In this document: one piece after another, positions 1-64,000 of the stretch | Numbering within the stretch: position 1 is the first letter of the stretch | How the letters are laid out: every line of letters starts with the position of its first letter | NCBI RefSeq assembly: GCF_003609975.1 | Contig: NZ_AP018400.1 | Coordinates: forward strand, 31,001-95,000 | Length of the DNA: 64,000 nt | Direction: 5' to 3' | Source of the DNA: Streptococcus ruminantium | Lineage (GTDB): Bacteria > Bacillota > Bacilli > Lactobacillales > Streptococcaceae | Translations under genes and position numbers: made by a program | Notes under the pieces: model-generated | What the model was told of the DNA's origin: nothing | The model's database searches: none | What the model saw: the letters and a program-made list of their open reading frames with translations, nothing else

Positions 1-498
1 GAACGTCGTGGCATGATGGGTGATGGTTACGTGGTTGTGTCACCGGACCATGGTGGTGTTACTCGTGCTCGTAAATTAGCTCAATTTTTAAAGACTTCCA
101 TCGCAATTATTGATAAACGCCGGAGTGTTGATAAGATGAACACCTCAGAAGTTATGAACATTATCGGAGACATTAAGGGCAAAACGTGTATCCTAATTGA
201 TGATATGATTGATACTGCGGGTACGATTTGTCATGCTGCCGATGCTTTAGCGGAAGCAGGTGCAACAGCTGTCTATGCTTCATGTACTCACCCAGTATTA
301 TCAGGACCTGCTATGGATAATATTAGCAAATCAGCTATTAAGAAATTGGTGGTATTGGATACGATTGAAATCGCTGAGGAGCGCTTGATTGATAAAATTG
401 AGCATATTTCGACTGCAGAATTATTGGCAGAAGCAATCATTCGTATTCATGAAAAGCGTCCATTATCGCCTTTATTTGAAACAAGTTGTGTCAAATAA
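1..498 (+). CDS. prs: Ribose-phosphate pyrophosphokinase, 3' part
   Basis: This is the 3' end of the gene for ribose-phosphate pyrophosphokinase, which makes PRPP from ribose 5-phosphate and ATP, the precursor used by the purine pathway encoded further on. The frame is open from base 1 and the start lies outside the window, so only 165 C-terminal residues are seen. They contain [12 protein letters not shown] and the PRPP-loop motif [11 protein letters not shown] typical of the family. A hairpin with a T-run follows at once, so this ends a transcript. Streptococci often have two Prs paralogues, and I cannot say which one this is. Confidence 0.93.
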
Positions 499-505
499 GT
501 ATAGG

Positions 506-531
506 GAAGGGTCGGGTGGCTCTTCTTTTTT
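506..531 (+). terminator. Rho-independent terminator after prs
   Basis: GAAGGGTC (506-513) can pair with GGCTCTTC (518-525) through eight pairs including G-T wobbles, with loop GGGT, followed by six T residues. It lies 7 bases after the prs stop codon. Confidence 0.75.
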
Positions 532-558
532 ACATTTATTTTTAAAATATATTATAAT
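529..558 (+). promoter_or_regulatory. Probable sigma-A promoter of the aminotransferase-recO-plsX-acp operon
   Basis: TTTACA at 529-534 and TATAAT at 553-558 are separated by 18 bases. The -35 uses the T-run of the prs terminator. The start codon at 585 is about 20 bases below the expected transcription start. Confidence 0.6.
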
Positions 559-584
559 AGTTTTATATATTTTTGAGGTGTAGG

Positions 585-1763
585 ATGAATTTATTGAATC
601 GTTTTAATAAAAATTTAAATCGGATTGAGGTTTCAATGATTCGTCAATTTGATCAGTCAATTTCAGATATACCTGGTATTTTAAAATTGACCCTGGGAGA
701 ACCTGATTTTACAACGCCAGATCATGTAAAGGCTGCTGCTAGAGCTGCTATTGAGGCCAATCAAAGTTATTATACGGGAATGGCTGGACTTTGGGAACTG
801 CGTCAGGCTGCTGCCGAATTTGTAGCAGAAAAATATGGGTTGTTCTATAAGCCTGAGAGTGAGATTTTGTCCACAATTGGAGCAACGGAGGCTCTATCAG
901 CTAGCTTACTTGCTATTTTAGAGCCTGGGGATACTGTCCTTTTGCCTGCTCCTGCTTATCCAGGCTATGAGCCGATTGTTAATATGGTAGGAGCCGATGT
1001 TGTTGAAATGGATACAACGTCAAATAATTTCGTCTTGACACCTGAGACGTTGGAAGAGGCAATTATTGAACAAGGAGATAAACTCAAAGCAGTTATTCTT
1101 AACTATCCTGCCAATCCAACTGGTATAACCTATTCGCGTGAACAGATTAAAGCTTTGGCAGATGTATTGAGTAGGTATCCTGTGTTTGTTTTATCTGATG
1201 AAGTTTATGCTGAGTTGACTTATACAGGTCAGGCACATACATCAATAGCTGAGTTTTTACCAGAGCAGACTATTTTAATTCAGGGTCTATCCAAATCTCA
1301 TGCTATGACAGGCTGGCGGATTGGTTTGATTATGAGTCAGGCTCCAATAATTGCTCAGATTATTAAAAGTCATCAGTATCTTGTAACAGCAGCGGCAACA
1401 GCTATGCAATATGGTGCGGTTGAAGCTTTAAAAAATGGTAAGGATGATGCTCTACCGATGCGGGCGGAATATATTAAGCGCAGGGATTATATCATTGAGA
1501 AAATGACAGAGATGGGCTTTGGAATTATTAAGCCTGATGGGGCGTTTTATATCTTTGCTAAAATTCCTACGGGTTACAACCAAGATTCTTTTAGTTTTTT
1601 ACAAGATTTTGCGAGAAAGAAAGCGGTAGCCTTTATTCCAGGTGCAGCCTTTGGCCAGTATGGTGAAGGTTATATACGGATTTCTTATGCGGCAAGTATG
1701 GAGAATATTCAAGTAGCCATGATCCGTTTGAAAGAATATTTGGAAGAAAATGGAACGAATTGA
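585..1763 (+). CDS. Class I/II pyridoxal-phosphate aminotransferase
   Basis: This is a PLP-dependent aminotransferase of the AspC/AraT kind, moving an amino group between an amino acid and a 2-oxo acid. The fold type I signature is complete: LTLGEPDF near the N-terminus, the NYPANPTG substrate motif, the SDEVYAEL cofactor aspartate region, and [14 protein letters not shown], whose lysine carries PLP. I chose ATG 585 because it has GAGGTG (575-580) at proper distance; a TTG at 573 is in frame but overlaps that site. It has 392 residues, normal for the family. It overlaps recO by 14 bases. Aromatic amino acid aminotransferase is likely, but substrate cannot be read from sequence. Confidence 0.88.
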
Positions 1764-2532
1764 AACGAGAGGCTTGGTCCTTTACAATCGGAATTTCCGA
1801 GAAGATGATAAGCTAGTTAAGATTTTTACGGAGAAGTCTGGCAAGCGAATGTTTTTCGTAAAACATGCTTCTAGGTCTAAGTTGATGGCTTCTATACAAC
1901 CCTTGACTTGTGCGGATTTTATTGTCAAAATCAATGATGATGGGCTATCTTATATCGAAGATTTTCATCAAGTGCAGCCTTTTAAATCTATCAATGGAGA
2001 TATTTTCAAGCTTAGCTATGCAACCTATATTTTGGCTCTAGCGGATGCTGCTTTGCAGGATAAGGTTTATGATCCAGCTCTCTTTGTTTTTTTAGTCAAG
2101 ACCTTGGACTTGATGGAGTTGGGATTGGACCATGAGGTGCTGACCAATATTTTTGAGATTCAGATTCTAGGGAGATTTGGGATTCATTTAAATTTTCATG
2201 AATGTGTCTTTTGTCATCGGATTGGTTTACCCTTTGACTATTCCTACAAGTATAGTGGTGTCCTATGTCCACAGCATTATCAAGAGGACGAGCGACGGGC
2301 CTATCTGGATCCAAATGTTCTTTACCTGCTTAATCAATTTCAGGCTATTTCCTTTGACGATTTGGAAACAATCTCGATTAAGCCTGACATGAAGCGGAAG
2401 TTACGACTTTTTATTGACCAATTGTATGAGGAGTATGTGGGACTCCATTTGAAATCCAAGAAATTTATTGATAATTTGCCTGCTTGGGGACAAATTATGA
2501 AAACAAGAAGAGAGAATGAGGAAGTAGAATGA
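1750..2532 (+). CDS. recO: DNA repair protein RecO
   Basis: RecO loads RecA on SSB-coated single-stranded DNA together with RecR in the RecF pathway. The 260 residues start with the N-terminal OB-fold motif [16 protein letters not shown], and a zinc-binding cysteine cluster is seen in FHECVFC and GVLCPQH, as in Gram-positive RecO. The gene overlaps the aminotransferase upstream (14 bases) and plsX downstream (ATGA, 4 bases), so translation of the block is probably coupled. The same neighbours occur in other streptococci. It adds to the recombination genes of this window (ruvA, ruvB, recA, mutL). Confidence 0.93.
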
Positions 2533-3536
2533 AACGTATTGCAGTAGATGCCATGGGTGGGGATCATGCCCCTCAGTCTGTTGTCGAAGGTGTCAATCAG
2601 GCTTTAGTTGCTTTTCCAGATATTGAAGTTCAACTCTATGGAGATGAGACAAAAATTAAACAGTATTTGACAGCGACAGAACGGGTAAGTATCATCCATA
2701 CAGATGAGAAAATTAGCTCGGATGATGAGCCAGTAAGGGCCATTCGTCGAAAGAAAAATGCTTCTATGGTGCTAGCAACTAAGGCTGTAAAAGAGGGTAC
2801 GGCAGATGCGGTTTTATCAGCTGGTAATACTGGTGCTCTTTTGGCAGCAGGTGTCTTTGTGGTTGGACGTGTTAAAAATATTGATCGTCCTGGTCTTATG
2901 TCTACTTTACCGACCATGGATGGTCAGTGTTTTGATATGATGGATTTGGGGGCAAATGCTGAAAACACAGCTCATCACCTTTATCAATATGGTATTCTTG
3001 GGTCATTTTATGCAGAACATGTTCGGGGTGTTAAAAATCCTCGTGTTGGTCTTTTAAACAATGGAACAGAGAATACCAAGGGAACACCTATTCATCAACA
3101 AGCTTATACCCTCTTGTCTGAGGATCCCTCTATTCATTTTATCGGTAATGTAGAGGCGCGTGAGCTGTTAAACAGTGTGGCAGATGTCGTTGTAACGGAT
3201 GGTTTCACGGGAAACGCTGTGCTGAAAACTATTGAGGGAACTGCGAAGTCGATTGTTGGTCAGCTAACAGGCTCCATAAAAAATGGTGGCTTTCTGGCAA
3301 AATTGGGGGGGCTCTTGGTTAAGCCAACTTTGAAAAAAGCACTAAGTGCTATGGACTATAAGAAGGCTGGTGGTGCAGTCTTGCTTGGGCTGAAGGCACC
3401 GGTCATTAAAGCTCACGGTTCCAGCGATGCCCAGTCCATTTTCTATACAATCCAGCAGACTCGTTCTATTTTGGAGGCTGATATTGTAGAAAAATCTGTT
3501 AAGAAGTTTTCGGTAGTGGAGGAAAAACATGACTAA
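2529..3536 (+). CDS. plsX: Phosphate acyltransferase PlsX
   Basis: PlsX converts acyl-ACP to acyl-phosphate, the donor for PlsY in the first step of phospholipid synthesis, and works at the inner face of the membrane. The 335 residues open with the family signature [14 protein letters not shown] and contain [19 protein letters not shown] and TDGFTGNA. Length is standard. It starts inside the end of recO and overlaps the acyl carrier protein gene by 8 bases. The pairing with an acyl carrier protein fits its substrate. Confidence 0.95.
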
Positions 3537-3777
3537 AGAGCAAGTTTATCAGCGAATTGTTGATTTAATTCAAGATGAAAAGGGGGATGATTTTATTGTT
3601 GAGCCCAGTTCTTCTTTAAATGATACTATTGCGCAGGATTCGGTTGAAGTCATGGAATTTGTTCTCGATTTGGAAGATGAGTTTAGCGTAGCTGTTCCAG
3701 ATGAGGCTATTGAGCACTTTGAAATCTTATCTGATATTGTTGATTTTATTTATGATAAAATAGAAAAACGTTCGTAA
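3529..3777 (+). CDS. acpP: Acyl carrier protein
   Basis: This 82-residue acidic protein is an acyl carrier protein, which carries fatty acyl chains on a phosphopantetheine arm. The attachment serine lies in the motif [10 protein letters not shown] at about residue 37. It is the last gene of the aminotransferase-recO-plsX block and a terminator overlaps its stop codon. Streptococci usually have a second acp in the fatty acid synthesis cluster; the plsX-linked copy here may serve phospholipid synthesis or another carrier role. The symbol is therefore given with some reserve. Confidence 0.88.
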
Positions 3778-3797
3778 ATTACGGACGTTTTTCGTTA
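3765..3797 (+). terminator. Terminator after acyl carrier protein gene
   Basis: AAAACGTTCGTAA (3765-3777) is the reverse complement, with one G-T pair, of TTACGGACGTTTT (3779-3791); the central bases open as loop. T-rich sequence follows. The arm includes the stop codon of the carrier protein gene. Confidence 0.7.
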
Positions 3798-3809
3798 TTT
3801 TCACAATAG

Positions 3810-3852
3810 TTACAACAAGTTTGTTGTAAACGCGAATTATATATGTTAAAAT
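3810..3852 (+). promoter_or_regulatory. purC operon promoter with a perfect palindrome over the -35
   Basis: TTGTAA (3824-3829) and TAAAAT (3847-3852) with a 17-base spacer form a good sigma-A promoter for the purine operon. The -35 is the right arm of a perfect inverted repeat, TTACAACAA-GT-TTGTTGTAA (3810-3829), which looks like an operator. Confidence 0.6.
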
Positions 3853-3878
3853 AAACGAAAAAATTAGAATTTTTAACG

Positions 3879-3891
3879 AAAGACGAACATT
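3879..3891 (+). promoter_or_regulatory. PurBox-like site before purC
   Basis: AAAGACGAACATT matches 11 of 13 positions of the Gram-positive PurR box AWWWCCGAACWWT as I remember it. It lies downstream of the proposed promoter and only 3 bases from the start codon, so its role is uncertain. A second, weaker CGAA site is at 3851-3863. Confidence 0.35.
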
Positions 3892-3894
3892 CTT

Positions 3895-4602
3895 ATGAAA
3901 ACAAACTGCATCTATTCAGGAAAAGCTAAAGATATTTATGCCACGATTGATGAACGGAAAATTGTGGCAGTTTACAAAGATCAAGCAACAGCCTTTAATG
4001 GAGAGAAAAAGGAACGGATCATTGGAAAGGGGAGACTCAATAATCTGATTTCTTCTTTGATTTTTGAAAAGATGAATGCTGCTGGTATTAAAACTCATTT
4101 TATTAAGCGCCTTTCTGATACTGAACAGCTCAATCAGAAAGTGGATATTATTCCTCTGGAAGTTGTTTTGAGAAATGTGGCGGCAGGGTCATTTTCTAAG
4201 CGATTTGGGATAGCGGAAGGAATGGAGCTGGTTAGTCCTATTGTGGAGTTTTATTATAAAAAAGATGAGCTAAACGATCCTTTTATCAACGATGAACATG
4301 TAGCTTTTCTAAAGTTGGCCAGTCAGGAAGAAGTTGCTTATATTAAAGAAGAGACGCGACGTATCAATCGCTTTTTGCAAGATTTATTTGCGCAGATTGG
4401 TCTGAAATTGGTGGATTTTAAGTTAGAATTTGGGATTAATCAGACTGGGCAAATCTTATTGGCAGATGAGTTTTCTCCTGACAACTGTCGCTTGTGGGAT
4501 GCGGATGGTAATCATCTAGATAAAGATGTTTTTCGTAGGGGGCTCGGACAATTGACTGATGTTTATGAGGTTGTATTGGAAAAGTTAGAAGAATTGAAAT
4601 AG
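3895..4602 (+). CDS. purC: SAICAR synthase
   Basis: PurC joins aspartate to CAIR with ATP, giving SAICAR, in de novo purine synthesis. The 235 residues carry the family motifs YSGKAKDIY at the start, [13 protein letters not shown] in the middle and [12 protein letters not shown] near the end, all in the cytosolic single-domain form. It is the first gene of the purC-L-F-M-N-H run and follows a promoter with a palindrome at 3810-3829, so it probably receives the purine signal. The ribosome site upstream is weak. The next gene, purL, begins 15 bases on. Confidence 0.95.
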
Positions 4603-4617
4603 GGAGTGATATCTTGT

Positions 4618-7600
4618 ATGGCTAAGCGGATTTTTGTTGAGAAGAAGGCAGATTTTCAGATTAAGTCGAAGGTTTTACTGAAGGAACTGATAGATAGTTT
4701 GCAACTGACTAGTCTATCTAGTCTGCGCTTGGTGCAGGTTTATGATGTTTTTAATCTTGAGGATGACTTGCTTGAAGAGGCTGTTAAGCATATTTTTACT
4801 GAACAAGTAACAGACAAGGTCCTAACTGAGACGGAATTGGACCTAGATAATGCAATTTATTTTGCAATTGAAGCTCTTCCGGGGCAATTTGACCAGCGCG
4901 CGGCAAGCAGTCAAGAAGCTCTACGCTTATTGGGCAGTCGTCAGAATGTGCGTGTTCATACAGGTCAGCTCTACATCTTGAATGAAAGTGTGCAAGAAGA
5001 AGAGCTAGTTGCCATTAAGAAATATCTTCTCAATCCTGTAGACTCTCGTTTCAAGGATATGGATTCTTCCTTAGTAGCCCAGGAATTTTCAGCATCAGAT
5101 ACCATCATTCCAGATTTAGACTTTTTTACAAGCTATACGGCAGAAGATTTTGTAGTCTACAAGCGTGAGGTTGGCTTAGCTATGGAAGTGGAAGACCTGC
5201 TCTTTATTCAGGATTATTTTAAGTCCATTGGTCGGGTACCGACAGAAACGGAGCTTAAGGTTCTAGATACGTATTGGTCAGATCATTGCCGCCACACTAC
5301 TTTTGAAACAGAGCTAAAATCCATTGATTTTTCTGCTTCAAAATTCCAGAAGCAGTTGCAGGCAACTTATGACAAGTATTTAGCGATGCGGGAAGAATTA
5401 GACCGTATAGATAAGCCACAAACTCTCATGGATATGGCAACGATTTTTGCCCGTTATGAGCGAGCAAATGGTCGTTTGGATGATATGGAAGTTTCAGATG
5501 AAATCAATGCTTGTTCCATTGAAATTGAAGTAGATGTGGATGGTGTTAGGGAACCTTGGCTTCTTATGTTCAAGAATGAGACTCATAACCATCCAACAGA
5601 AATTGAACCTTTTGGTGGTGCAGCGACCTGTATCGGTGGTGCTATCCGTGATCCGCTTTCTGGTCGTTCTTATGTCTATCAGGCTATGCGAATTTCTGGA
5701 GCGGGTGATATTACTCAGCCTCTATCGGCTACCCGTGAAGGGAAGTTGCCGCAGCAAATCATTTCAAAGACAGCGGCTCAAGGATACTCGTCTTATGGGA
5801 ACCAGATTGGACTTGCAACAACTTATGTACGTGAATACTTCCATCCGGGCTTTGTTGCTAAGCGAATGGAATTAGGAGCTGTAGTAGGCGCCGCTCCAAA
5901 AGAAAATGTAGTCCGTGAAAAACCGGTAGCTGGTGATATGGTTATCTTACTTGGCGGGAAGACAGGACGAGATGGCATTGGTGGAGCAACGGGTTCATCA
6001 AAAGTTCAGACGATTGAGTCAGTAGAAACAGCTGGAGCAGAAGTTCAAAAAGGAAATGCCATTGAAGAACGTAAGATTCAACGCCTTTTTCGTAAAGGGG
6101 AGGTGACTCGTCTCATTAAAAAATCGAATGACTTCGGCGCAGGTGGTGTTTGTGTTGCAATTGGTGAACTGGCAGATGGTTTGGAAATTGATTTGAACAA
6201 GATTCCACTTAAATATTCAGGATTGAATGGAACAGAGATTGCTATTTCTGAATCTCAGGAACGAATGAGCGTAGTGGTTGCTCCAGAAAATGTAGAAACA
6301 TTTATTGCAGCTTGTCAAGAAGAAAATATCTATGCAGTAGTAGTGGCAAAGGTTACCGAAAAACCGAATTTGGTCATGATTTGGAATGGACAAGTTATTG
6401 TTGATATCGAACGTTCTTTTCTAAATAGTAATGGCGTCCGTGTAGAGGTTGAAGTCAAGGTGATTGACAAGAGTGTCAACCTTCCAGAAGTACGTAGAAC
6501 TTCGGTCAAAACCTTACAAGTTGATGTAGAGGATCTTCTTTCTGATCTCAATCATACTAGTCAAAAGGGGTTGCAAACGATTTTTGATAGTTCTGTTGGT
6601 CGATCAACTATCAATCATCCAATCGGTGGTCGCTATCAGTTGACACCGACGGAAAGTTCTGTTCAGAAGTTACCAGTAGAACACGGTGTGACAACAACCG
6701 CTTCAGTTATTGCTCAGGGCTATCATCCTTATTTAGCCGAGTGGTCTCCATACCATGGTGCAGCTTATGCGGTCGTTGAAGCGACAGCTCGCTTGGTAGC
6801 AACAGGAGCTGAATGGTCTAAGGCACGTTTTTCTTATCAGGAATATTTTGAACGTATGGACAAGCAAGCAGAGCGTTTTGGTCAACCGGTGGCAGCTCTT
6901 CTTGGTTCTATTGAGGCTCAGATTCAGCTTGGCTTGCCGTCTATTGGTGGTAAGGATTCAATGTCTGGTACTTTTGAGGAGTTGACCGTTCCACCAACCT
7001 TGGTTGCATTTGGTGTGACAACAGCAGATAGTAGCAAGGTCCTTTCACCGGAATTTAAAGCAACGCAAGAATATGTCTATTACCTTCCAGGCCAAGTTTT
7101 ATCAGAAAATATTGATTTTAACCTTATCAAATCAAATTTTGAGACTTTTGAAAAATGGCAGAGCGCTTATCGGATTACGGCTGCGAGTGCAGTTAAATAT
7201 GGTGGAGTTCTAGAAAGTTTAGCCCTCATGTCTTTTGGGAACCGAATTGGTGCAGAAGTTGAATTGGATTCTTTAGAAAATTGTTTAACAGGTCAATTGG
7301 GAGGTTTCGTTTTTACATCGTCGGAAGACATTCCAGAGGCAGTGAAAATTGGACAGACAACAGCAGACTTTACATTGCTTGTCAATGGTGTCAAGTTAGA
7401 AGGAAGTCGCTTACAGGCAGCTTTTGAAGGTAGGTTAGAAAATATTTATCCAACAGAGTTTCAACAGGCTGAAAAGCTACAGGCAGTTCCTACAGTAGCA
7501 GTAAGTACAGTGAGTAAAGCCAAGGAAAAAGTTGAGCAACCTCTGGTTTATATTCCAGTCTTCCCAGGAACAAACTCGGAATATGATTCAGCCAAGGCCT

Positions 7601-8343
7601 TTGAACAGGCCGGTGCTAGGGTCAAATTAGTGCCATTTTTAACTTTAAATATGGAAAGTATTGAACAATCAGTTGACAGGATGGTTGACAATATTGACAA
7701 GGCAAATATTCTCTTCTTTGCAGGTGGATTCTCGGCTGCGGATGAACCAGATGGATCTGCTAAGTTTATCGTGACCATCTTACGAAACAGTAAAGTCCGC
7801 TCTGCTATTGACCGCTTCATCGAAAAAGGTGGACTTATCATCGGTATCTGTAATGGTTTTCAAGCTCTTGTTAAATCAGGCCTACTGCCGTATGGCAACT
7901 TTGAGGAGATAGGGGAAACGAGTCCTACTCTCTTCTACAATGATGCCAATCAGCATGTAGCTAAAATGGTGGAGACAAGAATTTCAAACATCAATTCACC
8001 ATGGTTGGCAGGTGTGCAGGTGGGAGATATTCATACCATTCCCGTTTCTCATGGGGAGGGGAAATTTGTCGTAAGCGATGAAGAATTTGAGATATTACGA
8101 GACAATGGACAAATCTTTAGTCAATATGTTGACTTTACAGGGCGACCTAGCATGGACTCTAAGTACAATCCAAACGGTTCCAGTCATGCGATTGAAGGAA
8201 TCACTAGCCGAAACGGTCAAATAATAGGGAAAATGGGACACTCAGAACGTTATGAAGAAGGACTATTTCAAAATATTCCAGGGAACAAAGACCAAGGATT
8301 ATTTGTTTCAGCAGTACGCTACTTTACAGGGAAATTAAGATGA
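4618..8343 (+). CDS. purL: Phosphoribosylformylglycinamidine synthase, long single-chain form
   Basis: This enzyme turns FGAR into FGAM using glutamine and ATP. It is the long form of 1,241 residues, with a PurS-like N-terminus, two AIR-synthase-like halves (the first with FKNETHNHPTEIEPFGGAATCIGG) and a C-terminal glutaminase with the nucleophile in GICNGFQ and the histidine motif HGEGKF. Many Gram-positives split this enzyme into PurS, PurQ and PurL; streptococci have the fused form. I chose ATG 4618 behind AGGGAG; a GTG at 4606 is in frame but overlaps that site. Its end overlaps purF by 4 bases. Confidence 0.95.
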   Translation: MAKRIFVEKKADFQIKSKVLLKELIDSLQLTSLSSLRLVQVYDVFNLEDDLLEEAVKHIFTEQVTDKVLTETELDLDNAIYFAIEALPGQFDQRAASSQEALRLLGSRQNVRVHTGQLYILNESVQEEELVAIKKYLLNPVDSRFKDMDSSLVAQEFSASDTIIPDLDFFTSYTAEDFVVYKREVGLAMEVEDLLFIQDYFKSIGRVPTETELKVLDTYWSDHCRHTTFETELKSIDFSASKFQKQLQATYDKYLAMREELDRIDKPQTLMDMATIFARYERANGRLDDMEVSDEINACSIEIEVDVDGVREPWLLMFKNETHNHPTEIEPFGGAATCIGGAIRDPLSGRSYVYQAMRISGAGDITQPLSATREGKLPQQIISKTAAQGYSSYGNQIGLATTYVREYFHPGFVAKRMELGAVVGAAPKENVVREKPVAGDMVILLGGKTGRDGIGGATGSSKVQTIESVETAGAEVQKGNAIEERKIQRLFRKGEVTRLIKKSNDFGAGGVCVAIGELADGLEIDLNKIPLKYSGLNGTEIAISESQERMSVVVAPENVETFIAACQEENIYAVVVAKVTEKPNLVMIWNGQVIVDIERSFLNSNGVRVEVEVKVIDKSVNLPEVRRTSVKTLQVDVEDLLSDLNHTSQKGLQTIFDSSVGRSTINHPIGGRYQLTPTESSVQKLPVEHGVTTTASVIAQGYHPYLAEWSPYHGAAYAVVEATARLVATGAEWSKARFSYQEYFERMDKQAERFGQPVAALLGSIEAQIQLGLPSIGGKDSMSGTFEELTVPPTLVAFGVTTADSSKVLSPEFKATQEYVYYLPGQVLSENIDFNLIKSNFETFEKWQSAYRITAASAVKYGGVLESLALMSFGNRIGAEVELDSLENCLTGQLGGFVFTSSEDIPEAVKIGQTTADFTLLVNGVKLEGSRLQAAFEGRLENIYPTEFQQAEKLQAVPTVAVSTVSKAKEKVEQPLVYIPVFPGTNSEYDSAKAFEQAGARVKLVPFLTLNMESIEQSVDRMVDNIDKANILFFAGGFSAADEPDGSAKFIVTILRNSKVRSAIDRFIEKGGLIIGICNGFQALVKSGLLPYGNFEEIGETSPTLFYNDANQHVAKMVETRISNINSPWLAGVQVGDIHTIPVSHGEGKFVVSDEEFEILRDNGQIFSQYVDFTGRPSMDSKYNPNGSSHAIEGITSRNGQIIGKMGHSERYEEGLFQNIPGNKDQGLFVSAVRYFTGKLR

Positions 8344-9794
8344 CATACGAAGTAAAATCACTCAATGAAGAATGTGGAATTTTCGGTATTTGGGGACATC
8401 CTCAGGCCGCACAAGTTGCTTATTTTGGTTTGCATAGTTTGCAACATCGTGGACAAGAAGGGGCAGGAATTCTGTCTAATGATGCAGGATATTTGAGACA
8501 CCATCGTGATATGGGCTTGATTGCAGAAGTTTTTAAGAACTCTGAGGACTTGGAACGTTTGACAGGAAGAGCAGCTATTGGTCATACTCGCTATGCAACG
8601 TCAGGGTCGGCTTCTATCCGTAATATTCAGCCCTTTCTCTTTGATTTTTCAGATATGCAAGTCGGGTTGGCTCATAATGGAAACTTAACCAATGCTGTGA
8701 GCTTGAAGGCTGAGCTAGAAAAGACTGGTTCGATTTTCTCCAGTTCATCAGATACGGAAATTCTTATGCATTTGATTCGTCGTAGTCGTAATACAGATGT
8801 GATGGGGAAAATTAAGGAAGCATTGAATACAGTCAAGGGGGGCTTTGCTTACTTGATTATGCTAGAAGATCGGCTGGTTGCAGCCTTGGATCCAAATGGT
8901 TTTCGTCCTCTTTCTATTGGTAAAATGAAAAACGGGGCTTGGGTAGTTGCCAGTGAAACCTGTGCCTTTGAAGTCATTGGAGCTGAGTGGGTTCGAGATG
9001 TGGAACCGGGTGAAATTGTTATTATTGATGATAGTGGTGTCCATTATGATACCTATACAACAGATACTCAGCTTGCAGTCTGTTCTATGGAGTATGTTTA
9101 CTTTGCCCGCCCAGATTCTGTTATTCATGGTGTCAATGTCCATACGGCAAGAAAAAAGATGGGACGTCGTTTGGCGCAGGAATTTCAACATGAGGCAGAT
9201 ATTGTTATCGGTGTTCCAAATTCTTCTTTATCTGTTGCTATGGGTTTTGCGGAAGAATCCGGTTTGCCAAATGAAATGGGACTAATTAAAAATCAGTATA
9301 TTCAACGAACCTTTATTCAACCAACTCAAGAACTACGAGAACAGGGGGTCCGGATGAAATTATCGGCTGTTTCCAGTGTGATCAAAGACAAACGAGTGGT
9401 GATGATTGATGATTCTATCGTTCGTGGAACGACCAGTCGTCGGATTGTTCAACTCTTGCGTGATGCAGGGGCAAAGGAAATCCATGTAGCAATTGGAAGT
9501 CCAGAACTCAAGTATCCATGCTTTTATGGAATTGATATTCAGACACGCAGAGAGTTGATTTCTGCTAATCACAGTGTAGATGAGGTCTGTGAGATTATTG
9601 GGGCGGATAGTTTGACTTACCTTTCCTTAGAAGGTCTGATTGACTCTATCGGCATTGATACGAAGGATCCGAAAGGGGGACTATGTGTAGCTTACTTTGA
9701 TGGAGAGTTTCCTACCCCACTCTACGATTATGAAGAAGAATATCTTCGTAGCTTAGAAGAAAAAACAAGTTTTTATATTGAAAATGTTAAATAA
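8340..9794 (+). CDS. purF: Amidophosphoribosyltransferase
   Basis: PurF makes phosphoribosylamine from PRPP and glutamine, the committed step of purine synthesis. The 484 residues have a short propeptide before the N-terminal nucleophile cysteine (EECGIFG, Cys12), the Ntn glutaminase motifs [10 protein letters not shown] and GHTRYATSG, and the PRPP loop [13 protein letters not shown] in the second half. It starts in the stop codon of purL (ATGA). After it comes a 79-base spacer with repeated TTGTCAA motifs before purM. Confidence 0.95.
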
Positions 9795-9802
9795 GATATG
9801 GG

Positions 9803-9842
9803 GTTGTCAATCCAACTTGACAGAGTTGTCAACTTTGTCAAG
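9803..9842 (+). repeat. Overlapping TTGTCAA/TTGACA repeats in the purF-purM spacer
   Basis: GTTGTCAA occurs at 9803-9810 and again at 9825-9832, 22 bases apart, with TTGACA between (9817-9822) and TTTGTCAAG after (9834-9842). The central TTGACA can pair with the copy on either side, so alternative hairpins TTGACA/TGTCAA are possible. A regulatory function is not shown. Confidence 0.5.
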
Positions 9843-9873
9843 TATCTGTAAAGTGGCGCAGGGAGGAAATGAA

Positions 9874-10896
9874 ATGACAGAAAAAAATGCTTACGCAAAA
9901 TCAGGTGTTGATGTAGAAGCTGGTTATGAGGTTGTCAAACGTATTAGGAAACATGTTGCACGGACAGAGCGTCTGGGAGTCATGGGAGCTCTTGGTGGTT
10001 TTGGAGGGATGTTTGATCTCACCAATTTAGCTATTACGGAACCTGTCTTGGTATCTGGGACAGATGGTGTTGGCACCAAGCTCACGTTGGCGATCAAGTA
10101 TGATAAGCACGATACAATCGGTCAAGATTGTGTTGCCATGTGTGTCAACGACATCATTGCAGCTGGCGCAGAGCCCCTTTATTTCCTTGATTACATTGCG
10201 ACAGGAAAAAATGAGCCTGCCAAGCTTGAACAAGTGGTTGCTGGTGTGGCAGAAGGATGTGTTCAGGCAGGTTGTAGTTTAATTGGTGGGGAGACAGCTG
10301 AAATGCCTGGCATGTATGGCGAGGACGACTATGATCTAGCTGGTTTTGCTGTCGGTATCGTTGAAAAATCCCAAATCATTGATGGTTCCAAAGTGACTGA
10401 AGGAGACATTCTTCTTGGTCTTGCTTCAAGTGGCGTTCACTCAAATGGTTACTCCTTGGTTCGCCGTATTTTCTCCGATTATACAGGTGAGGAGAGCTTA
10501 CCAGAGTTGGAAGGAAAAAAACTCAAGGAAGTTCTCCTTGAGCCTACTCGTATCTATGTCAAAGCAGTGCTTCCTTTGGTTAAGGAGGGTTTGATTAACG
10601 GTATCGCCCATATCACAGGTGGGGGCTTCATTGAGAATGTCCCCCGTATGTTTACAGATGACCTAGCTGCTGAAATTGATGAGAGCAGGCTTCCAGTTCT
10701 GCCAATCTTCAAAGTCATCGAAAAATATGGACAAATCAAGCATGAGGAAATGTTTGAAATCTTCAACATGGGAATCGGTTTAATTTTAGCAGTCAGTCCG
10801 GAAAATGTTTCTAAGGTTGCCGAGCTAGCAGATGAAGAAGTTTTTGAAATCGGTCGTATTATTTTTAAAGAAGACAAAAGTGTGATTATCAAATGA
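9874..10896 (+). CDS. purM: Phosphoribosylaminoimidazole synthetase (AIR synthetase)
   Basis: PurM closes the imidazole ring, converting FGAM to AIR with ATP. The 340 residues begin [19 protein letters not shown] and hold the signatures [20 protein letters not shown] and [11 protein letters not shown] placed the start at ATG 9874 behind GGGAGG (9861-9866); this gives the normal length, whereas the open frame reaches back into the purF spacer. It overlaps purN by 4 bases. Confidence 0.95.
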
Positions 10897-11447
10897 AGAA
10901 GATAGCAGTGTTTGCTTCAGGAAGAGGCTCTAATTTTCAGGTGATTGCAGAACAATTTGAAGTGGAATTTGTCTTCTCAGACCGTCGAGCAGCTTATGTT
11001 TTGGAAAGAGCCAAAAATTTGGGAGTTCCAGATTATGCCTTTGAACTCAAAGAGTTTGAGGACAAAGCGGCCTATGAACAAGCTATCGTCAACTTGCTGG
11101 ACCAGCACCAGATTGACCTAGTCTGTCTGGCAGGCTATATGAAGATTGTTGGAACGACTTTATTAGCTAAGTATGAAGGTCGGATTATCAATATTCATCC
11201 AGCCTATTTGCCAGAATTTCCAGGGGCTCATGGGATTGAAGATGCTTGGAATGCTGGCGTGGCAGAAAGCGGTGTAACCGTTCACTGGGTTGATAGTGGT
11301 GTGGATACGGGGGAGATTATCAAGCAGGTGCGAGTTCCTCGTTTACCAGATGATATTCTTGAAACGTTTGAGGAGCGGATTCACGAGGCGGAATATAAAC
11401 TTTATCCAACGGTATTAGACGATTTGGGAGTGAAGAGGAAAGAATGA
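10893..11447 (+). CDS. purN: Phosphoribosylglycinamide formyltransferase
   Basis: PurN transfers a formyl group from 10-formyltetrahydrofolate to GAR. The 184 residues contain the glycine-rich N-terminus ASGRGSNF, the folate-site motif [16 protein letters not shown] and the catalytic DTGEII. It begins in the end of purM and its stop overlaps the start of a small membrane protein gene (11444), so the block is translated in tight coupling. Confidence 0.95.
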
Positions 11448-11605
11448 TGGTTCAAAAAATCATTTTGTTTGTATTGGTATTCATTTTAGTGGCTCTGCTC
11501 TTTAATAGCTTTATTTTTGCAAACTTAGAAAATCCTGCACGTTTGATTTTGGCATACGGATTATCTTTGATTTTATCAGGATTTCTTATGACTCAAATCA
11601 AGTAA
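11444..11605 (+). CDS. Small hydrophobic membrane protein, unknown function
   Basis: This 53-residue frame starts in the purN stop codon (ATGA) and ends 22 bases before purH. It has two hydrophobic segments, about residues 5-24 (ILFVLVFILVALLF region) and 32-48, split by a short polar stretch NLENPAR, which suggests a small double-spanning membrane protein. I do not recognise a family. In pneumococcus, as I recall, a VanZ-like membrane gene sits at this place, so a membrane protein inside the purine operon is not unique but this one is much shorter. The tight overlap argues that it is real. Confidence 0.6.
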   Translation: MMVQKIILFVLVFILVALLFNSFIFANLENPARLILAYGLSLILSGFLMTQIK

Positions 11606-11627
11606 TTTGTGAAAAAAAGGGGAAAAT

Positions 11628-13175
11628 ATGATAAAACGCGCATTGATTAGTGTATCAGATAAGACTGGTATTGTAGAATTTGCTAAAGAACTAAGAAGTT
11701 TAGGATGGGAGATTATTTCAACCGGTGGCACAAAGATTGCCCTTGATGGTGCTGGAGTTGATACCATTGCTATTGATGATGTGACTGGATTCCCAGAAAT
11801 GATGGACGGTCGTGTCAAGACTTTGCATCCAAATATCCACGGCGGACTCTTGGCTCGTCGTGACTTGGACAGTCACCTGCAGGCTGCTAAGGACAATAAG
11901 ATTGAGCTTATCGACCTAGTGGTGGTTAACCTTTACCCATTCAAAGAAACCATCCTGTGTCCAGATGTGACCTATGATTTAGCTGTAGAAAATATTGATA
12001 TTGGTGGTCCTTCTATGCTTCGCTCAGCGGCGAAAAACCATGCCAGTGTGACTGTTGTGGTAGATCCGGCTGACTATTCTATGATTTTAAAAGAAATGGC
12101 AGAGCAGGGTGAGACTAGCTATCCAACGCGCCAAAAATTGGCCGCCAAGGTTTTCCGTCATACAGCAGCATATGATGCCTTGATTGCGGACTATTTTACC
12201 AAGCAAGTTGGTGAAGAAAAACCTGAAAAATTAACTCTTACTTACGACCTTCATCAGCCTATGCGCTATGGAGAAAACCCACAACAAGATGCTGATTTCT
12301 ATAAAAATGCCCTTCCAACAGCATATTCCATTGCTTCTGCCAAGCAGTTAAACGGTAAGGAATTGTCTTTCAATAATATTCGCGATGCCGATGCAGCTAT
12401 TCGTATTATTCGTGATTTCAAGGATCGTCCAACAGTTGTTGCCCTTAAGCACATGAATCCATGCGGTATCGGACAGGCTGACGCTATCGAAACAGCTTGG
12501 GATTACGCCTATGAGGCAGATCCGGTGTCTATTTTCGGTGGGATTGTCGTGTTGAACAGAGAGGTGGATGCAGCGACGGCTGAAAAGATGCATCCGATTT
12601 TCTTAGAAATTATTATCGCACCATCTTACACGGAAGAAGCGCTAGCTATTTTGACAAACAAAAAGAAAAATCTTCGGATTTTAGAGTTGGCTTTTGATGA
12701 GCAAGACATTAGCGAAGTGGAAAAAGAGTTCACAGGTGTAGTTGGTGGTCTTTTGGTGCAGGATCAAGACGTGGTGGTGGAAAGTCCAGTGGACTGGCAG
12801 GTCGTGACGGAACGTCAGCCTTCAGAACAAGAGTGGGCAGCTATGGAGTTTGCATGGAAGTCTTCCAAGTACGTCAAGTCAAATGGTATCATCATCACAA
12901 ATGACAAGATGACCCTAGGTGTAGGGCCAGGACAAACCAATCGTGTGGCTTCTGTCCGCATTGCAATCGAACAGGCCAAGGAGCGTTTGGATGGAGCAGT
13001 CTTAGCTTCAGATGCTTTCTTTCCATTTGCAGATAATGTGGAGGAGATTGCTGCGTCTGGTATTAAAGCTATTATCCAACCGGGAGGGTCAGTTCGAGAT
13101 CAAGATTCCATCGACATGGCTAATAGATATGGACTAACGATGGTCTTTACAGGCATGCGACATTTTAGACATTGA
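11628..13175 (+). CDS. purH: Bifunctional AICAR transformylase / IMP cyclohydrolase
   Basis: PurH does the last two steps to IMP: formylation of AICAR with 10-formyltetrahydrofolate, then ring closure. The N-terminal third is the MGS-like cyclohydrolase ([28 protein letters not shown]), and the rest is the transformylase, with the KHMNPCG motif and the C-terminal tail [11 protein letters not shown]. Length is 515 residues, as usual. A clear AAGGGG site precedes ATG 11628. It ends this part of the purine run; next comes an accessory gene with its own promoter. Confidence 0.95.
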
Positions 13176-13224
13176 GATATAGTGAGGCGCCTGACAGATG
13201 CCGGGTGTATACCTATTCATATTA

Positions 13225-13253
13225 TTGTATTTTTTAACATAATATAGTATACT
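13225..13253 (+). promoter_or_regulatory. Promoter of the accessory gene at 13289
   Basis: TTGTAT (13225-13230) and TATACT (13248-13253) with a 17-base spacer precede the membrane protein gene by 35 bases, in AT-rich DNA unlike purH. Confidence 0.6.
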
Positions 13254-13288
13254 ATAAAAGTAAATATATGATTGGAATAGGTGATGAT

Positions 13289-14047
13289 ATGTTTAGATAT
13301 TTTAAGAAAAACTGGTATGTAATTTTGCTATTAGTTACCCTTATTTTTATATCTGGTCCAATATTTTCACTTTTATTAACTTATGTTCAACAATTTTTAA
13401 ATAAAAATTTAGGAGATTGGTTGAGTTTTTATGGAGCGATTATTGGTATTGCTATTTCATTTATCGTTTTCCATTTTCAATTATTTATTGATACAGAGAA
13501 ATTTAGAATAAATCAACGTCCTGAGTTGTTTTTGGATTATAGTTACCAAGTTTTGAAAAGTTCTAGCTATGTCTATTATCTTGATAAATATTGGTACGGT
13601 TTAATACAAAGCAATAAGAACACCAAGAATGCTCGGAAATTGGAAGTCGATTCATTCCAGCTTTCATATGCTGCTAGTAACAAACGAGATAAAGCTCTTT
13701 CAATTGAAATTGTAAACAACCAACCTTTGTTTAATCTTCAAGTCCAATTTGGAGATTCTCTTGACTATGCTATCATCCCTAAATTATCAGAGGCACAAAA
13801 AATTTATATCATTTCGAAAAAACATCAGGATGCAATTTTTAATCATCTTTTGTTAAACAATACAGATTTTAAGCATATTCCTCCAAAATTGACTCTTTTT
13901 TATACGACACTTTCAGGTGAAAAGCTTAAAAGAATATATCAAACTGATAATAAGGGACAGTGTTCCATGATAAAAGAAGAGCAAATTGACAGTTATCCTC
14001 CGCTTCCTAAAGAAAACTATGTATGCGATTATTTTCTCAAGCAATAG
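13289..14047 (+). CDS. Accessory membrane protein, unrecognised
   Basis: I do not recognise this 252-residue protein. Two hydrophobic segments lie at about residues 9-32 and 46-65, followed by a long soluble part rich in Lys, Tyr and Asn, so a membrane-anchored protein with a cytosolic domain of about 180 residues is likely. I prefer ATG 13289 with AGGTGA upstream over ATG 13268, which has no ribosome site. The gene is much richer in AT than the purine genes on either side and has its own promoter and terminator, so it is probably a cargo gene inserted between purH and purD. Confidence 0.7.
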   Translation: MFRYFKKNWYVILLLVTLIFISGPIFSLLLTYVQQFLNKNLGDWLSFYGAIIGIAISFIVFHFQLFIDTEKFRINQRPELFLDYSYQVLKSSSYVYYLDKYWYGLIQSNKNTKNARKLEVDSFQLSYAASNKRDKALSIEIVNNQPLFNLQVQFGDSLDYAIIPKLSEAQKIYIISKKHQDAIFNHLLLNNTDFKHIPPKLTLFYTTLSGEKLKRIYQTDNKGQCSMIKEEQIDSYPPLPKENYVCDYFLKQ

Positions 14048-14068
14048 CTCACCTAGTGTGGGCTTTTT
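14046..14068 (+). terminator. Terminator after the accessory membrane gene
   Basis: AGCTCAC (14046-14052) pairs with GTGGGCT (14058-14064) with one T-G pair, and a T-run follows. It isolates the accessory gene from purD. Confidence 0.65.
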
Positions 14069-14070
14069 CC

Positions 14071-14083
14071 ATTCCCGAACGTT
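14071..14083 (+). promoter_or_regulatory. PurBox-like site before purD
   Basis: ATTCCCGAACGTT matches 11 of 13 positions of the PurR box AWWWCCGAACWWT, including the CCGAAC core. It is followed at 14120-14125 by TATACT as a possible -10, so purD probably has its own purine-responsive promoter. Confidence 0.55.
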
Positions 14084-14158
14084 TCTTTGTTTTTTCTATC
14101 AAAATCCGTCCATTTCTGCTATACTGTTTGTATAAAATTCGTTTTTGAGGTGTTGAAC

Positions 14159-15421
14159 GTGAAACTATTGGTTGTTGGGTCTGGTGGTCGTGAGCATGCC
14201 ATTGCAAAGAAATTATTAGAGTCCGAACAGATAAATGAGGTCTTTGTTGCTCCTGGAAATGATGGAATGACTTTAGACGGAATCAAGTTAGTAAATATCG
14301 GAATATCCGAACATTCTGCCCTCATAGATTTTGCTAAAGAGAATGATATTGCTTGGACTTTTGTTGGTCCAGACGATGCTCTTGCAGCGGGGATTGTTGA
14401 TGATTTTGAACAGGCTGGACTCAAGGCTTTTGGTCCCAGTCGTCTCGCTGCGGAGCTGGAGTGGTCAAAAGACTTTGCCAAGCAAATCATGGTCAAATAT
14501 GGTATTCCAACAGCTGCCTTTGGTACATTTTCTAATTTTGAGGAAGCTAAGACCTATATAGAAAAGCAGGGGGCACCTATTGTGGTCAAGGCGGATGGCT
14601 TGGCGTTAGGAAAGGGCGTGGTCGTAGCAGAAACTGTTGAGCAGGCAGTTGATGCAGCGCGTGAGATGCTCTTGGATAACAAGTTTGGTGATTCTGGTGC
14701 TCGTGTTGTTATTGAAGAGTTTTTATCTGGTGAGGAATTTTCACTCTTTGCTTTGGTTAATGGAAATCAGTTCTACATTTTGCCAGCAGCTCAGGATCAC
14801 AAACGTGCTTTTGATGGGGATCAAGGTCCTAATACGGGTGGTATGGGAGCCTATGCACCAGTGCCGCATCTGTCTCAGAGTATGGTAGACACAGCAGTTG
14901 AGACTATTGTTAAGCCTATTCTTGAAGGTATGATCACAGAAGGGCGGCCCTATCTCGGCGTGCTCTATGCTGGCTTGATTTTGACCGACCAAGGTCCTAA
15001 AGTAATCGAGTTCAACGCCCGTTTTGGTGACCCAGAGACACAGATTATCCTGCCTCGTCTGACTTCTAATTTTGCTCAAAATATTGACGATATTCTCCAC
15101 AAACGTCCGACAGAGCTGCACTGGTTAGAAAGTGGCGTGACACTCGGTGTAGTTGTAGCCTCAAATGGCTACCCTCTGGACTACGAAAAAGGCGTCAAGT
15201 TGCCAGCAAAGACCGAGGGAGACATCACGACCTACTATGCAGGTGCTCGTTTTTCGGAAAATGGCAGAGCACTGCTCTCAAATGGTGGTCGAGTATACAT
15301 GCTTGTCACCACAGCGGACACTGTCTCAGATGCGCAGGAAAAAATTTATGCCGAACTTGCTAACCAAAATACCGAAGGCTTGTTCTACCGTACTGACATC
15401 GGAAGCAAAGCAGTAAAATAA
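14159..15421 (+). CDS. purD: Phosphoribosylamine-glycine ligase (GAR synthetase)
   Basis: PurD links glycine to phosphoribosylamine with ATP. The 420 residues form an ATP-grasp enzyme: N-terminal VVGSGGREHAIAKKL, the ATP-binding KADGLALGKGV, and EFNARFGDPETQ near residue 290. I chose GTG 14159 behind GAGGTG (14147-14152) because the family starts at VKLLVVGSGGREHA; the open frame further upstream is not part of the protein. A PurBox-like site lies 76 bases upstream. A long structured spacer separates it from purE. Confidence 0.94.
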   Translation: MKLLVVGSGGREHAIAKKLLESEQINEVFVAPGNDGMTLDGIKLVNIGISEHSALIDFAKENDIAWTFVGPDDALAAGIVDDFEQAGLKAFGPSRLAAELEWSKDFAKQIMVKYGIPTAAFGTFSNFEEAKTYIEKQGAPIVVKADGLALGKGVVVAETVEQAVDAAREMLLDNKFGDSGARVVIEEFLSGEEFSLFALVNGNQFYILPAAQDHKRAFDGDQGPNTGGMGAYAPVPHLSQSMVDTAVETIVKPILEGMITEGRPYLGVLYAGLILTDQGPKVIEFNARFGDPETQIILPRLTSNFAQNIDDILHKRPTELHWLESGVTLGVVVASNGYPLDYEKGVKLPAKTEGDITTYYAGARFSENGRALLSNGGRVYMLVTTADTVSDAQEKIYAELANQNTEGLFYRTDIGSKAVK

Positions 15422-15460
15422 AAACATATTTAGAAGCACAATGAGAGCGAGCTAAAACCA

Positions 15461-15593
15461 TCAGTTGTCACCGTGCTGAAAACCACCAAGCCGGTTTAGA
15501 CTTGGTGGTAGGGGGGAGAGACTTTGAGCTTGAAAATAAGCAATGGAACGCCAACGGCGGTCGCTTGCGTCCCTCAGCACTTAAGACAACTGA
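15461..15593 (+). other. Nested long-range stem structure in the purD-purE spacer
   Basis: TCAGTTGTC (15461-15469) is the exact reverse complement of GACAACTGA (15585-15593), and just inside GTGCTGA (15473-15479) matches TCAGCAC (15574-15580). Within them CCACCAAG (15483-15490) pairs with CTTGGTGG (15501-15508). The arrangement is a closed, branched RNA fold of about 133 bases. No open frame of interest is inside. Confidence 0.6.
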
Positions 15594-15615
15594 CAAAAAG
15601 AAAAAAGGGAAAGGA

Positions 15616-15733
15616 ACTGAACACGGGACTAAATTTCTAGGAAAAAGATAAAACTGCCTAGACGCAAGCGTCGTCGTTAGTTTTCCTATTTTTCTACGGA
15701 ATTTTTCGCAAGCGAAACGTCCCTTTGTATCTT
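15616..15733 (-). repeat. BOX-like hairpin repeat, reverse orientation, before purE
   Basis: This belongs to the repeat family described at 49027-49519. It runs from CTGAACACGGG to CCCTTTGTATCTT and contains GATAAA, CCTAG, a CGCAAGCG loop and GTTTTCCTATTTTTC, the reverse complement of the GAAAATAGGA core of forward copies. It ends 4 bases before the purE start codon, which has no visible ribosome site. Confidence 0.65.
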
Positions 15734-15737
15734 AATT

Positions 15738-16226
15738 ATGAAACCAATTATTTCCATCATCATGGGCTCAAAATCCGACTGGGCAACCATGAAAAAAGCA
15801 GCAGATATGCTGGATAAATTCGGCGTAGCCTACGAAAAGAAAGTGGTATCTGCTCACCGTACGCCAGACCTCATGTTCAAGCATGCTGAAGAAGCACGTG
15901 GACGTGGCATCAAGGTCATCATTGCTGGAGCTGGTGGAGCAGCCCATCTCCCTGGGATGGTCGCAGCCAAGACTACTCTTCCTGTTATTGGTGTGCCTGT
16001 CAAATCCCGAGCTCTTAGTGGACTTGATTCTCTCTATTCCATTGTGCAGATGCCGGGCGGTGTACCTGTGGCAACCATGGCAATTGGCGAAGCGGGCGCA
16101 ACCAATGCGGCCTTGACTGCCCTTCGTATCCTCTCCATTGAAGACCAAACCATTGTAGCTCAGCTGGCAAACTTTGCCAAGGAACAGGAAAAAATTGCGG
16201 AGGCGATGACAGATGACCTCATCTAA
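15738..16226 (+). CDS. purE: N5-carboxyaminoimidazole ribonucleotide mutase
   Basis: PurE moves the carboxyl group of N5-CAIR to give CAIR, using the product of PurK. The 162 residues carry IIMGSKSDW and VVSAHRTPD, the substrate-site signatures, and the glycine-rich [11 protein letters not shown]. Unusually I see no Shine-Dalgarno sequence before ATG 15738: the upstream bases are the end of a hairpin repeat. Translation may depend on that structure. It overlaps purK by 14 bases. Confidence 0.95.
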
Positions 16227-17286
16227 GACAATCGGAATTATCGGCGGCGGTCAGCTAGGGCAGATGATGGCTATTTCTGCTATTTACATGGGGCACAAGG
16301 TCGTCACGCTGGATCCTGCAGCGGACTGCCCAGCCTCCAAGGTCAGCGAGGTTATCGTCGCTCCCTATCACGATGTGAAGGCTTTGCAACAACTAGCAGA
16401 CCGCTGTGATGTCTTGACCTATGAGTTTGAAAATGTGGATGCAGACGGTCTTGATGCCGTGATAAAAGAAGGTCAACTTCCGCAGGGGACTGACCTTCTT
16501 CGTATTTCTCAGAATCGCATTTTTGAGAAGGATTTTTTGGTAGAAAAAGCTGGTGTGACTGTGGCACCTTACAAGGTGGTGACCTCTACCCTTGATTTGG
16601 AACATCTTGACCTGTCAAAAAACTATGTCCTCAAAACAGCAACAGGCGGCTATGATGGACATGGTCAGGTCGTCATTCGCTCGGAAGCAGACCTTGAAGC
16701 GGCTAATAAATTAGCCAACTCTGCCGAGTGCGTCTTGGAAGAATTTGTGACCTTTGACTTGGAGATTTCTGTCATCGTGTCAGGCAATGGGCGTGATGTC
16801 ACCGTTTTTCCTGTGCAGGAAAATATCCACCGCAACAATATCCTGTCTAAAACCATCGTCCCAGCCCGTATTTCAGAGGATTTAAGCGCTAAAGCGCAAG
16901 CTATGGCGGTAAAAATAGCAGAGCAGCTAAACTTATCTGGCACCCTCTGTGTGGAAATGTTTGTGGCAGGCGATGAGATTCTAGTCAATGAAATCGCTCC
17001 ACGCCCCCACAACTCAGGACATTACTCTATCGAAGCCTGTGATTTTTCACAATTTGATACCCATATCTTGGGTGTGTTAGGACAGCCATTACCAGCCATC
17101 AAACTCCATGCCCCAGCCGTCATGCTCAACGTCCTCGGCCAACACATGGAACAAGCCCCCGCCTACATCACAGAAAACCCTAGCGCCCACCTCCACCTTT
17201 ATGGTAAACTAGAAGCAAAGCACAACCGCAAAATGGGGCATGTGACGGTGTTGGGGGAAGATGCGGATAGTGTGGAGGAGTTATAA
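16213..17286 (+). CDS. purK: N5-carboxyaminoimidazole ribonucleotide synthase
   Basis: PurK carboxylates AIR with bicarbonate and ATP to N5-CAIR, the substrate of PurE. It is an ATP-grasp enzyme of 357 residues with the N-terminal nucleotide motif [25 protein letters not shown] in the ATP lid, and [17 protein letters not shown] near the active site. ATG 16213 lies within purE and matches the family start. It ends 15 bases before an unrelated accessory gene. Confidence 0.95.
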
Positions 17287-17301
17287 GAAAAGAGGGTAAT
17301 T

Positions 17302-18006
17302 ATGGAGATTGGTAAAAAGGTTGATGATACAATTTATGCCGATTTTTCAATTGAAGAATTATTAAAGTTAGTGTTTCAAAAGGGAGATAAGCGGGTTGAA
17401 ATAAAAAATATTGAAGTTTCTTTAAAACCAATCCGTACAGAAGGAACAATATCATCTCAATACAACTATAGGTATTCTTATAGTACATTTTTTGAAATAA
17501 AATTCGACGGTAAATTTGGTGAAAATCCAGAAGTATTACTTGTTTATTCAAAGGATGATACTCCGATAAATTTTGATGAGAGAGAGTCTATAGAGGTAGT
17601 TAGTCTTAAAAAGAATACCTTTTTAGGTAATACATATACTTACTTTATGCCTAAAGAATATATTTACTATTCAAATAATAGTCAAGTATTGAAGGAGTAT
17701 GTGTTTATAATATTTTCAAAACAGGATCCTTCTAGAATTGGTTTTGTAGTCGCGTTGGTTGCAGATAAGAGAGTAGCCCAAGTAGATTCTTATGGGGAAG
17801 GACTTGGTGGAGCAATTTCTACGTCTTTTAATCCCTTGGATTTACTAACATCAATTCCCAATGTAAAATACAAAGGTTCTTGGCCTAAAAAGTTATCCTT
17901 ATCATCAACTTACTTACAGAATGGACAACAAATCAAATTAAAAGAATCAAATATAGAAGCTATAATTGATTTAGAAAATAGAATTACTGGTAATAATTTT
18001 CTTTAA
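17302..18006 (+). CDS. Accessory protein, unrecognised, between purK and purB
   Basis: I do not recognise this 234-residue protein. It has no signal peptide or clear membrane segment, is rich in Tyr, Lys, Asn and Ser, and reads like a soluble cytosolic or phage-like accessory protein. Its start has AGAGGG 8 bases upstream, so expression is plausible, probably by read-through from purK. Its DNA is far richer in AT than purK and purB. Together with the gene at 13289 it shows that the gaps of this purine cluster accept cargo genes. Confidence 0.7.
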   Translation: MEIGKKVDDTIYADFSIEELLKLVFQKGDKRVEIKNIEVSLKPIRTEGTISSQYNYRYSYSTFFEIKFDGKFGENPEVLLVYSKDDTPINFDERESIEVVSLKKNTFLGNTYTYFMPKEYIYYSNNSQVLKEYVFIIFSKQDPSRIGFVVALVADKRVAQVDSYGEGLGGAISTSFNPLDLLTSIPNVKYKGSWPKKLSLSSTYLQNGQQIKLKESNIEAIIDLENRITGNNFL

Positions 18007-18067
18007 ATTTAAAAGATTATAAAATAGTTGTTTTTGTGAATTTAGTAAAATAACAAAGGAGTAAAAA

Positions 18068-19360
18068 ATGCTAACACGTTATTCCCGCCCTGAGATGGCG
18101 AACATTTGGAGTGAAGAGAACAAGTACCGTGCTTGGTTGGAGGTGGAAATTCTCGCTGATGAGGCATGGGCTGAGTTGGGTGAGATTCCCAAGGAAGATG
18201 TGGCCTTGATTCGTGAGAAGGCGACTTTTGACATCGACCGCATTTTAGAGATTGAAGAGGAAACCCGTCACGATGTGGTGGCTTTCACCCGTGCGGTTTC
18301 GGAAAGTCTTGGTGAGGAACGCAAGTGGGTGCATTATGGCTTGACTTCAACGGACGTAGTGGACACGGCTTACGGCTACCTCTACAAGCAGGCCAACGAC
18401 ATTATCCGTCGTGATCTTGAAAACTTTACTAATATCATCGCCGACAAGGCTCGTGAGCACAAGTACACCATCATGATGGGGCGGACCCACGGTGTCCATG
18501 CGGAGCCAACGACCTTCGGTCTCAAACTCGCGACTTGGTACAGCGAAATGAAACGCAACATGGAGCGTTTTGATGTGGCAGCCAAGGGCGTTGAGGCTGG
18601 TAAAATTTCAGGTGCGGTTGGAAACTTTGCCAACATTCCTCCATTTGTGGAAGAGTATGTTTGTGGCAAATTAGGTATCCGTCCGCAGGAAATTTCGACT
18701 CAGGTACTTCCTCGTGACCTCCACGCAGAATATTTCTCAGCTTTAGCCTTGATTGCAACGTCCATTGAGCGTATGGCGACCGAAATCCGTGGACTTCAAA
18801 AATCTGAGCAACGCGAAGTCGAAGAGTATTTTGCCAAAGGCCAAAAAGGCAGCTCTGCTATGCCCCACAAGCGTAATCCTATCGGTTCTGAGAATATGAC
18901 TGGTCTGGCGCGTGTGGTTCGTGGCCACTTGGTGACGGCTTTTGAAAATGTGGCACTTTGGCATGAACGTGATATTTCTCACTCGTCAGCGGAGCGGATT
19001 ATCACGCCGGACACGACCATTCTCATCAACTACATGCTCAACCGTTTTGGTAATATCGTCAAGAACTTGACGGTCTTCCCTGAAAACATGAAGCGTAATA
19101 TGGAGTCAACTTTTGGTTTGATTTACAGCCAACGTGTCATGCTTAAACTCATTGAAAAAGGCATGACCCGTGAAGAGGCCTATGATTTGGTGCAACCAAA
19201 AACAGCTCATTCATGGGATAACCAAGTGGACTTTAAGCCCCTTCTCGAAGCAGATGAGCGCGTGACAGCCAAACTTAACCAGGAAGAACTCGATGAACTC
19301 TTCAATCCAGACTACTATGCCAAGAGGGTCGATAATATATTTGCACGACTTGGTTTATAA
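18068..19360 (+). CDS. purB: Adenylosuccinate lyase
   Basis: PurB removes fumarate from SAICAR and from adenylosuccinate, acting both in the pathway to IMP and in AMP synthesis. The 430 residues have the fumarase/aspartase superfamily signature [10 protein letters not shown] at about residue 263 and the N-terminal start [14 protein letters not shown] of the Gram-positive form. AAGGAG stands 6 bases before the ATG. A terminator follows at 19368, closing the purine region. Confidence 0.96.
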
Positions 19361-19367
19361 AGAAATA

Positions 19368-19398
19368 AAATTCTTTGGGAATTCCAGAGAATTTTTTC
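19368..19398 (+). terminator. Terminator after purB
   Basis: AAATTCTTTGG (19368-19378) pairs with CCAGAGAATTT (19384-19394), one T-G pair, then a T-run. The rest of the 317-base gap to the first peptide gene holds two cin boxes and a small leader hairpin (GAGGG/CCCTC near 19578-19595). Confidence 0.75.
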
Positions 19399-19483
19399 TT
19401 TTGTTTGAGGGGGTTACCGGTGAAGGATTGTCATCTTTTGGGTACTCGTTCTTTTTTAAAATCGACTAGTTTTACTACAAATT

Positions 19484-19491
19484 TACGAATA
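19484..19491 (+). promoter_or_regulatory. ComX (cin/com) box 1 upstream of the bacteriocin genes
   Basis: TACGAATA matches the streptococcal ComX promoter element TNCGAATA exactly. No credible gene starts directly behind it; it is 78 bases before a second box. Confidence 0.5.
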
Positions 19492-19561
19492 GATAAATGT
19501 AGGGGAAGAAAACTCGCCAACTTATTTAAGAAAGGTAAACATTTAAAAATTGAAAATAGTT

Positions 19562-19569
19562 TACGAATA
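19562..19569 (+). promoter_or_regulatory. ComX (cin/com) box 2, bacteriocin operon promoter
   Basis: TACGAATA again, followed by a GAGGG...CCCTC leader hairpin. The same box plus hairpin arrangement recurs at 21799 in front of the decayed peptide gene, so the pair looks like a duplicated promoter module. Confidence 0.65.
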
Positions 19570-19677
19570 AGTCAGTGAGAGGGAAAATTCCCCTCAAGGA
19601 GATACAAGTTTGTCAAATCGTCCATTTTCAAGAAATGTACGGTTGAACAAGTATCAGAAAAAGAAAGGAGAGAAAAG

Positions 19678-19821
19678 ATGAAAGATTTAGGTTATCTATC
19701 ACTGACTCAGGAAGAGTTGGCTGAACATCATGGTGGTGCGATTTTTCTACCTGTTTGGTTATTAGGAAAATCAAAACCAGTAGCACCAGGTAAACATCGT
19801 ATTCCAATTATTCTACTATAG
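19678..19821 (+). CDS. Double-glycine leader peptide, putative bacteriocin
   Basis: This 47-residue peptide has a typical double-glycine leader, LSLTQEELAEHHGG, cleaved before AIFLPVWLL, which leaves a 27-residue product that is hydrophobic at both ends with a basic, proline-containing centre (GKSKPVAPGKH). GAAAGGAG is 8 bases before ATG 19678. It is the first peptide gene behind the ComX boxes. It could be a bacteriocin or a signal peptide; it resembles neither of the other families in this locus. Export and cleavage by the C39 transporter at 22495 is likely. Confidence 0.65.
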   Translation: MKDLGYLSLTQEELAEHHGGAIFLPVWLLGKSKPVAPGKHRIPIILL

Positions 19822-19873
19822 TGGGAAATACGGTTGGTATCAACAATCATAAAAAGACTAAAGGAGAAAAACT

Positions 19874-20062
19874 ATGACAACACTTGAAGCATTGGAAAAC
19901 AATTATGTAACCCTGACAGAAGCGGAACTGGTGGATACTGAGGGTGGGATTGCACCGGTAATAGTAGCGTTTGGAGTGGCTGCTTTTAAAGGTTTTTCTG
20001 TAACTGGAGGAGCAATTATACTGGGGACTAGCTTGTACAAAGCAGGACAAGGTTTAAAATAG
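19874..20062 (+). CDS. Class II bacteriocin precursor, copy A
   Basis: This 62-residue precursor has a double-glycine leader ending DTEGG and a mature peptide of about 37 residues starting IAPVIVAFG, with small-residue motifs GGAIILG that could make helix-helix contact as in two-peptide bacteriocins. A site AAAGGAG lies ahead of ATG 19874. A sister copy is at 20538. The next gene encodes a small membrane protein in the position of an immunity gene. It is a likely substrate of the exporter at 22495. Confidence 0.8.
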   Translation: MTTLEALENNYVTLTEAELVDTEGGIAPVIVAFGVAAFKGFSVTGGAIILGTSLYKAGQGLK

Positions 20063-20079
20063 CATTTAAGGTTAGGTTC

Positions 20080-20253
20080 ATGAAAAAATTTTTTAAAGGA
20101 TTATTTGCTGGCAGCCTTTATACATCTTATATCTTGTTGTTAGCCTGGTCACTCTTGCACTTAGAAAAATTACCAGTGGAAAATGGTATTTTACTAATAG
20201 TGTTGACCTACTATATTAACAAACAAAACTTATTTAAGAGATTAAAAAATTAA
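20080..20253 (+). CDS. Small membrane protein, putative bacteriocin immunity, copy A
   Basis: This 57-residue protein begins MKKFFKGLFAG and has two hydrophobic segments (about 14-28 and 36-45) with a basic C-terminus NLFKRLKN. Its place after a bacteriocin gene suggests an immunity protein acting in the membrane, as with small Blp/Pnc immunity-type proteins; this is inferred from position and size. The DNA is identical to 20744-20917. The gene ends 18 bases before the next peptide gene. Confidence 0.65.
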   Translation: MKKFFKGLFAGSLYTSYILLLAWSLLHLEKLPVENGILLIVLTYYINKQNLFKRLKN

Positions 20254-20271
20254 AATACGAAGGAGTAATAA

Positions 20272-20454
20272 ATGAAAACATTGACAATTGAAAATGGATT
20301 TGTCGCTTTGAATGAGGAAGAATTGACAGCAGTTGAGGGAGGAATCGGTCCAGCTGTTGTAGCGATTCCGGCTGGAGTTAAAATTGCAGGATATGTTGTT
20401 GGAGGTCTCACTGCTGCAGGTATTGCTGCGTGGGGTTACTTTAGTTCACGCTAG
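20272..20454 (+). CDS. Class II bacteriocin precursor, MKTLTIENGF type, copy A
   Basis: The 60-residue precursor carries leader FVALNEEELTAVEGG and a mature peptide of about 36 residues, IGPAVVAIPAG..., rich in Gly and Ala with a AAGIAAWGYF end. GAAGGAG precedes the ATG. Its leader is almost the same as that of the gene at 20936, but the mature parts differ, so the two products probably have different targets or partners. Together with the gene at 19874 it may form a two-peptide bacteriocin. Confidence 0.8.
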   Translation: MKTLTIENGFVALNEEELTAVEGGIGPAVVAIPAGVKIAGYVVGGLTAAGIAAWGYFSSR

Positions 20455-20537
20455 AGAAAAATCGTATTCCAATTATTCTACTATAGTGGGAAATCCGGTT
20501 AGTACCAACAATAATCAAAAACTAAAGGAGAAAAACT

Positions 20538-20726
20538 ATGACAGCATTTGAAACATTGGAAAACAATTATGTAACCCTGACAGAAGCGGAACTGGGGGAT
20601 ACTGAGGGTGGGATTGACTCGGTAATAGCAGCGTTTGGAGTGATTGCTTTTAAAAGTTTTTCTGTAACTGGAGGAGCAATTATACTGGGGACTAGCTTGT
20701 ACAAAGCAGGACAAGGTTTAAAATAG
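20538..20726 (+). CDS. Class II bacteriocin precursor, copy B
   Basis: This is the sister of the gene at 19874, with leader ending DTEGG and mature peptide starting IDSVIAAFG. The last 21 residues are the same as in copy A, while changes gather in the leader and the first part of the mature peptide (A-S, V-A, G-S exchanges). It is therefore a recent duplicate in which one end of the toxin is changing. It precedes an identical copy of the 57-residue membrane protein gene. Confidence 0.8.
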   Translation: MTAFETLENNYVTLTEAELGDTEGGIDSVIAAFGVIAFKSFSVTGGAIILGTSLYKAGQGLK

Positions 20727-20743
20727 CATTTAAGGTTAGGTTC

Positions 20744-20917
20744 ATGAAAAAATTTTTTAAAGGATTATTTGCTGGCAGCCTTTATACATCTTATATCTTG
20801 TTGTTAGCCTGGTCACTCTTGCACTTAGAAAAATTACCAGTGGAAAATGGTATTTTACTAATAGTGTTGACCTACTATATTAACAAACAAAACTTATTTA
20901 AGAGATTAAAAAATTAA
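20744..20917 (+). CDS. Small membrane protein, putative bacteriocin immunity, copy B
   Basis: This gene is identical in every base to 20080-20253 and gives the same 57-residue two-segment membrane protein. Identity of this gene next to toxin genes that have diverged suggests that immunity is kept constant by selection or by recombination between copies. Function is inferred only from position and form. Confidence 0.65.
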   Translation: MKKFFKGLFAGSLYTSYILLLAWSLLHLEKLPVENGILLIVLTYYINKQNLFKRLKN

Positions 20918-20935
20918 AATACGAAGGAGTAATAA

Positions 20936-21130
20936 ATGAAAACATTGACAATTGAAAATGGATTTGTCGCTTTGAACGAGGAAGAATTGACAGCAGTTGA
21001 GGGAGGACTTGCTCCGGTTATCATTGGTGGTGTTGCAATTGGTTGGAAAGTTATTGGAGGAGTGGTAGGAGTTGTTGGAACAGGACTAACGATTGGTGCA
21101 GCAGCAGGATATTATGCTAATCGGCCTTAG
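20936..21130 (+). CDS. Class II bacteriocin precursor, MKTLTIENGF type, copy B
   Basis: The 64-residue precursor has the leader FVALNEEELTAVEGG shared with the gene at 20272, but the mature part LAPVIIGGVAIGWKV is new and ends in AAAGYYANRP. It is very rich in Gly, Val and Ile, with GxxxG-like spacing (GGVVGVVGTGLTIG). The leader-toxin junction is exactly where homology with copy A stops, as expected for cassette exchange at the leader. Confidence 0.8.
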   Translation: MKTLTIENGFVALNEEELTAVEGGLAPVIIGGVAIGWKVIGGVVGVVGTGLTIGAAAGYYANRP

Positions 21131-21146
21131 AGGGGATTGAGAAACT

Positions 21147-21332
21147 ATGAAAGTTTTAAAATTTTGGCCCGAATTCTTTATTTTATTGACATCATTGCTA
21201 TATTTGACTGTATATATTTTGAACGACTTAAGTGTGTACAAAGTACCAGAGGAAATTATTTCCATTGATATACCTTTTATGTCGCTGATGTTACTATTTG
21301 TTGTTTTAATTTATAGGGAAAAGAGAGGATAA
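21147..21332 (+). CDS. Small membrane protein, putative immunity protein
   Basis: A 61-residue protein with two hydrophobic segments (about residues 9-27 and 41-56) and a basic tail YREKRG. It follows the bacteriocin gene at 20936 by 16 bases and precedes another by 3 bases. It is not similar to the 57-residue proteins, so each toxin type seems to have its own partner. Immunity function is inferred from context. Confidence 0.6.
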   Translation: MKVLKFWPEFFILLTSLLYLTVYILNDLSVYKVPEEIISIDIPFMSLMLLFVVLIYREKRG

Positions 21333-21335
21333 AAC

Positions 21336-21491
21336 ATGGATAAATATAATAGTTTAACGGAACAAGAGCTTTTTGCTACGGAGGGAGGACTTGAGCCAAT
21401 AACTGTTGCAATAGGAATCGGAACCTTGTTGGTTTCCTCCATTAAGATTGGTTACGATTTTGGCAAAGATTTAGCACGTCGAAAACGATAA
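21336..21491 (+). CDS. Double-glycine bacteriocin precursor, short
   Basis: This 51-residue frame was found by eye. It begins MDKYNSLTEQELFATEGG, a short double-glycine leader, followed by a 33-residue peptide LEPITVAIGIG... with a very basic end (AKDLARRKR-like: KDLARRKR). It starts only 3 bases after the preceding gene, with AGAGAGGA as ribosome site. The mature part resembles the mature part of the decayed gene at 21851 in its GKE/GKD-F...A-basic tail. Confidence 0.7.
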   Translation: MDKYNSLTEQELFATEGGLEPITVAIGIGTLLVSSIKIGYDFGKDLARRKR

Positions 21492-21545
21492 TGATTGGGG
21501 CTATGTAGACAGCTGTAGAGAAAAAAATAAAAATGGGAGAAAAAC

Positions 21546-21737
21546 ATGATTTCCAACATTATTGCCCATATAAATATAAAACTTTTTAGTCTAATTTTGC
21601 TAGCTGGCTATTGCTTTCTTTTGGTCAATTATCCAGAAAAAGTTGATTCATTTTTTGCAAAATTTTCCGTATCCTTTCTAGTGACATTTACGATTGTTAA
21701 TGAACTAGTCACTCTTGTTTATGGGATGAGCGGATAA
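21546..21737 (+). CDS. Small membrane protein, putative immunity protein
   Basis: This 63-residue protein has hydrophobic segments at about residues 11-27 and 40-58 and little else. It has GGGAG 7-8 bases before the ATG and stands between a bacteriocin gene and a terminator, the usual place of an immunity gene. No family is recognised, and the role rests on context. Confidence 0.55.
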   Translation: MISNIIAHINIKLFSLILLAGYCFLLVNYPEKVDSFFAKFSVSFLVTFTIVNELVTLVYGMSG

Positions 21738-21764
21738 ACCTATAGTTTTAGTACATATTTTTAT

Positions 21765-21799
21765 ATTGGGCAGAAATGTCCAATTTCTTTTATTTTTTT
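21765..21799 (+). terminator. Terminator between the two bacteriocin blocks
   Basis: ATTGGGCA (21765-21772) pairs with TGTCCAAT (21777-21784), one G-T pair, loop GAAA, then a T-rich run. Its T-run ends where the next ComX box begins. Confidence 0.75.
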
Positions 21800-21806
21800 A
21801 CGAATA
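21799..21806 (+). promoter_or_regulatory. ComX (cin/com) box 3, before the decayed peptide gene
   Basis: TACGAATA follows a run of T residues and precedes a GGGAGGGAAAGCTTCCC-type leader hairpin and AAGGAAAGGAG, so the promoter module is intact although the gene behind it is broken. Confidence 0.65.
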
Positions 21807-21850
21807 AACAAGTGGGAGGGAAAGCTTCCCTCAAGGAAAGGAGAAAAACT

Positions 21851-22016
21851 ATGACAGCATTTGAAACATTGGAAAACAATTATATAGCCCTAACAAAAGC
21901 AGAACCAATAGATACTGAGGGGGATTGATATTGCTGCACCAATTAAAGCTATCTTTAATGTAGGAAAAGAATTTGGACGTGCTTTAGCAGCAGGAAAAAG
22001 GTATGAAATATATTAA
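21851..22016 (+). pseudogene. Bacteriocin precursor with frameshift at the double-glycine site
   Basis: The frame opens MTAFETLENNYIALTKAE, a leader like that of the gene at 20538, and stops at 21926-21928 after TEGD. Compared with the sister gene, GAGGGTGGGATT has become GAGGGGGATT, two bases shorter, just at the glycine pair. Behind the shift the other frame (from 21924) runs IDIAAPIKAIFNVGKEFGRALAAG and ends at 22016, a plausible mature peptide. It is therefore a recent frameshift rather than old decay. A sequencing error is the other explanation. Confidence 0.7.
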
Positions 22017-22149
22017 AAATTTATATTCACGAGATGTAATTTTAATCGGTATCTTTTTACTAATGTCATGGTTTGCGGTACCAAGTATCATCGCTTCAAT
22101 TTTTAGTATTGGAAAAGAATTTGGTGAAGCACTTGCAAAATGGTTTTGA
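22003..22149 (+). CDS. Small membrane protein behind the broken bacteriocin gene
   Basis: A 48-residue frame overlaps the 3' end of the broken peptide gene. It has one long hydrophobic segment (about residues 12-35) and ends SIGKEFGEALAKWF, which resembles the end of the neighbouring toxin (NVGKEFGRALAAGKR). It sits where immunity genes sit in the other blocks. The shared tail could mean that immunity protein and toxin derive from each other, or contact the same partner. No family is recognised. Confidence 0.45.
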   Translation: MKYIKNLYSRDVILIGIFLLMSWFAVPSIIASIFSIGKEFGEALAKWF

Positions 22150-22208
22150 AAAGTTAAGATATAAAAGTAAGTAGAAGATAAAATGGTGCAATTTGAGATA
22201 ATCATAGT

Positions 22209-22325
22209 ATGGAAACTCATTTTGTGGCATTAACCGTACAATAATTATTTAGCAGAAACTTTGGAGTTGTTCCTCTTTTCTATGCAGGAGCGTTTGTAGG
22301 ATGTACGGAGACCAAACATCTATAA
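22209..22325 (+). pseudogene. Double-glycine peptide gene broken by a stop codon
   Basis: ATG 22209 reads METHFVALTVQ, then TAA at 22242-22244, and in the same frame LFSRNFGVVPLFYAGAFVG... to a stop at 22323-22325. If TAA were GAA the leader would read VALTVQELFSRNFG, close to the bacteriocin leaders upstream. No promoter or strong ribosome site is seen directly before it. I take it as a decayed peptide gene of 38 codons, with moderate doubt because it is short. Confidence 0.4.
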
Positions 22326-22367
22326 AACACATTGTTTTATTGTACTAAATGGTTTCTTAAATAGTTA

Positions 22368-22402
22368 ACGCATCATTTTTTTTGAAAAATGATGTGTTTT
22401 TT
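22368..22402 (+). terminator. Terminator before the exporter genes
   Basis: ACGCATCATTTTT (22368-22380) pairs with AAAAATGATGTGT (22385-22397), one G-T pair, followed by T residues. It separates the peptide genes from the exporter promoter. Confidence 0.8.
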
Positions 22403-22430
22403 GATTTATCTTCATTTTTTTAAATCTTTT

Positions 22431-22438
22431 TGCGAATA
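22431..22438 (+). promoter_or_regulatory. ComX (cin/com) box 4, exporter promoter
   Basis: TGCGAATA behind a T-rich stretch, followed by a GAGAGGGCTTCCTCT leader hairpin, 57 bases before the exporter ATG. It fits TNCGAATA and the same leader design as boxes 2 and 3. Confidence 0.65.
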
Positions 22439-22494
22439 AATGATAATGAGAGGGCTTCCTCTAAAAAATAAAGTTGATTGAAAAGAGAAAGATT

Positions 22495-24648
22495 ATGAAG
22501 TTTAGGAAACGGCATTATAGGGCTCAGGTGGATACACGAGATTGTGGTGTAGCCGCTCTTGCAATGATTTTGGAGTACCATCATTCTCATCATTCTTTGG
22601 CAAGTCTTCGAGAACTGGCTAAAACAACCATGGAAGGAACGACAGCTTTTGGACTAGTTAAAGTAGCCGAAGACTTGGGGCTTGAAACTCGCGCAATTCG
22701 AGCAGATATGTCCTTATTTGAGGTGGGAGATTTAACTTATCCCTTCATAGCTCATGTACTGAAAGATGGCAAGCTCATGCACTACTACGTTGTTACGGGT
22801 GCGGATGAGAAGACCATCCATATTGCAGATCCCGATCCTTCGGTCAAGTTAACCAAGTTAACTCGTGAACGATTTGAACAGGAATGGACAGGGGTATCCT
22901 TATTCATGGCTCCTAGACCGGAATATCAACCTCACAAAGAGAAGAAGCAAGGCTTGTTGTCTTTTGTTCCCTTGCTGGCAAAGCAAAAGAGATTGATTGG
23001 CAATATTATTTTGGCTACTCTTTTGGTGACGCTCATCAATATTGTTGGATCTTATTATCTACAATCCATCATTGATACCTATGTTCCAAATCAGATGAAG
23101 ACAACTTTGGGAGTTATCTCAATTGGTTTAGTTGTGGTGTATGCCTTGCAACAGTTGTTGTCTTACGCACAAGAGTATCTGCTCATTATACTAGGGCAAA
23201 GACTATCTATAGATGTTATCCTATCTTATATCAGACATGTATTCCATTTGCCAATGTCTTTTTTTGCAACACGGCGCACAGGGGAAATCGTTTCTCGCTT
23301 TACAGATGCAAACTCTATTATTGATGCTTTGGCAAGTACAATTCTATCTATTTTCTTAGATGTATCCATTATTTTGATTATTTCGGTTGTCTTATTTAGT
23401 CAGAACATTTACTTGTTTTTTATAGCTTTGTTGTCATTGCCGATTTATTCTGTCATTATTTTTGCATTTATGAAGCCATTTGAACGCATGAATCAGGAAG
23501 TAATGGAAACAAATGCTGTTTTGTCTTCTTCTATTATTGAAGACATCAATGGCATTGAAACAATTAAATCATTGACCAGTGAAAAACAACGTTATCAGAA
23601 AATTGATAAAGAATTTGTAGACTATCTGAAAAAATCTTTTGCCTATAACAAGGCAGAAGGACAACAAAAAGTGTTAAAGCGCTTGGCTCAGCTAGTGCTG
23701 AACGTGGCTATTTTGTGGTTGGGAGCAACTCTCGTCATGGACAATAAGATGACGCTCGGTCAGCTCATCACGTTCAATACCTTATTGGTCTACTTCACTA
23801 ATCCTCTGGAAAATATTATCAATCTACAAACAAAACTTCAAACAGCTCGTGTAGCAAATAATCGTCTCAATGAAGTTTATTTAGTTGAATCTGAGTTTGC
23901 GGATCAAAAGACAGTCACTGACTTGTCCCTGGTTTCAGGAGATATTGATTTTAGAGATGTTAGTTATAAATATGGGTATGGTGCAGATGTCTTGTCAGAC
24001 ATCAATTTGACAATCAAGCGTGGTGAGAAGATTTCTTTTGTCGGAGTTTCTGGATCAGGTAAAACAACGCTGGCCAAGATGATGGTAAATTTTTATGATC
24101 CTTATAAGGGGGAGATTAACTTGAACAATGTAAATCTCAACCAAATTGACAAGCATGCTTTGCGTCAGCACATCAATTACTTACCACAACAACCCTATAT
24201 TTTTAATGGAACTATTTTAGAGAATCTCTTGCTAGGTGCCAAAGAGGGAACCACTCAGGAGGATGTCTTGCGAGCAGTAGAAATTGCCTGTATCAGAGAA
24301 GACATTGAAAAAATGCCTCTGAATTATCAGACGGAGCTGACATCGGATGGATCAGGTATATCGGGTGGTCAACGCCAGCGCATCGCTCTGGCTCGAGCGT
24401 TGTTGACAGATGCTCCGATTATGATTTTGGATGAGGCTACCAGTAGTTTAGACATCCTGACGGAGAAGCGAATTGTTGATAATTTGCTCGCCTTGGATAA
24501 GACATTGATTTTTATTGTTCATCGTCTAACCATTGCGGAACGAACAGAGCGTGTCGTTGTACTTGATAAGGGAAAAATTGTGGAACAAGGTTGCCATAGA
24601 GAACTACTCGATCAACAGGGATTTTATGCACATTTAGTAAATAGTTAG
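22495..24648 (+). CDS. Peptidase-containing ABC exporter of ComA/BlpA type
   Basis: This 717-residue protein cuts double-glycine leaders and exports the peptides. The N-terminal C39 peptidase has its cysteine in TRDCGVAAL (Cys17), the histidine in GKLMHYYVV and the aspartate in IADPDPS. Six membrane segments follow (about 165-440), then the ATPase with GVSGSGKTT, SGGQRQR and MILDEATSS. Length and start match pneumococcal ComA (717). I chose ATG 22495 over an in-frame TTG at 22474. It follows a ComX box, so it is probably made in competent cells. Since S. suis uses ComRS and not a ComC peptide, its cargo should be the bacteriocins upstream. Confidence 0.92.
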   Translation: MKFRKRHYRAQVDTRDCGVAALAMILEYHHSHHSLASLRELAKTTMEGTTAFGLVKVAEDLGLETRAIRADMSLFEVGDLTYPFIAHVLKDGKLMHYYVVTGADEKTIHIADPDPSVKLTKLTRERFEQEWTGVSLFMAPRPEYQPHKEKKQGLLSFVPLLAKQKRLIGNIILATLLVTLINIVGSYYLQSIIDTYVPNQMKTTLGVISIGLVVVYALQQLLSYAQEYLLIILGQRLSIDVILSYIRHVFHLPMSFFATRRTGEIVSRFTDANSIIDALASTILSIFLDVSIILIISVVLFSQNIYLFFIALLSLPIYSVIIFAFMKPFERMNQEVMETNAVLSSSIIEDINGIETIKSLTSEKQRYQKIDKEFVDYLKKSFAYNKAEGQQKVLKRLAQLVLNVAILWLGATLVMDNKMTLGQLITFNTLLVYFTNPLENIINLQTKLQTARVANNRLNEVYLVESEFADQKTVTDLSLVSGDIDFRDVSYKYGYGADVLSDINLTIKRGEKISFVGVSGSGKTTLAKMMVNFYDPYKGEINLNNVNLNQIDKHALRQHINYLPQQPYIFNGTILENLLLGAKEGTTQEDVLRAVEIACIREDIEKMPLNYQTELTSDGSGISGGQRQRIALARALLTDAPIMILDEATSSLDILTEKRIVDNLLALDKTLIFIVHRLTIAERTERVVVLDKGKIVEQGCHRELLDQQGFYAHLVNS

Positions 24649-24653
24649 GAGAA

Positions 24654-26024
24654 ATGATGGAACATCAGCTATTAGAGAGTGGGGAATTTTACCATCGGCG
24701 TTATCATAATGCGGCAAGTAGAGTTATATTGCCAAGTTTTGCTTTATTAGTCTTTTTGATGATGTTTGCCTTCTTTGCTAAGAAAGAACTGACGGTAGTG
24801 ACTCGAGCAACTGTTGAGCCACTTCATGTTTTATCCAAAATTCAATCCACAAGCAACAATCCTATTAAGATGAATTATTTGAAAGAAAATCAGGAAGTTG
24901 CTGTGGGTGATGTTTTGGTTGAATATCAGTCTTCCAGTGAGCAGATTCAAGAAGAAGGTATTAAGAAAAAAATTACTCTGTTAAAGGAGCAATTATCTCA
25001 GCTTGAACTGTTGAAAAAGAGTTTAGAATCGGGAGAAAACCAGTTTCCTCAAGAGGATAAGTATGGTTATTCACAAACCTTTGTTGATTATCGAAATAAA
25101 TTATTGACATTGGAGAGCAATGTAGAGCAGCAGAATACCACGATTGCTGCTCAGAATGCAGCTATTAGTCAATCGCAGACGGAATTAGGTAATATAGTCA
25201 AAACCAGTCAAAAGGCATTGTCAGATTATAAGAATCTCAGAATGGCCATTCAATCTGACGCTGAAATTTCTGAGGATAATGCAGGTTATTCACTCTATGT
25301 GGGATATACAACTCAATTATCTCAAGTAACTGGTATAGCTGAAAAAACAACTCTTAAACAACAGATGTTAACGCAGGTAGATAACCAAATTAGTCAATTA
25401 GAAAATCAGTTGGCTACTTATCGGGTACAGTATGCTGGGGCGGGAGCTCAACAAGCCTATGCCACTAATTTAGATAGTCAGTCTGCATCGCTCAAATCCC
25501 AATATTTGACCAAGGTCGCCCAAGAGTGGACTTCTCTATCAAGTCAATTAGGTGAACTTGAAGGGACATTGGGGTTACAAGAAAATATGAGAGCTAAGAC
25601 AAAGATTGTAGCCAATCAAGCAGGAATTATTCATCTAAATAGTGAAGTTGAGGGAGCATCTATGATTGCAGAAGGTACGATCATTGCTCACATTTATCCG
25701 AGTTTGGCTGAGATTAAAAAGGTAAAAGTTACCGCCTATGTATCCTCGAAAGATGTTGCCAGCCTGTCTGAGGGAGATGTGATTCATTTTTCTGCTCAAG
25801 CTAGTCAAGCAGGACAGATTCGCCTGACTTCTACCATCACTTCTATTGCAACCAGTGCGACCAAGACAGAAGCAGGAAATTTCTTTAAGATTGAAGCGGA
25901 GGCAGACTTATCAAAAGCATTTGCTGAGAAAATACGGTATGGATTAGAAGGGAAATTTGTGGTAATTACAGGAGAGAAGACTTATTTTCAGTATATTGTA
26001 GATGAATTTTTAGGGAAAAAATAA
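24654..26024 (+). CDS. Exporter accessory protein of ComB/BlpB type
   Basis: This 456-residue membrane-fusion-type protein partners the ABC exporter in double-glycine peptide secretion. One membrane segment is at about residues 23-42 (LPSFALLVFLMMFAFFA), followed by a lipoyl-like half motif, a long coiled region (about 95-320, rich in Gln, Ser and Leu) and a beta-rich C-terminal part. It starts 5 bases after the exporter gene behind TTAGGAGAA, with a second ATG directly following. The pair and order are those of comAB and blpAB. Confidence 0.9.
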   Translation: MMEHQLLESGEFYHRRYHNAASRVILPSFALLVFLMMFAFFAKKELTVVTRATVEPLHVLSKIQSTSNNPIKMNYLKENQEVAVGDVLVEYQSSSEQIQEEGIKKKITLLKEQLSQLELLKKSLESGENQFPQEDKYGYSQTFVDYRNKLLTLESNVEQQNTTIAAQNAAISQSQTELGNIVKTSQKALSDYKNLRMAIQSDAEISEDNAGYSLYVGYTTQLSQVTGIAEKTTLKQQMLTQVDNQISQLENQLATYRVQYAGAGAQQAYATNLDSQSASLKSQYLTKVAQEWTSLSSQLGELEGTLGLQENMRAKTKIVANQAGIIHLNSEVEGASMIAEGTIIAHIYPSLAEIKKVKVTAYVSSKDVASLSEGDVIHFSAQASQAGQIRLTSTITSIATSATKTEAGNFFKIEAEADLSKAFAEKIRYGLEGKFVVITGEKTYFQYIVDEFLGKK

Positions 26025-26147
26025 TTTTTCTCTACTAGAGTAAAACTTTTTTGATAAGCTGGAGAAGTTTTTCAGTTTTCTTTAAGTTTTTTAAGCTATA
26101 ATTTAATCAAGCTAGAAATGGCGTAATCTTTTTCATACTAATCTCCT

Positions 26148-26185
26148 GAAAATACTGAACTCGTTGGGTTCAGTATTTTCATTTT
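26148..26185 (+). terminator. Strong terminator after the exporter operon
   Basis: GAAAATACTGAAC (26148-26160) and GTTCAGTATTTTC (26168-26180) form a perfect 13-bp stem with a 7-base loop, followed by ATTTT. The rest of the 428-base gap to ruvB is AT-rich without a credible gene; AAATGGCG near 26116 and CGCCATTT near 26236 are inverted around it. Confidence 0.8.
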
Positions 26186-26417
26186 ATGCTGTATTAGTTA
26201 CTACTTCAAACATACCAATATAACACATTAGAGATGCGCCATTTTTGTAATCATGAGATGGAAAAATAATAAATCATCAAAAAGGTTGAAAGATACTCAG
26301 TCCAGGTCTCATTGTGGAGAGGAGATAGGTATTTTCTGTGTTTTGTAGAACTTATAAAGCCAAAAATAACGGATTTTGGAATTTTTATCCTTGTAAGCGG
26401 TTCTTTTATTTTCTCAA

Positions 26418-26446
26418 TTGGACTGCTGCCAAAGCTGTGTTATAAT
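26418..26446 (+). promoter_or_regulatory. ruvB promoter placing the transcript start on the ATG
   Basis: TTGGAC (26418-26423), 17 bases, TATAAT (26441-26446). Only six bases separate the -10 from the ruvB ATG at 26453, and no ribosome site exists, so the transcript is predicted to be leaderless. Confidence 0.75.
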
Positions 26447-26452
26447 AGTTTT

Positions 26453-27451
26453 ATGAGTAGAATGTTGGATATGGAACAAATGCCGGATGAAGAATATGTT
26501 GAACGTACTCTTCGTCCGCAAAAGTTAAACGAGTATATTGGACAGGATAAGGTTAAAAATCAGTTAAAAATTTTTATCGAAGCAGCCAAACTTCGAGACG
26601 AAGCCTTGGATCATACATTGTTGTTTGGACCACCGGGTCTTGGTAAGACTACTATGGCCTTTGTTATTGCCAATGAATTGGGGGTTAATCTCAAGCAAAC
26701 TAGCGGTCCTGTTATTGAAAAGGCCGGTGATTTAGTTGCTCTTCTCAATGATTTGGAGCCGGGAGATGTCCTTTTTATCGATGAAATTCATCGGATGCCG
26801 ATGGCTGTTGAGGAGATTCTCTACAGTGCTATGGAGGACTTTTATATTGACATTATGATTGGAGCTGGTGAGGCCAGTCGCTCGGTACATTTGGATCTTC
26901 CTCCCTTTACCTTGATTGGTGCGACAACACGGGCTGGTATGCTGTCCAATCCTTTGCGTGCTCGTTTTGGGATTACCGGACACATGGAATATTATGAGTT
27001 GGCAGATCTGACCGAGATTGTTGAACGAACCGCTACAATCTTTGACATGGAAATCACACACGAAGCCGCCATTGAGTTAGCACGGCGTTCTAGAGGGACT
27101 CCTCGAATTGCAAACCGTCTTCTCAAGCGCGTGCGAGATTTTGCTCAAATAATGGGTGATGGTCTCATTGATGATATCATTACAGACAAGGCCCTAACCA
27201 TGTTGGATGTAGATCGGGAGGGACTAGATTACGTGGACCAGAAGATTCTGCGGACCATGATTGAGATGTACGGTGGAGGTCCTGTTGGTCTCAATACCTT
27301 GTCGGTCAATATCTCCGAGGAGCGTGAGACAGTTGAGGATATGTACGAGCCTTACTTGATTCAACAGGGATTTCTCATGCGGACACGGACTGGTCGGGTA
27401 GCTACAGCCAAGGCTTATAAACATTTGGGATATCCTTATATGGAAAAATGA
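26453..27451 (+). CDS. ruvB: Holliday junction branch migration ATPase RuvB
   Basis: RuvB drives branch migration of Holliday junctions together with RuvA. The 332 residues contain Walker [10 protein letters not shown], Walker B FIDEIHR, the sensor GATTRAG and the winged-helix part with RTRTGRVAT at the end. The family start [10 protein letters not shown] fits ATG 26453; the longer open frame upstream is not conserved. There is no Shine-Dalgarno sequence and a consensus promoter ends six bases upstream, so leaderless translation is likely. RuvA is encoded 8 kb away, behind mutL, as in other streptococci. Confidence 0.95.
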
Positions 27452-27622
27452 TGGCAGAGTTTCTTTGCCTTTTTAACTGGAAATACATATCTAGTATCGT
27501 TAATCTTTTAGCAAAGGGCTACTATCCTAACTGAAGTATACAAAATGTCTTTGCTTAAGTTGGTGGAAAATGAGGCTACGGATGAATTGGATAGTCTATC
27601 AATTTATGATTATGGAGATAAG

Positions 27623-28246
27623 ATGAAACTGACATTTATTTGGGATTTAGATGGAACCCTGTTGGATTCTTATGAAGCAATTCTAGCAGGTATTCAAGAA
27701 ACCTATGAACAATTTGATCTGCCTTTTGATCGCGAGGAGATTCGAGATTATATTTTAAAGTATTCCGTCAAGGATTTGCTGATGCGGGATGCCAAGGAGT
27801 ATGGACTGAATAGCGATGAGTTTAATCGTGTGCGAGCAACTTCCTTGAGGGAAAAGAGTACTTTGATTCCTTTGATGATTGGTGCGCGTGAAATACTAAC
27901 TTGGGCAGCAGAGAAGGGGATTCAACAGTTTGTCTATACCCATAAGAGCAACAATGCTTTTCAGGTTTTAGCTGATTTGGGCATTGATTCCCACTTTGTA
28001 GAAATTGTTACGAGTGACTCAGGTTTTGCACGGAAACCGAGTCCAGAGGCTTTGCTTTACCTCATCGAAAAGTATCAATTAAATCCAGCAAGCACTTACT
28101 ATATCGGTGACCGATTACTGGATTTGCAAACTGCCTTGAATGCGGGGATTCGCAGTATTAACCTGAAAATTGATGGTTTTGAGAACAATTGTAAAATTGC
28201 TACATTAAATGATATAAAGCAACTAATAGAGAATGAAAATATCTAG
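27623..28246 (+). CDS. HAD-family phosphatase
   Basis: The 207 residues form a haloacid dehalogenase-like hydrolase of the phosphoglycolate phosphatase type: motif I FIWDLDGTLLDS with the nucleophile and acid aspartates, the threonine region VYTHKSNN, the lysine in ARKPSPE, and motif IV YYIGDRLLD. A cytosolic phosphatase of small metabolites is expected, substrate unknown. I prefer ATG 27623 with GGAGATA upstream, as the homologous pneumococcal protein beside ruvB begins here; an ATG at 27545 is in frame without good support. Confidence 0.85.
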   Translation: MKLTFIWDLDGTLLDSYEAILAGIQETYEQFDLPFDREEIRDYILKYSVKDLLMRDAKEYGLNSDEFNRVRATSLREKSTLIPLMIGAREILTWAAEKGIQQFVYTHKSNNAFQVLADLGIDSHFVEIVTSDSGFARKPSPEALLYLIEKYQLNPASTYYIGDRLLDLQTALNAGIRSINLKIDGFENNCKIATLNDIKQLIENENI

Positions 28247-28348
28247 AACAACTAAAATCTACTTATTTTTGAATAATCTAATAAAGTATAGAATGTTGTT
28301 ATAATTTTGTGTATAATATGCAGGAATGTTTTGTTGGAGGTCTGAGAT

Positions 28349-29251
28349 ATGGATAATAAGGAATTTGGTCAGCGTGTACGGCAACTACGAGAACAAGCAA
28401 TGATAACACGAGAACAGTTTTGTGATGATGAAATAGAACTCTCTGTTCGTCAGTTAACTCGGATTGAGGCTGGTACCTGTAAACCAACATTTTCTAAGAT
28501 AAATTTTATCGCCGATCGTTTGGGGATGGGTCTATATGAACTAATGCCAGATTACATCAAACTACCAGAGAGATATTCAAAATTGAAATTTGATGTTCTG
28601 CGAACGCCTACATATGGGAATGAGGGATTGGTAGAAACACGTAACGAAATGATCACGGAAATTTATGAAGAGTATTATGATGACTTGCCAGAAGAAGAAC
28701 AAATAGCAATGGATGCTTTTCAATCGCGTCTTGACACACTGGAATCAGGTGTTGAGGGATTTGGTAAAGAAATATTAGAAGACTATTTTGAACAAGTGTT
28801 TCGTAAACCTAAGTATGAAGTAAATGATTTATTAATTATTCGACTTCATCTTGAATACGTACGACTTGCGGATCGTAACTCGGAGATATTTCTTCATTTT
28901 CTGGGTCTCATTGAAGAGTTACATAAACAGATTGATGTAGTTAGTGCAGGTGATCTGTTCGTTTTGCGTGATACATTACTATCTTGTGTGAACATATTGG
29001 GTAGCAAAAAATATTATGAACCTATTCTAAAGATATTCGATAGTGTGGATAAAATTACACAGTTAACACAGGATTTTCAAAAAAAGCCCATTATTAGCTT
29101 GATGAAATGGAAATATGCTCTTTTTGTTACAAAAGATAGAAAAGAAGCTGAGCGGCATTATCAAGAAGCGAAATTATTTTCCCAGTTAATAGAAAATGAG
29201 ATTTTAAAGCAGAAAATTGATGAGGAATGGAAAACTGATACCCAACAATAG
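28349..29251 (+). CDS. comR: Competence regulator ComR (Rgg-family)
   Basis: ComR binds the imported ComS-derived pheromone XIP and then activates comS and comX. The 300 residues have an N-terminal helix-turn-helix (about 5-65, FGQRVRQLREQAM... SVRQLTRIEAG) and a C-terminal helical repeat domain that binds peptide. GGAGG precedes ATG 28349 and two TATAAT hexamers lie at 28300 and 28312. Its last codons overlap the ComR box, and comS follows. This linkage with a Trp-rich peptide identifies ComR rather than a general Rgg. Confidence 0.9.
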   Translation: MDNKEFGQRVRQLREQAMITREQFCDDEIELSVRQLTRIEAGTCKPTFSKINFIADRLGMGLYELMPDYIKLPERYSKLKFDVLRTPTYGNEGLVETRNEMITEIYEEYYDDLPEEEQIAMDAFQSRLDTLESGVEGFGKEILEDYFEQVFRKPKYEVNDLLIIRLHLEYVRLADRNSEIFLHFLGLIEELHKQIDVVSAGDLFVLRDTLLSCVNILGSKKYYEPILKIFDSVDKITQLTQDFQKKPIISLMKWKYALFVTKDRKEAERHYQEAKLFSQLIENEILKQKIDEEWKTDTQQ

Positions 29252-29293
29252 GACATTTTTGTCCTGTTGAATCAATAAAATAAATTTTATAAT
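29250..29293 (+). promoter_or_regulatory. ComR box and promoter of comS
   Basis: AGGACA-TTTT-TGTCCT (29250-29265) is a perfect inverted repeat of the ComR-box type, and TATAAT stands at 29288-29293, 23 bases after the final C of TGTCC. The sequence TGTCCTGTTGAATCAAT is repeated exactly in the comX promoter. Confidence 0.88.
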
Positions 29294-29322
29294 AGTCTCA
29301 TAAAAAATAAAGGAGATTATAT

Positions 29323-29388
29323 ATGTTTAATTTTTTGAATGTTTTCAGTCGCTTAGGAGGAAACTGGGGAACCTGGACAGAACAATAG
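29323..29388 (+). CDS. comS: Competence pheromone precursor ComS
   Basis: This 21-residue peptide, MFNFLNVFSRLGGNWGTWTEQ, is too short for routine gene calling. Its C-terminal part with two tryptophans closely resembles the XIP pheromone known from S. suis (GNWGTWVEE in common strains, as I recall), with changed last residues. The likely mature form is the last nine residues, exported, cut, re-imported by the oligopeptide permease and bound by ComR. It has AAGGAG before the ATG and a ComR box upstream, so it is part of a positive feedback loop. A terminator follows. Confidence 0.9.
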   Translation: MFNFLNVFSRLGGNWGTWTEQ

Positions 29389-29397
29389 TAGCGATGC

Positions 29398-29424
29398 AAA
29401 GTCAGCCTTTGGTTGACTTTTTTG
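29398..29424 (+). terminator. Terminator after comS
   Basis: AAAGTCAGCC (29398-29407) pairs with GGTTGACTTT (29411-29420), one G-T pair, loop TTT, followed by T residues. Confidence 0.75.
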
Positions 29425-29452
29425 TTATACTAAAAAGTATCGAGGAGGTTCT

Positions 29453-30682
29453 ATGTTAATAAATTGGTTACAAGCAAAACAAGGTGCCGTTTTTCGCTAC
29501 AAGGTAGAAAAGATTGATTACGCTCTCAAACTATTGGGGAATCCTCAGCTTGCAGTTCCAGTTATCCATGTAGCTGGAACCAATGGTAAGGGCTCAACGA
29601 TTGCATTCATGTGTCAACTTTTTCAAGCTCATGATCTACGTGTTGGTAGTTTTGTATCCCCTCACATGGTAACGGTTCATGATCGAATCTGTATTGATGG
29701 TCATCCTATTTCGGATTATGATTTTCGAGGATACCTGCAAGAAGTTTATGATGTGGAGCAGAAAGTGGCAGACCGCTATGAACCCTTTCGCTATTTTGAA
29801 GTGATGCTGCTCATTATGTTTCTTTATTTTCGGGAGCAACAACCAGATGTGGCTTTGATAGAAGTCGGTATCGGTGGTCTCTTGGATGCAACAAATGTTG
29901 TCTCACCAGCTATCAGCGTCATCACCTCTATTGGTATGGATCACCAAGATTTATTAGGGTCAACTGTAAGGGAAATCGCAGAGCAGAAAGCTGGAATTAT
30001 CAAGGAAGCAGTGCCGGTCATTTTAGGTCCATTGTCCCCAGAAGCTACAATTATTTGCCGACAGATTGCAGGAAAAAAACAAGCCCCTGTCTATCAATTT
30101 GGGCAAGAATTTACCTATCAATCCGGCAGTTTCTATAGTCCAGATTTAGTCTTATCGGATTTAGTTTTAGGACTCAAAGGTCGGCATCAAGAAGAGAATG
30201 CAGCTCTGGCTATTCAGACCCTTCATTTGTATTTAAAAGGTATTGTTGAGCAAGGTGTTAGATCAGAACGGATTCAGCAAGCTCTTACCGAAACTATGTG
30301 GGCGGGACGTTTGGAATTAGTAGCTGAGAATCCAGCTATTTATCTGGATGGTGCTCACAATATTCCTGCTATCGAGCGTTTGATAGAATTTATTCAGGAA
30401 CAAGAAGAGCCTGTAACACTCCTTTTTTCAGCCCTCCGTCGGAAAGACTTTCAAGAAATGTTGGTATTGCTAGAGGAAAAATTGCCTAAAGCATCGCTTG
30501 TTTTGACACATTTTGCTTATGATGGAGCCTTATCAGAGGAGGATCGTCAAGGAAGAGCCTATGTAGCTGACTATCGGGCGTTCGTAGAACAATGGCAGTC
30601 CGAGGGGAAAGGTATCTTGTTTATTACCGGATCGCTCTACTTTATTTCAGAAGTGCGTCAGTTATTTGACAAAACTAAATAA
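29453..30682 (+). CDS. folC: Folylpolyglutamate/dihydrofolate synthase
   Basis: FolC adds glutamate to folates, and in some bacteria to dihydropteroate, with ATP. The 409 residues have the ATP loop HVAGTNGKGST near residue 40, the folate region FVSPHMVTVHDRI, GIGGLLDATN, and the DGAHN motif of Mur-ligase-like enzymes. GGAGG precedes ATG 29453. Folate one-carbon units feed PurN and PurH, encoded in this window. Streptococci may have a second FolC paralogue, so the exact substrate is open. Confidence 0.88.
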   Translation: MLINWLQAKQGAVFRYKVEKIDYALKLLGNPQLAVPVIHVAGTNGKGSTIAFMCQLFQAHDLRVGSFVSPHMVTVHDRICIDGHPISDYDFRGYLQEVYDVEQKVADRYEPFRYFEVMLLIMFLYFREQQPDVALIEVGIGGLLDATNVVSPAISVITSIGMDHQDLLGSTVREIAEQKAGIIKEAVPVILGPLSPEATIICRQIAGKKQAPVYQFGQEFTYQSGSFYSPDLVLSDLVLGLKGRHQEENAALAIQTLHLYLKGIVEQGVRSERIQQALTETMWAGRLELVAENPAIYLDGAHNIPAIERLIEFIQEQEEPVTLLFSALRRKDFQEMLVLLEEKLPKASLVLTHFAYDGALSEEDRQGRAYVADYRAFVEQWQSEGKGILFITGSLYFISEVRQLFDKTK

Positions 30683-30702
30683 CGGTAGAAATCCTTTGCT
30701 TT

Positions 30703-30710
30703 TGCGAATA
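30703..30710 (+). promoter_or_regulatory. ComX (cin/com) box 5, after folC
   Basis: TGCGAATA after CTTTGCTTT, 8 bases before a short open frame and 174 bases before a membrane protein gene resembling a competence-induced pneumococcal protein. Confidence 0.6.
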
Positions 30711-30717
30711 AATAAGT

Positions 30718-30831
30718 ATGACAGATCAAGAAAAAGTAGCCTTTTTAAAGGAATTTGTAAAGACCAAGCGCCATACTTTTCGACAACTGGAGCAATTCGC
30801 CAAAATTTACAGAAGCCTTGATAGAAAATGA
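30718..30831 (+). CDS. Short competence-box-led frame, perhaps broken
   Basis: ATG 30718 opens a 37-codon frame, MTDQEKVAFLKEFVKTKR..., ending TGA at 30829-30831. In the next frame the sequence continues FTEALIENDIEEAF to a stop at 30848-30850, which fits better as a protein end, so one base may have been lost or gained in the A-run near 30801-30804. It is directly behind a ComX box without a clear ribosome site. Either it is a tiny real peptide or a frameshifted gene of about 44 codons. Confidence 0.35.
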   Translation: MTDQEKVAFLKEFVKTKRHTFRQLEQFAKIYRSLDRK

Positions 30832-30856
30832 CATTGAGGAGGCTTTTTGATATAAT
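30828..30856 (+). promoter_or_regulatory. Sigma-A promoter of the membrane protein gene
   Basis: ATGACA (30828-30833), 17 bases, TATAAT (30851-30856), 28 bases before the start codon. The gene may thus be read both from this promoter and from the ComX box upstream. Confidence 0.65.
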
Positions 30857-30883
30857 AGGAGAAGTGAATCCAAGGAGAAGAAA

Positions 30884-32383
30884 ATGACAGAATTAGATGT
30901 AATTCCTCATGAAAGTCGTCGTAGTCGTAAGGCTTCACGAAAACAAGTAGCAAGGTTAAATGAAGACTTTCAAGAAGGATTGTTAAAAACTAAAATCTGG
31001 CCAGCAGCGATATGGAGTTTAGTATTGAGTATCTGTAGTGTTGCTAATCCACTATTGACTCCATTTGCGACGAACTTACAAACACAAAATTTGTATGCAG
31101 GGATGGCTATGATGGCAGGTCAAAATCCTTATGGCGATTTCTTTGGGACAAGTGGTGTATTGTACTATTTGTTAGCTCTGCTCGGTCATATTGGCAGAGG
31201 GGTCTTTGTTTTTGGAATTTTCCAGTTTTTTGCGTTGCTGATAGCAGGAATTTATTTTTATAAGATTGTTGCCTATTTTAGTCAGTCAGAATACCTTGCT
31301 ACTAATTTCAGTCATTGGTTTTACATTTTTATTATGGCTCTTGGCTTTGGTGGATTGTATGCAGAAATGTTTGCTCTCCCCTTCATTTTTACCAGTATTT
31401 GGTTTTTGGTGCGTTATTTTGAACACGCAGTCCGAGATGAAGCTTTTATTCTCTACGGAATTGATGCGGCTCTGGTTTTTCTTATCTATCCCAAGAGCCT
31501 GATATTATGGCTGGTCGCTGGCTTGGTGTTATTTGTCTTCAACGCCAAACACAGACAAGTCGCTCGTGGATTCTACCAGATATTGGCAACTATTTTTGGC
31601 TTTCTTCTAATCTTGTATGTAGTGGGGTATTATGCCTTTGAAGCACAAATCTTAGGATCAGCTATTCGGCAAACATTCTTATACAATTTACGTTTAGATT
31701 TCCAACATGCCAATTTATATTGGGCTTTGGCGATTGTACTAGGTTTTCTGCTGCTATCTGGATTTTTCAAAGGATTGATCCAAACTTTTCTTTCTCTTAA
31801 GAAGGAGGTGCATGGTTATATCAAAATTCTTACTCTTTTGACTTTCTTCACCCAGTTGATATTTATTGTTGGAAATGTCAATTTTCAATGGAGTCAGTTA
31901 GTGATCTTACTGCCATATGGTTTCATTATGACTGTTATCCACCTTCAAAATAGATTTGAACAAGAGCGTAGTTACTTGCGTCAACAATTCTTCTTACCTG
32001 CCTTCATTTGTTTAGGAATTTTTGCTCAACCAGCTCATGCTTATTTATTGCAGGGTGATGTGTCAGCAGATCGTGAGAGGGTTGCTAGCTATATCGGTGA
32101 GCAAACCAAGGAAGCAGATAGGATTTATGCTTGGGATACGAGTGCTAGCATCTACCTATCCAGCAGACGCCTGTCATCTGCTACAATTATTACAGCCGTT
32201 CCTTACTTAAATACTGATGAGAATAAGAGTAGTTTGATTTACGATTTCAATAAGAACGAGGCAAAGTTTGTAGTTGTTAATAAAAACATTCCAATCTTAG
32301 ATGAAGTACAGATGAGTCTAAAATCACAGTATGAACCTGTTCGGACAACGGATTACTTTATTGTGTATCAAAAGAATAAATGA
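30884..32383 (+). CDS. Polytopic membrane protein resembling competence-induced Ccs4
   Basis: This 499-residue protein has a basic N-terminus (RRSRKASRKQ), about ten hydrophobic segments between residues 45 and 385 and a soluble C-terminal part of about 110 residues (WDTSASIYLSSRRL...). The layout is like that of glycosyltransferases that use lipid-linked sugars, but no catalytic motif is certain. In pneumococcus the competence-induced protein Ccs4 is encoded in the folC neighbourhood as I recall, and a ComX box is present here too. AAGGAG precedes the ATG. The name rests on context and size. Confidence 0.6.
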   Translation: MTELDVIPHESRRSRKASRKQVARLNEDFQEGLLKTKIWPAAIWSLVLSICSVANPLLTPFATNLQTQNLYAGMAMMAGQNPYGDFFGTSGVLYYLLALLGHIGRGVFVFGIFQFFALLIAGIYFYKIVAYFSQSEYLATNFSHWFYIFIMALGFGGLYAEMFALPFIFTSIWFLVRYFEHAVRDEAFILYGIDAALVFLIYPKSLILWLVAGLVLFVFNAKHRQVARGFYQILATIFGFLLILYVVGYYAFEAQILGSAIRQTFLYNLRLDFQHANLYWALAIVLGFLLLSGFFKGLIQTFLSLKKEVHGYIKILTLLTFFTQLIFIVGNVNFQWSQLVILLPYGFIMTVIHLQNRFEQERSYLRQQFFLPAFICLGIFAQPAHAYLLQGDVSADRERVASYIGEQTKEADRIYAWDTSASIYLSSRRLSSATIITAVPYLNTDENKSSLIYDFNKNEAKFVVVNKNIPILDEVQMSLKSQYEPVRTTDYFIVYQKNK

Positions 32384-32404
32384 TTGCTTCGGCAGTCATT
32401 TTTT
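32379..32404 (+). terminator. Terminator with TTCG loop
   Basis: AATGATTGC (32379-32387) pairs with GCAGTCATT (32392-32400), loop TTCG, then TTTT. It overlaps the stop codon of the membrane protein gene. Confidence 0.8.
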
Positions 32405-32439
32405 GTACCCGTTTGTAAAAAGGAGATAAACCTGATATG

Positions 32440-32448
32440 TGGTATAAT
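32440..32448 (+). promoter_or_regulatory. Extended -10 promoter of mutL
   Basis: TGGTATAAT fits the extended -10 pattern TGNTATAAT; no good -35 is at normal distance. It is 72 bases before mutL. Confidence 0.5.
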
Positions 32449-32520
32449 GATAGGATAAGTACTCTGTGAAAACTAATACTATAATATTGATATTTTTAAA
32501 AACATAGTAAGGAAAAAATT

Positions 32521-34458
32521 ATGTCACATATCATTGAATTACCAGAAATACTAGCCAACCAGATTGCTGCAGGAGAGGTCATTGAACGTCCAGCCAGTGT
32601 GGTCAAGGAGTTGGTTGAAAATGCCATTGATGCTAGTGCTAGCCAAATTGAAGTTTGCATCCAAGAAGCTGGTCTCAAGACTATCCAAATTACGGACAAT
32701 GGTGAAGGGATTGCACCAGATGAGGTGGCTCTAGCTCTTCGTCGTCACGCTACCAGCAAGATTAAGAGTCAATCAGATCTCTTCCGTATTCGGACACTGG
32801 GTTTTCGAGGGGAAGCCCTTCCTTCTATCGCTTCTGTCAGCTATATGACGATTGAGACAGCTACGGTTGATTGCTCCCATGGTATACATTTAGAAGCAAA
32901 AGGGGGAATTATTGAGAAAGAAGAACCGATCAGTCGCCCTGTTGGTACGCAGGTTACTGTAGCGGATCTATTTTATAATACCCCCGCTCGACTCAAGTAT
33001 ATGCGTAGCCAGCAGGCCGAATTATCGCACATTGTAGATGTTGTCAATAGATTGAGCCTAGCTCATCCAGAAATAGCCTTTACCTTGAAGAATGAGGGAC
33101 GAGACTTGATTCAGACTGCCGGAACAGGCAAATTGCGCCAAGCTATTTCAGGAATTTATGGCATTGCTTCGGCTAAAAAAATGGTTGAGATTGAAGCAGA
33201 GGACTTGGATTTTCGGGTATCTGGTTATGTTTCTCTACCAGAATTAACCAGAGCCAATCGTAACTACATTTCCATCTTCATCAATGGTCGATATATAAAA
33301 AATTTCCTGCTCAATCGAGCTATTTTAGATGGATATGGTAGCAAATTGATGGTAGGACGCTTTCCGTTGGCTGTCATTTCCATTGAGATTGATCCTTATC
33401 TGGCGGATGTCAATGTGCATCCAACCAAGCAAGAAGTTCGCATTTCTAAAGAAAAGGAATTGATGACACTCATTCGAGAGGCTATTGGTGGCGCACTCAA
33501 GGAGCAAGATTTGATACCAGATGCTCTTGAAAATCTGGCTCAATCTAGTACGCGGACGAAAATAAGAGTAGAGCAGGAAACATTGCCTCTCAAGGAACCT
33601 AAAATCTACTATGATACGGTCAAGCAAGATTTTTTCCTCAGACCAGAAGTGGTATCAGAGGACATCAAGCCCTTGGAAGAGGACGACTGCACAAAACTAG
33701 AGTTGCAGCTTGAAGAGAAAGTGAGGTCTGTTCAATTTGCAGAACGCCGATCTCCTGATTTTGAAGACCAAGACCATCCAAGTTTAACGATTAAAGAACT
33801 GTCTAAGTTGGCAAATAAACTTGACCAGGAAGAGGCATCAACTTTTCCAGAATTAGAATATTTTGGGCAAATGCACGGGACTTATTTGTTTGCTCAAGGC
33901 AAGACAGGATTGTATATCATTGACCAACATGCTGCTCAAGAGCGAGTTAAATACGAGTATTATCGTGAAACAATCGGTCAGGTTGACAGTTCAGCTCAGC
34001 AATTACTAGTACCCTATATTTTTGAATTTCCGCAAAATGATGCTCTCACCCTTACTCACAAAATGGATGCCCTCCATCAAGTAGGGATTCATCTGGAAGA
34101 ATATGGTTCCAATCAGTTTATCTTGAGAGAACATCCTATCTGGATGAAGGAAGAGGAGATTGAGTCAGGGATTTATGAAATATGCGACATGCTACTTTTA
34201 ACAGATCAAGTGTCCATTAAGCAGTATCGGGCAGAGTTGGCGATTATGATGTCCTGCAAGCGATCTATCAAAGCCAATCACGCTCTGGATGATTATTCTG
34301 CACGAGATTTGTTACGACAGTTATCCCATTGTCAGAACCCCTATAATTGTCCGCATGGACGACCTGTCTTGGTGCACTTTAGCACATCAGACATGGAAAA
34401 AATGTTTCGCAGGATTCAAGAAAACCATACCAGCCTGAGAGAATTAGGCAAATATTAA
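32521..34458 (+). CDS. mutL: DNA mismatch repair protein MutL
   Basis: MutL (HexB in pneumococcus) couples mismatch recognition by MutS to strand removal. The 645 residues have the GHKL ATPase motifs [14 protein letters not shown] and [10 protein letters not shown] in the N-terminal domain, [10 protein letters not shown], an acidic linker (about 340-445) and the C-terminal dimer domain with [27 protein letters not shown] and CPHGRP are seen near the end. It begins the mutL-ruvA-tag-cinA-recA repair block. Mismatch repair also limits recombination after transformation, which links it to the competence genes. Confidence 0.95.
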
Positions 34459-34486
34459 CATGTTGACACATCAGTAAGAGGAATAT

Positions 34487-35077
34487 ATGTACGACTATAT
34501 CAAAGGAATTTTAACAAAAATTACCGCAAAATATGTTGTGGTAGAAGTAAATGGCATTGGTTACATCTTACAGGTGGCAAATCCTTATGCTTATTCTGGT
34601 CAAGTTCAGCAACCGGTTACCGTCTATACTCATCAAGTTATTCGTGAGGATGCCCATCTGTTGTATGGGTTTGCGACAGAGATGGAAAAATCAGTTTTTC
34701 TCAGTTTGATTTCTGTTTCTGGCATCGGTCCAACTACTGCCTTGGCTATTATTGCTGTCGATGATAATGATGGGTTGGTTCGTGCTATTGAGCAAAAAAA
34801 TATTACTTATCTAACTAAGTTTCCAAAGATTGGTAAAAAAACAGCTCAGCAGATGATTTTAGACTTGGAAGGCAAGTTTGTTATGAGCGAAGAGATGAGA
34901 CCTGCTCAGCCGACAGTAGCTGTGAATGAAAATATTGCTCTTGAAGAAGCTATGGAAGCCATGGAGGCCCTCGGTTATCGTCCAACCGAACTCAAGAAGA
35001 TTAAGAAGTTCTTTGAAGGGACATCTGACACTGCTGAAAATTACATTAAATCAGCCTTGAAGATGCTGATGAAATAA
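34487..35077 (+). CDS. ruvA: Holliday junction protein RuvA
   Basis: RuvA binds the four-way junction and recruits RuvB. The 196 residues include the N-terminal OB fold ([26 protein letters not shown]), two helix-hairpin-helix motifs ([11 protein letters not shown] and [12 protein letters not shown]) and a C-terminal helical part that contacts RuvB. Start and length are standard. It lies 28 bases after mutL, with AAGAGGAA as ribosome site, and 49 bases before tag. Confidence 0.95.
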
Positions 35078-35126
35078 CAAGAATGGTCAAATGGACCTAT
35101 TTTAAATATCGGACGGAGGTATTTTC

Positions 35127-35681
35127 ATGCCAAGATGTTCTTGGGTAAATGTAAATAACCCACTTTATATTGCCTATCATGACGAAGAGTGGGGTAGACC
35201 TCTTCACGATGAACAGGCGCTGTTTGAGTTGCTTTGTTTGGAGTCCTACCAAGCTGGACTATCTTGGGAGATTGTTCTTAACAAACGTCAGGCCTTCCGA
35301 TCTGCCTTTTTCGATTTTGATATTCAGAAGGTTGCTAAAATGACAGATATGGAGTTGGATAGCCTTTTGGATAATCCAGCTATTATTCGTAATAAAGCAA
35401 AACTCTACGCCACTCGTGCTAATGCACAAGCTTTTTTGAAGGTGCAGGAGGAATTTGGTACATTTGACCATTACCTCTGGTCATGGGTTGAGTTTACACC
35501 GCTAGACAATCCTGTTAAGTCCTTTTATGATTTGCCAACCAAGAGTGACTTATCCGACCGTCTATCTAAGGATTTGAGGAAGAGAGGGTTCAAGTTCGTC
35601 GGTCCTGTTTGTGTCTATTCCTACTTACAAGCAGCGGGATTGCTAAATGAACATGAAAAAACGTGTGATTTTTCAAAATAA
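35127..35681 (+). CDS. tag: 3-methyladenine DNA glycosylase I
   Basis: Tag removes 3-methyladenine from DNA. The 184 residues start PRCSWVNVNNPLYIAYHDEEWG, giving the zinc cysteine at position 4 and histidine at 18, and have CLESYQAGLSWEIVLNKR, the helix-hairpin-helix region typical of family I; further zinc ligands are in NEHEKTC at the end. GGAGG lies upstream of ATG 35127. It is placed between ruvA and cinA, in the repair operon order known from other streptococci. Confidence 0.94.
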   Translation: MPRCSWVNVNNPLYIAYHDEEWGRPLHDEQALFELLCLESYQAGLSWEIVLNKRQAFRSAFFDFDIQKVAKMTDMELDSLLDNPAIIRNKAKLYATRANAQAFLKVQEEFGTFDHYLWSWVEFTPLDNPVKSFYDLPTKSDLSDRLSKDLRKRGFKFVGPVCVYSYLQAAGLLNEHEKTCDFSK

Positions 35682-35691
35682 TCAGATGGAT

Positions 35692-35699
35692 GACGAATT
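35692..35699 (+). promoter_or_regulatory. Degenerate ComX box before cinA
   Basis: GACGAATT keeps the ACGAAT core but differs from TNCGAATA at both ends. It stands 40 bases before cinA, where pneumococcus has a real cin box. I give it only because of this known position. Confidence 0.3.
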
Positions 35700-35739
35700 A
35701 TATAGATGAGCAGGTAATGCAATTTCTAGAAGGAGGAAT

Positions 35740-36921
35740 ATGAAAGCAGAACTAATCGCTGTTGGAACGGAGATTTTAACAGGGCAGATTGTTAATACGA
35801 ATACTCAGTTTCTATCCGAAAAATGTGCAGAGCTGGGAATTGATGTCTACTTCCACACAAGTGTTGGAGACAACCAAGGTAGACTTTTACAGGTGCTGGA
35901 TATAGCCAGTAGACGCAGTGATTTGGTCATTCTATGTGGAGGTCTTGGCCCTACGGAAGATGATTTAACCAAACAAACATTAGCTCGATTTTTAGGGAAA
36001 GAATTAGTTTTGGATGAGCAGGCCAAGCTTAAATTAGACCGTTTTTTTGCTAGTCGTCCAGGTCGTATTCGCACACCTAACAATGAACGTCAGGCACAGA
36101 TTGTAGCAGGAAGTACCCCCTTGCAAAATCCTGCTGGTTTAGCCGTTGGGGGATTGATTGAGCAAGAAGGAATAACCTATGTTGTACTTCCAGGCCCTCC
36201 GAGTGAGCTGAAAGCTATGTTTACTACCAGTCTATTGCCGATGCTAGGCAATTCTCATAGCCAACTTTACTCACGGGTTCTGAGATTTTTTGGTATTGGA
36301 GAAAGTCAGCTGGTGACGATTTTAGCAGATTTGATTGATAATCAGACTAATCCAACTTTAGCACCTTATGCTAAAGTCGGTGAAGTCACCTTGCGCCTGT
36401 CTACCAAAGCTACTTGCCAAGAAGAAGCAGATCAAGTATTGGATCGTTTAGAAACACAAATTTTGCAACGTGATAAACTAGCAGAGTATTTCTATGCCTA
36501 TGGTGAAGAAAATAGTCTGGTGAAATTGGTGGCGACCAGCTTGGCGGGGAAAGAGCAAACTCTGGCTGTATGGGAACAGGGGACGGGTGGGCTCTTACAA
36601 GCAGAATTGAGTTTGGCGCTGGCCGAACAGCCTTATTTTATCGGAGGTAGTGTTGTTGGTCAGAAAGGAGCTGATTCGGGCAATTTGTCTGTTCAAGCAA
36701 GCGGTATTCGTGACGATCTACAAGCCGATTTAGGTTTAGCTATGTCGGTTTTTATCAAGCCGTCCTCAACGGTAGACAACGTTCTTGCCAAGATCTCACT
36801 GGCCTTATCAAGTCCTTCTGGAGTTATTCAAAAGGAGCTAGATTTGGGAGGTTATTCATGGCAACATATCCGTCAACTAGCTTGTTTACAAGCTCTAGAT
36901 TTTGTACGAAATACTTTGTGA
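35740..36921 (+). CDS. cinA: Competence/damage-inducible protein CinA
   Basis: CinA is made in competence and, in pneumococcus, brings RecA to the membrane. The 393 residues have an N-terminal molybdopterin-binding-like domain (AVGTEILTGQIVNTN, GGLGPTEDD, LPGPPSE) and a C-terminal part of the CinA/PncC kind that is short and lacks the usual clear deamidase glycine pattern in my reading. AAGGAGGA precedes the ATG. recA follows after 51 bases, the arrangement cinA-recA being general in streptococci. Confidence 0.93.
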   Translation: MKAELIAVGTEILTGQIVNTNTQFLSEKCAELGIDVYFHTSVGDNQGRLLQVLDIASRRSDLVILCGGLGPTEDDLTKQTLARFLGKELVLDEQAKLKLDRFFASRPGRIRTPNNERQAQIVAGSTPLQNPAGLAVGGLIEQEGITYVVLPGPPSELKAMFTTSLLPMLGNSHSQLYSRVLRFFGIGESQLVTILADLIDNQTNPTLAPYAKVGEVTLRLSTKATCQEEADQVLDRLETQILQRDKLAEYFYAYGEENSLVKLVATSLAGKEQTLAVWEQGTGGLLQAELSLALAEQPYFIGGSVVGQKGADSGNLSVQASGIRDDLQADLGLAMSVFIKPSSTVDNVLAKISLALSSPSGVIQKELDLGGYSWQHIRQLACLQALDFVRNTL

Positions 36922-36943
36922 AATAACAGAGTTTTGCTATAAT
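36916..36943 (+). promoter_or_regulatory. recA promoter
   Basis: TTGTGA (36916-36921), 16 bases, extended -10 TGCTATAAT with TATAAT at 36938-36943. It gives recA a basal promoter apart from read-through from cinA. Confidence 0.6.
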
Positions 36944-36972
36944 GATTTAAGTAAGAAAAGAGGAGAAAAGCA

Positions 36973-38115
36973 TTGGCTAAGAAACCAGGAAAAAAATTAG
37001 AAGATATTACAAAGAAATTTGGTGATGAGCGTAAAAAAGCATTGGATGATGCCTTAAAATCAATTGAAAAAGATTTTGGTAAGGGCGCTGTCATGCGCTT
37101 GGGTGAGCGTGCGGAGCAGAAGGTTCAGGTAATGAGTTCTGGAAGCTTGTCTATTGACATCGCTCTTGGTGCGGGTGGCTATCCTAAAGGTCGTATCATT
37201 GAGATTTACGGACCAGAAAGTTCCGGTAAAACAACGGTTGCCCTTCATGCTGTAGCCCAAGCTCAAAAAGAAGGAGGAATTGCAGCCTTTATTGATGCTG
37301 AGCATGCTTTGGATCCTGCCTATGCAGCAGCTCTTGGGGTCAATATTGATGAGTTGCTCTTGTCACAGCCAGATTCAGGTGAGCAAGGTCTTGAAATTGC
37401 AGGAAAATTGATTGATTCAGGAGCAGTTGACTTGGTTGTTGTTGACTCTGTTGCTGCTCTTGTACCACGTGCAGAAATTGATGGGGATATTGGTGATAGC
37501 CATGTCGGGTTACAGGCGCGTATGATGAGTCAGGCAATGCGTAAGCTATCAGCTTCTATCAATAAAACCAAAACCATTGCCATTTTTATCAACCAATTGC
37601 GCGAAAAAGTGGGAGTCATGTTTGGTAATCCTGAAACCACACCAGGTGGACGTGCTTTGAAATTTTACGCTTCAGTTCGTATGGATGTTCGAGGAAATAC
37701 TCAAATTAAGGGAACTGGCGATCAGAAAGATCAAAATGTCGGTAAGGAAACCAAGGTGAAAATTGTGAAAAACAAGGTGGCTCCACCGTTTAAAGAGGCT
37801 ATTGTGGAAATCATGTACGGTCAGGGAATTTCACAAACCGGTGAGTTGATTGAGATTGGTAGCAATCTTGGTATCATTCAAAAAGCAGGTGCTTGGTATT
37901 CTTATAATGGAGAAAAAATTGGCCAAGGTTCGGAGAATGCTAAGAAATTCCTTGCAGATCATCCGACTATTTTCGAAGAAATTGACCGTAAAATCCGTAT
38001 TCACTATGGGTTAATCGAGGAAGAATCAGGTTCAACTGAGGTAATCGAAGATCCTACTTTTGAAGGACAAGATGTTATTCTGGATCTAGATGGTGGCATT
38101 GAATTAGAAGAATGA
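36973..38115 (+). CDS. recA: Recombinase RecA
   Basis: RecA forms filaments on single-stranded DNA and performs strand exchange, both in repair and in natural transformation. The 380 residues have Walker [10 protein letters not shown], the [11 protein letters not shown] motif, the L2 loop region [20 protein letters not shown] and an acidic C-terminus. The start codon is TTG at 36973, with AGGAG 7 bases upstream; no ATG fits the conserved N-terminus [16 protein letters not shown]. It closes the repair block. Confidence 0.96.
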
Positions 38116-38203
38116 TCCTTTTCTTGATAAGTAAGAATCTGCAGTGAGTTTTTAAACCTGTAGGTTACATTTTACGAATGGTGTTCACATCATGATTGAA
38201 TAC

Positions 38204-38235
38204 AGACAAACATATTTTAGGTGTTTGTCTTTTTA
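38204..38235 (+). terminator. Terminator downstream of recA
   Basis: AGACAAACA (38204-38212) pairs with TGTTTGTCT (38222-38230), followed by TTTTAT. In the rest of the 529-base gap to spx I see only AT-rich sequence and two imperfect TACGAAT motifs (38173, 38315) without genes behind them. Confidence 0.7.
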
Positions 38236-38592
38236 TACTTTCTAGAAAAGTTATCATTTGGATAAAACAAAAGACTATGAAACTATCGGAAGCATAAAAT
38301 AGATACAAGACAAGTACGAATTTTTGATAGAGGTAAATTATAGAGAGCTTCCCCGAATTTGTAGGAGAATGAATATCAAAAATTTTTCCATGAGGTCTCG
38401 GTAACATTCTATCAGATTGATACGTATTGTGTTTGTTCGATTTTCTTTCTTGAACGATTATTTTCCAGCTTTCTTGAGCTAGACTAGATTTTATTTTTAC
38501 GGAACTTAAACATAAAAAATCATAAAAACCGAATTTTTCCCAAAAAATTTAAAGTTTTTTTGAAAAATAGGTCTACAGACTGAGGGATTCTA

Positions 38593-38611
38593 TGGTATAA
38601 TGGTTTATAAT
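38593..38611 (+). promoter_or_regulatory. Two -10 elements before the spx gene
   Basis: TGGTATAAT (TATAAT at 38596-38601, extended form) and a second TATAAT at 38606-38611 lie 35-50 bases before the start codon. No strong -35 is seen. Confidence 0.5.
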
Positions 38612-38644
38612 CTGCTTAATAAGATGTAGCAAAGGGGTGACTAC

Positions 38645-39043
38645 ATGATTAAAATTTATACGGTATCTAGTTGTACTTCTTGTAAGAAAGCGAAAAACTG
38701 GTTAAATGCTCACCAGCTATCCTATAACGAGCATAATCTTGCAAAAGAGGCTATCACCAAGGAAGAAATCTTGAATATTTTGACAAAAACTGAGAATGGT
38801 ATTGCAAGTATCGTGTCGTCAAAGAACCGTTATGCCAAGAGTTTGAATTTTGACATTGAAGAGTTGAGTGTAAACGAAGTTATTGACTTGATTACTTCTA
38901 ATCCGCGTATTTTAAAGAGTCCAATTTTGATCGATGAAAAGCGTCTTCAAGTAGGATATAAAGAGGACGATATTCGCGCATTTTTGCCTCGGGCAGTGCG
39001 TAATGTTGAAAATGCTCAGGCCCGCATGAGAGCAGCTTTATAA
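38645..39043 (+). CDS. spxA: Spx-family transcriptional regulator
   Basis: Spx binds the RNA polymerase alpha C-terminal domain and redirects transcription under oxidative stress. The 132 residues begin [20 protein letters not shown] with the CxxC redox switch at 10-13, an ArsC-like fold, and the RNA polymerase-contacting RPILID-like stretch seen here as [15 protein letters not shown]. Streptococci have two Spx proteins; this copy near recA is typical. It has GGGGTG before the ATG and a terminator after it. RpoA, its partner, is encoded 17 kb further. Confidence 0.9.
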
Positions 39044-39052
39044 GATTGTATG

Positions 39053-39080
39053 GAAAGAACTCTGTTTGAGGGTTCTTTTT
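39053..39080 (+). terminator. Terminator after spxA
   Basis: AAAGAAC (39054-39060) pairs with GTTCTTT around 39073-39079, with a small loop-side stem CTC/GAG and T residues after. Confidence 0.65.
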
Positions 39081-39090
39081 GCGCTTTCTT

Positions 39091-39119
39091 TGAGAATAAT
39101 TCAAATTTGTGATATAATG
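39091..39119 (+). promoter_or_regulatory. Promoter of ireB-ruvX-DUF1292
   Basis: TTGAGA (39091-39096), 17 bases, TATAAT (39114-39119) with TG in extended position. The start codon is 28 bases further. Confidence 0.75.
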
Positions 39120-39146
39120 ATAAAAATAGGGAAAGAAGGTGTGAGT

Positions 39147-39413
39147 ATGGGGTTTACTGAAGAAACTGTTCGTTTTCGCCTAGATGACACCGATAAGCAA
39201 GAGATTAGTAAAACATTAACTAGTGTTTATCGTTCATTGGAAGAAAAGGGCTACAATCCGATTAATCAGATTATTGGCTATGTGTTAAGTGGGGATCCTG
39301 CCTATATTCCTCGATATAATGATGCCCGTAATCAGATTCGTAAGCATGAACGTGATGAGATCATCGAAGAATTGGTGTGTTACTACTTGAAAGGAAATGG
39401 GATTGATCTCTAA
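39147..39413 (+). CDS. ireB: IreB-family regulatory phosphoprotein (UPF0297)
   Basis: This 88-residue protein belongs to the IreB/UPF0297 family. In Enterococcus faecalis IreB is phosphorylated by the serine/threonine kinase IreK on threonines near the N-terminus; here [10 protein letters not shown] offers Thr4 and Thr7. The conserved [25 protein letters not shown] is present. I prefer ATG 39147 to an upstream GTG at 39141. Its stop codon overlaps the ruvX start by one base, and the three-gene order ireB-ruvX-DUF1292 is common in Firmicutes. Confidence 0.88.
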
Positions 39414-39832
39414 TGAGGATAATGGGATTAGATGTCGGTTCAAAGACAGTTGGCGTGGCCATTTCAGATCCACTTGGTTTTACAGCCCAAGGTTTGGAGA
39501 TTATTCCGATTGACGAGAAGAAGGGTGAGTTTGGGCTGGAACGCTTAACAGAATTGGTCAGTCAATACAAGGTTGAGAAGTTTGTTGTCGGTCTGCCTAA
39601 AAATATGAACAATACTAGCGGTCCGCGCGTAGAAGCGAGTAGAGCCTATGGTGATCTGCTAGTGGAACGCTACAAACTCCCCGTTGAGTATCAAGATGAG
39701 CGGCTAACAACTGTCGCAGCAGAGCGGATGTTGATTGAGCGGGCGGATGTCAGTCGAAGCAAGCGTAAAAAAGTTATTGATAAGTTGGCTGCTCAGCTGA
39801 TTTTACAGAATTACTTAGATAGAATATTTTAA
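39413..39832 (+). CDS. ruvX: RuvX/YqgF-type Holliday junction resolvase
   Basis: This 139-residue RNase H-fold protein is a putative Holliday junction resolvase, which in E. coli YqgF also helps mature pre-16S rRNA. It starts [20 protein letters not shown] with the first catalytic aspartate, and has [14 protein letters not shown], then [14 protein letters not shown] with further acidic residues. Start overlaps the ireB stop (TAATG). Spacing of 11 bases leads to the DUF1292 gene. Confidence 0.93.
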
Positions 39833-39843
39833 AGGAGACTCTA

Positions 39844-40149
39844 ATGGCACATCATCATGACCACGAACACGACGAACGTGAATTGATTACTTTGGTGGAT
39901 GACCAAGGTAATGAAACACTTTTTGAAATCTTATTGACAATTGACGGTCAAGAGGAATTTGGCAAGAACTATGTTCTCTTGATTCCTGCGAGCGCAGAAG
40001 AAGACGAGAACGGTGAAGTTGAAATTCAAGCTTACTCATATATTGAAAATGAGAATGGTACAGAAGGCGACTTACAACCAATTCCAGAAGATGCGACAGC
40101 AGAATGGGATATGATTGAAGAAGTTTTCAACAGCTTTATGGAGGAATAA
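39844..40149 (+). CDS. DUF1292 protein (UPF0473, YrzB-like)
   Basis: This 101-residue very acidic protein belongs to the DUF1292/UPF0473 family found after ruvX in Firmicutes; function unknown. Its N-terminus is histidine-rich ([13 protein letters not shown]), which might bind metal. [18 protein letters not shown] and the acidic end [14 protein letters not shown] are typical. AAAGGAG precedes the ATG. It ends directly before the first of five tandem terminators. Confidence 0.88.
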
Positions 40150-40150
40150 A

Positions 40151-40370
40151 AAGGTCCAGTGGACCTTTTTATCATGAGCTTGAAAATTAGCAAGCGAGTA
40201 AGGGTCCAGAGGACCTTTTTATCATGAGCTTGAAAATTAGCAGGCGAGTAAGGGTCCAGAGGACCTTTTTATCATGAGCTTGAAAATTAGCAAGCGAGCA
40301 AGTGTCCAGAGGACCTTTTTATCATGAGCTTGAAAATTAGCAGGCGAGTAAGGGTCCAGAGGACCTTTTT
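40151..40370 (+). terminator. Five tandem terminators in a 50-bp repeat array
   Basis: A GGTCC-AGA-GGACC hairpin followed by TTTTT occurs at 40151-40170, 40201-40220, 40251-40270, 40301-40320 and 40351-40370, exactly 50 bases apart. Between them stands a nearly constant 30-base sequence starting ATCATGAGCTTG. The first copy has loop AGT and the fourth has one base change that weakens its stem. After the array up to 40523 I see no gene. Confidence 0.85.
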
Positions 40371-40523
40371 GTTATAATCACAAAAATAGGTCAGCGAGTT
40401 AAAGTTCGGATGGACTGTGTTTGGAAGCTTAAAGTTGAAACGATTGGGAAGTCTTTTGTGCACTCACTAATAAAAGATAGAAAAATATAAAAGGTGACAT
40501 TTCTCATGCTTTGGAGAAGATGG

Positions 40524-41069
40524 ATGATTGAAGAATTCAAAAAAAGTCTGCAAGCAGCTCCGGATATATTGGCTATATTGGAGATTATTGCTGAGCTTAA
40601 TCTGGCAGATTGCTGGCTCTGTGCTGGGACTATTCGTAATTTCGTTTGGAATCAATACAGCTTTGATCGAGATACGGATGTGGATGTCGTGTTTTTTGAT
40701 GAACAAATATCTTATGAAGAAACGTTGGTATTGGAATCTCATTTGCGTAAAAACTATCCTGAGTATAGATGGGAAGTGAAAAATCAAGTCTATATGCATA
40801 TTCACAGTCCAAATACTCCCCCTTACAAATCTAGTAAGGATGCGATAGAAAAATTTCCAGAAAGATGCACGGCAATAGGCCTCCGCCTGGTAGAAGATGG
40901 ACAACTAGAAGTTTATTCCCCTTTTGGAGTGGAGGATATGTATAATTATCTAGTCAGACCAACACCGCATTTTAAGATTGATCCTGAACGTATGCTTCTC
41001 TACCGAGCAAGAATAACTAAGAAAAATTGGTCGGATAAATGGCCAACACTAACGATAGAAAGTATATAA
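40524..41069 (+). CDS. Nucleotidyltransferase-like protein (DUF925 family)
   Basis: This 181-residue protein resembles the nucleotidyltransferase-like family DUF925. It has ADCWLCAGTIRNFVW, then FDRDTDVDVVFFDE, where the two aspartates fit the metal site of a minimal nucleotidyltransferase fold, and the C-terminal LLYRARITKKNWSDKWP typical of the family. I chose ATG 40524 with GGAG 7 bases upstream; frames from 40494 or 40506 are possible. It stands alone between a terminator array and the comX promoter. Its substrate is not known. Confidence 0.8.
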   Translation: MIEEFKKSLQAAPDILAILEIIAELNLADCWLCAGTIRNFVWNQYSFDRDTDVDVVFFDEQISYEETLVLESHLRKNYPEYRWEVKNQVYMHIHSPNTPPYKSSKDAIEKFPERCTAIGLRLVEDGQLEVYSPFGVEDMYNYLVRPTPHFKIDPERMLLYRARITKKNWSDKWPTLTIESI

Positions 41070-41090
41070 TGATCTCCAATAGAAATAAGT

Positions 41091-41133
41091 GGACAAAAAT
41101 GTCCTGTTGAATCAATTCCCTTTTCGATAAACT
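41091..41133 (+). promoter_or_regulatory. ComR box and promoter of comX
   Basis: GGACA-AAAA-TGTCC (41091-41104) is a perfect inverted repeat, and TAAACT at 41128-41133 is the -10, again 23 bases after the box. The stretch TGTCCTGTTGAATCAAT is shared with the comS promoter. Confidence 0.88.
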
Positions 41134-41161
41134 AAGACCATCAATTAAAGGAGATCAGGTC

Positions 41162-41632
41162 ATGGAATTTGAAAAGGTTTATTCAAAAGTGAAAGGGATC
41201 GTCCACAAGGCCCGTAAAGATTTTTATGTTAAACTATGGGAAAAGGGAGACTGGGAGCAAGAAGGGATGATGGTCTTGTTTGAATTATTGGATGCACAAC
41301 CAAATCTCTTGGAGGAGTCTGATAGATTATACTGTTATTTCAAGGTGAAATTTAGAAACCATATCAAAGATGTGATTCGCAAACAAGAAAGTCAGAAGCG
41401 AAAATTTGATCGAATGGCGCACGAAGAAATTCATGGTCTCTCACACATGATTCAATCACCTGGTCTAATCAATGATGAGTTATTGATGCTGCGAGCTGCT
41501 TTGAGAGAGTACCGGAAAAATCTTTCACCGAGCCAGCAAGAAAATTATGAAAAACTCATGAGTGGTCAATGTTTCAATGGTCGTCGCAAAATGATTCGTG
41601 ACCTGCAGGAATACTTGAAAGATTTTCGCTAG
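41162..41632 (+). CDS. comX: Competence sigma factor ComX (SigX)
   Basis: ComX directs RNA polymerase to TNCGAATA promoters of late competence genes. The 156 residues begin MEFEKVYSKVKGIVHKARKD and include the sigma region 2-like part (WEQEGMMVLFELLD, CYFKVKFRNHIKDVIRKQESQKRK) and a region 4-like tail (LREYRKNLSPSQQENYEKL). AAAGGAG precedes ATG 41162. Control by ComR is clear from the box upstream. At least five exact ComX boxes occur in this same window. Confidence 0.93.
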   Translation: MEFEKVYSKVKGIVHKARKDFYVKLWEKGDWEQEGMMVLFELLDAQPNLLEESDRLYCYFKVKFRNHIKDVIRKQESQKRKFDRMAHEEIHGLSHMIQSPGLINDELLMLRAALREYRKNLSPSQQENYEKLMSGQCFNGRRKMIRDLQEYLKDFR

Positions 41633-41950
41633 TGAAACAAGTACAGTTGCTAAGGCTTTTATAGCTTCCTAATTTTCAACTGTTCAGGAGTAAATAGTTA
41701 GGAGTTGTAAATAGAGTATACGCAGTTCGTTTCAAAAGCTGTAGCTAATAATCTAATACTTCCTTATTTTAAGTATTGCTTTTTAATCATCTGGTGGATT
41801 GATTTTGTCAGGTGAGGCATGCTCAAAGCTTCTTAGTGATTGGAAAATGCACCGAGGAAGTGTTTTTCTAATTTCATCATTTTTCAATGTTGCGGCAGCA
41901 GATCGAGTTCCTTCATTTATTTTGAAAGATAAGCAAAGATGATTACAGTG

Positions 41951-41979
41951 TCCCAAAGCTATAGCTTCGGGATTTTTTT
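41951..41979 (+). terminator. Terminator upstream of the ribosomal operon
   Basis: TCCCAAAGCT (41951-41960) pairs with AGCTTCGGGA (41963-41972), one mismatch, then seven T residues. The 318 bases between comX and here are AT-rich and show no credible gene. Confidence 0.65.
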
Positions 41980-41990
41980 AAAAAATTGGG

Positions 41991-42033
41991 TATAATTCCT
42001 TGCATTGTCAAGGAAAATCTGATAAACTATTCT
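41991..42033 (+). promoter_or_regulatory. Promoter region of the S10 operon
   Basis: Two overlapping sigma-A promoters can be read, TTGCAT (42000-42005)/TAAACT (42023-42028) and TTGTCA (42005-42010)/TATTCT (42028-42033), both with 17-base spacers. A TATAAT is also at 41991-41996. I cannot say which is used. Confidence 0.5.
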
Positions 42034-42150
42034 GGTGCCGTAAAAATTACGGTTGTAGCTTTGATGCAAGAGGTTGCGACACGCTCGGTTGCATTGCCAC
42101 GCAACTCGTGTTGGTTTTCTTGTGGAGCTAGCCTATTATTTTAAATAGAC
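42034..42150 (+). promoter_or_regulatory. S10 operon leader, possible L4-binding autoregulatory RNA
   Basis: The long 5' leader starts with hairpin CCGTAA/TTACGG (near 42038-42053) and continues with GGTTGCGACACGCTCGG...GTTGCATTG...ACGCAAC, which can form a branched fold. Firmicute S10 operons are known to carry an L4-type leader at this place. The identification rests on position and structure. Confidence 0.5.
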
Positions 42151-42165
42151 GAAAAGGAGAAAAAG

Positions 42166-42474
42166 ATGGCAAACAAAAAAATCCGCATCCGCTTGAAGGC
42201 GTACGAACATCGTACACTTGATACAGCTGCTGCAAAAATCGTTGAGACTGCAACTCGCACAGGTGCTCAGGTAGCAGGTCCGGTTCCGCTTCCAACAGAA
42301 CGCAGCCTCTACACAATCATTCGTGCGACTCACAAGTACAAAGATTCTCGTGAGCAGTTCGAAATGCGTACACACAAGCGCTTGATCGATATCATTAACC
42401 CAACTCAAAAAACAGTTGATGCTTTGATGAAATTGGATCTTCCAAGTGGTGTAAACGTCGAGATTAAATTGTAA
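42166..42474 (+). CDS. rpsJ: 30S ribosomal protein S10
   Basis: S10 is part of the 30S head and also forms the NusB-S10 (NusE) antitermination unit. The 102 residues begin [16 protein letters not shown] and contain [36 protein letters not shown], with the signature around residues 30-65. It is the first gene of the S10-spc-alpha block. The ribosome site is AAAAGGAG. It is followed by an unusual 265-base gap with a hairpin repeat before rplC. Confidence 0.97.
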
Positions 42475-42508
42475 GAAGCCATACGGCGAAAGCAAGTGTT
42501 CAAATGGA

Positions 42509-42670
42509 CTTGAACACGAGCTAGACTCTGTGTGAAAGAGGGATACGTAATCGTTTCAATCTTGGTGATCACGGTTGTGGATTCCTTGTAAGTATAAACT
42601 TTTCAATGAGACGAAAGTTTCTCTGTCAAGTTTTCTATTTTCGCCCTGAGTTTGATGCTCTTTGTATCTT
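42509..42670 (-). repeat. BOX-like hairpin repeat, reverse orientation, rpsJ-rplC gap
   Basis: This copy runs from CTTGAACACGAGCT to GCTCTTTGTATCTT and contains AGACGAAAGTTTCTCTGTC and GTTTTCTATTTTCGCC, the reverse complement of the core of forward copies. It is longer than most (about 162 bases) and divides the S10 operon between S10 and L3. Confidence 0.65.
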
Positions 42671-42739
42671 GATTTTGAGCATAAAAAACGCTCGTTAAAA
42701 ACTTTTTAAATATAAAATAAGAAAAGGAATAATTTTCTC

Positions 42740-43366
42740 ATGACAAAAGGAATCTTAGGGAAAAAAGTGGGAATGACTCAAATCTTCACTGAATCTGGTG
42801 AATTTATCCCTGTTACTGTCATCGAAGCAACTCCAAACGTTGTTCTTCAAGTGAAAACTGTTGAGACTGATGGCTATGCTGCGGTTCAAGTTGGTTTTGA
42901 TGACAAACGCGAAGTTTTGAGCAACAAACCTGCCAAAGGCCATGTAGCTAAAGCTAACACAGCTCCTAAGCGCTTCATTCGTGAATTTAAAAACATTGAA
43001 GGCTTGGAAGTTGGTGCGGAACTAACAGTTGAACAATTTGCGGCTGGAGATGTTGTGGATGTAACTGGTACATCTAAAGGTAAAGGTTTCCAAGGTGTTA
43101 TCAAACGCCATGGACAATCACGTGGCCCTATGGCTCACGGTTCTCGTTACCACCGTCGTCCAGGTTCTATGGGTCCTGTTGCACCTAACCGTGTATTTAA
43201 GGGTAAAAACCTTGCAGGTCGCATGGGTGGCAACCGTGTAACAATTCAAAACCTTGAAATTGTACAAGTTGTTCCAGAAAAGAACGTTATCCTTATCAAA
43301 GGTAATGTACCAGGTGCTAAGAAATCTCTTATCACTATCAAATCAGCAGTTAAAGCTGGTAAATAA
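42740..43366 (+). CDS. rplC: 50S ribosomal protein L3
   Basis: L3 starts assembly of the 50S subunit and reaches the peptidyl transferase centre. The 208 residues begin [15 protein letters not shown] and contain [17 protein letters not shown] and [18 protein letters not shown] sequence ([13 protein letters not shown]), the conserved core loop. Start ATG 42740 has AAAAGGAA upstream. It is separated from rpsJ by a repeat-filled gap and from rplD by 24 bases. Confidence 0.97.
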
Positions 43367-43390
43367 TAAGGAAAGGGGAAATCAGTCGAA

Positions 43391-44014
43391 ATGGCAAACG
43401 TAACATTATTTGACCAAACTGGTAAACAAGCTGGTGAAGTAGTTCTTAATGATTCAGTCTTTGGTATTGAGCCAAACCAAGCAGTTGTCTTTGATGTCAT
43501 CATCAGCCAACGTGCTAGCCTTCGTCAAGGTACTCACGCAGTTAAAAACCGCTCAGCAGTTTCAGGTGGCGGACGCAAACCATGGCGTCAAAAAGGAACT
43601 GGGCGCGCTCGTCAAGGTTCTATCCGTTCACCACAATGGCGTGGTGGTGGTGTAGTCTTTGGACCAACTCCACGTTCATATGCGTACAAACTTCCACAAA
43701 AAGTTCGTCGCTTGGCACTCAAATCTGTCTACTCAGAAAAAGTTGCTGAAAACAAATTTGTAGCTGTTAACTCGCTTGAATTCACAGCTCCAAAAACTGC
43801 TGAATTTGCAAAAGTACTTGCAGCATTGAGCATTGATTCTAAAGTCCTTGTTATTCTTGAAGAAGGAAACGAATTCGCAGCTCTTTCAGCTCGCAACCTT
43901 CCAAATGTGAAAGTTGCTACTGCAACAACTGCAAGTGTCCTTGACATTGCAAATGCAGACAAACTTCTTGTAACTCAAGCAGCTATCTCTAAAATTGAGG
44001 AGGTTCTTGCATAA
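43391..44014 (+). CDS. rplD: 50S ribosomal protein L4
   Basis: L4 lines the exit tunnel and in many bacteria represses its own S10 operon by binding the leader RNA, which could act here on the leader at 42034. The 207 residues contain the tunnel loop [19 protein letters not shown] and [13 protein letters not shown]. Its stop codon overlaps the rplW start by one base, so L4 and L23 translation is coupled. Confidence 0.97.
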
Positions 44015-44313
44015 TGAATTTGTATGATGTTATCAAAAAACCTGTCATCACAGAAAGCTCAATGGGCCAACTCGAAGCAGGCAAGTATGTATTTGAAGTT
44101 GACACTCGTGCACACAAACTCTTGATCAAACAAGCTGTTGAAGCAGCGTTTGAAGGTGTTAAAGTTGCAAATGTTAACACAATCAACGTGAAACCTAAAA
44201 CAAAGCGCGTAGGTCGCTATGTTGGTCGCACAAATAAAGTGAAAAAAGCAATCATCACATTGACTGCTGATTCAAAAGCGATCGAATTGTTCGCTACAGC
44301 TGACGCTGAATAA
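44014..44313 (+). CDS. rplW: 50S ribosomal protein L23
   Basis: L23 lies at the tunnel exit and docks trigger factor and SRP. The 99 residues start [14 protein letters not shown] and contain [19 protein letters not shown] and [13 protein letters not shown], as usual for the bacterial form. It begins in the rplD stop (TAATG) and ends 17 bases before rplB. Confidence 0.97.
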
Positions 44314-44330
44314 TCAAAGGAGGAATTAAC

Positions 44331-45164
44331 GTGGGTATTAAAGTTTATAAACCAACGACAAATGGCCGTCGTAACATGACTTCTTTGGACTTTGCTGAAA
44401 TCACAACAAGCACTCCAGAAAAATCATTGCTTGTTGCCTTGAAAAACAAAGCTGGTCGTAACAACAATGGTCGCATCACTGTTCGTCACCAAGGTGGCGG
44501 TCACAAACGTTTCTATCGTTTAGTGGACTTCAAGCGTAATAAAGATGGTGTTGAAGCGGTTGTTAAAACGATCGAATACGATCCAAACCGTTCAGCAAAC
44601 ATCGCTCTTGTACACTACACGGATGGTGTCAAAGCTTATATCATCGCTCCTAAAGGTCTTGAAGTTGGTCAACGTATCGTTTCAGGTCCAGAAGCAGACA
44701 TTAAGGTTGGTAACGCACTTCCGTTAGCAAACATCCCTGTCGGTACGGTTATTCACAACATTGAGTTGAAACCAGGTCGCGGTGGTGAGTTGGTACGTGC
44801 TGCTGGTGCATCTGCACAGGTTCTTGGCCAAGAAGGGAAATACGTTCTTGTTCGCCTTCAATCAGGTGAGGTTCGTATGATCCTTGGTACTTGCCGTGCT
44901 ACTGTTGGTACTGTAGGTAATGAACAACATGGTCTTGTTAATCTTGGTAAAGCCGGCCGCAGCCGTTGGAAAGGTATTCGTCCAACAGTTCGTGGTTCTG
45001 TAATGAACCCGAACGATCACCCACACGGTGGTGGTGAAGGTAAAGCACCGGTTGGTCGTAAAGCACCATCTACACCATGGGGTAAACCAGCTCTTGGTTT
45101 GAAAACTCGTAACAAGAAAGCTAAATCAGACAAACTTATCGTTCGTCGTCGTAACCAAAAATAA
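44331..45164 (+). CDS. rplB: 50S ribosomal protein L2
   Basis: L2 is needed for subunit joining and peptidyl transfer. The 277 residues begin [16 protein letters not shown] and hold the C-terminal [18 protein letters not shown] with the conserved histidine. Start is GTG at 44331 behind AAAGGAGG. The gap to rpsS has a GCCCGC-ATT-GCGGGC hairpin (45200-45214), which may affect the level of the genes downstream. Confidence 0.97.
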
Positions 45165-45254
45165 GCTTAGGTTACTAGCTGAATTCCGCCAACTCGGTAG
45201 CCCGCATTGCGGGCAAGCCGCTGTGGTACATATTTTAAAGGAGAACACATTAAA

Positions 45255-45536
45255 ATGGGACGTAGTCTTAAAAAGGGACCTTTCGTCGATGAGCATTTGA
45301 TGAAAAAAGTTGAAGCTCAAGCAAATGACGAAAAGAAAAAAGTAATTAAAACTTGGTCACGTCGTTCAACGATTTTCCCAAGTTTCATTGGCTATACAAT
45401 TGCGGTTTATGATGGTCGTAAACACGTGCCTGTATATATTCAAGAAGACATGGTAGGTCACAAGCTTGGTGAATTTGCGCCAACTCGTACTTATAAAGGT
45501 CATGCTGCTGACGACAAGAAAACTCGTCGTAAATAA
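45255..45536 (+). CDS. rpsS: 30S ribosomal protein S19
   Basis: S19 sits in the 30S head and contacts S13. The 93 residues begin [16 protein letters not shown], which fixes the start at ATG 45255 behind AAAGGAG; open frame further upstream is not protein. [16 protein letters not shown] and [17 protein letters not shown] are the usual signatures. Next gene rplV follows after 17 bases. Confidence 0.97.
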
Positions 45537-45553
45537 TTTAGGAGGAAAACACA

Positions 45554-45898
45554 ATGGCAGAAATTACTTCAGCTAAAGCAACTGCTCGCACAGTACGTGT
45601 TTCACCTCGTAAATCACGTCTTGTCTTGGATAATATCCGTGGCAAAAGTGTAGCAGACGCAATTGCAATCTTGAAATTCACACCAAACAAAGCTGCAGGC
45701 ATCATCGAAGGAGTTTTGAACTCAGCGATTGCCAACGCTGAAAACAACTTTGGTTTGGAAAAAGCAAACTTAGTAGTAAGCGAAGCATTCGCAAACGAAG
45801 GACCAACTCTTAAACGTTTCCGTCCACGTGCGAAAGGCTCAGCTTCACCAATCAACAAACGCACAGCTCACATTACTGTAGTTGTGGCAGAGAAATAA
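45554..45898 (+). CDS. rplV: 50S ribosomal protein L22
   Basis: L22 lines the exit tunnel, where macrolides bind nearby. The 114 residues contain [20 protein letters not shown] and the tunnel loop ending [19 protein letters not shown]. It has TTAGGAGG upstream of ATG 45554 and ends 12 bases before rpsC. Confidence 0.97.
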
Positions 45899-45910
45899 GG
45901 AGGTAAAAAC

Positions 45911-46564
45911 GTGGGTCAAAAAGTACATCCAATTGGTATGCGTGTTGGCATCATCCGTGATTGGGATGCTAAATGGTATGCTGAAAAAGAATACGCGGAT
46001 TACCTTCATGAAGATCTTGCAATCCGCAACTTTATCAAAAAAGAATTGGCTGATGCATCAACATCAACAATCGAAATCGAACGTGCTGTAAATAAGGTTA
46101 TCGTTTCTATCCACACTGCTAAGCCAGGTATGGTTATCGGTAAGGCTGGTAGCAACGTTGATGCACTCCGTGCTCAATTGAACAAATTAACTGGTAAGCA
46201 AGTGCATATCAATATCATTGAAATCAAACAACCTGACTTGGATGCACACCTTGTCGGTGAGTCAATCGCTCGTCAATTGGAGCAACGTGTGGCGTTCCGT
46301 CGTGCTCAAAAACAAGCTATCCAACGTACGATGCGTGCTGGTGCCAAGGGTATCAAAACGCAAGTTTCTGGACGTTTGAACGGTGCTGATATTGCTCGTG
46401 CAGAAGGCTACTCAGAAGGAACAGTTCCTCTTCACACACTTCGTGCGGATATCGACTATGCTTGGGAAGAAGCTTTGACAACTTATGGTAAACTTGGTGT
46501 TAAAGTATGGATTTACCGTGGCGAAGTCCTTCCGGCTCGTAAAAACACTAAAGGAGGTAAATAA
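45911..46564 (+). CDS. rpsC: 30S ribosomal protein S3
   Basis: S3 forms part of the mRNA entry site with helicase activity. The 217 residues begin [19 protein letters not shown], have the KH motif [13 protein letters not shown] and the C-terminal [12 protein letters not shown]. Start codon is GTG at 45911 with AAGGAGG upstream. It ends 3 bases before rplP. Confidence 0.97.
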
Positions 46565-46567
46565 CAG

Positions 46568-46981
46568 ATGTTAGTACCTAAACGTGTAAAACACCGTCGT
46601 GAGTTCCGTGGAAAAATGCGCGGTGAAGCCAAAGGTGGAAAACAAGTAGACTTCGGTGAATATGGTCTTCAAGCAACCACTAGCTCATGGATTACAAACC
46701 GCCAAATAGAAGCTGCCCGTATCGCTATGACTCGTTATATGAAACGTGGTGGTAAAGTTTGGATTAAAATCTTCCCACACAAGTCATACACTGCTAAAGC
46801 TATCGGTGTACGTATGGGTTCTGGTAAAGGTGCACCTGAAGGTTGGGTGGCTCCAGTTAAACGCGGTAAGGTTATGTTTGAAGTAGCTGGTGTTTCTGAA
46901 GAAATCGCACGTGAAGCATTCCGCCTTGCTGGTCATAAATTGCCAGTTAAAGTTAAATTCGTAAAACGTGAAGCAGAATAA
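46568..46981 (+). CDS. rplP: 50S ribosomal protein L16
   Basis: L16 organises the A-site of the 50S subunit. The 137 residues start [15 protein letters not shown] and contain [21 protein letters not shown] and the loop [11 protein letters not shown]. The ribosome site AAAGGAGG lies in the last codons of rpsC. It is followed by rpmC after 9 bases. Confidence 0.97.
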
Positions 46982-46990
46982 GGAGGAGAC

Positions 46991-47197
46991 ATGAAACTTC
47001 AAGAAATTAAAGATTTTGTAAAAGAACTTCGTGGCCTTTCTCAAGAAGAACTTGCAAAACGCGAAAACGAGTTGAAGAAAGAACTCTTTGACCTTCGTTT
47101 CCAAGCTGCTGCTGGTCAACTTGAGCAAACTGCTCGTTTGAACGAAGTTAAGAAACAAATTGCACGTATCAAAACTGTGCAATCTGAAGCTAAATAA
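46991..47197 (+). CDS. rpmC: 50S ribosomal protein L29
   Basis: L29 is a small two-helix protein by the tunnel exit. The 68 residues begin [17 protein letters not shown] and have the usual [16 protein letters not shown] helix. AAGGAGG precedes ATG 46991. It is in the normal order rplP-rpmC-rpsQ. Confidence 0.96.
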
Positions 47198-47220
47198 TAG
47201 ATTGGGAAAGGAGAATTTCA

Positions 47221-47481
47221 ATGGAACGCAATAATCGTAAAGTTCTTGTTGGACGTGTAGTATCTGACAAAATGGACAAAACCATCACAGTTGTAGTTGA
47301 AACAAAACGTAACCACCCAGTCTATGGTAAACGCATCAACTACTCTAAAAAGTACAAAGCTCATGATGAAAACAATGTTGCTAAAGAAGGTGATATTGTT
47401 CGTATCATGGAAACTCGCCCACTTTCAGCTACAAAACGTTTCCGTCTTGTAGAGGTTGTGGAAGAGGCAGTTATCATTTAA
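47221..47481 (+). CDS. rpsQ: 30S ribosomal protein S17
   Basis: S17 binds 16S rRNA early in assembly. The 86 residues hold [19 protein letters not shown] and [21 protein letters not shown], the family signature. AAAGGAG precedes the ATG. rplN follows after 24 bases. Confidence 0.97.
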
Positions 47482-47505
47482 TCAACCTGAAAGGAGAAAA
47501 TTGAC

Positions 47506-47874
47506 ATGATTCAAACAGAAACTCGTTTGAAAGTTGCTGACAACAGTGGCGCACGCGAAATCTTGACAATCAAAGTGCTTGGTGGTTCAGGACGTAAATT
47601 CGCTAATATCGGCGACATCATCGTTGCTTCAGTGAAACAAGCTACTCCTGGTGGTGCGGTTAAAAAAGGTGACGTTGTAAAAGCCGTTATCGTTCGTACT
47701 AAGACAGGTGCTCGTCGTGCTGATGGTTCGTATATCAAATTCGATGAGAATGCTGCAGTTATCATCCGTGAAGACAAAAACCCTCGCGGAACTCGTATCT
47801 TTGGCCCAGTGGCGCGCGAATTGCGTGATGGCGGTTTTATGAAAATCGTTTCATTGGCACCAGAAGTACTTTAA
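47506..47874 (+). CDS. rplN: 50S ribosomal protein L14
   Basis: L14 forms an intersubunit bridge. The 122 residues begin [19 protein letters not shown] and end [12 protein letters not shown], with [18 protein letters not shown] in the middle. It starts the spc part. The 79-base gap after it folds into two hairpins, CCCTG..ACCTC/GAGGT..CAGGG (47891-47917) and GCCC/GGGC (47919-47930), before rplX. Confidence 0.97.
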
Positions 47875-47953
47875 TCTGACAAACTAAGTCCCCTGTTACC
47901 TCCTTTGAGGTTCAGGGTGCCCATTAGGGCGTAAGAATAATAGGAGAAATCAA

Positions 47954-48259
47954 ATGTTTGTAAAAAAAGGCGATAAAGTTCGCGTAATCGCTGGTAAAGA
48001 CAAAGGCGTTGAAGCAGTTGTCGTAACAGCACTTCCAAAAGTAAACAAAGTTGTTGTTGAAGGTGTCAATATCGTCAAGAAACACCAAAAACCAAACAGC
48101 GAAAATCCTCAAGGTGCTATTGTTGAAAAAGAAGCGCCAATCCATGTGTCAAACGTTCAAGTTCTTGACAAAAACGGTGTTGCGGGACGCGTTGGTTACA
48201 AATTTGTAGATGGCAAAAAAGTTCGCTACAACAAAAAGTCAGGCGAAGTGCTTGACTAA
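47954..48259 (+). CDS. rplX: 50S ribosomal protein L24
   Basis: L24 initiates folding of 23S rRNA. The 101 residues contain [19 protein letters not shown], a KOW motif, and [17 protein letters not shown] 47954 stands behind TAGGAG, following the double hairpin of the rplN spacer. rplE comes 23 bases later. Confidence 0.96.
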
Positions 48260-48282
48260 TCACGAAGGAAAGGAGAAGTATA

Positions 48283-48825
48283 ATGGCAAATCGTTTAAAA
48301 GAAAAATATCTTAATGAAGTAGTTCCTGCTTTGACTGAACAGTTCAACTATTCTTCAGTTATGGCTGTGCCAAAAGTTGATAAGATTGTTTTGAACATGG
48401 GTGTTGGTGACGCTGTTTCTAACGCCAAGAACCTTGAAAAAGCTGCTCAAGAATTGGCTTTGATTTCAGGACAAAAACCACTTATCACTAAAGCTAAGAA
48501 ATCAATCGCCGGCTTCCGTCTTCGTGAGGGTGTTGCAATCGGTGCAAAAGTTACTCTTCGTGGTGAGCGTATGTATGAGTTCTTGGATAAATTAGTTACA
48601 GTTTCACTTCCACGTGTCCGTGACTTCCACGGTGTACCAACTAAGTCATTCGACGGACGTGGTAACTACACGCTTGGTGTGAAAGAGCAATTGATCTTCC
48701 CAGAAATCAACTTTGATGATGTTGATAAAACTCGCGGTTTGGATATCGTTATCGTTACAACTGCTAACACTGACGAAGAATCACGTGCATTGCTTACAGG
48801 CCTTGGTATGCCGTTTGCAAAATAA
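48283..48825 (+). CDS. rplE: 50S ribosomal protein L5
   Basis: L5 binds 5S rRNA and contacts P-site tRNA. The 180 residues start [19 protein letters not shown] and contain [19 protein letters not shown], the family signature, and [27 protein letters not shown] precedes ATG 48283. rpsN follows after 14 bases. Confidence 0.97.
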
Positions 48826-48839
48826 GAGGGAGAGAATAA

Positions 48840-49025
48840 ATGGCTAAAAAATCAATGATCGCTAAGAACAAACGTCCAGCTAAGTTCTCTACACAAGCTT
48901 ACACACGCTGTGAAAAATGTGGTCGTCCACATTCAGTTTACCGCAAATTCCAATTGTGCCGTGTATGCTTCCGCGACTTGGCTTATCTTGGACAAATTCC
49001 AGGTGTAACAAAAGCGTCTTGGTAA
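48840..49025 (+). CDS. rpsN: 30S ribosomal protein S14, zinc-binding type
   Basis: This is the short 61-residue S14 with zinc ribbon, having CEKC and CRVC pairs. Many Gram-positives keep a second, longer zinc-free S14 elsewhere for zinc shortage; it is not in this window. AGGGAG precedes the ATG. A 587-base gap with four tandem repeats follows, exceptional inside a ribosomal operon. Confidence 0.96.
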
Positions 49026-49026
49026 T

Positions 49027-49519
49027 ATCATGATGTGAGAGCGTTAAGTAACCACGGCAAAAATAGGAGTTTTGACGAAGAAGTTTACTTCCAGAAAAAA
49101 CTATCTTTTTTGCAAAGGTTGTAGCTCGAACTCAAATAATATGATGCGAGTGCGTAAAAAACTCAAAGTGAAAACAGGAGTCTTGACGAAGGCGTTTTGC
49201 GCCTAGGAAAGACTATCTTTTTCACACAGAGTTTAGCACGAGTTCAAATCTCATGATGCAAAGGATGCTAAGAAATCCGTATGAAAATAGGAGTTTTGAC
49301 GAAGAAGTTGTTGAAGCTATCGTGTTTTCATTAGGATTTTCGTCCGTGCTCAAATAACATGATACTACGGGCGTAACGGACTAAGTGAAAATAGGAAATC
49401 TAACAATGAACGCTCGCGTTCCAGGCAGATTTGCACCTAAAGGTAGCCACATCTGTAAACTGGCTAAAGTTATAACGGCTGCGTTTCTTTTTCACAAAGT
49501 CCATAGTCCGAGTTCAAAT
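49027..49519 (+). repeat. Four tandem copies of a BOX-like hairpin repeat between rpsN and rpsH
   Basis: The copies lie at 49027-49137, 49138-49249, 49250-49355 and 49355-49519. Each starts near (C)ATGAT, passes GTGAAAATAGGA, a (T)TTGACGAAG centre with its own small hairpin, then CTATCTTTTTCAC or similar, and ends in AGC(T)CGAACTCAAAT. The two halves are imperfect inverted repeats (for example GAGCGTTAAGTAACC against GGTTGTAGCTC and GCAAAAATAG against CTATCTTTTTTGC in the first), so each makes a long hairpin. Sequence between copies differs while stems are kept. Confidence 0.8.
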
Positions 49520-49612
49520 TGGCTTGCAGACTGATTTGGACAAATACCTGCCCTTCGGGCAACATTAACTGGTAAGTGCTATGCAAACTGCCAGTAAGAG
49601 GAGAAAAAACAA

Positions 49613-50011
49613 ATGGTTATGACTGACCCAATTGCAGATTTTTTGACACGTATTCGTAATGCTAACCAAGCAAAACACGAAGTGCTTGAAGTACCTGCAT
49701 CAAACATCAAAAAAGGCATTGCTACAATCCTTAAAAACGAAGGTTTTGTAAAAAATGTTGAATTCATCGAAGATGACAAACAAGGTATCATCCGTGTATT
49801 CTTGAAATACGGACCAAACGGCGAAAAAGTTATCACTAACTTGAAACGCGTTTCAAAGCCAGGTCTTCGTGTTTATTCAAAGCGTGAAGATATTCCTAAA
49901 GTTCTTAATGGACTCGGTATCGCAATCATCTCAACTTCTGAAGGTCTTTTGACAGATAAACAAGCTCGTCAAAAGAACGTTGGTGGTGAAGTTGTTGCAT
50001 ACGTTTGGTAA
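49613..50011 (+). CDS. rpsH: 30S ribosomal protein S8
   Basis: S8 binds the 16S central domain and in E. coli represses the spc operon. The 132 residues begin [19 protein letters not shown] and end GGEVVAYVW, with [19 protein letters not shown] near the end. AGAGGAG is 8 bases before ATG 49613. It is flanked on both sides by repeat-filled gaps, so it is the most isolated gene of the operon. Confidence 0.97.
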
Positions 50012-50012
50012 T

Positions 50013-50124
50013 TGATGATGTGAGAGCGTAAAGCTACCAAAGCAAAAATAGGAAATCTGACGAAGAATGCTCGCATTCTAGGAAGATTTATCATTTTTGC
50101 ACAGGTAGTAGCTCGAACTCAAAT
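50013..50124 (+). repeat. BOX-like hairpin repeat, forward, after rpsH
   Basis: From TGATGATGTGAGAGCG to AGCTCGAACTCAAAT, very like the first copy at 49027. Core GCAAAAATAGGAAATCTGACGAAG with loop GAATGCTCGCATTC, second arm ATCATTTTTGCAC. Confidence 0.75.
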
Positions 50125-50197
50125 CATGATACAAGAGGCGTTTAGCCCAGTGTTCTAATCAACATAGCTGATTTGGGCAGTATCAAATTACTCACTC

Positions 50198-50309
50198 ATT
50201 TGAACACGGGCTAAAGCCGGTGTGAAAAAGATAAACGACCCTAGAAGCTTAGACTTCTTCGTCTAGTTTCCTATTTTCACTTTGGCTTTTATATGCCCTT
50301 GGTATCATG
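50198..50309 (-). repeat. BOX-like hairpin repeat, reverse, before rplF
   Basis: From ATTTGAACACGGGCT to CCCTTGGTATCATGA, the reverse complement of the forward design, with AAGATAAACGACCCTAG, TCTTCGTCTAG and TTTCCTATTTTCAC. The pair in opposite orientation encloses an unassigned 73-base stretch. Confidence 0.75.
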
Positions 50310-50373
50310 AGTGCCCGTGAAAACTCGTCATTCTAAGGAATGGCCTGATAATCTAACAGGAGAAAATAAAAAT

Positions 50374-50910
50374 ATGTCACGTATTGGTAATAAAATTATT
50401 ACATTGCCTGCCGGTGTTGAGATTGCTCAAAACAACGGTGTGGTAACTGTAAAAGGACCTAAAGGGGAATTGACTCGTGAATTCCCAACCGCTATTGAAA
50501 TTCGTGTGGAAGGTACTGAAGTAACTCTTCACCGTCCAAATGATTCAAAAGAAATGAAGACTATTCACGGTACTAGCCGTGCTAACCTCAACAACATGGT
50601 TGTTGGTGTTTCTGAAGGCTTCAAAAAAGAACTTGAAATGCGTGGTGTCGGTTACCGTGCACAATTGGCTGGTAACAAATTGACATTGGCTGTTGGTAAA
50701 TCACATCCTGATGAAGTGATTGCACCAGAAGGTATTACATTTGAAGTTCCAACACCAACACAAATCATCGTGTCTGGTATCAACAAAGAAGTTGTTGGTC
50801 AAACAGCAGCTTATATCCGTAGCCTTCGCGCTCCTGAGCCATACAAAGGTAAGGGTATTCGTTACGTTGGTGAATTTGTTCGCCGTAAAGAAGGTAAAAC
50901 AGGTAAATAA
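50374..50910 (+). CDS. rplF: 50S ribosomal protein L6
   Basis: L6 lies near the factor-binding site of the 50S subunit. The 178 residues begin [17 protein letters not shown], so ATG 50374 behind AGGAG is right; the open frame further up is repeat [28 protein letters not shown] is the usual end, of which the GKGIRY part is diagnostic. rplR follows after 88 bases. Confidence 0.97.
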
Positions 50911-50998
50911 TAGCTTGCTGGGGTGGTTTAACCGCCTGGTTAACTATTTCTCAAAGTGTTTCGTAAGAAACATAATCATACATTAAGAGGTGAATATT

Positions 50999-51355
50999 GT
51001 GATTTCAAAACCAGATAAAAACAAAATCCGCCAAAAACGCCACCGTCGCGTTCGCGGTAAAATCTCTGGAACTGCTGCTCGCCCACGTTTGAACATTTTC
51101 CGTTCTAATACAGGCATCTACGCTCAAGTGATTGATGACGTAGCGGGTGTAACGCTCGCAAGCGCTTCTACTCTTGATAAAGAAGTTTCAAAAGGTACTA
51201 AGACAGAACAAGCTGTTGTTGTTGGTAAACTCGTTGCTGAACGCGCGGTAGCTAAAGGTATTTCTGAAGTGGTCTTTGACCGCGGTGGATATCTCTATCA
51301 CGGACGTGTGAAAGCTTTGGCTGAATCAGCTCGTGAAAACGGATTGAAATTCTAA
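50999..51355 (+). CDS. rplR: 50S ribosomal protein L18
   Basis: L18 binds 5S rRNA. The 118 residues start at GTG 50999 behind AGAGGTG, giving [20 protein letters not shown], the family N-terminus; an upstream in-frame start at 50990 overlaps the ribosome site. [20 protein letters not shown] is the signature near the end. rpsE follows after 18 bases. Confidence 0.96.
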
Positions 51356-51373
51356 TAGGGAGGACACTAAGAA

Positions 51374-51868
51374 ATGGCATTCAAAGATAACGCAGTTGAA
51401 ATTGAAGAGCGCGTAGTAGCCATCAACCGTGTTACAAAAGTTGTTAAAGGTGGACGTCGTCTTCGTTTTGCAGCTCTTGTGGTTGTTGGTGATCGCAACG
51501 GTCGCGTAGGTTTCGGTACTGGTAAAGCTCAGGAAGTACCAGAAGCTATCCGTAAAGCAGTTGAGGCTGCTAAGAAAAATATGATTGAAGTACCAATGGT
51601 TGGTACAACAATTCCTCACGAAGTTCGTTCAGAGTTTGGTGGAGCTCGTGTATTGTTGAAACCTGCTTCTGAAGGTTCTGGGGTTGCTGCCGGTGGTGCA
51701 ACTCGTGCCGTAATTGAATTGGCAGGTATCGCAGATGTGACTTCTAAGTCGCTCGGTTCAAACACACCAATCAACATTGTTCGTGCAACTGTTGAAGGCT
51801 TGAAGCAATTGAAACGTGCTGAAGAAGTAGCTGCGCTTCGTGGCATTTCAGTTTCTGATTTAGCATAA
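51374..51868 (+). CDS. rpsE: 30S ribosomal protein S5
   Basis: S5 takes part in decoding accuracy and mRNA entry. The 164 residues contain [18 protein letters not shown] and the glycine-rich loop [28 protein letters not shown] is upstream of ATG 51374. rpmD follows after 14 bases. Confidence 0.97.
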
Positions 51869-51882
51869 GAAAGGAGATACTC

Positions 51883-52065
51883 ATGGCTCAAATTAAGATT
51901 ACTTTGACTAAGTCTCCAATCGGTCGCAAACCAGAGCAACGTAAAACAGTTGTTGCACTTGGACTTGGTAAATTGAACAGCTCAGTTGTTAAGGAAGATA
52001 ATCCAGCCATCCTTGGTATGGTTAAGGCAATCTCTCACTTGGTAACTGTAGAAGAAGTTAAGTAA
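51883..52065 (+). CDS. rpmD: 50S ribosomal protein L30
   Basis: L30 is a small 50S protein. The 60 residues begin [20 protein letters not shown], the usual bacterial start, and contain [27 protein letters not shown] precedes the ATG. A 131-base gap with small hairpins (GTCGCA/TGCGAC near 52084-52107) separates it from rplO. Confidence 0.96.
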
Positions 52066-52196
52066 TAGAACAAATAGACTGAGTCGCATGGAGAAATCTT
52101 TGCGACTTCTAGTCCATTTTCATTAGAAGCGAGTTTGTGGTTGAAGACTCTTTGCTCACCACAGGCGCTAGCATATAAAAAGAGAGGAAAATAATA

Positions 52197-52637
52197 ATGA
52201 AACTTCATGAATTACAACCTGCTACAGGTTCACGCAAAGTCCGCAACCGTGTAGGTCGCGGTACATCATCAGGTAACGGTAAAACTTCAGGTCGTGGTCA
52301 AAAAGGCCAAAAGGCACGTAGCGGTGGCGGTGTTCGACCAGGTTTTGAAGGTGGACAAACTCCGTTGTTCCGCCGTCTTCCAAAACGTGGTTTCACTAAT
52401 ATCAACGCTAAAGAATACGCAATCGTTAATCTTGATCAATTGAACGCTTTTGAAGATGGTGCAGAAGTAACACCAGTTGTGCTTATCGAAGCTGGAATTG
52501 TCAAAGCTGAAAAATCAGGAATCAAAATTCTTGGTAACGGCGAATTGACGAAGAAATTGACAGTTAAAGCTGCTAAATTTTCTAAATCAGCTCAAGAAGC
52601 AATCACTTCCAAAGGTGGTTCAGTAGAAGTCATCTAA
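52197..52637 (+). CDS. rplO: 50S ribosomal protein L15
   Basis: L15 acts late in 50S assembly. The 146 residues begin [20 protein letters not shown] and contain [20 protein letters not shown], the conserved glycine-lysine stretch. AGAGAGG precedes ATG 52197. secY follows after 13 bases. Confidence 0.97.
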
Positions 52638-52650
52638 GAGGTGACAGCCT

Positions 52651-53961
52651 ATGTTTTTAAAACTTTTAAAAGATGCCTTAAAAGTAAAATTGGTGCGTAG
52701 TAAAATTTTATTTACTATCTTTATCCTTTTTGTCTTCCGAGTGGGGACCCATATCACAGTACCGGGAGTAAATGCAAAGAGCCTTGAGGCTCTATCAAAC
52801 GTTCCTTTCTTGAATATGTTAAGCTTGGTTTCAGGAAACGCTATGCGTAATTTTTCAGTTTTTGCACTGGGAGTCAGCCCGTACATTACAGCTTCCATCA
52901 TTGTTCAGCTTTTGCAAATGGATATTTTACCTAAATTTGTTGAGTGGGGCAAGCAAGGTGAAGTTGGTCGTCGGAAATTGAATCAAGCAACTCGTTATAT
53001 TTCCTTAGGGCTTGCATTTGTTCAATCTATTGGTATTACAGCAGGTTTCAATGCTTTATCTGGTGCAAAATTGACAAATATGCCTTTGAATTGGCAAACC
53101 TATCTATTGATTGGATCAATTTTGACAACAGGTTCTATTATTGTGACTTGGCTGGGGGAACAAATTTCTGAAAAAGGCTATGGTAATGGAACCTCAATGA
53201 TTATCTTTGCAGGTATCATTTCTTCGTTACCAGGAACTTTCCATGAAATTTATGTTGATCGTTTCGTCAATATTGAATCCGGCCGCTTAGGGGAATCTGC
53301 CCTCTTTGTTGCAGCTCTGCTTATAATGATCTTCTTCGTTGTTTACTTCACGACCTTTGTGCAGCAGGCAGAGTACAAATTACCGATTCAATATACAAAG
53401 CGAGCGCAGGGAGCACCTTCTAGCTCATATCTGCCATTGAAATTGAATCCGGCAGGAGTTATCCCAGTAATTTTTGCAGGTTCAATCACAGCAGTACCAA
53501 CTTCTGCAGTGCAGTTCTTTGCAAGTCAAAACAAGAGTGTTGGCTGGTTGCAGGCGATTCAGGAATATTTTGATTATTCAACGGTTAAAGGGATGATTGT
53601 TTATGCAGGTCTGATTGTTGCCTTTACATTCTTTTATACCTTTGTTCAGGTTAATCCTGAAAAGACGGCAGAAAGTCTTCAGAAGAGCGCAGCTTACATC
53701 CATGGTGTTCGTCCAGGTAATGGCACTGAGCAATACCTATCAAAACTTTTAACAAGATTGGCAGTAGTTGGAGCGCTGTTCCTAAGTTTTGTGGCCTTGC
53801 TACCAATTCTTGCACAGAATCTCTTTGGACTTTCTTCTAGCATTGCTTTTCTTGGTACAAGTTTGATTATCGTAATTTCAACAAGTATTGAAGGGATTAA
53901 GCAATTAGAAGGCTACTTGCTCAAGAGAAAATATGTAGGTTTCCTGGAAATTACAGAATAG
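52651..53961 (+). CDS. secY: Preprotein translocase subunit SecY
   Basis: SecY is the channel of the general secretion pathway in the cytoplasmic membrane, working with SecE, SecG and SecA. The 436 residues have about ten membrane segments; the plug and TM2 region (NMLSLVSGNAMRNFSVFALGVSPYITASI), GLAFVQSIGITAGF and the cytosolic loop with PVRPGNGT-like sequence (HGVRPGNGTEQYL) are clear. Ribosome site GAGGTG. A hairpin with T-rich tail follows before adk. Confidence 0.96.
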   Translation: MFLKLLKDALKVKLVRSKILFTIFILFVFRVGTHITVPGVNAKSLEALSNVPFLNMLSLVSGNAMRNFSVFALGVSPYITASIIVQLLQMDILPKFVEWGKQGEVGRRKLNQATRYISLGLAFVQSIGITAGFNALSGAKLTNMPLNWQTYLLIGSILTTGSIIVTWLGEQISEKGYGNGTSMIIFAGIISSLPGTFHEIYVDRFVNIESGRLGESALFVAALLIMIFFVVYFTTFVQQAEYKLPIQYTKRAQGAPSSSYLPLKLNPAGVIPVIFAGSITAVPTSAVQFFASQNKSVGWLQAIQEYFDYSTVKGMIVYAGLIVAFTFFYTFVQVNPEKTAESLQKSAAYIHGVRPGNGTEQYLSKLLTRLAVVGALFLSFVALLPILAQNLFGLSSSIAFLGTSLIIVISTSIEGIKQLEGYLLKRKYVGFLEITE

Positions 53962-53966
53962 AATAT

Positions 53967-53999
53967 AGGTTGACCTAGTCAACCTTCTATTTTGTTTTT
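53967..53999 (+). terminator. Hairpin with T-rich tail between secY and adk
   Basis: AGGTTGAC (53967-53974) pairs with GTCAACCT (53978-53985), followed by TCTATTTTGTTTTT. It is probably a partial terminator inside the operon. Confidence 0.6.
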
Positions 54000-54054
54000 A
54001 GATAAGTTTGTCACTGTTGGCAAATTTATGTGAAAACAAAATAAGGAGTTTGTC

Positions 54055-54693
54055 ATGAATCTTTTAATTATGGGTTTACCAGGTGCTGGTAAAGGAACAC
54101 AAGCAGCTAAGATTGTTGAGAAATTTAATGTTGCTCATATTTCGACTGGTGATATATTCCGTGCAGCAATGGCTAATCAGACTGAACTGGGATTGCTGGC
54201 TAAGTCATATATTGACAGAGGCGATCTAGTTCCAGATGAAGTTACAAATGGTATTGTGAAAGAACGCTTGGTTCAAGATGATATCAAAGAAAAAGGCTTC
54301 CTGTTGGATGGTTACCCACGTACTATTGATCAAGCGCAGGCGCTAGATGCAAGTTTGGCTGAGCTAGGGATTGACTTGCAAGGTGTTATCAATATTACAA
54401 TTGACCCATCTAAATTGGTGGAACGATTAAGTGGACGTATCATTCACAAAGAAACAGGTGAAACCTTCCACAAAGTATTCAATCCACCAGTTGGAGATTA
54501 CAAAGAAGAAGATTTCTATCAACGAGAAGATGATAAACCAGAATCTGTGCAGCGTCGATTAGAAGTGAATATTGCACAAGGTCAGCCAATTATTGATCAT
54601 TATCGTGCGAAAGGTTTGGTCCATGATATTGAAGGGGATCAAGATATCGAGGTTGTTTTCCAAGCAATTGAGAAAGTGTTATCAAAATTGTAA
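54055..54693 (+). CDS. adk: Adenylate kinase
   Basis: Adenylate kinase interconverts ATP, ADP and AMP, using the product of the purine pathway in this window. The 212 residues have the P-loop [18 protein letters not shown] and the lid [19 protein letters not shown], which lacks the zinc cysteines of Bacillus Adk. AAGGAG precedes the ATG. It keeps the common secY-adk-infA order. Confidence 0.97.
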
Positions 54694-54711
54694 TAAACTA
54701 ATAGATTTAGC

Positions 54712-54740
54712 TTGCGTTTTTTCTGCAAATATGATAGACT
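54712..54740 (+). promoter_or_regulatory. Promoter before infA
   Basis: TTGCGT (54712-54717), 17 bases, TAGACT (54735-54740) with TG in extended position. Two small hairpins follow in the leader: AGACTA/TAGTCT (54737-54751) and CCTCTG/CAGAGG (54766-54781). Confidence 0.55.
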
Positions 54741-54817
54741 AGGCTAGTCTGACTTATAATTGTTACCTCTGTGTTCAGAGGGCATCAAATCGATATTTAG
54801 AGAGGGGTTGCTTTTGC

Positions 54818-55036
54818 ATGGCAAAAGAAGATGTGATTGAAATTGAAGGCAAAGTAGTAGATACAATGCCAAATGCTATGTTTACTGTTGAGTTGGAAAA
54901 TGGACACCAAGTCCTTGCAACTGTTTCTGGTAAAATCCGTAAAAACTACATTCGTATTTTGGTCGGTGACCGCGTAACTGTTGAGCTTAGTCCGTATGAC
55001 TTGACACGTGGACGTATCACATACCGCTTTAAATAG
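54818..55036 (+). CDS. infA: Translation initiation factor IF-1
   Basis: IF-1 binds the ribosomal A-site during initiation. The 72 residues form one S1-like OB fold: [20 protein letters not shown] and RGRITYRFK at the end. It has an own promoter at 54712 with a structured leader, so its level may be set apart from the operon. rpmJ follows after 24 bases. Confidence 0.96.
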
Positions 55037-55060
55037 TCGAAATACTTGGAGGGATTAAAC

Positions 55061-55177
55061 ATGAAAGTAAGACCATCGGTCAAACCAATTTGCGAATACT
55101 GTAAAGTTATTCGTCGTAATGGTCGTGTTATGGTGATTTGCCCAGCAAACCCTAAACACAAGCAACGTCAAGGTTAA
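55061..55177 (+). CDS. rpmJ: 50S ribosomal protein L36
   Basis: This 38-residue protein was read directly from the sequence. It begins [19 protein letters not shown] and has CEYC plus the [12 protein letters not shown] end, the zinc-binding L36 form. TTGGAGG stands before ATG 55061. It lies in its normal place between infA and rpsM. Confidence 0.95.
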
Positions 55178-55196
55178 GAAATAGAAAGGAGAAAAC

Positions 55197-55562
55197 ATGG
55201 CTCGTATTGCTGGAGTTGATATTCCAAACGACAAACGCGTAGTTATTTCATTGACTTATGTTTACGGCATCGGTCTTGCAACTTCTAAGAAAATTCTTGC
55301 AGCAGCAGGTATTTCAGAAGATGTGCGTGTTAAAGATTTAACATCAGATCAAGAAGATGCTATCCGTCGTGAAGTTGATGCTATCAAGGTTGAAGGTGAC
55401 CTCCGTCGTGAAGTTAACTTGAATATCAAGCGTTTGATGGAAATCGGTTCATATCGTGGTATCCGTCACCGTCGTGGACTTCCTGTCCGTGGACAAAACA
55501 CTAAAAACAATGCCCGTACTCGCAAAGGGAAAGCCGTTGCGATCGCAGGTAAGAAAAAATAA
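55197..55562 (+). CDS. rpsM: 30S ribosomal protein S13
   Basis: S13 sits on the 30S head and bridges to the 50S. The 121 residues start [20 protein letters not shown] and end with the basic [28 protein letters not shown] precedes the ATG. rpsK follows after 17 bases. Confidence 0.97.
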
Positions 55563-55579
55563 TATAGGAGGTAGAAAAA

Positions 55580-55963
55580 TTGGCTAAACCAACACGTAAA
55601 CGTCGTGTGAAAAAGAATATCGAATCTGGTATTGCTCATATTCACGCTACATTTAATAACACTATTGTTATGATTACTGATGTGCATGGTAACGCGATTG
55701 CTTGGTCATCTGCTGGCGCTCTTGGTTTTAAAGGTTCTCGTAAATCTACACCATTCGCAGCTCAAATGGCTTCAGAAGCAGCTGCTAAATCTGCACAAGA
55801 ACACGGTCTTAAAACAGTTGAAGTTACCGTTAAAGGCCCAGGTTCAGGTCGTGAGTCTGCTATCCGCGCTCTTGCTGCCGCTGGTCTTGAAGTAACAGCA
55901 ATTCGTGATGTGACTCCTGTACCACACAATGGTGCTCGTCCTCCAAAACGTCGCCGTGTATAA
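55580..55963 (+). CDS. rpsK: 30S ribosomal protein S11
   Basis: S11 forms part of the platform near the mRNA exit. The 127 residues contain [22 protein letters not shown] and end [18 protein letters not shown]. Start is TTG at 55580 behind TAGGAGG; the family begins with [13 protein letters not shown] right there, and no ATG fits. rpoA follows after 44 bases. Confidence 0.96.
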
Positions 55964-56007
55964 TCAGACATTCCATACACAGCTTTTCGTTTAAGAGGGA
56001 GTAAGAA

Positions 56008-56946
56008 ATGATTGAGTTTGAAAAACCAACAATAACAAAAATTGATGAAAATAAAGATTACGGCAGATTTGTTATCGAGCCATTAGAACGTGGTTACGGA
56101 ACAACTCTTGGTAACTCTCTTCGTCGTGTACTTCTTGCTTCACTTCCAGGTGCTGCAGTGACATCAATTAAAATTGATGGTGTACTCCACGAATTCGACA
56201 CAGTTCCAGGTGTTCGCGAAGATGTTATGCAGATTATTCTCAACATCAAAGGCATTGCTGTAAAATCTTATGTCGAAGACGAAAAGAAAATAGAACTTGC
56301 TGTAGTAGGTCCGGCTGAAGTGACAGCAGGTGACATTCTTACAGATAGTGACATTGAAATTGTAAACCCCGACCATTACCTCTTTACTATTTCTGAGGGA
56401 GCTACTTTTAATGCGACTTTGACTGTCAATTCAGGTCGTGGTTATGTACCAGCAGAAGGAAATAAAAAGGATGATGCGCCGGTGGGCACACTTGCTGTAG
56501 ATTCTATCTATACGCCAGTGAAAAAAGTTAATTATCAAGTTGAACCAGCACGTGTTGGTAGCAACGATGGTTTTGACAAATTAACACTTGAAATCAACAC
56601 AAATGGTACCATTATACCGGAAGATGCACTCGGTCTTTCAGCGCGTATTCTGATGGAACACCTTGGTCTATTTACAGACCTTACAGATGTTGCGAAATCA
56701 GCAGAAGTAATGAAAGAAACTGAAGTAACATCAGATGATCGGATGCTCGACCGTACGATTGAGGAATTGGACCTTTCCGTGCGCTCATATAACTGTTTGA
56801 AACGTGCAGGGATCAATACTGTATTTGATTTAACAGAAAAATCTGAGCCAGAAATGATGAAAGTGCGTAATCTTGGCCGTAAGAGTCTCGAAGAAGTCAA
56901 GGTTAAGTTGGCTGACCTTGGTCTAGGATTGAAAAAAGATAAATAA
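56008..56946 (+). CDS. rpoA: RNA polymerase alpha subunit
   Basis: The alpha subunit assembles RNA polymerase and its C-terminal domain binds UP elements and activators, including Spx. The 312 residues have the dimer domain motif [14 protein letters not shown] and, after a linker, the C-terminal domain with [18 protein letters not shown] and [20 protein letters not shown] precedes the ATG. It lies in the usual rpsK-rpoA-rplQ order. Confidence 0.97.
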
Positions 56947-56960
56947 TATAGGAGGAAATC

Positions 56961-57347
56961 ATGGCATACCGTAAACTAGGACGCACTAGCTCACAACGTA
57001 AGGCAATGTTGCGCGATTTGACAACTGATTTATTGATCAATGAATCAATCGTTACAACTGAAGCTCGTGCTAAAGAAATCCGTAAAACAGTTGAAAAAAT
57101 GATCACACTTGGTAAACGTGGTGATTTACACGCACGTCGTCAAGCTGCTGCATTTGTTCGTAATGAAATTGCATCTGAAAACTACGATGAAGCAACTGAC
57201 AAGTATACTGCTACTACAGCGCTTCAAAAATTGTTCTCAGAAATTGCACCTCGTTACGCAGAACGTAATGGTGGATATACTCGTATCCTCAAAACAGAAC
57301 CACGTCGTGGTGATGCTGCCCCAATGGCAATTATCGAACTTGTATAA
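56961..57347 (+). CDS. rplQ: 50S ribosomal protein L17
   Basis: L17 is a 50S protein near the tunnel exit. The 128 residues begin [20 protein letters not shown] and include [28 protein letters not shown] lies 7 bases before the ATG. It is the last gene of the superoperon and strong hairpins follow. Confidence 0.97.
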
Positions 57348-57363
57348 GATCATCAATTTTGTT

Positions 57364-57444
57364 GAGTGTTATGATGATGGAATTTGTGAGGAATTCTTAG
57401 TCTAGCTCTGGTCTACCGCTGAGCTTGTCTCAGCGGTAACACTC
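57364..57444 (+). other. Nested hairpins after rplQ
   Basis: TACCGCTGAG (57414-57423) and CTCAGCGGTA (57429-57438) form a perfect stem; outside it GAGTGTTA (57364-57371) pairs with TAACACTC (57437-57444). No T-run follows, so it may stabilise the 3' end or act in processing. Confidence 0.55.
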
Positions 57445-57458
57445 ATCATATTGGTTGG

Positions 57459-57520
57459 ACGCTTGTTTACGAAATTACTCTGAGTAGCGGAATGATTTCG
57501 TAAGCAGGCGTTTTTGCTCT
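57459..57520 (+). terminator. Terminator of the S10-spc-alpha operon
   Basis: ACGCTTGTTTACGAAAT (57459-57475) pairs over 17 positions (two T-G) with ATTTCGTAAGCAGGCGT (57495-57511), followed by TTTTGCTCTTTT. Confidence 0.85.
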
Positions 57521-57525
57521 TTTCT

Positions 57526-58937
57526 GGCTCATTGTCAACTGTAGTGAGTGACTTATAGCTAAGCGCGAGAGGAGACGAACTTCGTCTTCTCATTTTTGAT
57601 GTTCAAGGCGATTAAGATACGTTTCTTGAAATTGTCAAAGTTCTTGTAACCAAAGGCATTGCGCTTGATGTCTTTGATGAGTTTGTTAGTGGCCTCAAGT
57701 TTAGCGTTAGAGTAAGGCAATTCAATGGCGTTAGTGATGTAGTTTTTATAGCGAATAAATGTGCTCAAAGCGGTTTTAAAGGTGCGATTGAGATGAGGTA
57801 AAGCGTCTTGAATTAAGCCCCAAAACTGCTCAGTATTCTTCTCTTGCAGGTGGAAAAGGAGTAACTGGTACAGGTCATAGTAATCTTTAAGCTCAGGGAC
57901 CAGTTTGAACATCTTATTGAGACATTCTCTAGGCGTTAGAGTCTCTCTAAAAGATCTAGAGTAGAAAGCCTTAGGAGATAGTTTCCGACTATCTTTTTGA
58001 ATAAGTCTCCAGTAGTACTTAAGAGCTCTGTATTCAAGAGATTTATCGTCAAATTGCTTCATGATTTCAATACGTGTTTGCTTGAGAGCTCTATTGATGT
58101 GCTGGACAATGTGGAAACGATCGAGGACAATTTTGGTATTTGGAAATAATTTCTTAATGAGAGGGATATAGCTCCCTGACATATCGACAGTGACGACTTT
58201 AACTTTTTTTCTAGCTTCTTTCGAGTACTTGAAGAAATGATTTCGGATGGTTGTTTGACGTCTGTCATCAAGGATGGTAATGATTTTCTTGGTGTTAAAA
58301 TCCTGAGCAATGAAGGCCAGTTTTCCCTTCTGGTAGGAGAACTCATCCCAGGAAAGCACTTCTGGCAAAGTAGTGTACTCCTCTTGGAAATGAAATTGCT
58401 TGAACTTGCGATAGACAGTAGAGGTAGAGATAGCGAGCTTAGCAGCGATATGGGTAAGAGCCTCTCTGTTGAGCAATAGGTGAGCGATTTTCTGTCTCAC
58501 TATTTCAGAAATTTGGCAATTTTTCTGAACGAGAGATGTTTCAGAAACAGTTACTTTTCGACAGGACTTGCACTGAAATCGTCTCTTTTTCAAACGAATG
58601 AGGCTAGGGAAACCAGCAATCTCAATAAAAGGGATTTTAGAAGGTTTCTAGAAGTCGTATTTGATTTGTTTTCCTTTACAGTGTTTACATTTGGGAGGGT
58701 GATAATCAAGTGTAGCGGTGACTTCGATATGGGTATCGTATTGAATGGCTTTATTTAAGATGATATTTTTGTCTTTAATTCCGATGAGTAATGTGGTATT
58801 ATTGATGTGTTCCATAAGATACTTTCTAATGAGTTGTTTAAGCGCTTTTCATTATAAGTCTTATGGGACTTTTTTGATACTCAAAAAGCCCTATAATCTC
58901 CACAGTGGGGTTTACCCACTACAGAAATTATAGAGCC
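57526..58937 (-). mobile_element. ISL3-family insertion sequence, IS1167-like, inactive
   Basis: The element is about 1,412 bp. Its ends are GGCTCATTGTCAACTGTAGTG (57526-57546, first 20 bases diagnostic) and, on the other strand, GGCTCTATAATTTCTGTAG from 58937 backwards, imperfect inverted repeats of ISL3 type. It carries one transposase gene on the minus strand, broken by a stop. No 8-bp target duplication is seen: the left flank follows rplQ, the right flank is ftsH coding sequence, so the two sides do not come from one simple insertion. Confidence 0.8.
57559..58815 (-). pseudogene. ISL3-family transposase with amber stop at codon 56
   Basis: On the minus strand ATG at 58815-58813 opens a 418-codon transposase of the IS1167 kind. 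TAG at 58650-58648 interrupts it after KQIKYDF, where the relatives I know read YDFQKPSKIP, so CAG or CAA has become TAG. After the stop the frame is intact to 57559, with the second zinc pair CKSC, VVTVDMSGSY-like catalytic region, VLDRFHIVQHINRAL and YSNAKLEATN. The zinc pairs CKHC and CKSC lie on either side of the stop. A single change, so inactivation is recent. Confidence 0.85.
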
Positions 58938-59211
58938 GAAGCACATTTCAGACCAGACGGCATATGAACTGGATAATGAAGTGCGCAATCTTCTCAATGA
59001 GGCACGTGATAAAGCAGCTGAGATTATCCAGGACCATCGAGATACTCACAAGCTTATAGCCGAAGCTCTTTTAAAATACGAAACATTGGACAGTGTTCAA
59101 ATCAAGTCACTTTATGAGACAGGTAAAATGCCAGCAAACTCAGAAACTGAAGAAGACGTGCATCCTCTTTCATTTGATGAAATAAAAGAAAAGATGAATA
59201 CAACTCCTTAG
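58938..59211 (+). pseudogene. ftsH: 3' remnant of the cell-division protease gene ftsH
   Basis: From the IS end the frame reads KHISDQTAYELDNEVRNLL and on through THKLIAEALLKYETLD, SLYETGKMP and FDEIKEKMN to a stop at 59209-59211. This is the C-terminal 91 residues of streptococcal FtsH, the membrane AAA protease; the membrane, ATPase and protease parts are missing. ATG 58981 could start a fragment but has no function I know. In other streptococci a complete ftsH stands before a comX-type gene and an rRNA operon, and that order is kept here in remnant form. Confidence 0.85.
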
Positions 59212-59242
59212 TCACATTATTTATAAAACTATAGACACTTAG

Positions 59243-59275
59243 AGAGAACGAAAATAGACAATTCGTTCTCTTTTC
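59243..59275 (+). terminator. Terminator after the ftsH remnant
   Basis: AGAGAACGAA (59243-59252) pairs with TTCGTTCTCT (59262-59271), then TTTTC. It probably was the natural ftsH terminator and came along with the fragment. Confidence 0.75.
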
Positions 59276-59372
59276 TTGCTTATTATTCTCTTCTAAGTCT
59301 CTGAGGCAGTTTGTATAGTTTGTCACATAAGCAATTATTCCGATCTGACTGTGTAGTGCTTAAACAATAAAC

Positions 59373-59416
59373 TGACAAAGATGTCCTGTTCATCGTATGT
59401 CTATTCCTGTTATAGT
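59373..59416 (+). promoter_or_regulatory. Third ComR-type box and promoter
   Basis: TGACA-AAGA-TGTCC (59373-59386) keeps the GACA/TGTC inverted repeat of the comS and comX boxes, with one outer G changed, and continues TGTCCTGTT like both. TATAGT at 59411-59416 is the -10, one base further away than in comS and comX. Confidence 0.7.
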
Positions 59417-59444
59417 ATCTACTAGTAGGAGGAACCAAAGAATA

Positions 59445-59717
59445 ATGAAAAAAACGTCCCCAAAACAAGTCATTGAAGGCTATCATATTATGAAGAGCAG
59501 AAGAATTGTAGCTCTTCCCTCGTCACGAAAAGCTACAGATTCCAAGATACTCACAGATTCGAGCTTTATAAAATTGCGTCAAAAACTACGTCAATTTAGC
59601 GCCAATTTAAGTCCTGAAGAAGCAAAAGAATACAGCAAAATTATTAGCGGACAATCTTCACCAGCTCAAGCATCCATACTCCATTCACTTTATGAGTATC
59701 TTGAACAAGAAGATTAA
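59445..59717 (+). CDS. Small protein under a ComR-type promoter, ComX-like tail
   Basis: This 90-residue basic protein is not a family I know. Its last 47 residues, from LRQKLRQFSANLSPEE, align without gaps to the end of ComX (LREYRKNLSPSQQ... at 41162-41632) with 17 identities by eye, including NLSP, SGQ and EYL. The N-terminal half (MKKTSPKQVIEGYHIMKSRR) has no likeness to ComX, so sigma region 2 is absent. AGGAGG is 12 bases before ATG 59445, a long distance; an ATG at 59397 is in frame but lies before the predicted transcript start. It could be a remodelled or truncated comX copy, or a partner that competes with ComX. Confidence 0.6.
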   Translation: MKKTSPKQVIEGYHIMKSRRIVALPSSRKATDSKILTDSSFIKLRQKLRQFSANLSPEEAKEYSKIISGQSSPAQASILHSLYEYLEQED

Positions 59718-59759
59718 CACGCATACTGGACGAAATATAAAAAAACCAGGCGTAAGGTA

Positions 59760-59788
59760 TTGACAGGAGCTTAATAAGGTGATAGAAT
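59760..59788 (+). promoter_or_regulatory. rRNA promoter P1
   Basis: TTGACA (59760-59765), 17 bases, TAGAAT (59783-59788). It is the upstream of two rRNA promoters. Confidence 0.8.
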
Positions 59789-59866
59789 GAATGAGTTGTC
59801 ACGAGGAGTAATTCATAGTGTCAGATATCAAAATTGAAAAAAAGCAAAAAAAAGTAAAAAAAGATA

Positions 59867-59895
59867 TTGACAAAGTTAAGTAGACGTGATAAACT
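59867..59895 (+). promoter_or_regulatory. rRNA promoter P2
   Basis: TTGACA (59867-59872), 17 bases, TAAACT (59890-59895), preceded by A-rich DNA (59835-59866) suited as UP element. The leader of about 145 bases up to 16S contains the processing arm at 59942. Confidence 0.85.
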
Positions 59896-59941
59896 AAGAT
59901 AGTTGTCTCGTGAGAAGCGAGGACAAGTAATAAGACCTTTG

Positions 59942-59956
59942 AAAATTGAAGAAGAC
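59942..59956 (+). other. Left arm of the pre-16S processing stem
   Basis: AAAATTGAAGAAGAC is the exact reverse complement of GTCTTCTTCAATTTT at 61746-61760, between 16S and tRNA-Ala. The two arms enclose 16S rRNA and should form the RNase III processing stem. Confidence 0.8.
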
Positions 59957-60045
59957 GAACCAAACGTGCAGGGTGGACTTTTAAAGATAGAAGTCCGTCA
60001 ATGAACAAAAACAATAAGTCAGTCAAGACTGACCAGAAAAAAACT

Positions 60046-61610
<1,565 letters not shown>

Positions 61611-61618
61611 ATAAGCAA

Positions 61619-61722
61619 GTAATGAGAACGTTACGAAATCCGTATGAAGATGGGAAATTCGTGTAGAAGTCAGTAGACTTCAAGGGAATTTATCATTTTC
61701 ACTAGGAATTTAGTTCGAATAC
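61619..61722 (+). repeat. BOX-like hairpin repeat in the 16S-tRNA spacer
   Basis: Forward copy of the family: GAACGTTACGAAATCC, GTATGAAGATGGGAAATTC, a centre GAAGTCAGTAGACTTC, then GAATTTATCATTTTCAC, GGAATTTAGTTCGAA. The halves pair (GAAC..ATCC with GGAT-like GGAAT..GTTC). It sits inside the RNase III stem region between 16S and tRNA-Ala. Confidence 0.65.
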
Positions 61723-61771
61723 ACTTGCTCGGAATCCTGTACGTAGTCTTCTTCAATTTTGAGAGGTCTGT

Positions 61772-61844
61772 GGGGCCTTAGCTCAGCTGGGAGAGCGCCT
61801 GCTTTGCACGCAGGAGGTCAGCGGTTCGATCCCGCTAGGCTCCA
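61772..61844 (+). tRNA. tRNA-Ala (anticodon TGC)
   Basis: A 73-base tRNA with acceptor GGGGCCT/AGGCTCC, D-arm GCTCAGCTGGGAGAGC, anticodon stem CCTGC/GCAGG with loop TTTGCAC (TGC at 61805-61807) and T-arm GCGGTTCGATCCCGC. The discriminator base is A and CCA is not encoded. It is in the 16S-23S spacer as usual in streptococci. Confidence 0.97.
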
Positions 61845-61886
61845 TCGGTAACGAAAGTTACCAAACAGAATACAAAGGTTCAAGTA

Positions 61887-62003
61887 GTTGAACACGACCT
61901 CATTTTCTAGGAAAAGAGATAAACTTCCTAGTGTGCAAGGCACACTTCGTCAGTTTCCTATTTTTCTACAAAAATGTCCCATTGTGGGAATGGTCTTTGT
62001 ATC
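61887..62003 (-). repeat. BOX-like hairpin repeat in the tRNA-23S spacer
   Basis: Reverse copy: GTTGAACACGACCT, AAAGAGATAAACTTCCTAG, loop GTGTGCAAGGCACAC, TTCGTCAGTTTCCTATTTTTC and TCTTTGTATCC. It is very like the copy before purE. After it, TTGAAAATTGAATA (about 62018) repeats part of the 16S leader and should pair with sequence behind 23S outside the window. Confidence 0.7.
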
Positions 62004-62138
62004 CTATCTTTGTCCATTGAAAATTGAATATCTATATCAAATTCCATTTATTTTAAGAAATAAATGAATAGTAACAAGAAAATAAACCGAAACGCTGTGA
62101 ATTAATGAGAATTCTAGTTAAAAGAACTAGGTTAATAA

Positions 62139-64000
<1,862 letters not shown>

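Follow-up and report, generated by a model that had tools for sequence, protein, structure and literature searches.

A truncated ComX relative under a ComR-box promoter at the comX1 site, and its possible role in braking or tuning DNA uptake

Between the end of ftsH and an rRNA operon, Streptococcus ruminantium, a near relative of S. suis, which is a pathogen of pigs, carries a small gene with a perfect ComR box, which encodes a 90-residue protein made in large part of a truncated and rewritten ComX tail. We tentatively propose that this protein is a ComR-driven, DNA-blind mimic of sigma region 4 that derives from comX1 and tunes or ends ComX-dependent transcription, so that the small gene may serve to brake or tune DNA uptake. 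In streptococci that use ComRS, the way out of competence is only partly known. Mechanisms of exit vary by species, given that excerpts of the published work describe, for pneumococcus, a shut-off at the cell pole in which SigX and DprA take part (PMC7665891) and, for S. salivarius, a role for PepF (PMC9173638). For S. suis, an excerpt states that exit-regulating genes are not identifiable from transcriptomics data alone (PMC5167698), and the small gene is not mentioned in the excerpts available of expression work in that species (PMC5167698, PMC4858297). If the proposal is true, the small protein, as a DNA-blind ComX derivative that is co-induced with ComX, would offer a factor for exit or tuning that can be tested directly, and would clearly exemplify how a copy of a sigma factor can become a regulator of its paralog.

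A ComR-box promoter at the comX1 site

The window, by which we mean the whole stretch of 64,000 nucleotides that was analyzed, contains the following features.

28349..29251, forward strand: comR (PF18710 ComR_TPR, 221.8 bits)
29252..29268, forward strand: ComR box of comS (box search)
29323..29388, forward strand: comS, 21 residues with the C-terminal end GNWGTWTEQ (direct reading)
41092..41108, forward strand: ComR box of comX (box search)
41162..41632, forward strand: intact comX, here called comX2, upstream of rpsJ (frame and locus comparison)
57559..58593, reverse strand: transposase frame (open reading frame), which we take to be ISL3-like, adjoining the ftsH remnant at the duplication junction
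58945..59211, forward strand: 3' remnant of ftsH; 58945 is the first base that exactly matches the other copy
59374..59390, forward strand: ComR box GACAAAGATGTC with CTGTT extension, in the small-gene promoter (box search of window and genome)
59411..59416, forward strand: -10 box TATAGT of the small gene, 25 bases after TGTC
59427..59432, forward strand: Shine-Dalgarno-like AGGAGG, 12 bases ahead of the ATG (direct reading)
59445..59717, forward strand: 90-residue open reading frame (P0001), a truncated and rewritten ComX relative, with its ATG at 59445
59541..59714, forward strand: sigma region 4-like domain, residues 33-90, FxGR lost (profile, alignment and predicted fold)
60051..64000, forward strand: start of the rRNA operon (16S) behind the small gene, the same as in the other copy up to the window end

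An initial annotation of this DNA had described a third ComR-type promoter, with an inverted repeat and its extension, driving a 90-residue frame. Indeed, positions 59374-59390 read GACAAAGATGTCCTGTT, a perfect ComR box ahead of the 90-residue frame, whose length and ATG our reading bears out. The pattern GACANNNNTGTC occurs five times in the window, where 0.71 occurrences are expected; GACANNNNTGTCMTGT occurs five times in the 2.09 Mb single-contig genome, and its reversed control not at all. These five sites belong to comS, comX, the two copies of the small gene described below, and one position within a coding gene. The distance from box to ATG is 59 bases for the small gene, 59 for comS and 58 for comX.

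We compared the promoter with those of known ComR targets. The small gene has the GACA-N4-TGTC-CTGT box; it lacks a TAnnnT at 24 bases, with TATAGT at 25 instead. Among 26 distinct ComR-box promoters, defined by a box that continues with A/C-T, an ATG 35-79 bases further along, and first residues that fit the ComX, ComS or small-gene pattern, TAnnnT lies 24 bases after TGTC in 25, the small gene being the sole exception; this set includes many near relatives, and promoters that failed the pattern were dropped uncounted. The shift of one base had been noted before as 24 versus 23 bases, and our recount changes the figures to 25 versus 24 while keeping the shift. The exact -10 element of comX is uncertain because GATAAA at 22 bases, two bases 5' of TAnnnT, resembles TATAAT slightly better in most comX promoters; the 24-base register rests on TAnnnT, since this is common to those 25 promoters. 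The small gene probably still responds to the competence pheromone. Elsewhere in the genome, comEC and mecA are both encoded, and a pattern search for CIN boxes was too loose (36 matches compared to 58 for the control).

A 106-residue frame, window 59397-59717, begins inside the small-gene promoter, and the protein collection that we searched lists the small gene as a 106-residue frame (P0002) and a 47-residue piece (P0018). The likely start at 59445 has therefore probably been overlooked by gene callers.

The annotation had also placed the gene between an ftsH remnant on one side and the start of 16S on the other, and both are there. Outside its view lies a second, identical copy of the small gene behind an intact ftsH (G000:C1:19941-20210, where G000 is the source genome). 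The 839 bases between ftsH and 16S are the same in both copies, and window 58945-64000 is exactly identical to G000:C1:19441-24496 over at least 5056 bases, from inside ftsH to the window end; this length is a lower bound, as the flank past the window end reads N. Given this exact identity, the end of ftsH, the small gene and the start of the rRNA operon in the window form a duplicate that either arose or was homogenised recently. The ftsH of the source genome is only 82% identical to that of the nearest other species genome, which leaves the S. suis label of the earlier annotation unproven. The transposase near the ftsH remnant (window 57559-58815) appears split in two frames of 344 and 55 residues; the flank L124 has a 418-residue transposase frame with a nearly identical start.

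The position of the small gene is that of a comX. S. suis-like genomes have a ComR-box comX between ftsH and 16S and another upstream of rpsJ, sites for which we coined the names comX1 and comX2. In the source genome, the small gene occupies the ftsH-16S site, and an intact comX lies upstream of rpsJ. Of 29 ftsH loci from relatives (L035-L063), eight have a full S. suis-like comX behind ftsH (L036-L038, L040-L042, L049, L053), with products 76-79% identical to the ComX of the source genome; six run from ftsH to 16S with no comX (L045, L047, L048, L054, L059, L062); and the other 15 show contig ends, other genes, or a partial or more distant comX. This order of ftsH, comX and 16S in S. suis-like relatives agrees with the earlier suggestion that the position equals that of comX1. 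Named loci found with ComX number 23, of which 22 bear the label S. suis and the last that of S. oralis. Two strains labelled S. suis, 10581 (L098, L106) and AP_SS21 (L097, L105), have a full-length ComR-box comX at both the ftsH and the rpsJ sites. For S. suis P1/7, the portion of the report available describes a single comX (SSU0016) between ftsH and 16S, and two ComR-box promoters (PMC4072589).

Homology to the ComX tail and loss of the FxGR motif

The last 47 residues of the small protein had been reported to align without gaps to the ComX tail with 17 identities; BLASTP against the genome's own ComX gives 18 identities in 51 residues, again gapless. We built a tail profile from 44 distinct ComX proteins, leaving the small protein out. 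These 44 come from loci with a tblastn match to the genome's own ComX (E 1e-20) that starts no later than residue 3 and reaches at least residue 152; shorter ones were dropped. Residues 33-88 of the small protein score 36.6 bits, where the best of 5000 shuffles reaches 11.0 and none scores as high. The profile comparison that had been suggested as a check is, in short, better than chance, and at the level of sequence the homology between residues 33-88 and the tail of ComX is clear.

The small protein shares region 4 with ComX and lacks sigma region 2 (about ComX residues 1-90), as the annotation had stated. The head profile of ComX scores -1.7 bits on the small protein, with 2639 of 5000 shuffles as high, and positions 59212-60050 have no match to ComX residues 1-68 with any of the 44 ComX queries. 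A single query of the 44 (L018_34) stretches the match weakly back to ComX residue 69 (25% over 94 residues), on which we do not rely. Residues 1-31 have no reliable ComX match. MAFFT aligns the N-terminus of the small protein with that of ComX, an origin that we reject on the score of the head profile. In a phylogenetic tree the small protein sits on a very long branch (1.75) and its position is uncertain; NCBIfam has no family for it, and the single Pfam match is far below the cut-off. Descent of the small gene from ComX is supported.

We searched the genomes of 284 Streptococcus species and obtained a match at E 0.01 in 42 of them; it is full length only in the source genome and otherwise covers the ComX tail. 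A search of a 5.8-billion protein collection at E 1 returned a single match, the same gene with one substitution and an upstream start (P0002, 18 members), and a scan of named genomes returned none, though such scans may omit the window's own genome. The tail profile finds 19 proteins of 47-106 residues; two of them are the small gene (P0002, P0018), and the remaining 17, which are fragments of ComX or versions of it with a shift or an internal deletion, all keep FxGR. Two proteins, P0008 (100 aa) and P0019 (85 aa), are in-frame internal deletions of ComX with FxGR kept, and one is labelled S. intermedius. A ComX-tail-only protein appears in none of the titles or abstract openings among the matches listed, which does not prove its absence from print.

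The small protein keeps the hydrophobic core of sigma region 4, with the ComX residues L102, L110, L114, L121, Y129, L148 and L152. At the start of the last helix, where ComX has FxGR, the motif is gone: F138 (44 of 44 ComX proteins), G140 (44 of 44) and R141 (43 of 44) are replaced by S, A and Q. The charge of the last helix is -4, compared to +1 to +6 in the 44 ComX proteins. Helices are predicted at residues 39-54, 57-67 and 75-89, with a mean pLDDT of 81-91 per block of ten from residue 41 onward. Sigma factors make up 11 of the 17 structural matches to this model, aligned over their C-terminal part, and the predicted fold resembles sigma region 4 structures. Compared by sequence with solved structures, the ComX profile gave no convincing match (best E 0.094).

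Decay or selection

One earlier suggestion was that the gene is a decayed copy of comX. We mutated five extant ComX tails without selection to the DNA divergence of the small gene; the simulation started from these present-day genes and allowed only substitutions, under an HKY-like model whose base frequencies were assumed. The drifted tails acquire about 3.5 stops per 56 codons and are stop-free in 2.6-2.8% of runs. Between the small gene and its own comX, 24, 33 and 11 of 56 bases are identical at codon positions 1, 2 and 3; against comX1 of a relative (L069), the counts are 20, 33 and 21. A pattern of this kind is also seen in functional ComX pairs that have diverged to a similar degree, one example being 0.47, 0.58 and 0.29 against an S. 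oralis locus. The excess of second over third positions is reached in at most 1.3% of 20000 drift runs. Profile scores of drifted tails (2000 for each of the five starts) average between -1.4 and -2.9 bits and never exceed 22.2, where the real tail scores 37.1. The tail therefore accumulated most of its divergence under protein selection. Plain neutral decay is rejected, although the test is still compatible with a gene that functioned for a long time and was silenced only recently.

The small gene is unlike the broken comX copies of other species. The three that we examined are tail-only frames like it: in L026 the tail is repeated in tandem, L122 carries a frameshift, and L123 lacks the front part. 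All three keep FxGR, unlike the small gene, and have no GACA-N4-TGTC in the fetched stretches. The L026 copy, at about 1929-2107 (G063), lies between comX and 16S and repeats in tandem both the tail of comX and the leader of the rRNA, with no difference seen on reading by eye; L122 (G093) and L123 (G107) are frame-shifted or front-deleted, and G093 also has a longer comX frame elsewhere.

These observations bear on a real if doubtful possibility, that the gene is a relic. It would then be a comX paralog that diverged and once had a function, that now yields an inert product, and that was recently doubled with the rRNA operon. Its confinement to one species fits a relic, as do the -10 off by one base, the existence of broken comX copies in other streptococci, and the identity of the two copies, which were duplicated or homogenised along with the rRNA. 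A relic accounts less readily for a frame free of stops and frameshifts, for a tail that scores far above drift, for an intact ComR box and ribosome site, and for the loss of FxGR. On balance, a rewritten comX1 that has a function is about twice as likely as an inert remnant.

Proposed function and comparison with known systems

In the model that we favor, the small gene originated as comX1, the ComR-controlled sigma factor gene that lies between ftsH and 16S in relatives, and the role of competence sigma factor remained with the comX at the rpsJ site. The comX1 copy would then have lost region 2, and with it core binding and -10 recognition, while the remaining region 4 domain was kept folded but gave up FxGR and the basic last helix, which presumably form its face for reading DNA. 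Upon induction by XIP, ComR would make the small protein along with ComX and ComS. The small protein may then bind the partner of ComX region 4, most likely the RNA polymerase beta-flap, without reading DNA, and in doing so dampen or time ComX-dependent late transcription, in the manner of a gp33-like, DNA-blind sigma-4 mimic. A stronger version, in which the product is a pheromone-induced antagonist born of a duplicated competence sigma factor, whose DNA-blind sigma-4 domain sits on RNA polymerase and limits the competence window, so that the activator would supply its own brake, strikes us as rather unlikely.

Helpers of sigma factors offer another model, as in ComW or split sigma factors. 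The small protein could aid ComX as a stabilising partner or by completing a polymerase contact, and the expected co-expression and the two gene copies for one comX agree with this; we think it improbable, given that the intact comX encodes a full region 4 of its own. S. suis S10 is also reported to be competent with comX and comR, no such gene being mentioned in the part of the report available (PMC4072589).

In the earlier account the protein might compete with ComX either for RNA polymerase or for its degradation machinery. The first part survives as our preferred mechanism, with FxGR and the basic last helix erased; the second does not fare well. Excerpts of S. thermophilus work place the MecA-binding loop of SigX in the N-terminal domain (PMC4109385). 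Competition for MecA/ClpCP is unlikely because this loop falls in the part that the small protein is missing, so that shielding of ComX by occupying MecA/ClpCP is a very remote prospect, even in a genome that encodes MecA.

The small protein might instead bind and block ComR, as XrpA does in S. mutans. It has the box of comS and comX and should accordingly be induced along with them, and XrpA is itself a small competence inhibitor tied to comX, which the available excerpt describes as encoded within comX in another frame and as binding ComR (PMC6563777). The small gene is a separate gene with its own box and keeps the ComX tail in its own frame, where XrpA uses another; no homology to XrpA is expected, since it lies in that other frame, and we give a ComR blocker little chance.

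The closest likeness for the DNA-blind sigma-4 mimic that we propose is in mode of action only. According to the excerpts available, sigma region 4 touches the beta-flap tip helix and the -35 element, and region 2 the clamp helices and the -10 (PMC7892883); phage T4 gp33 holds the flap without sigma-4 kinship and represses basal transcription (PMC7892883, PMC2988020). Like gp33, our protein would be a small protein that replaces sigma region 4 and does not bind DNA by itself. In contrast, gp33 has no discernible sequence similarity to sigma factors and is described, in the same excerpts, as structurally unrelated to sigma-4 (PMC2988020, PMC7892883), and the small protein is a putative flap binder. 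With ComX/SigX the small gene shares the ComR-box promoter, the ftsH-16S site (SSU0016 in S. suis P1/7) and a homologous region 4; it differs in lacking region 2 and FxGR, in its acidic last helix, and in an N-terminus without reliable ancestry.
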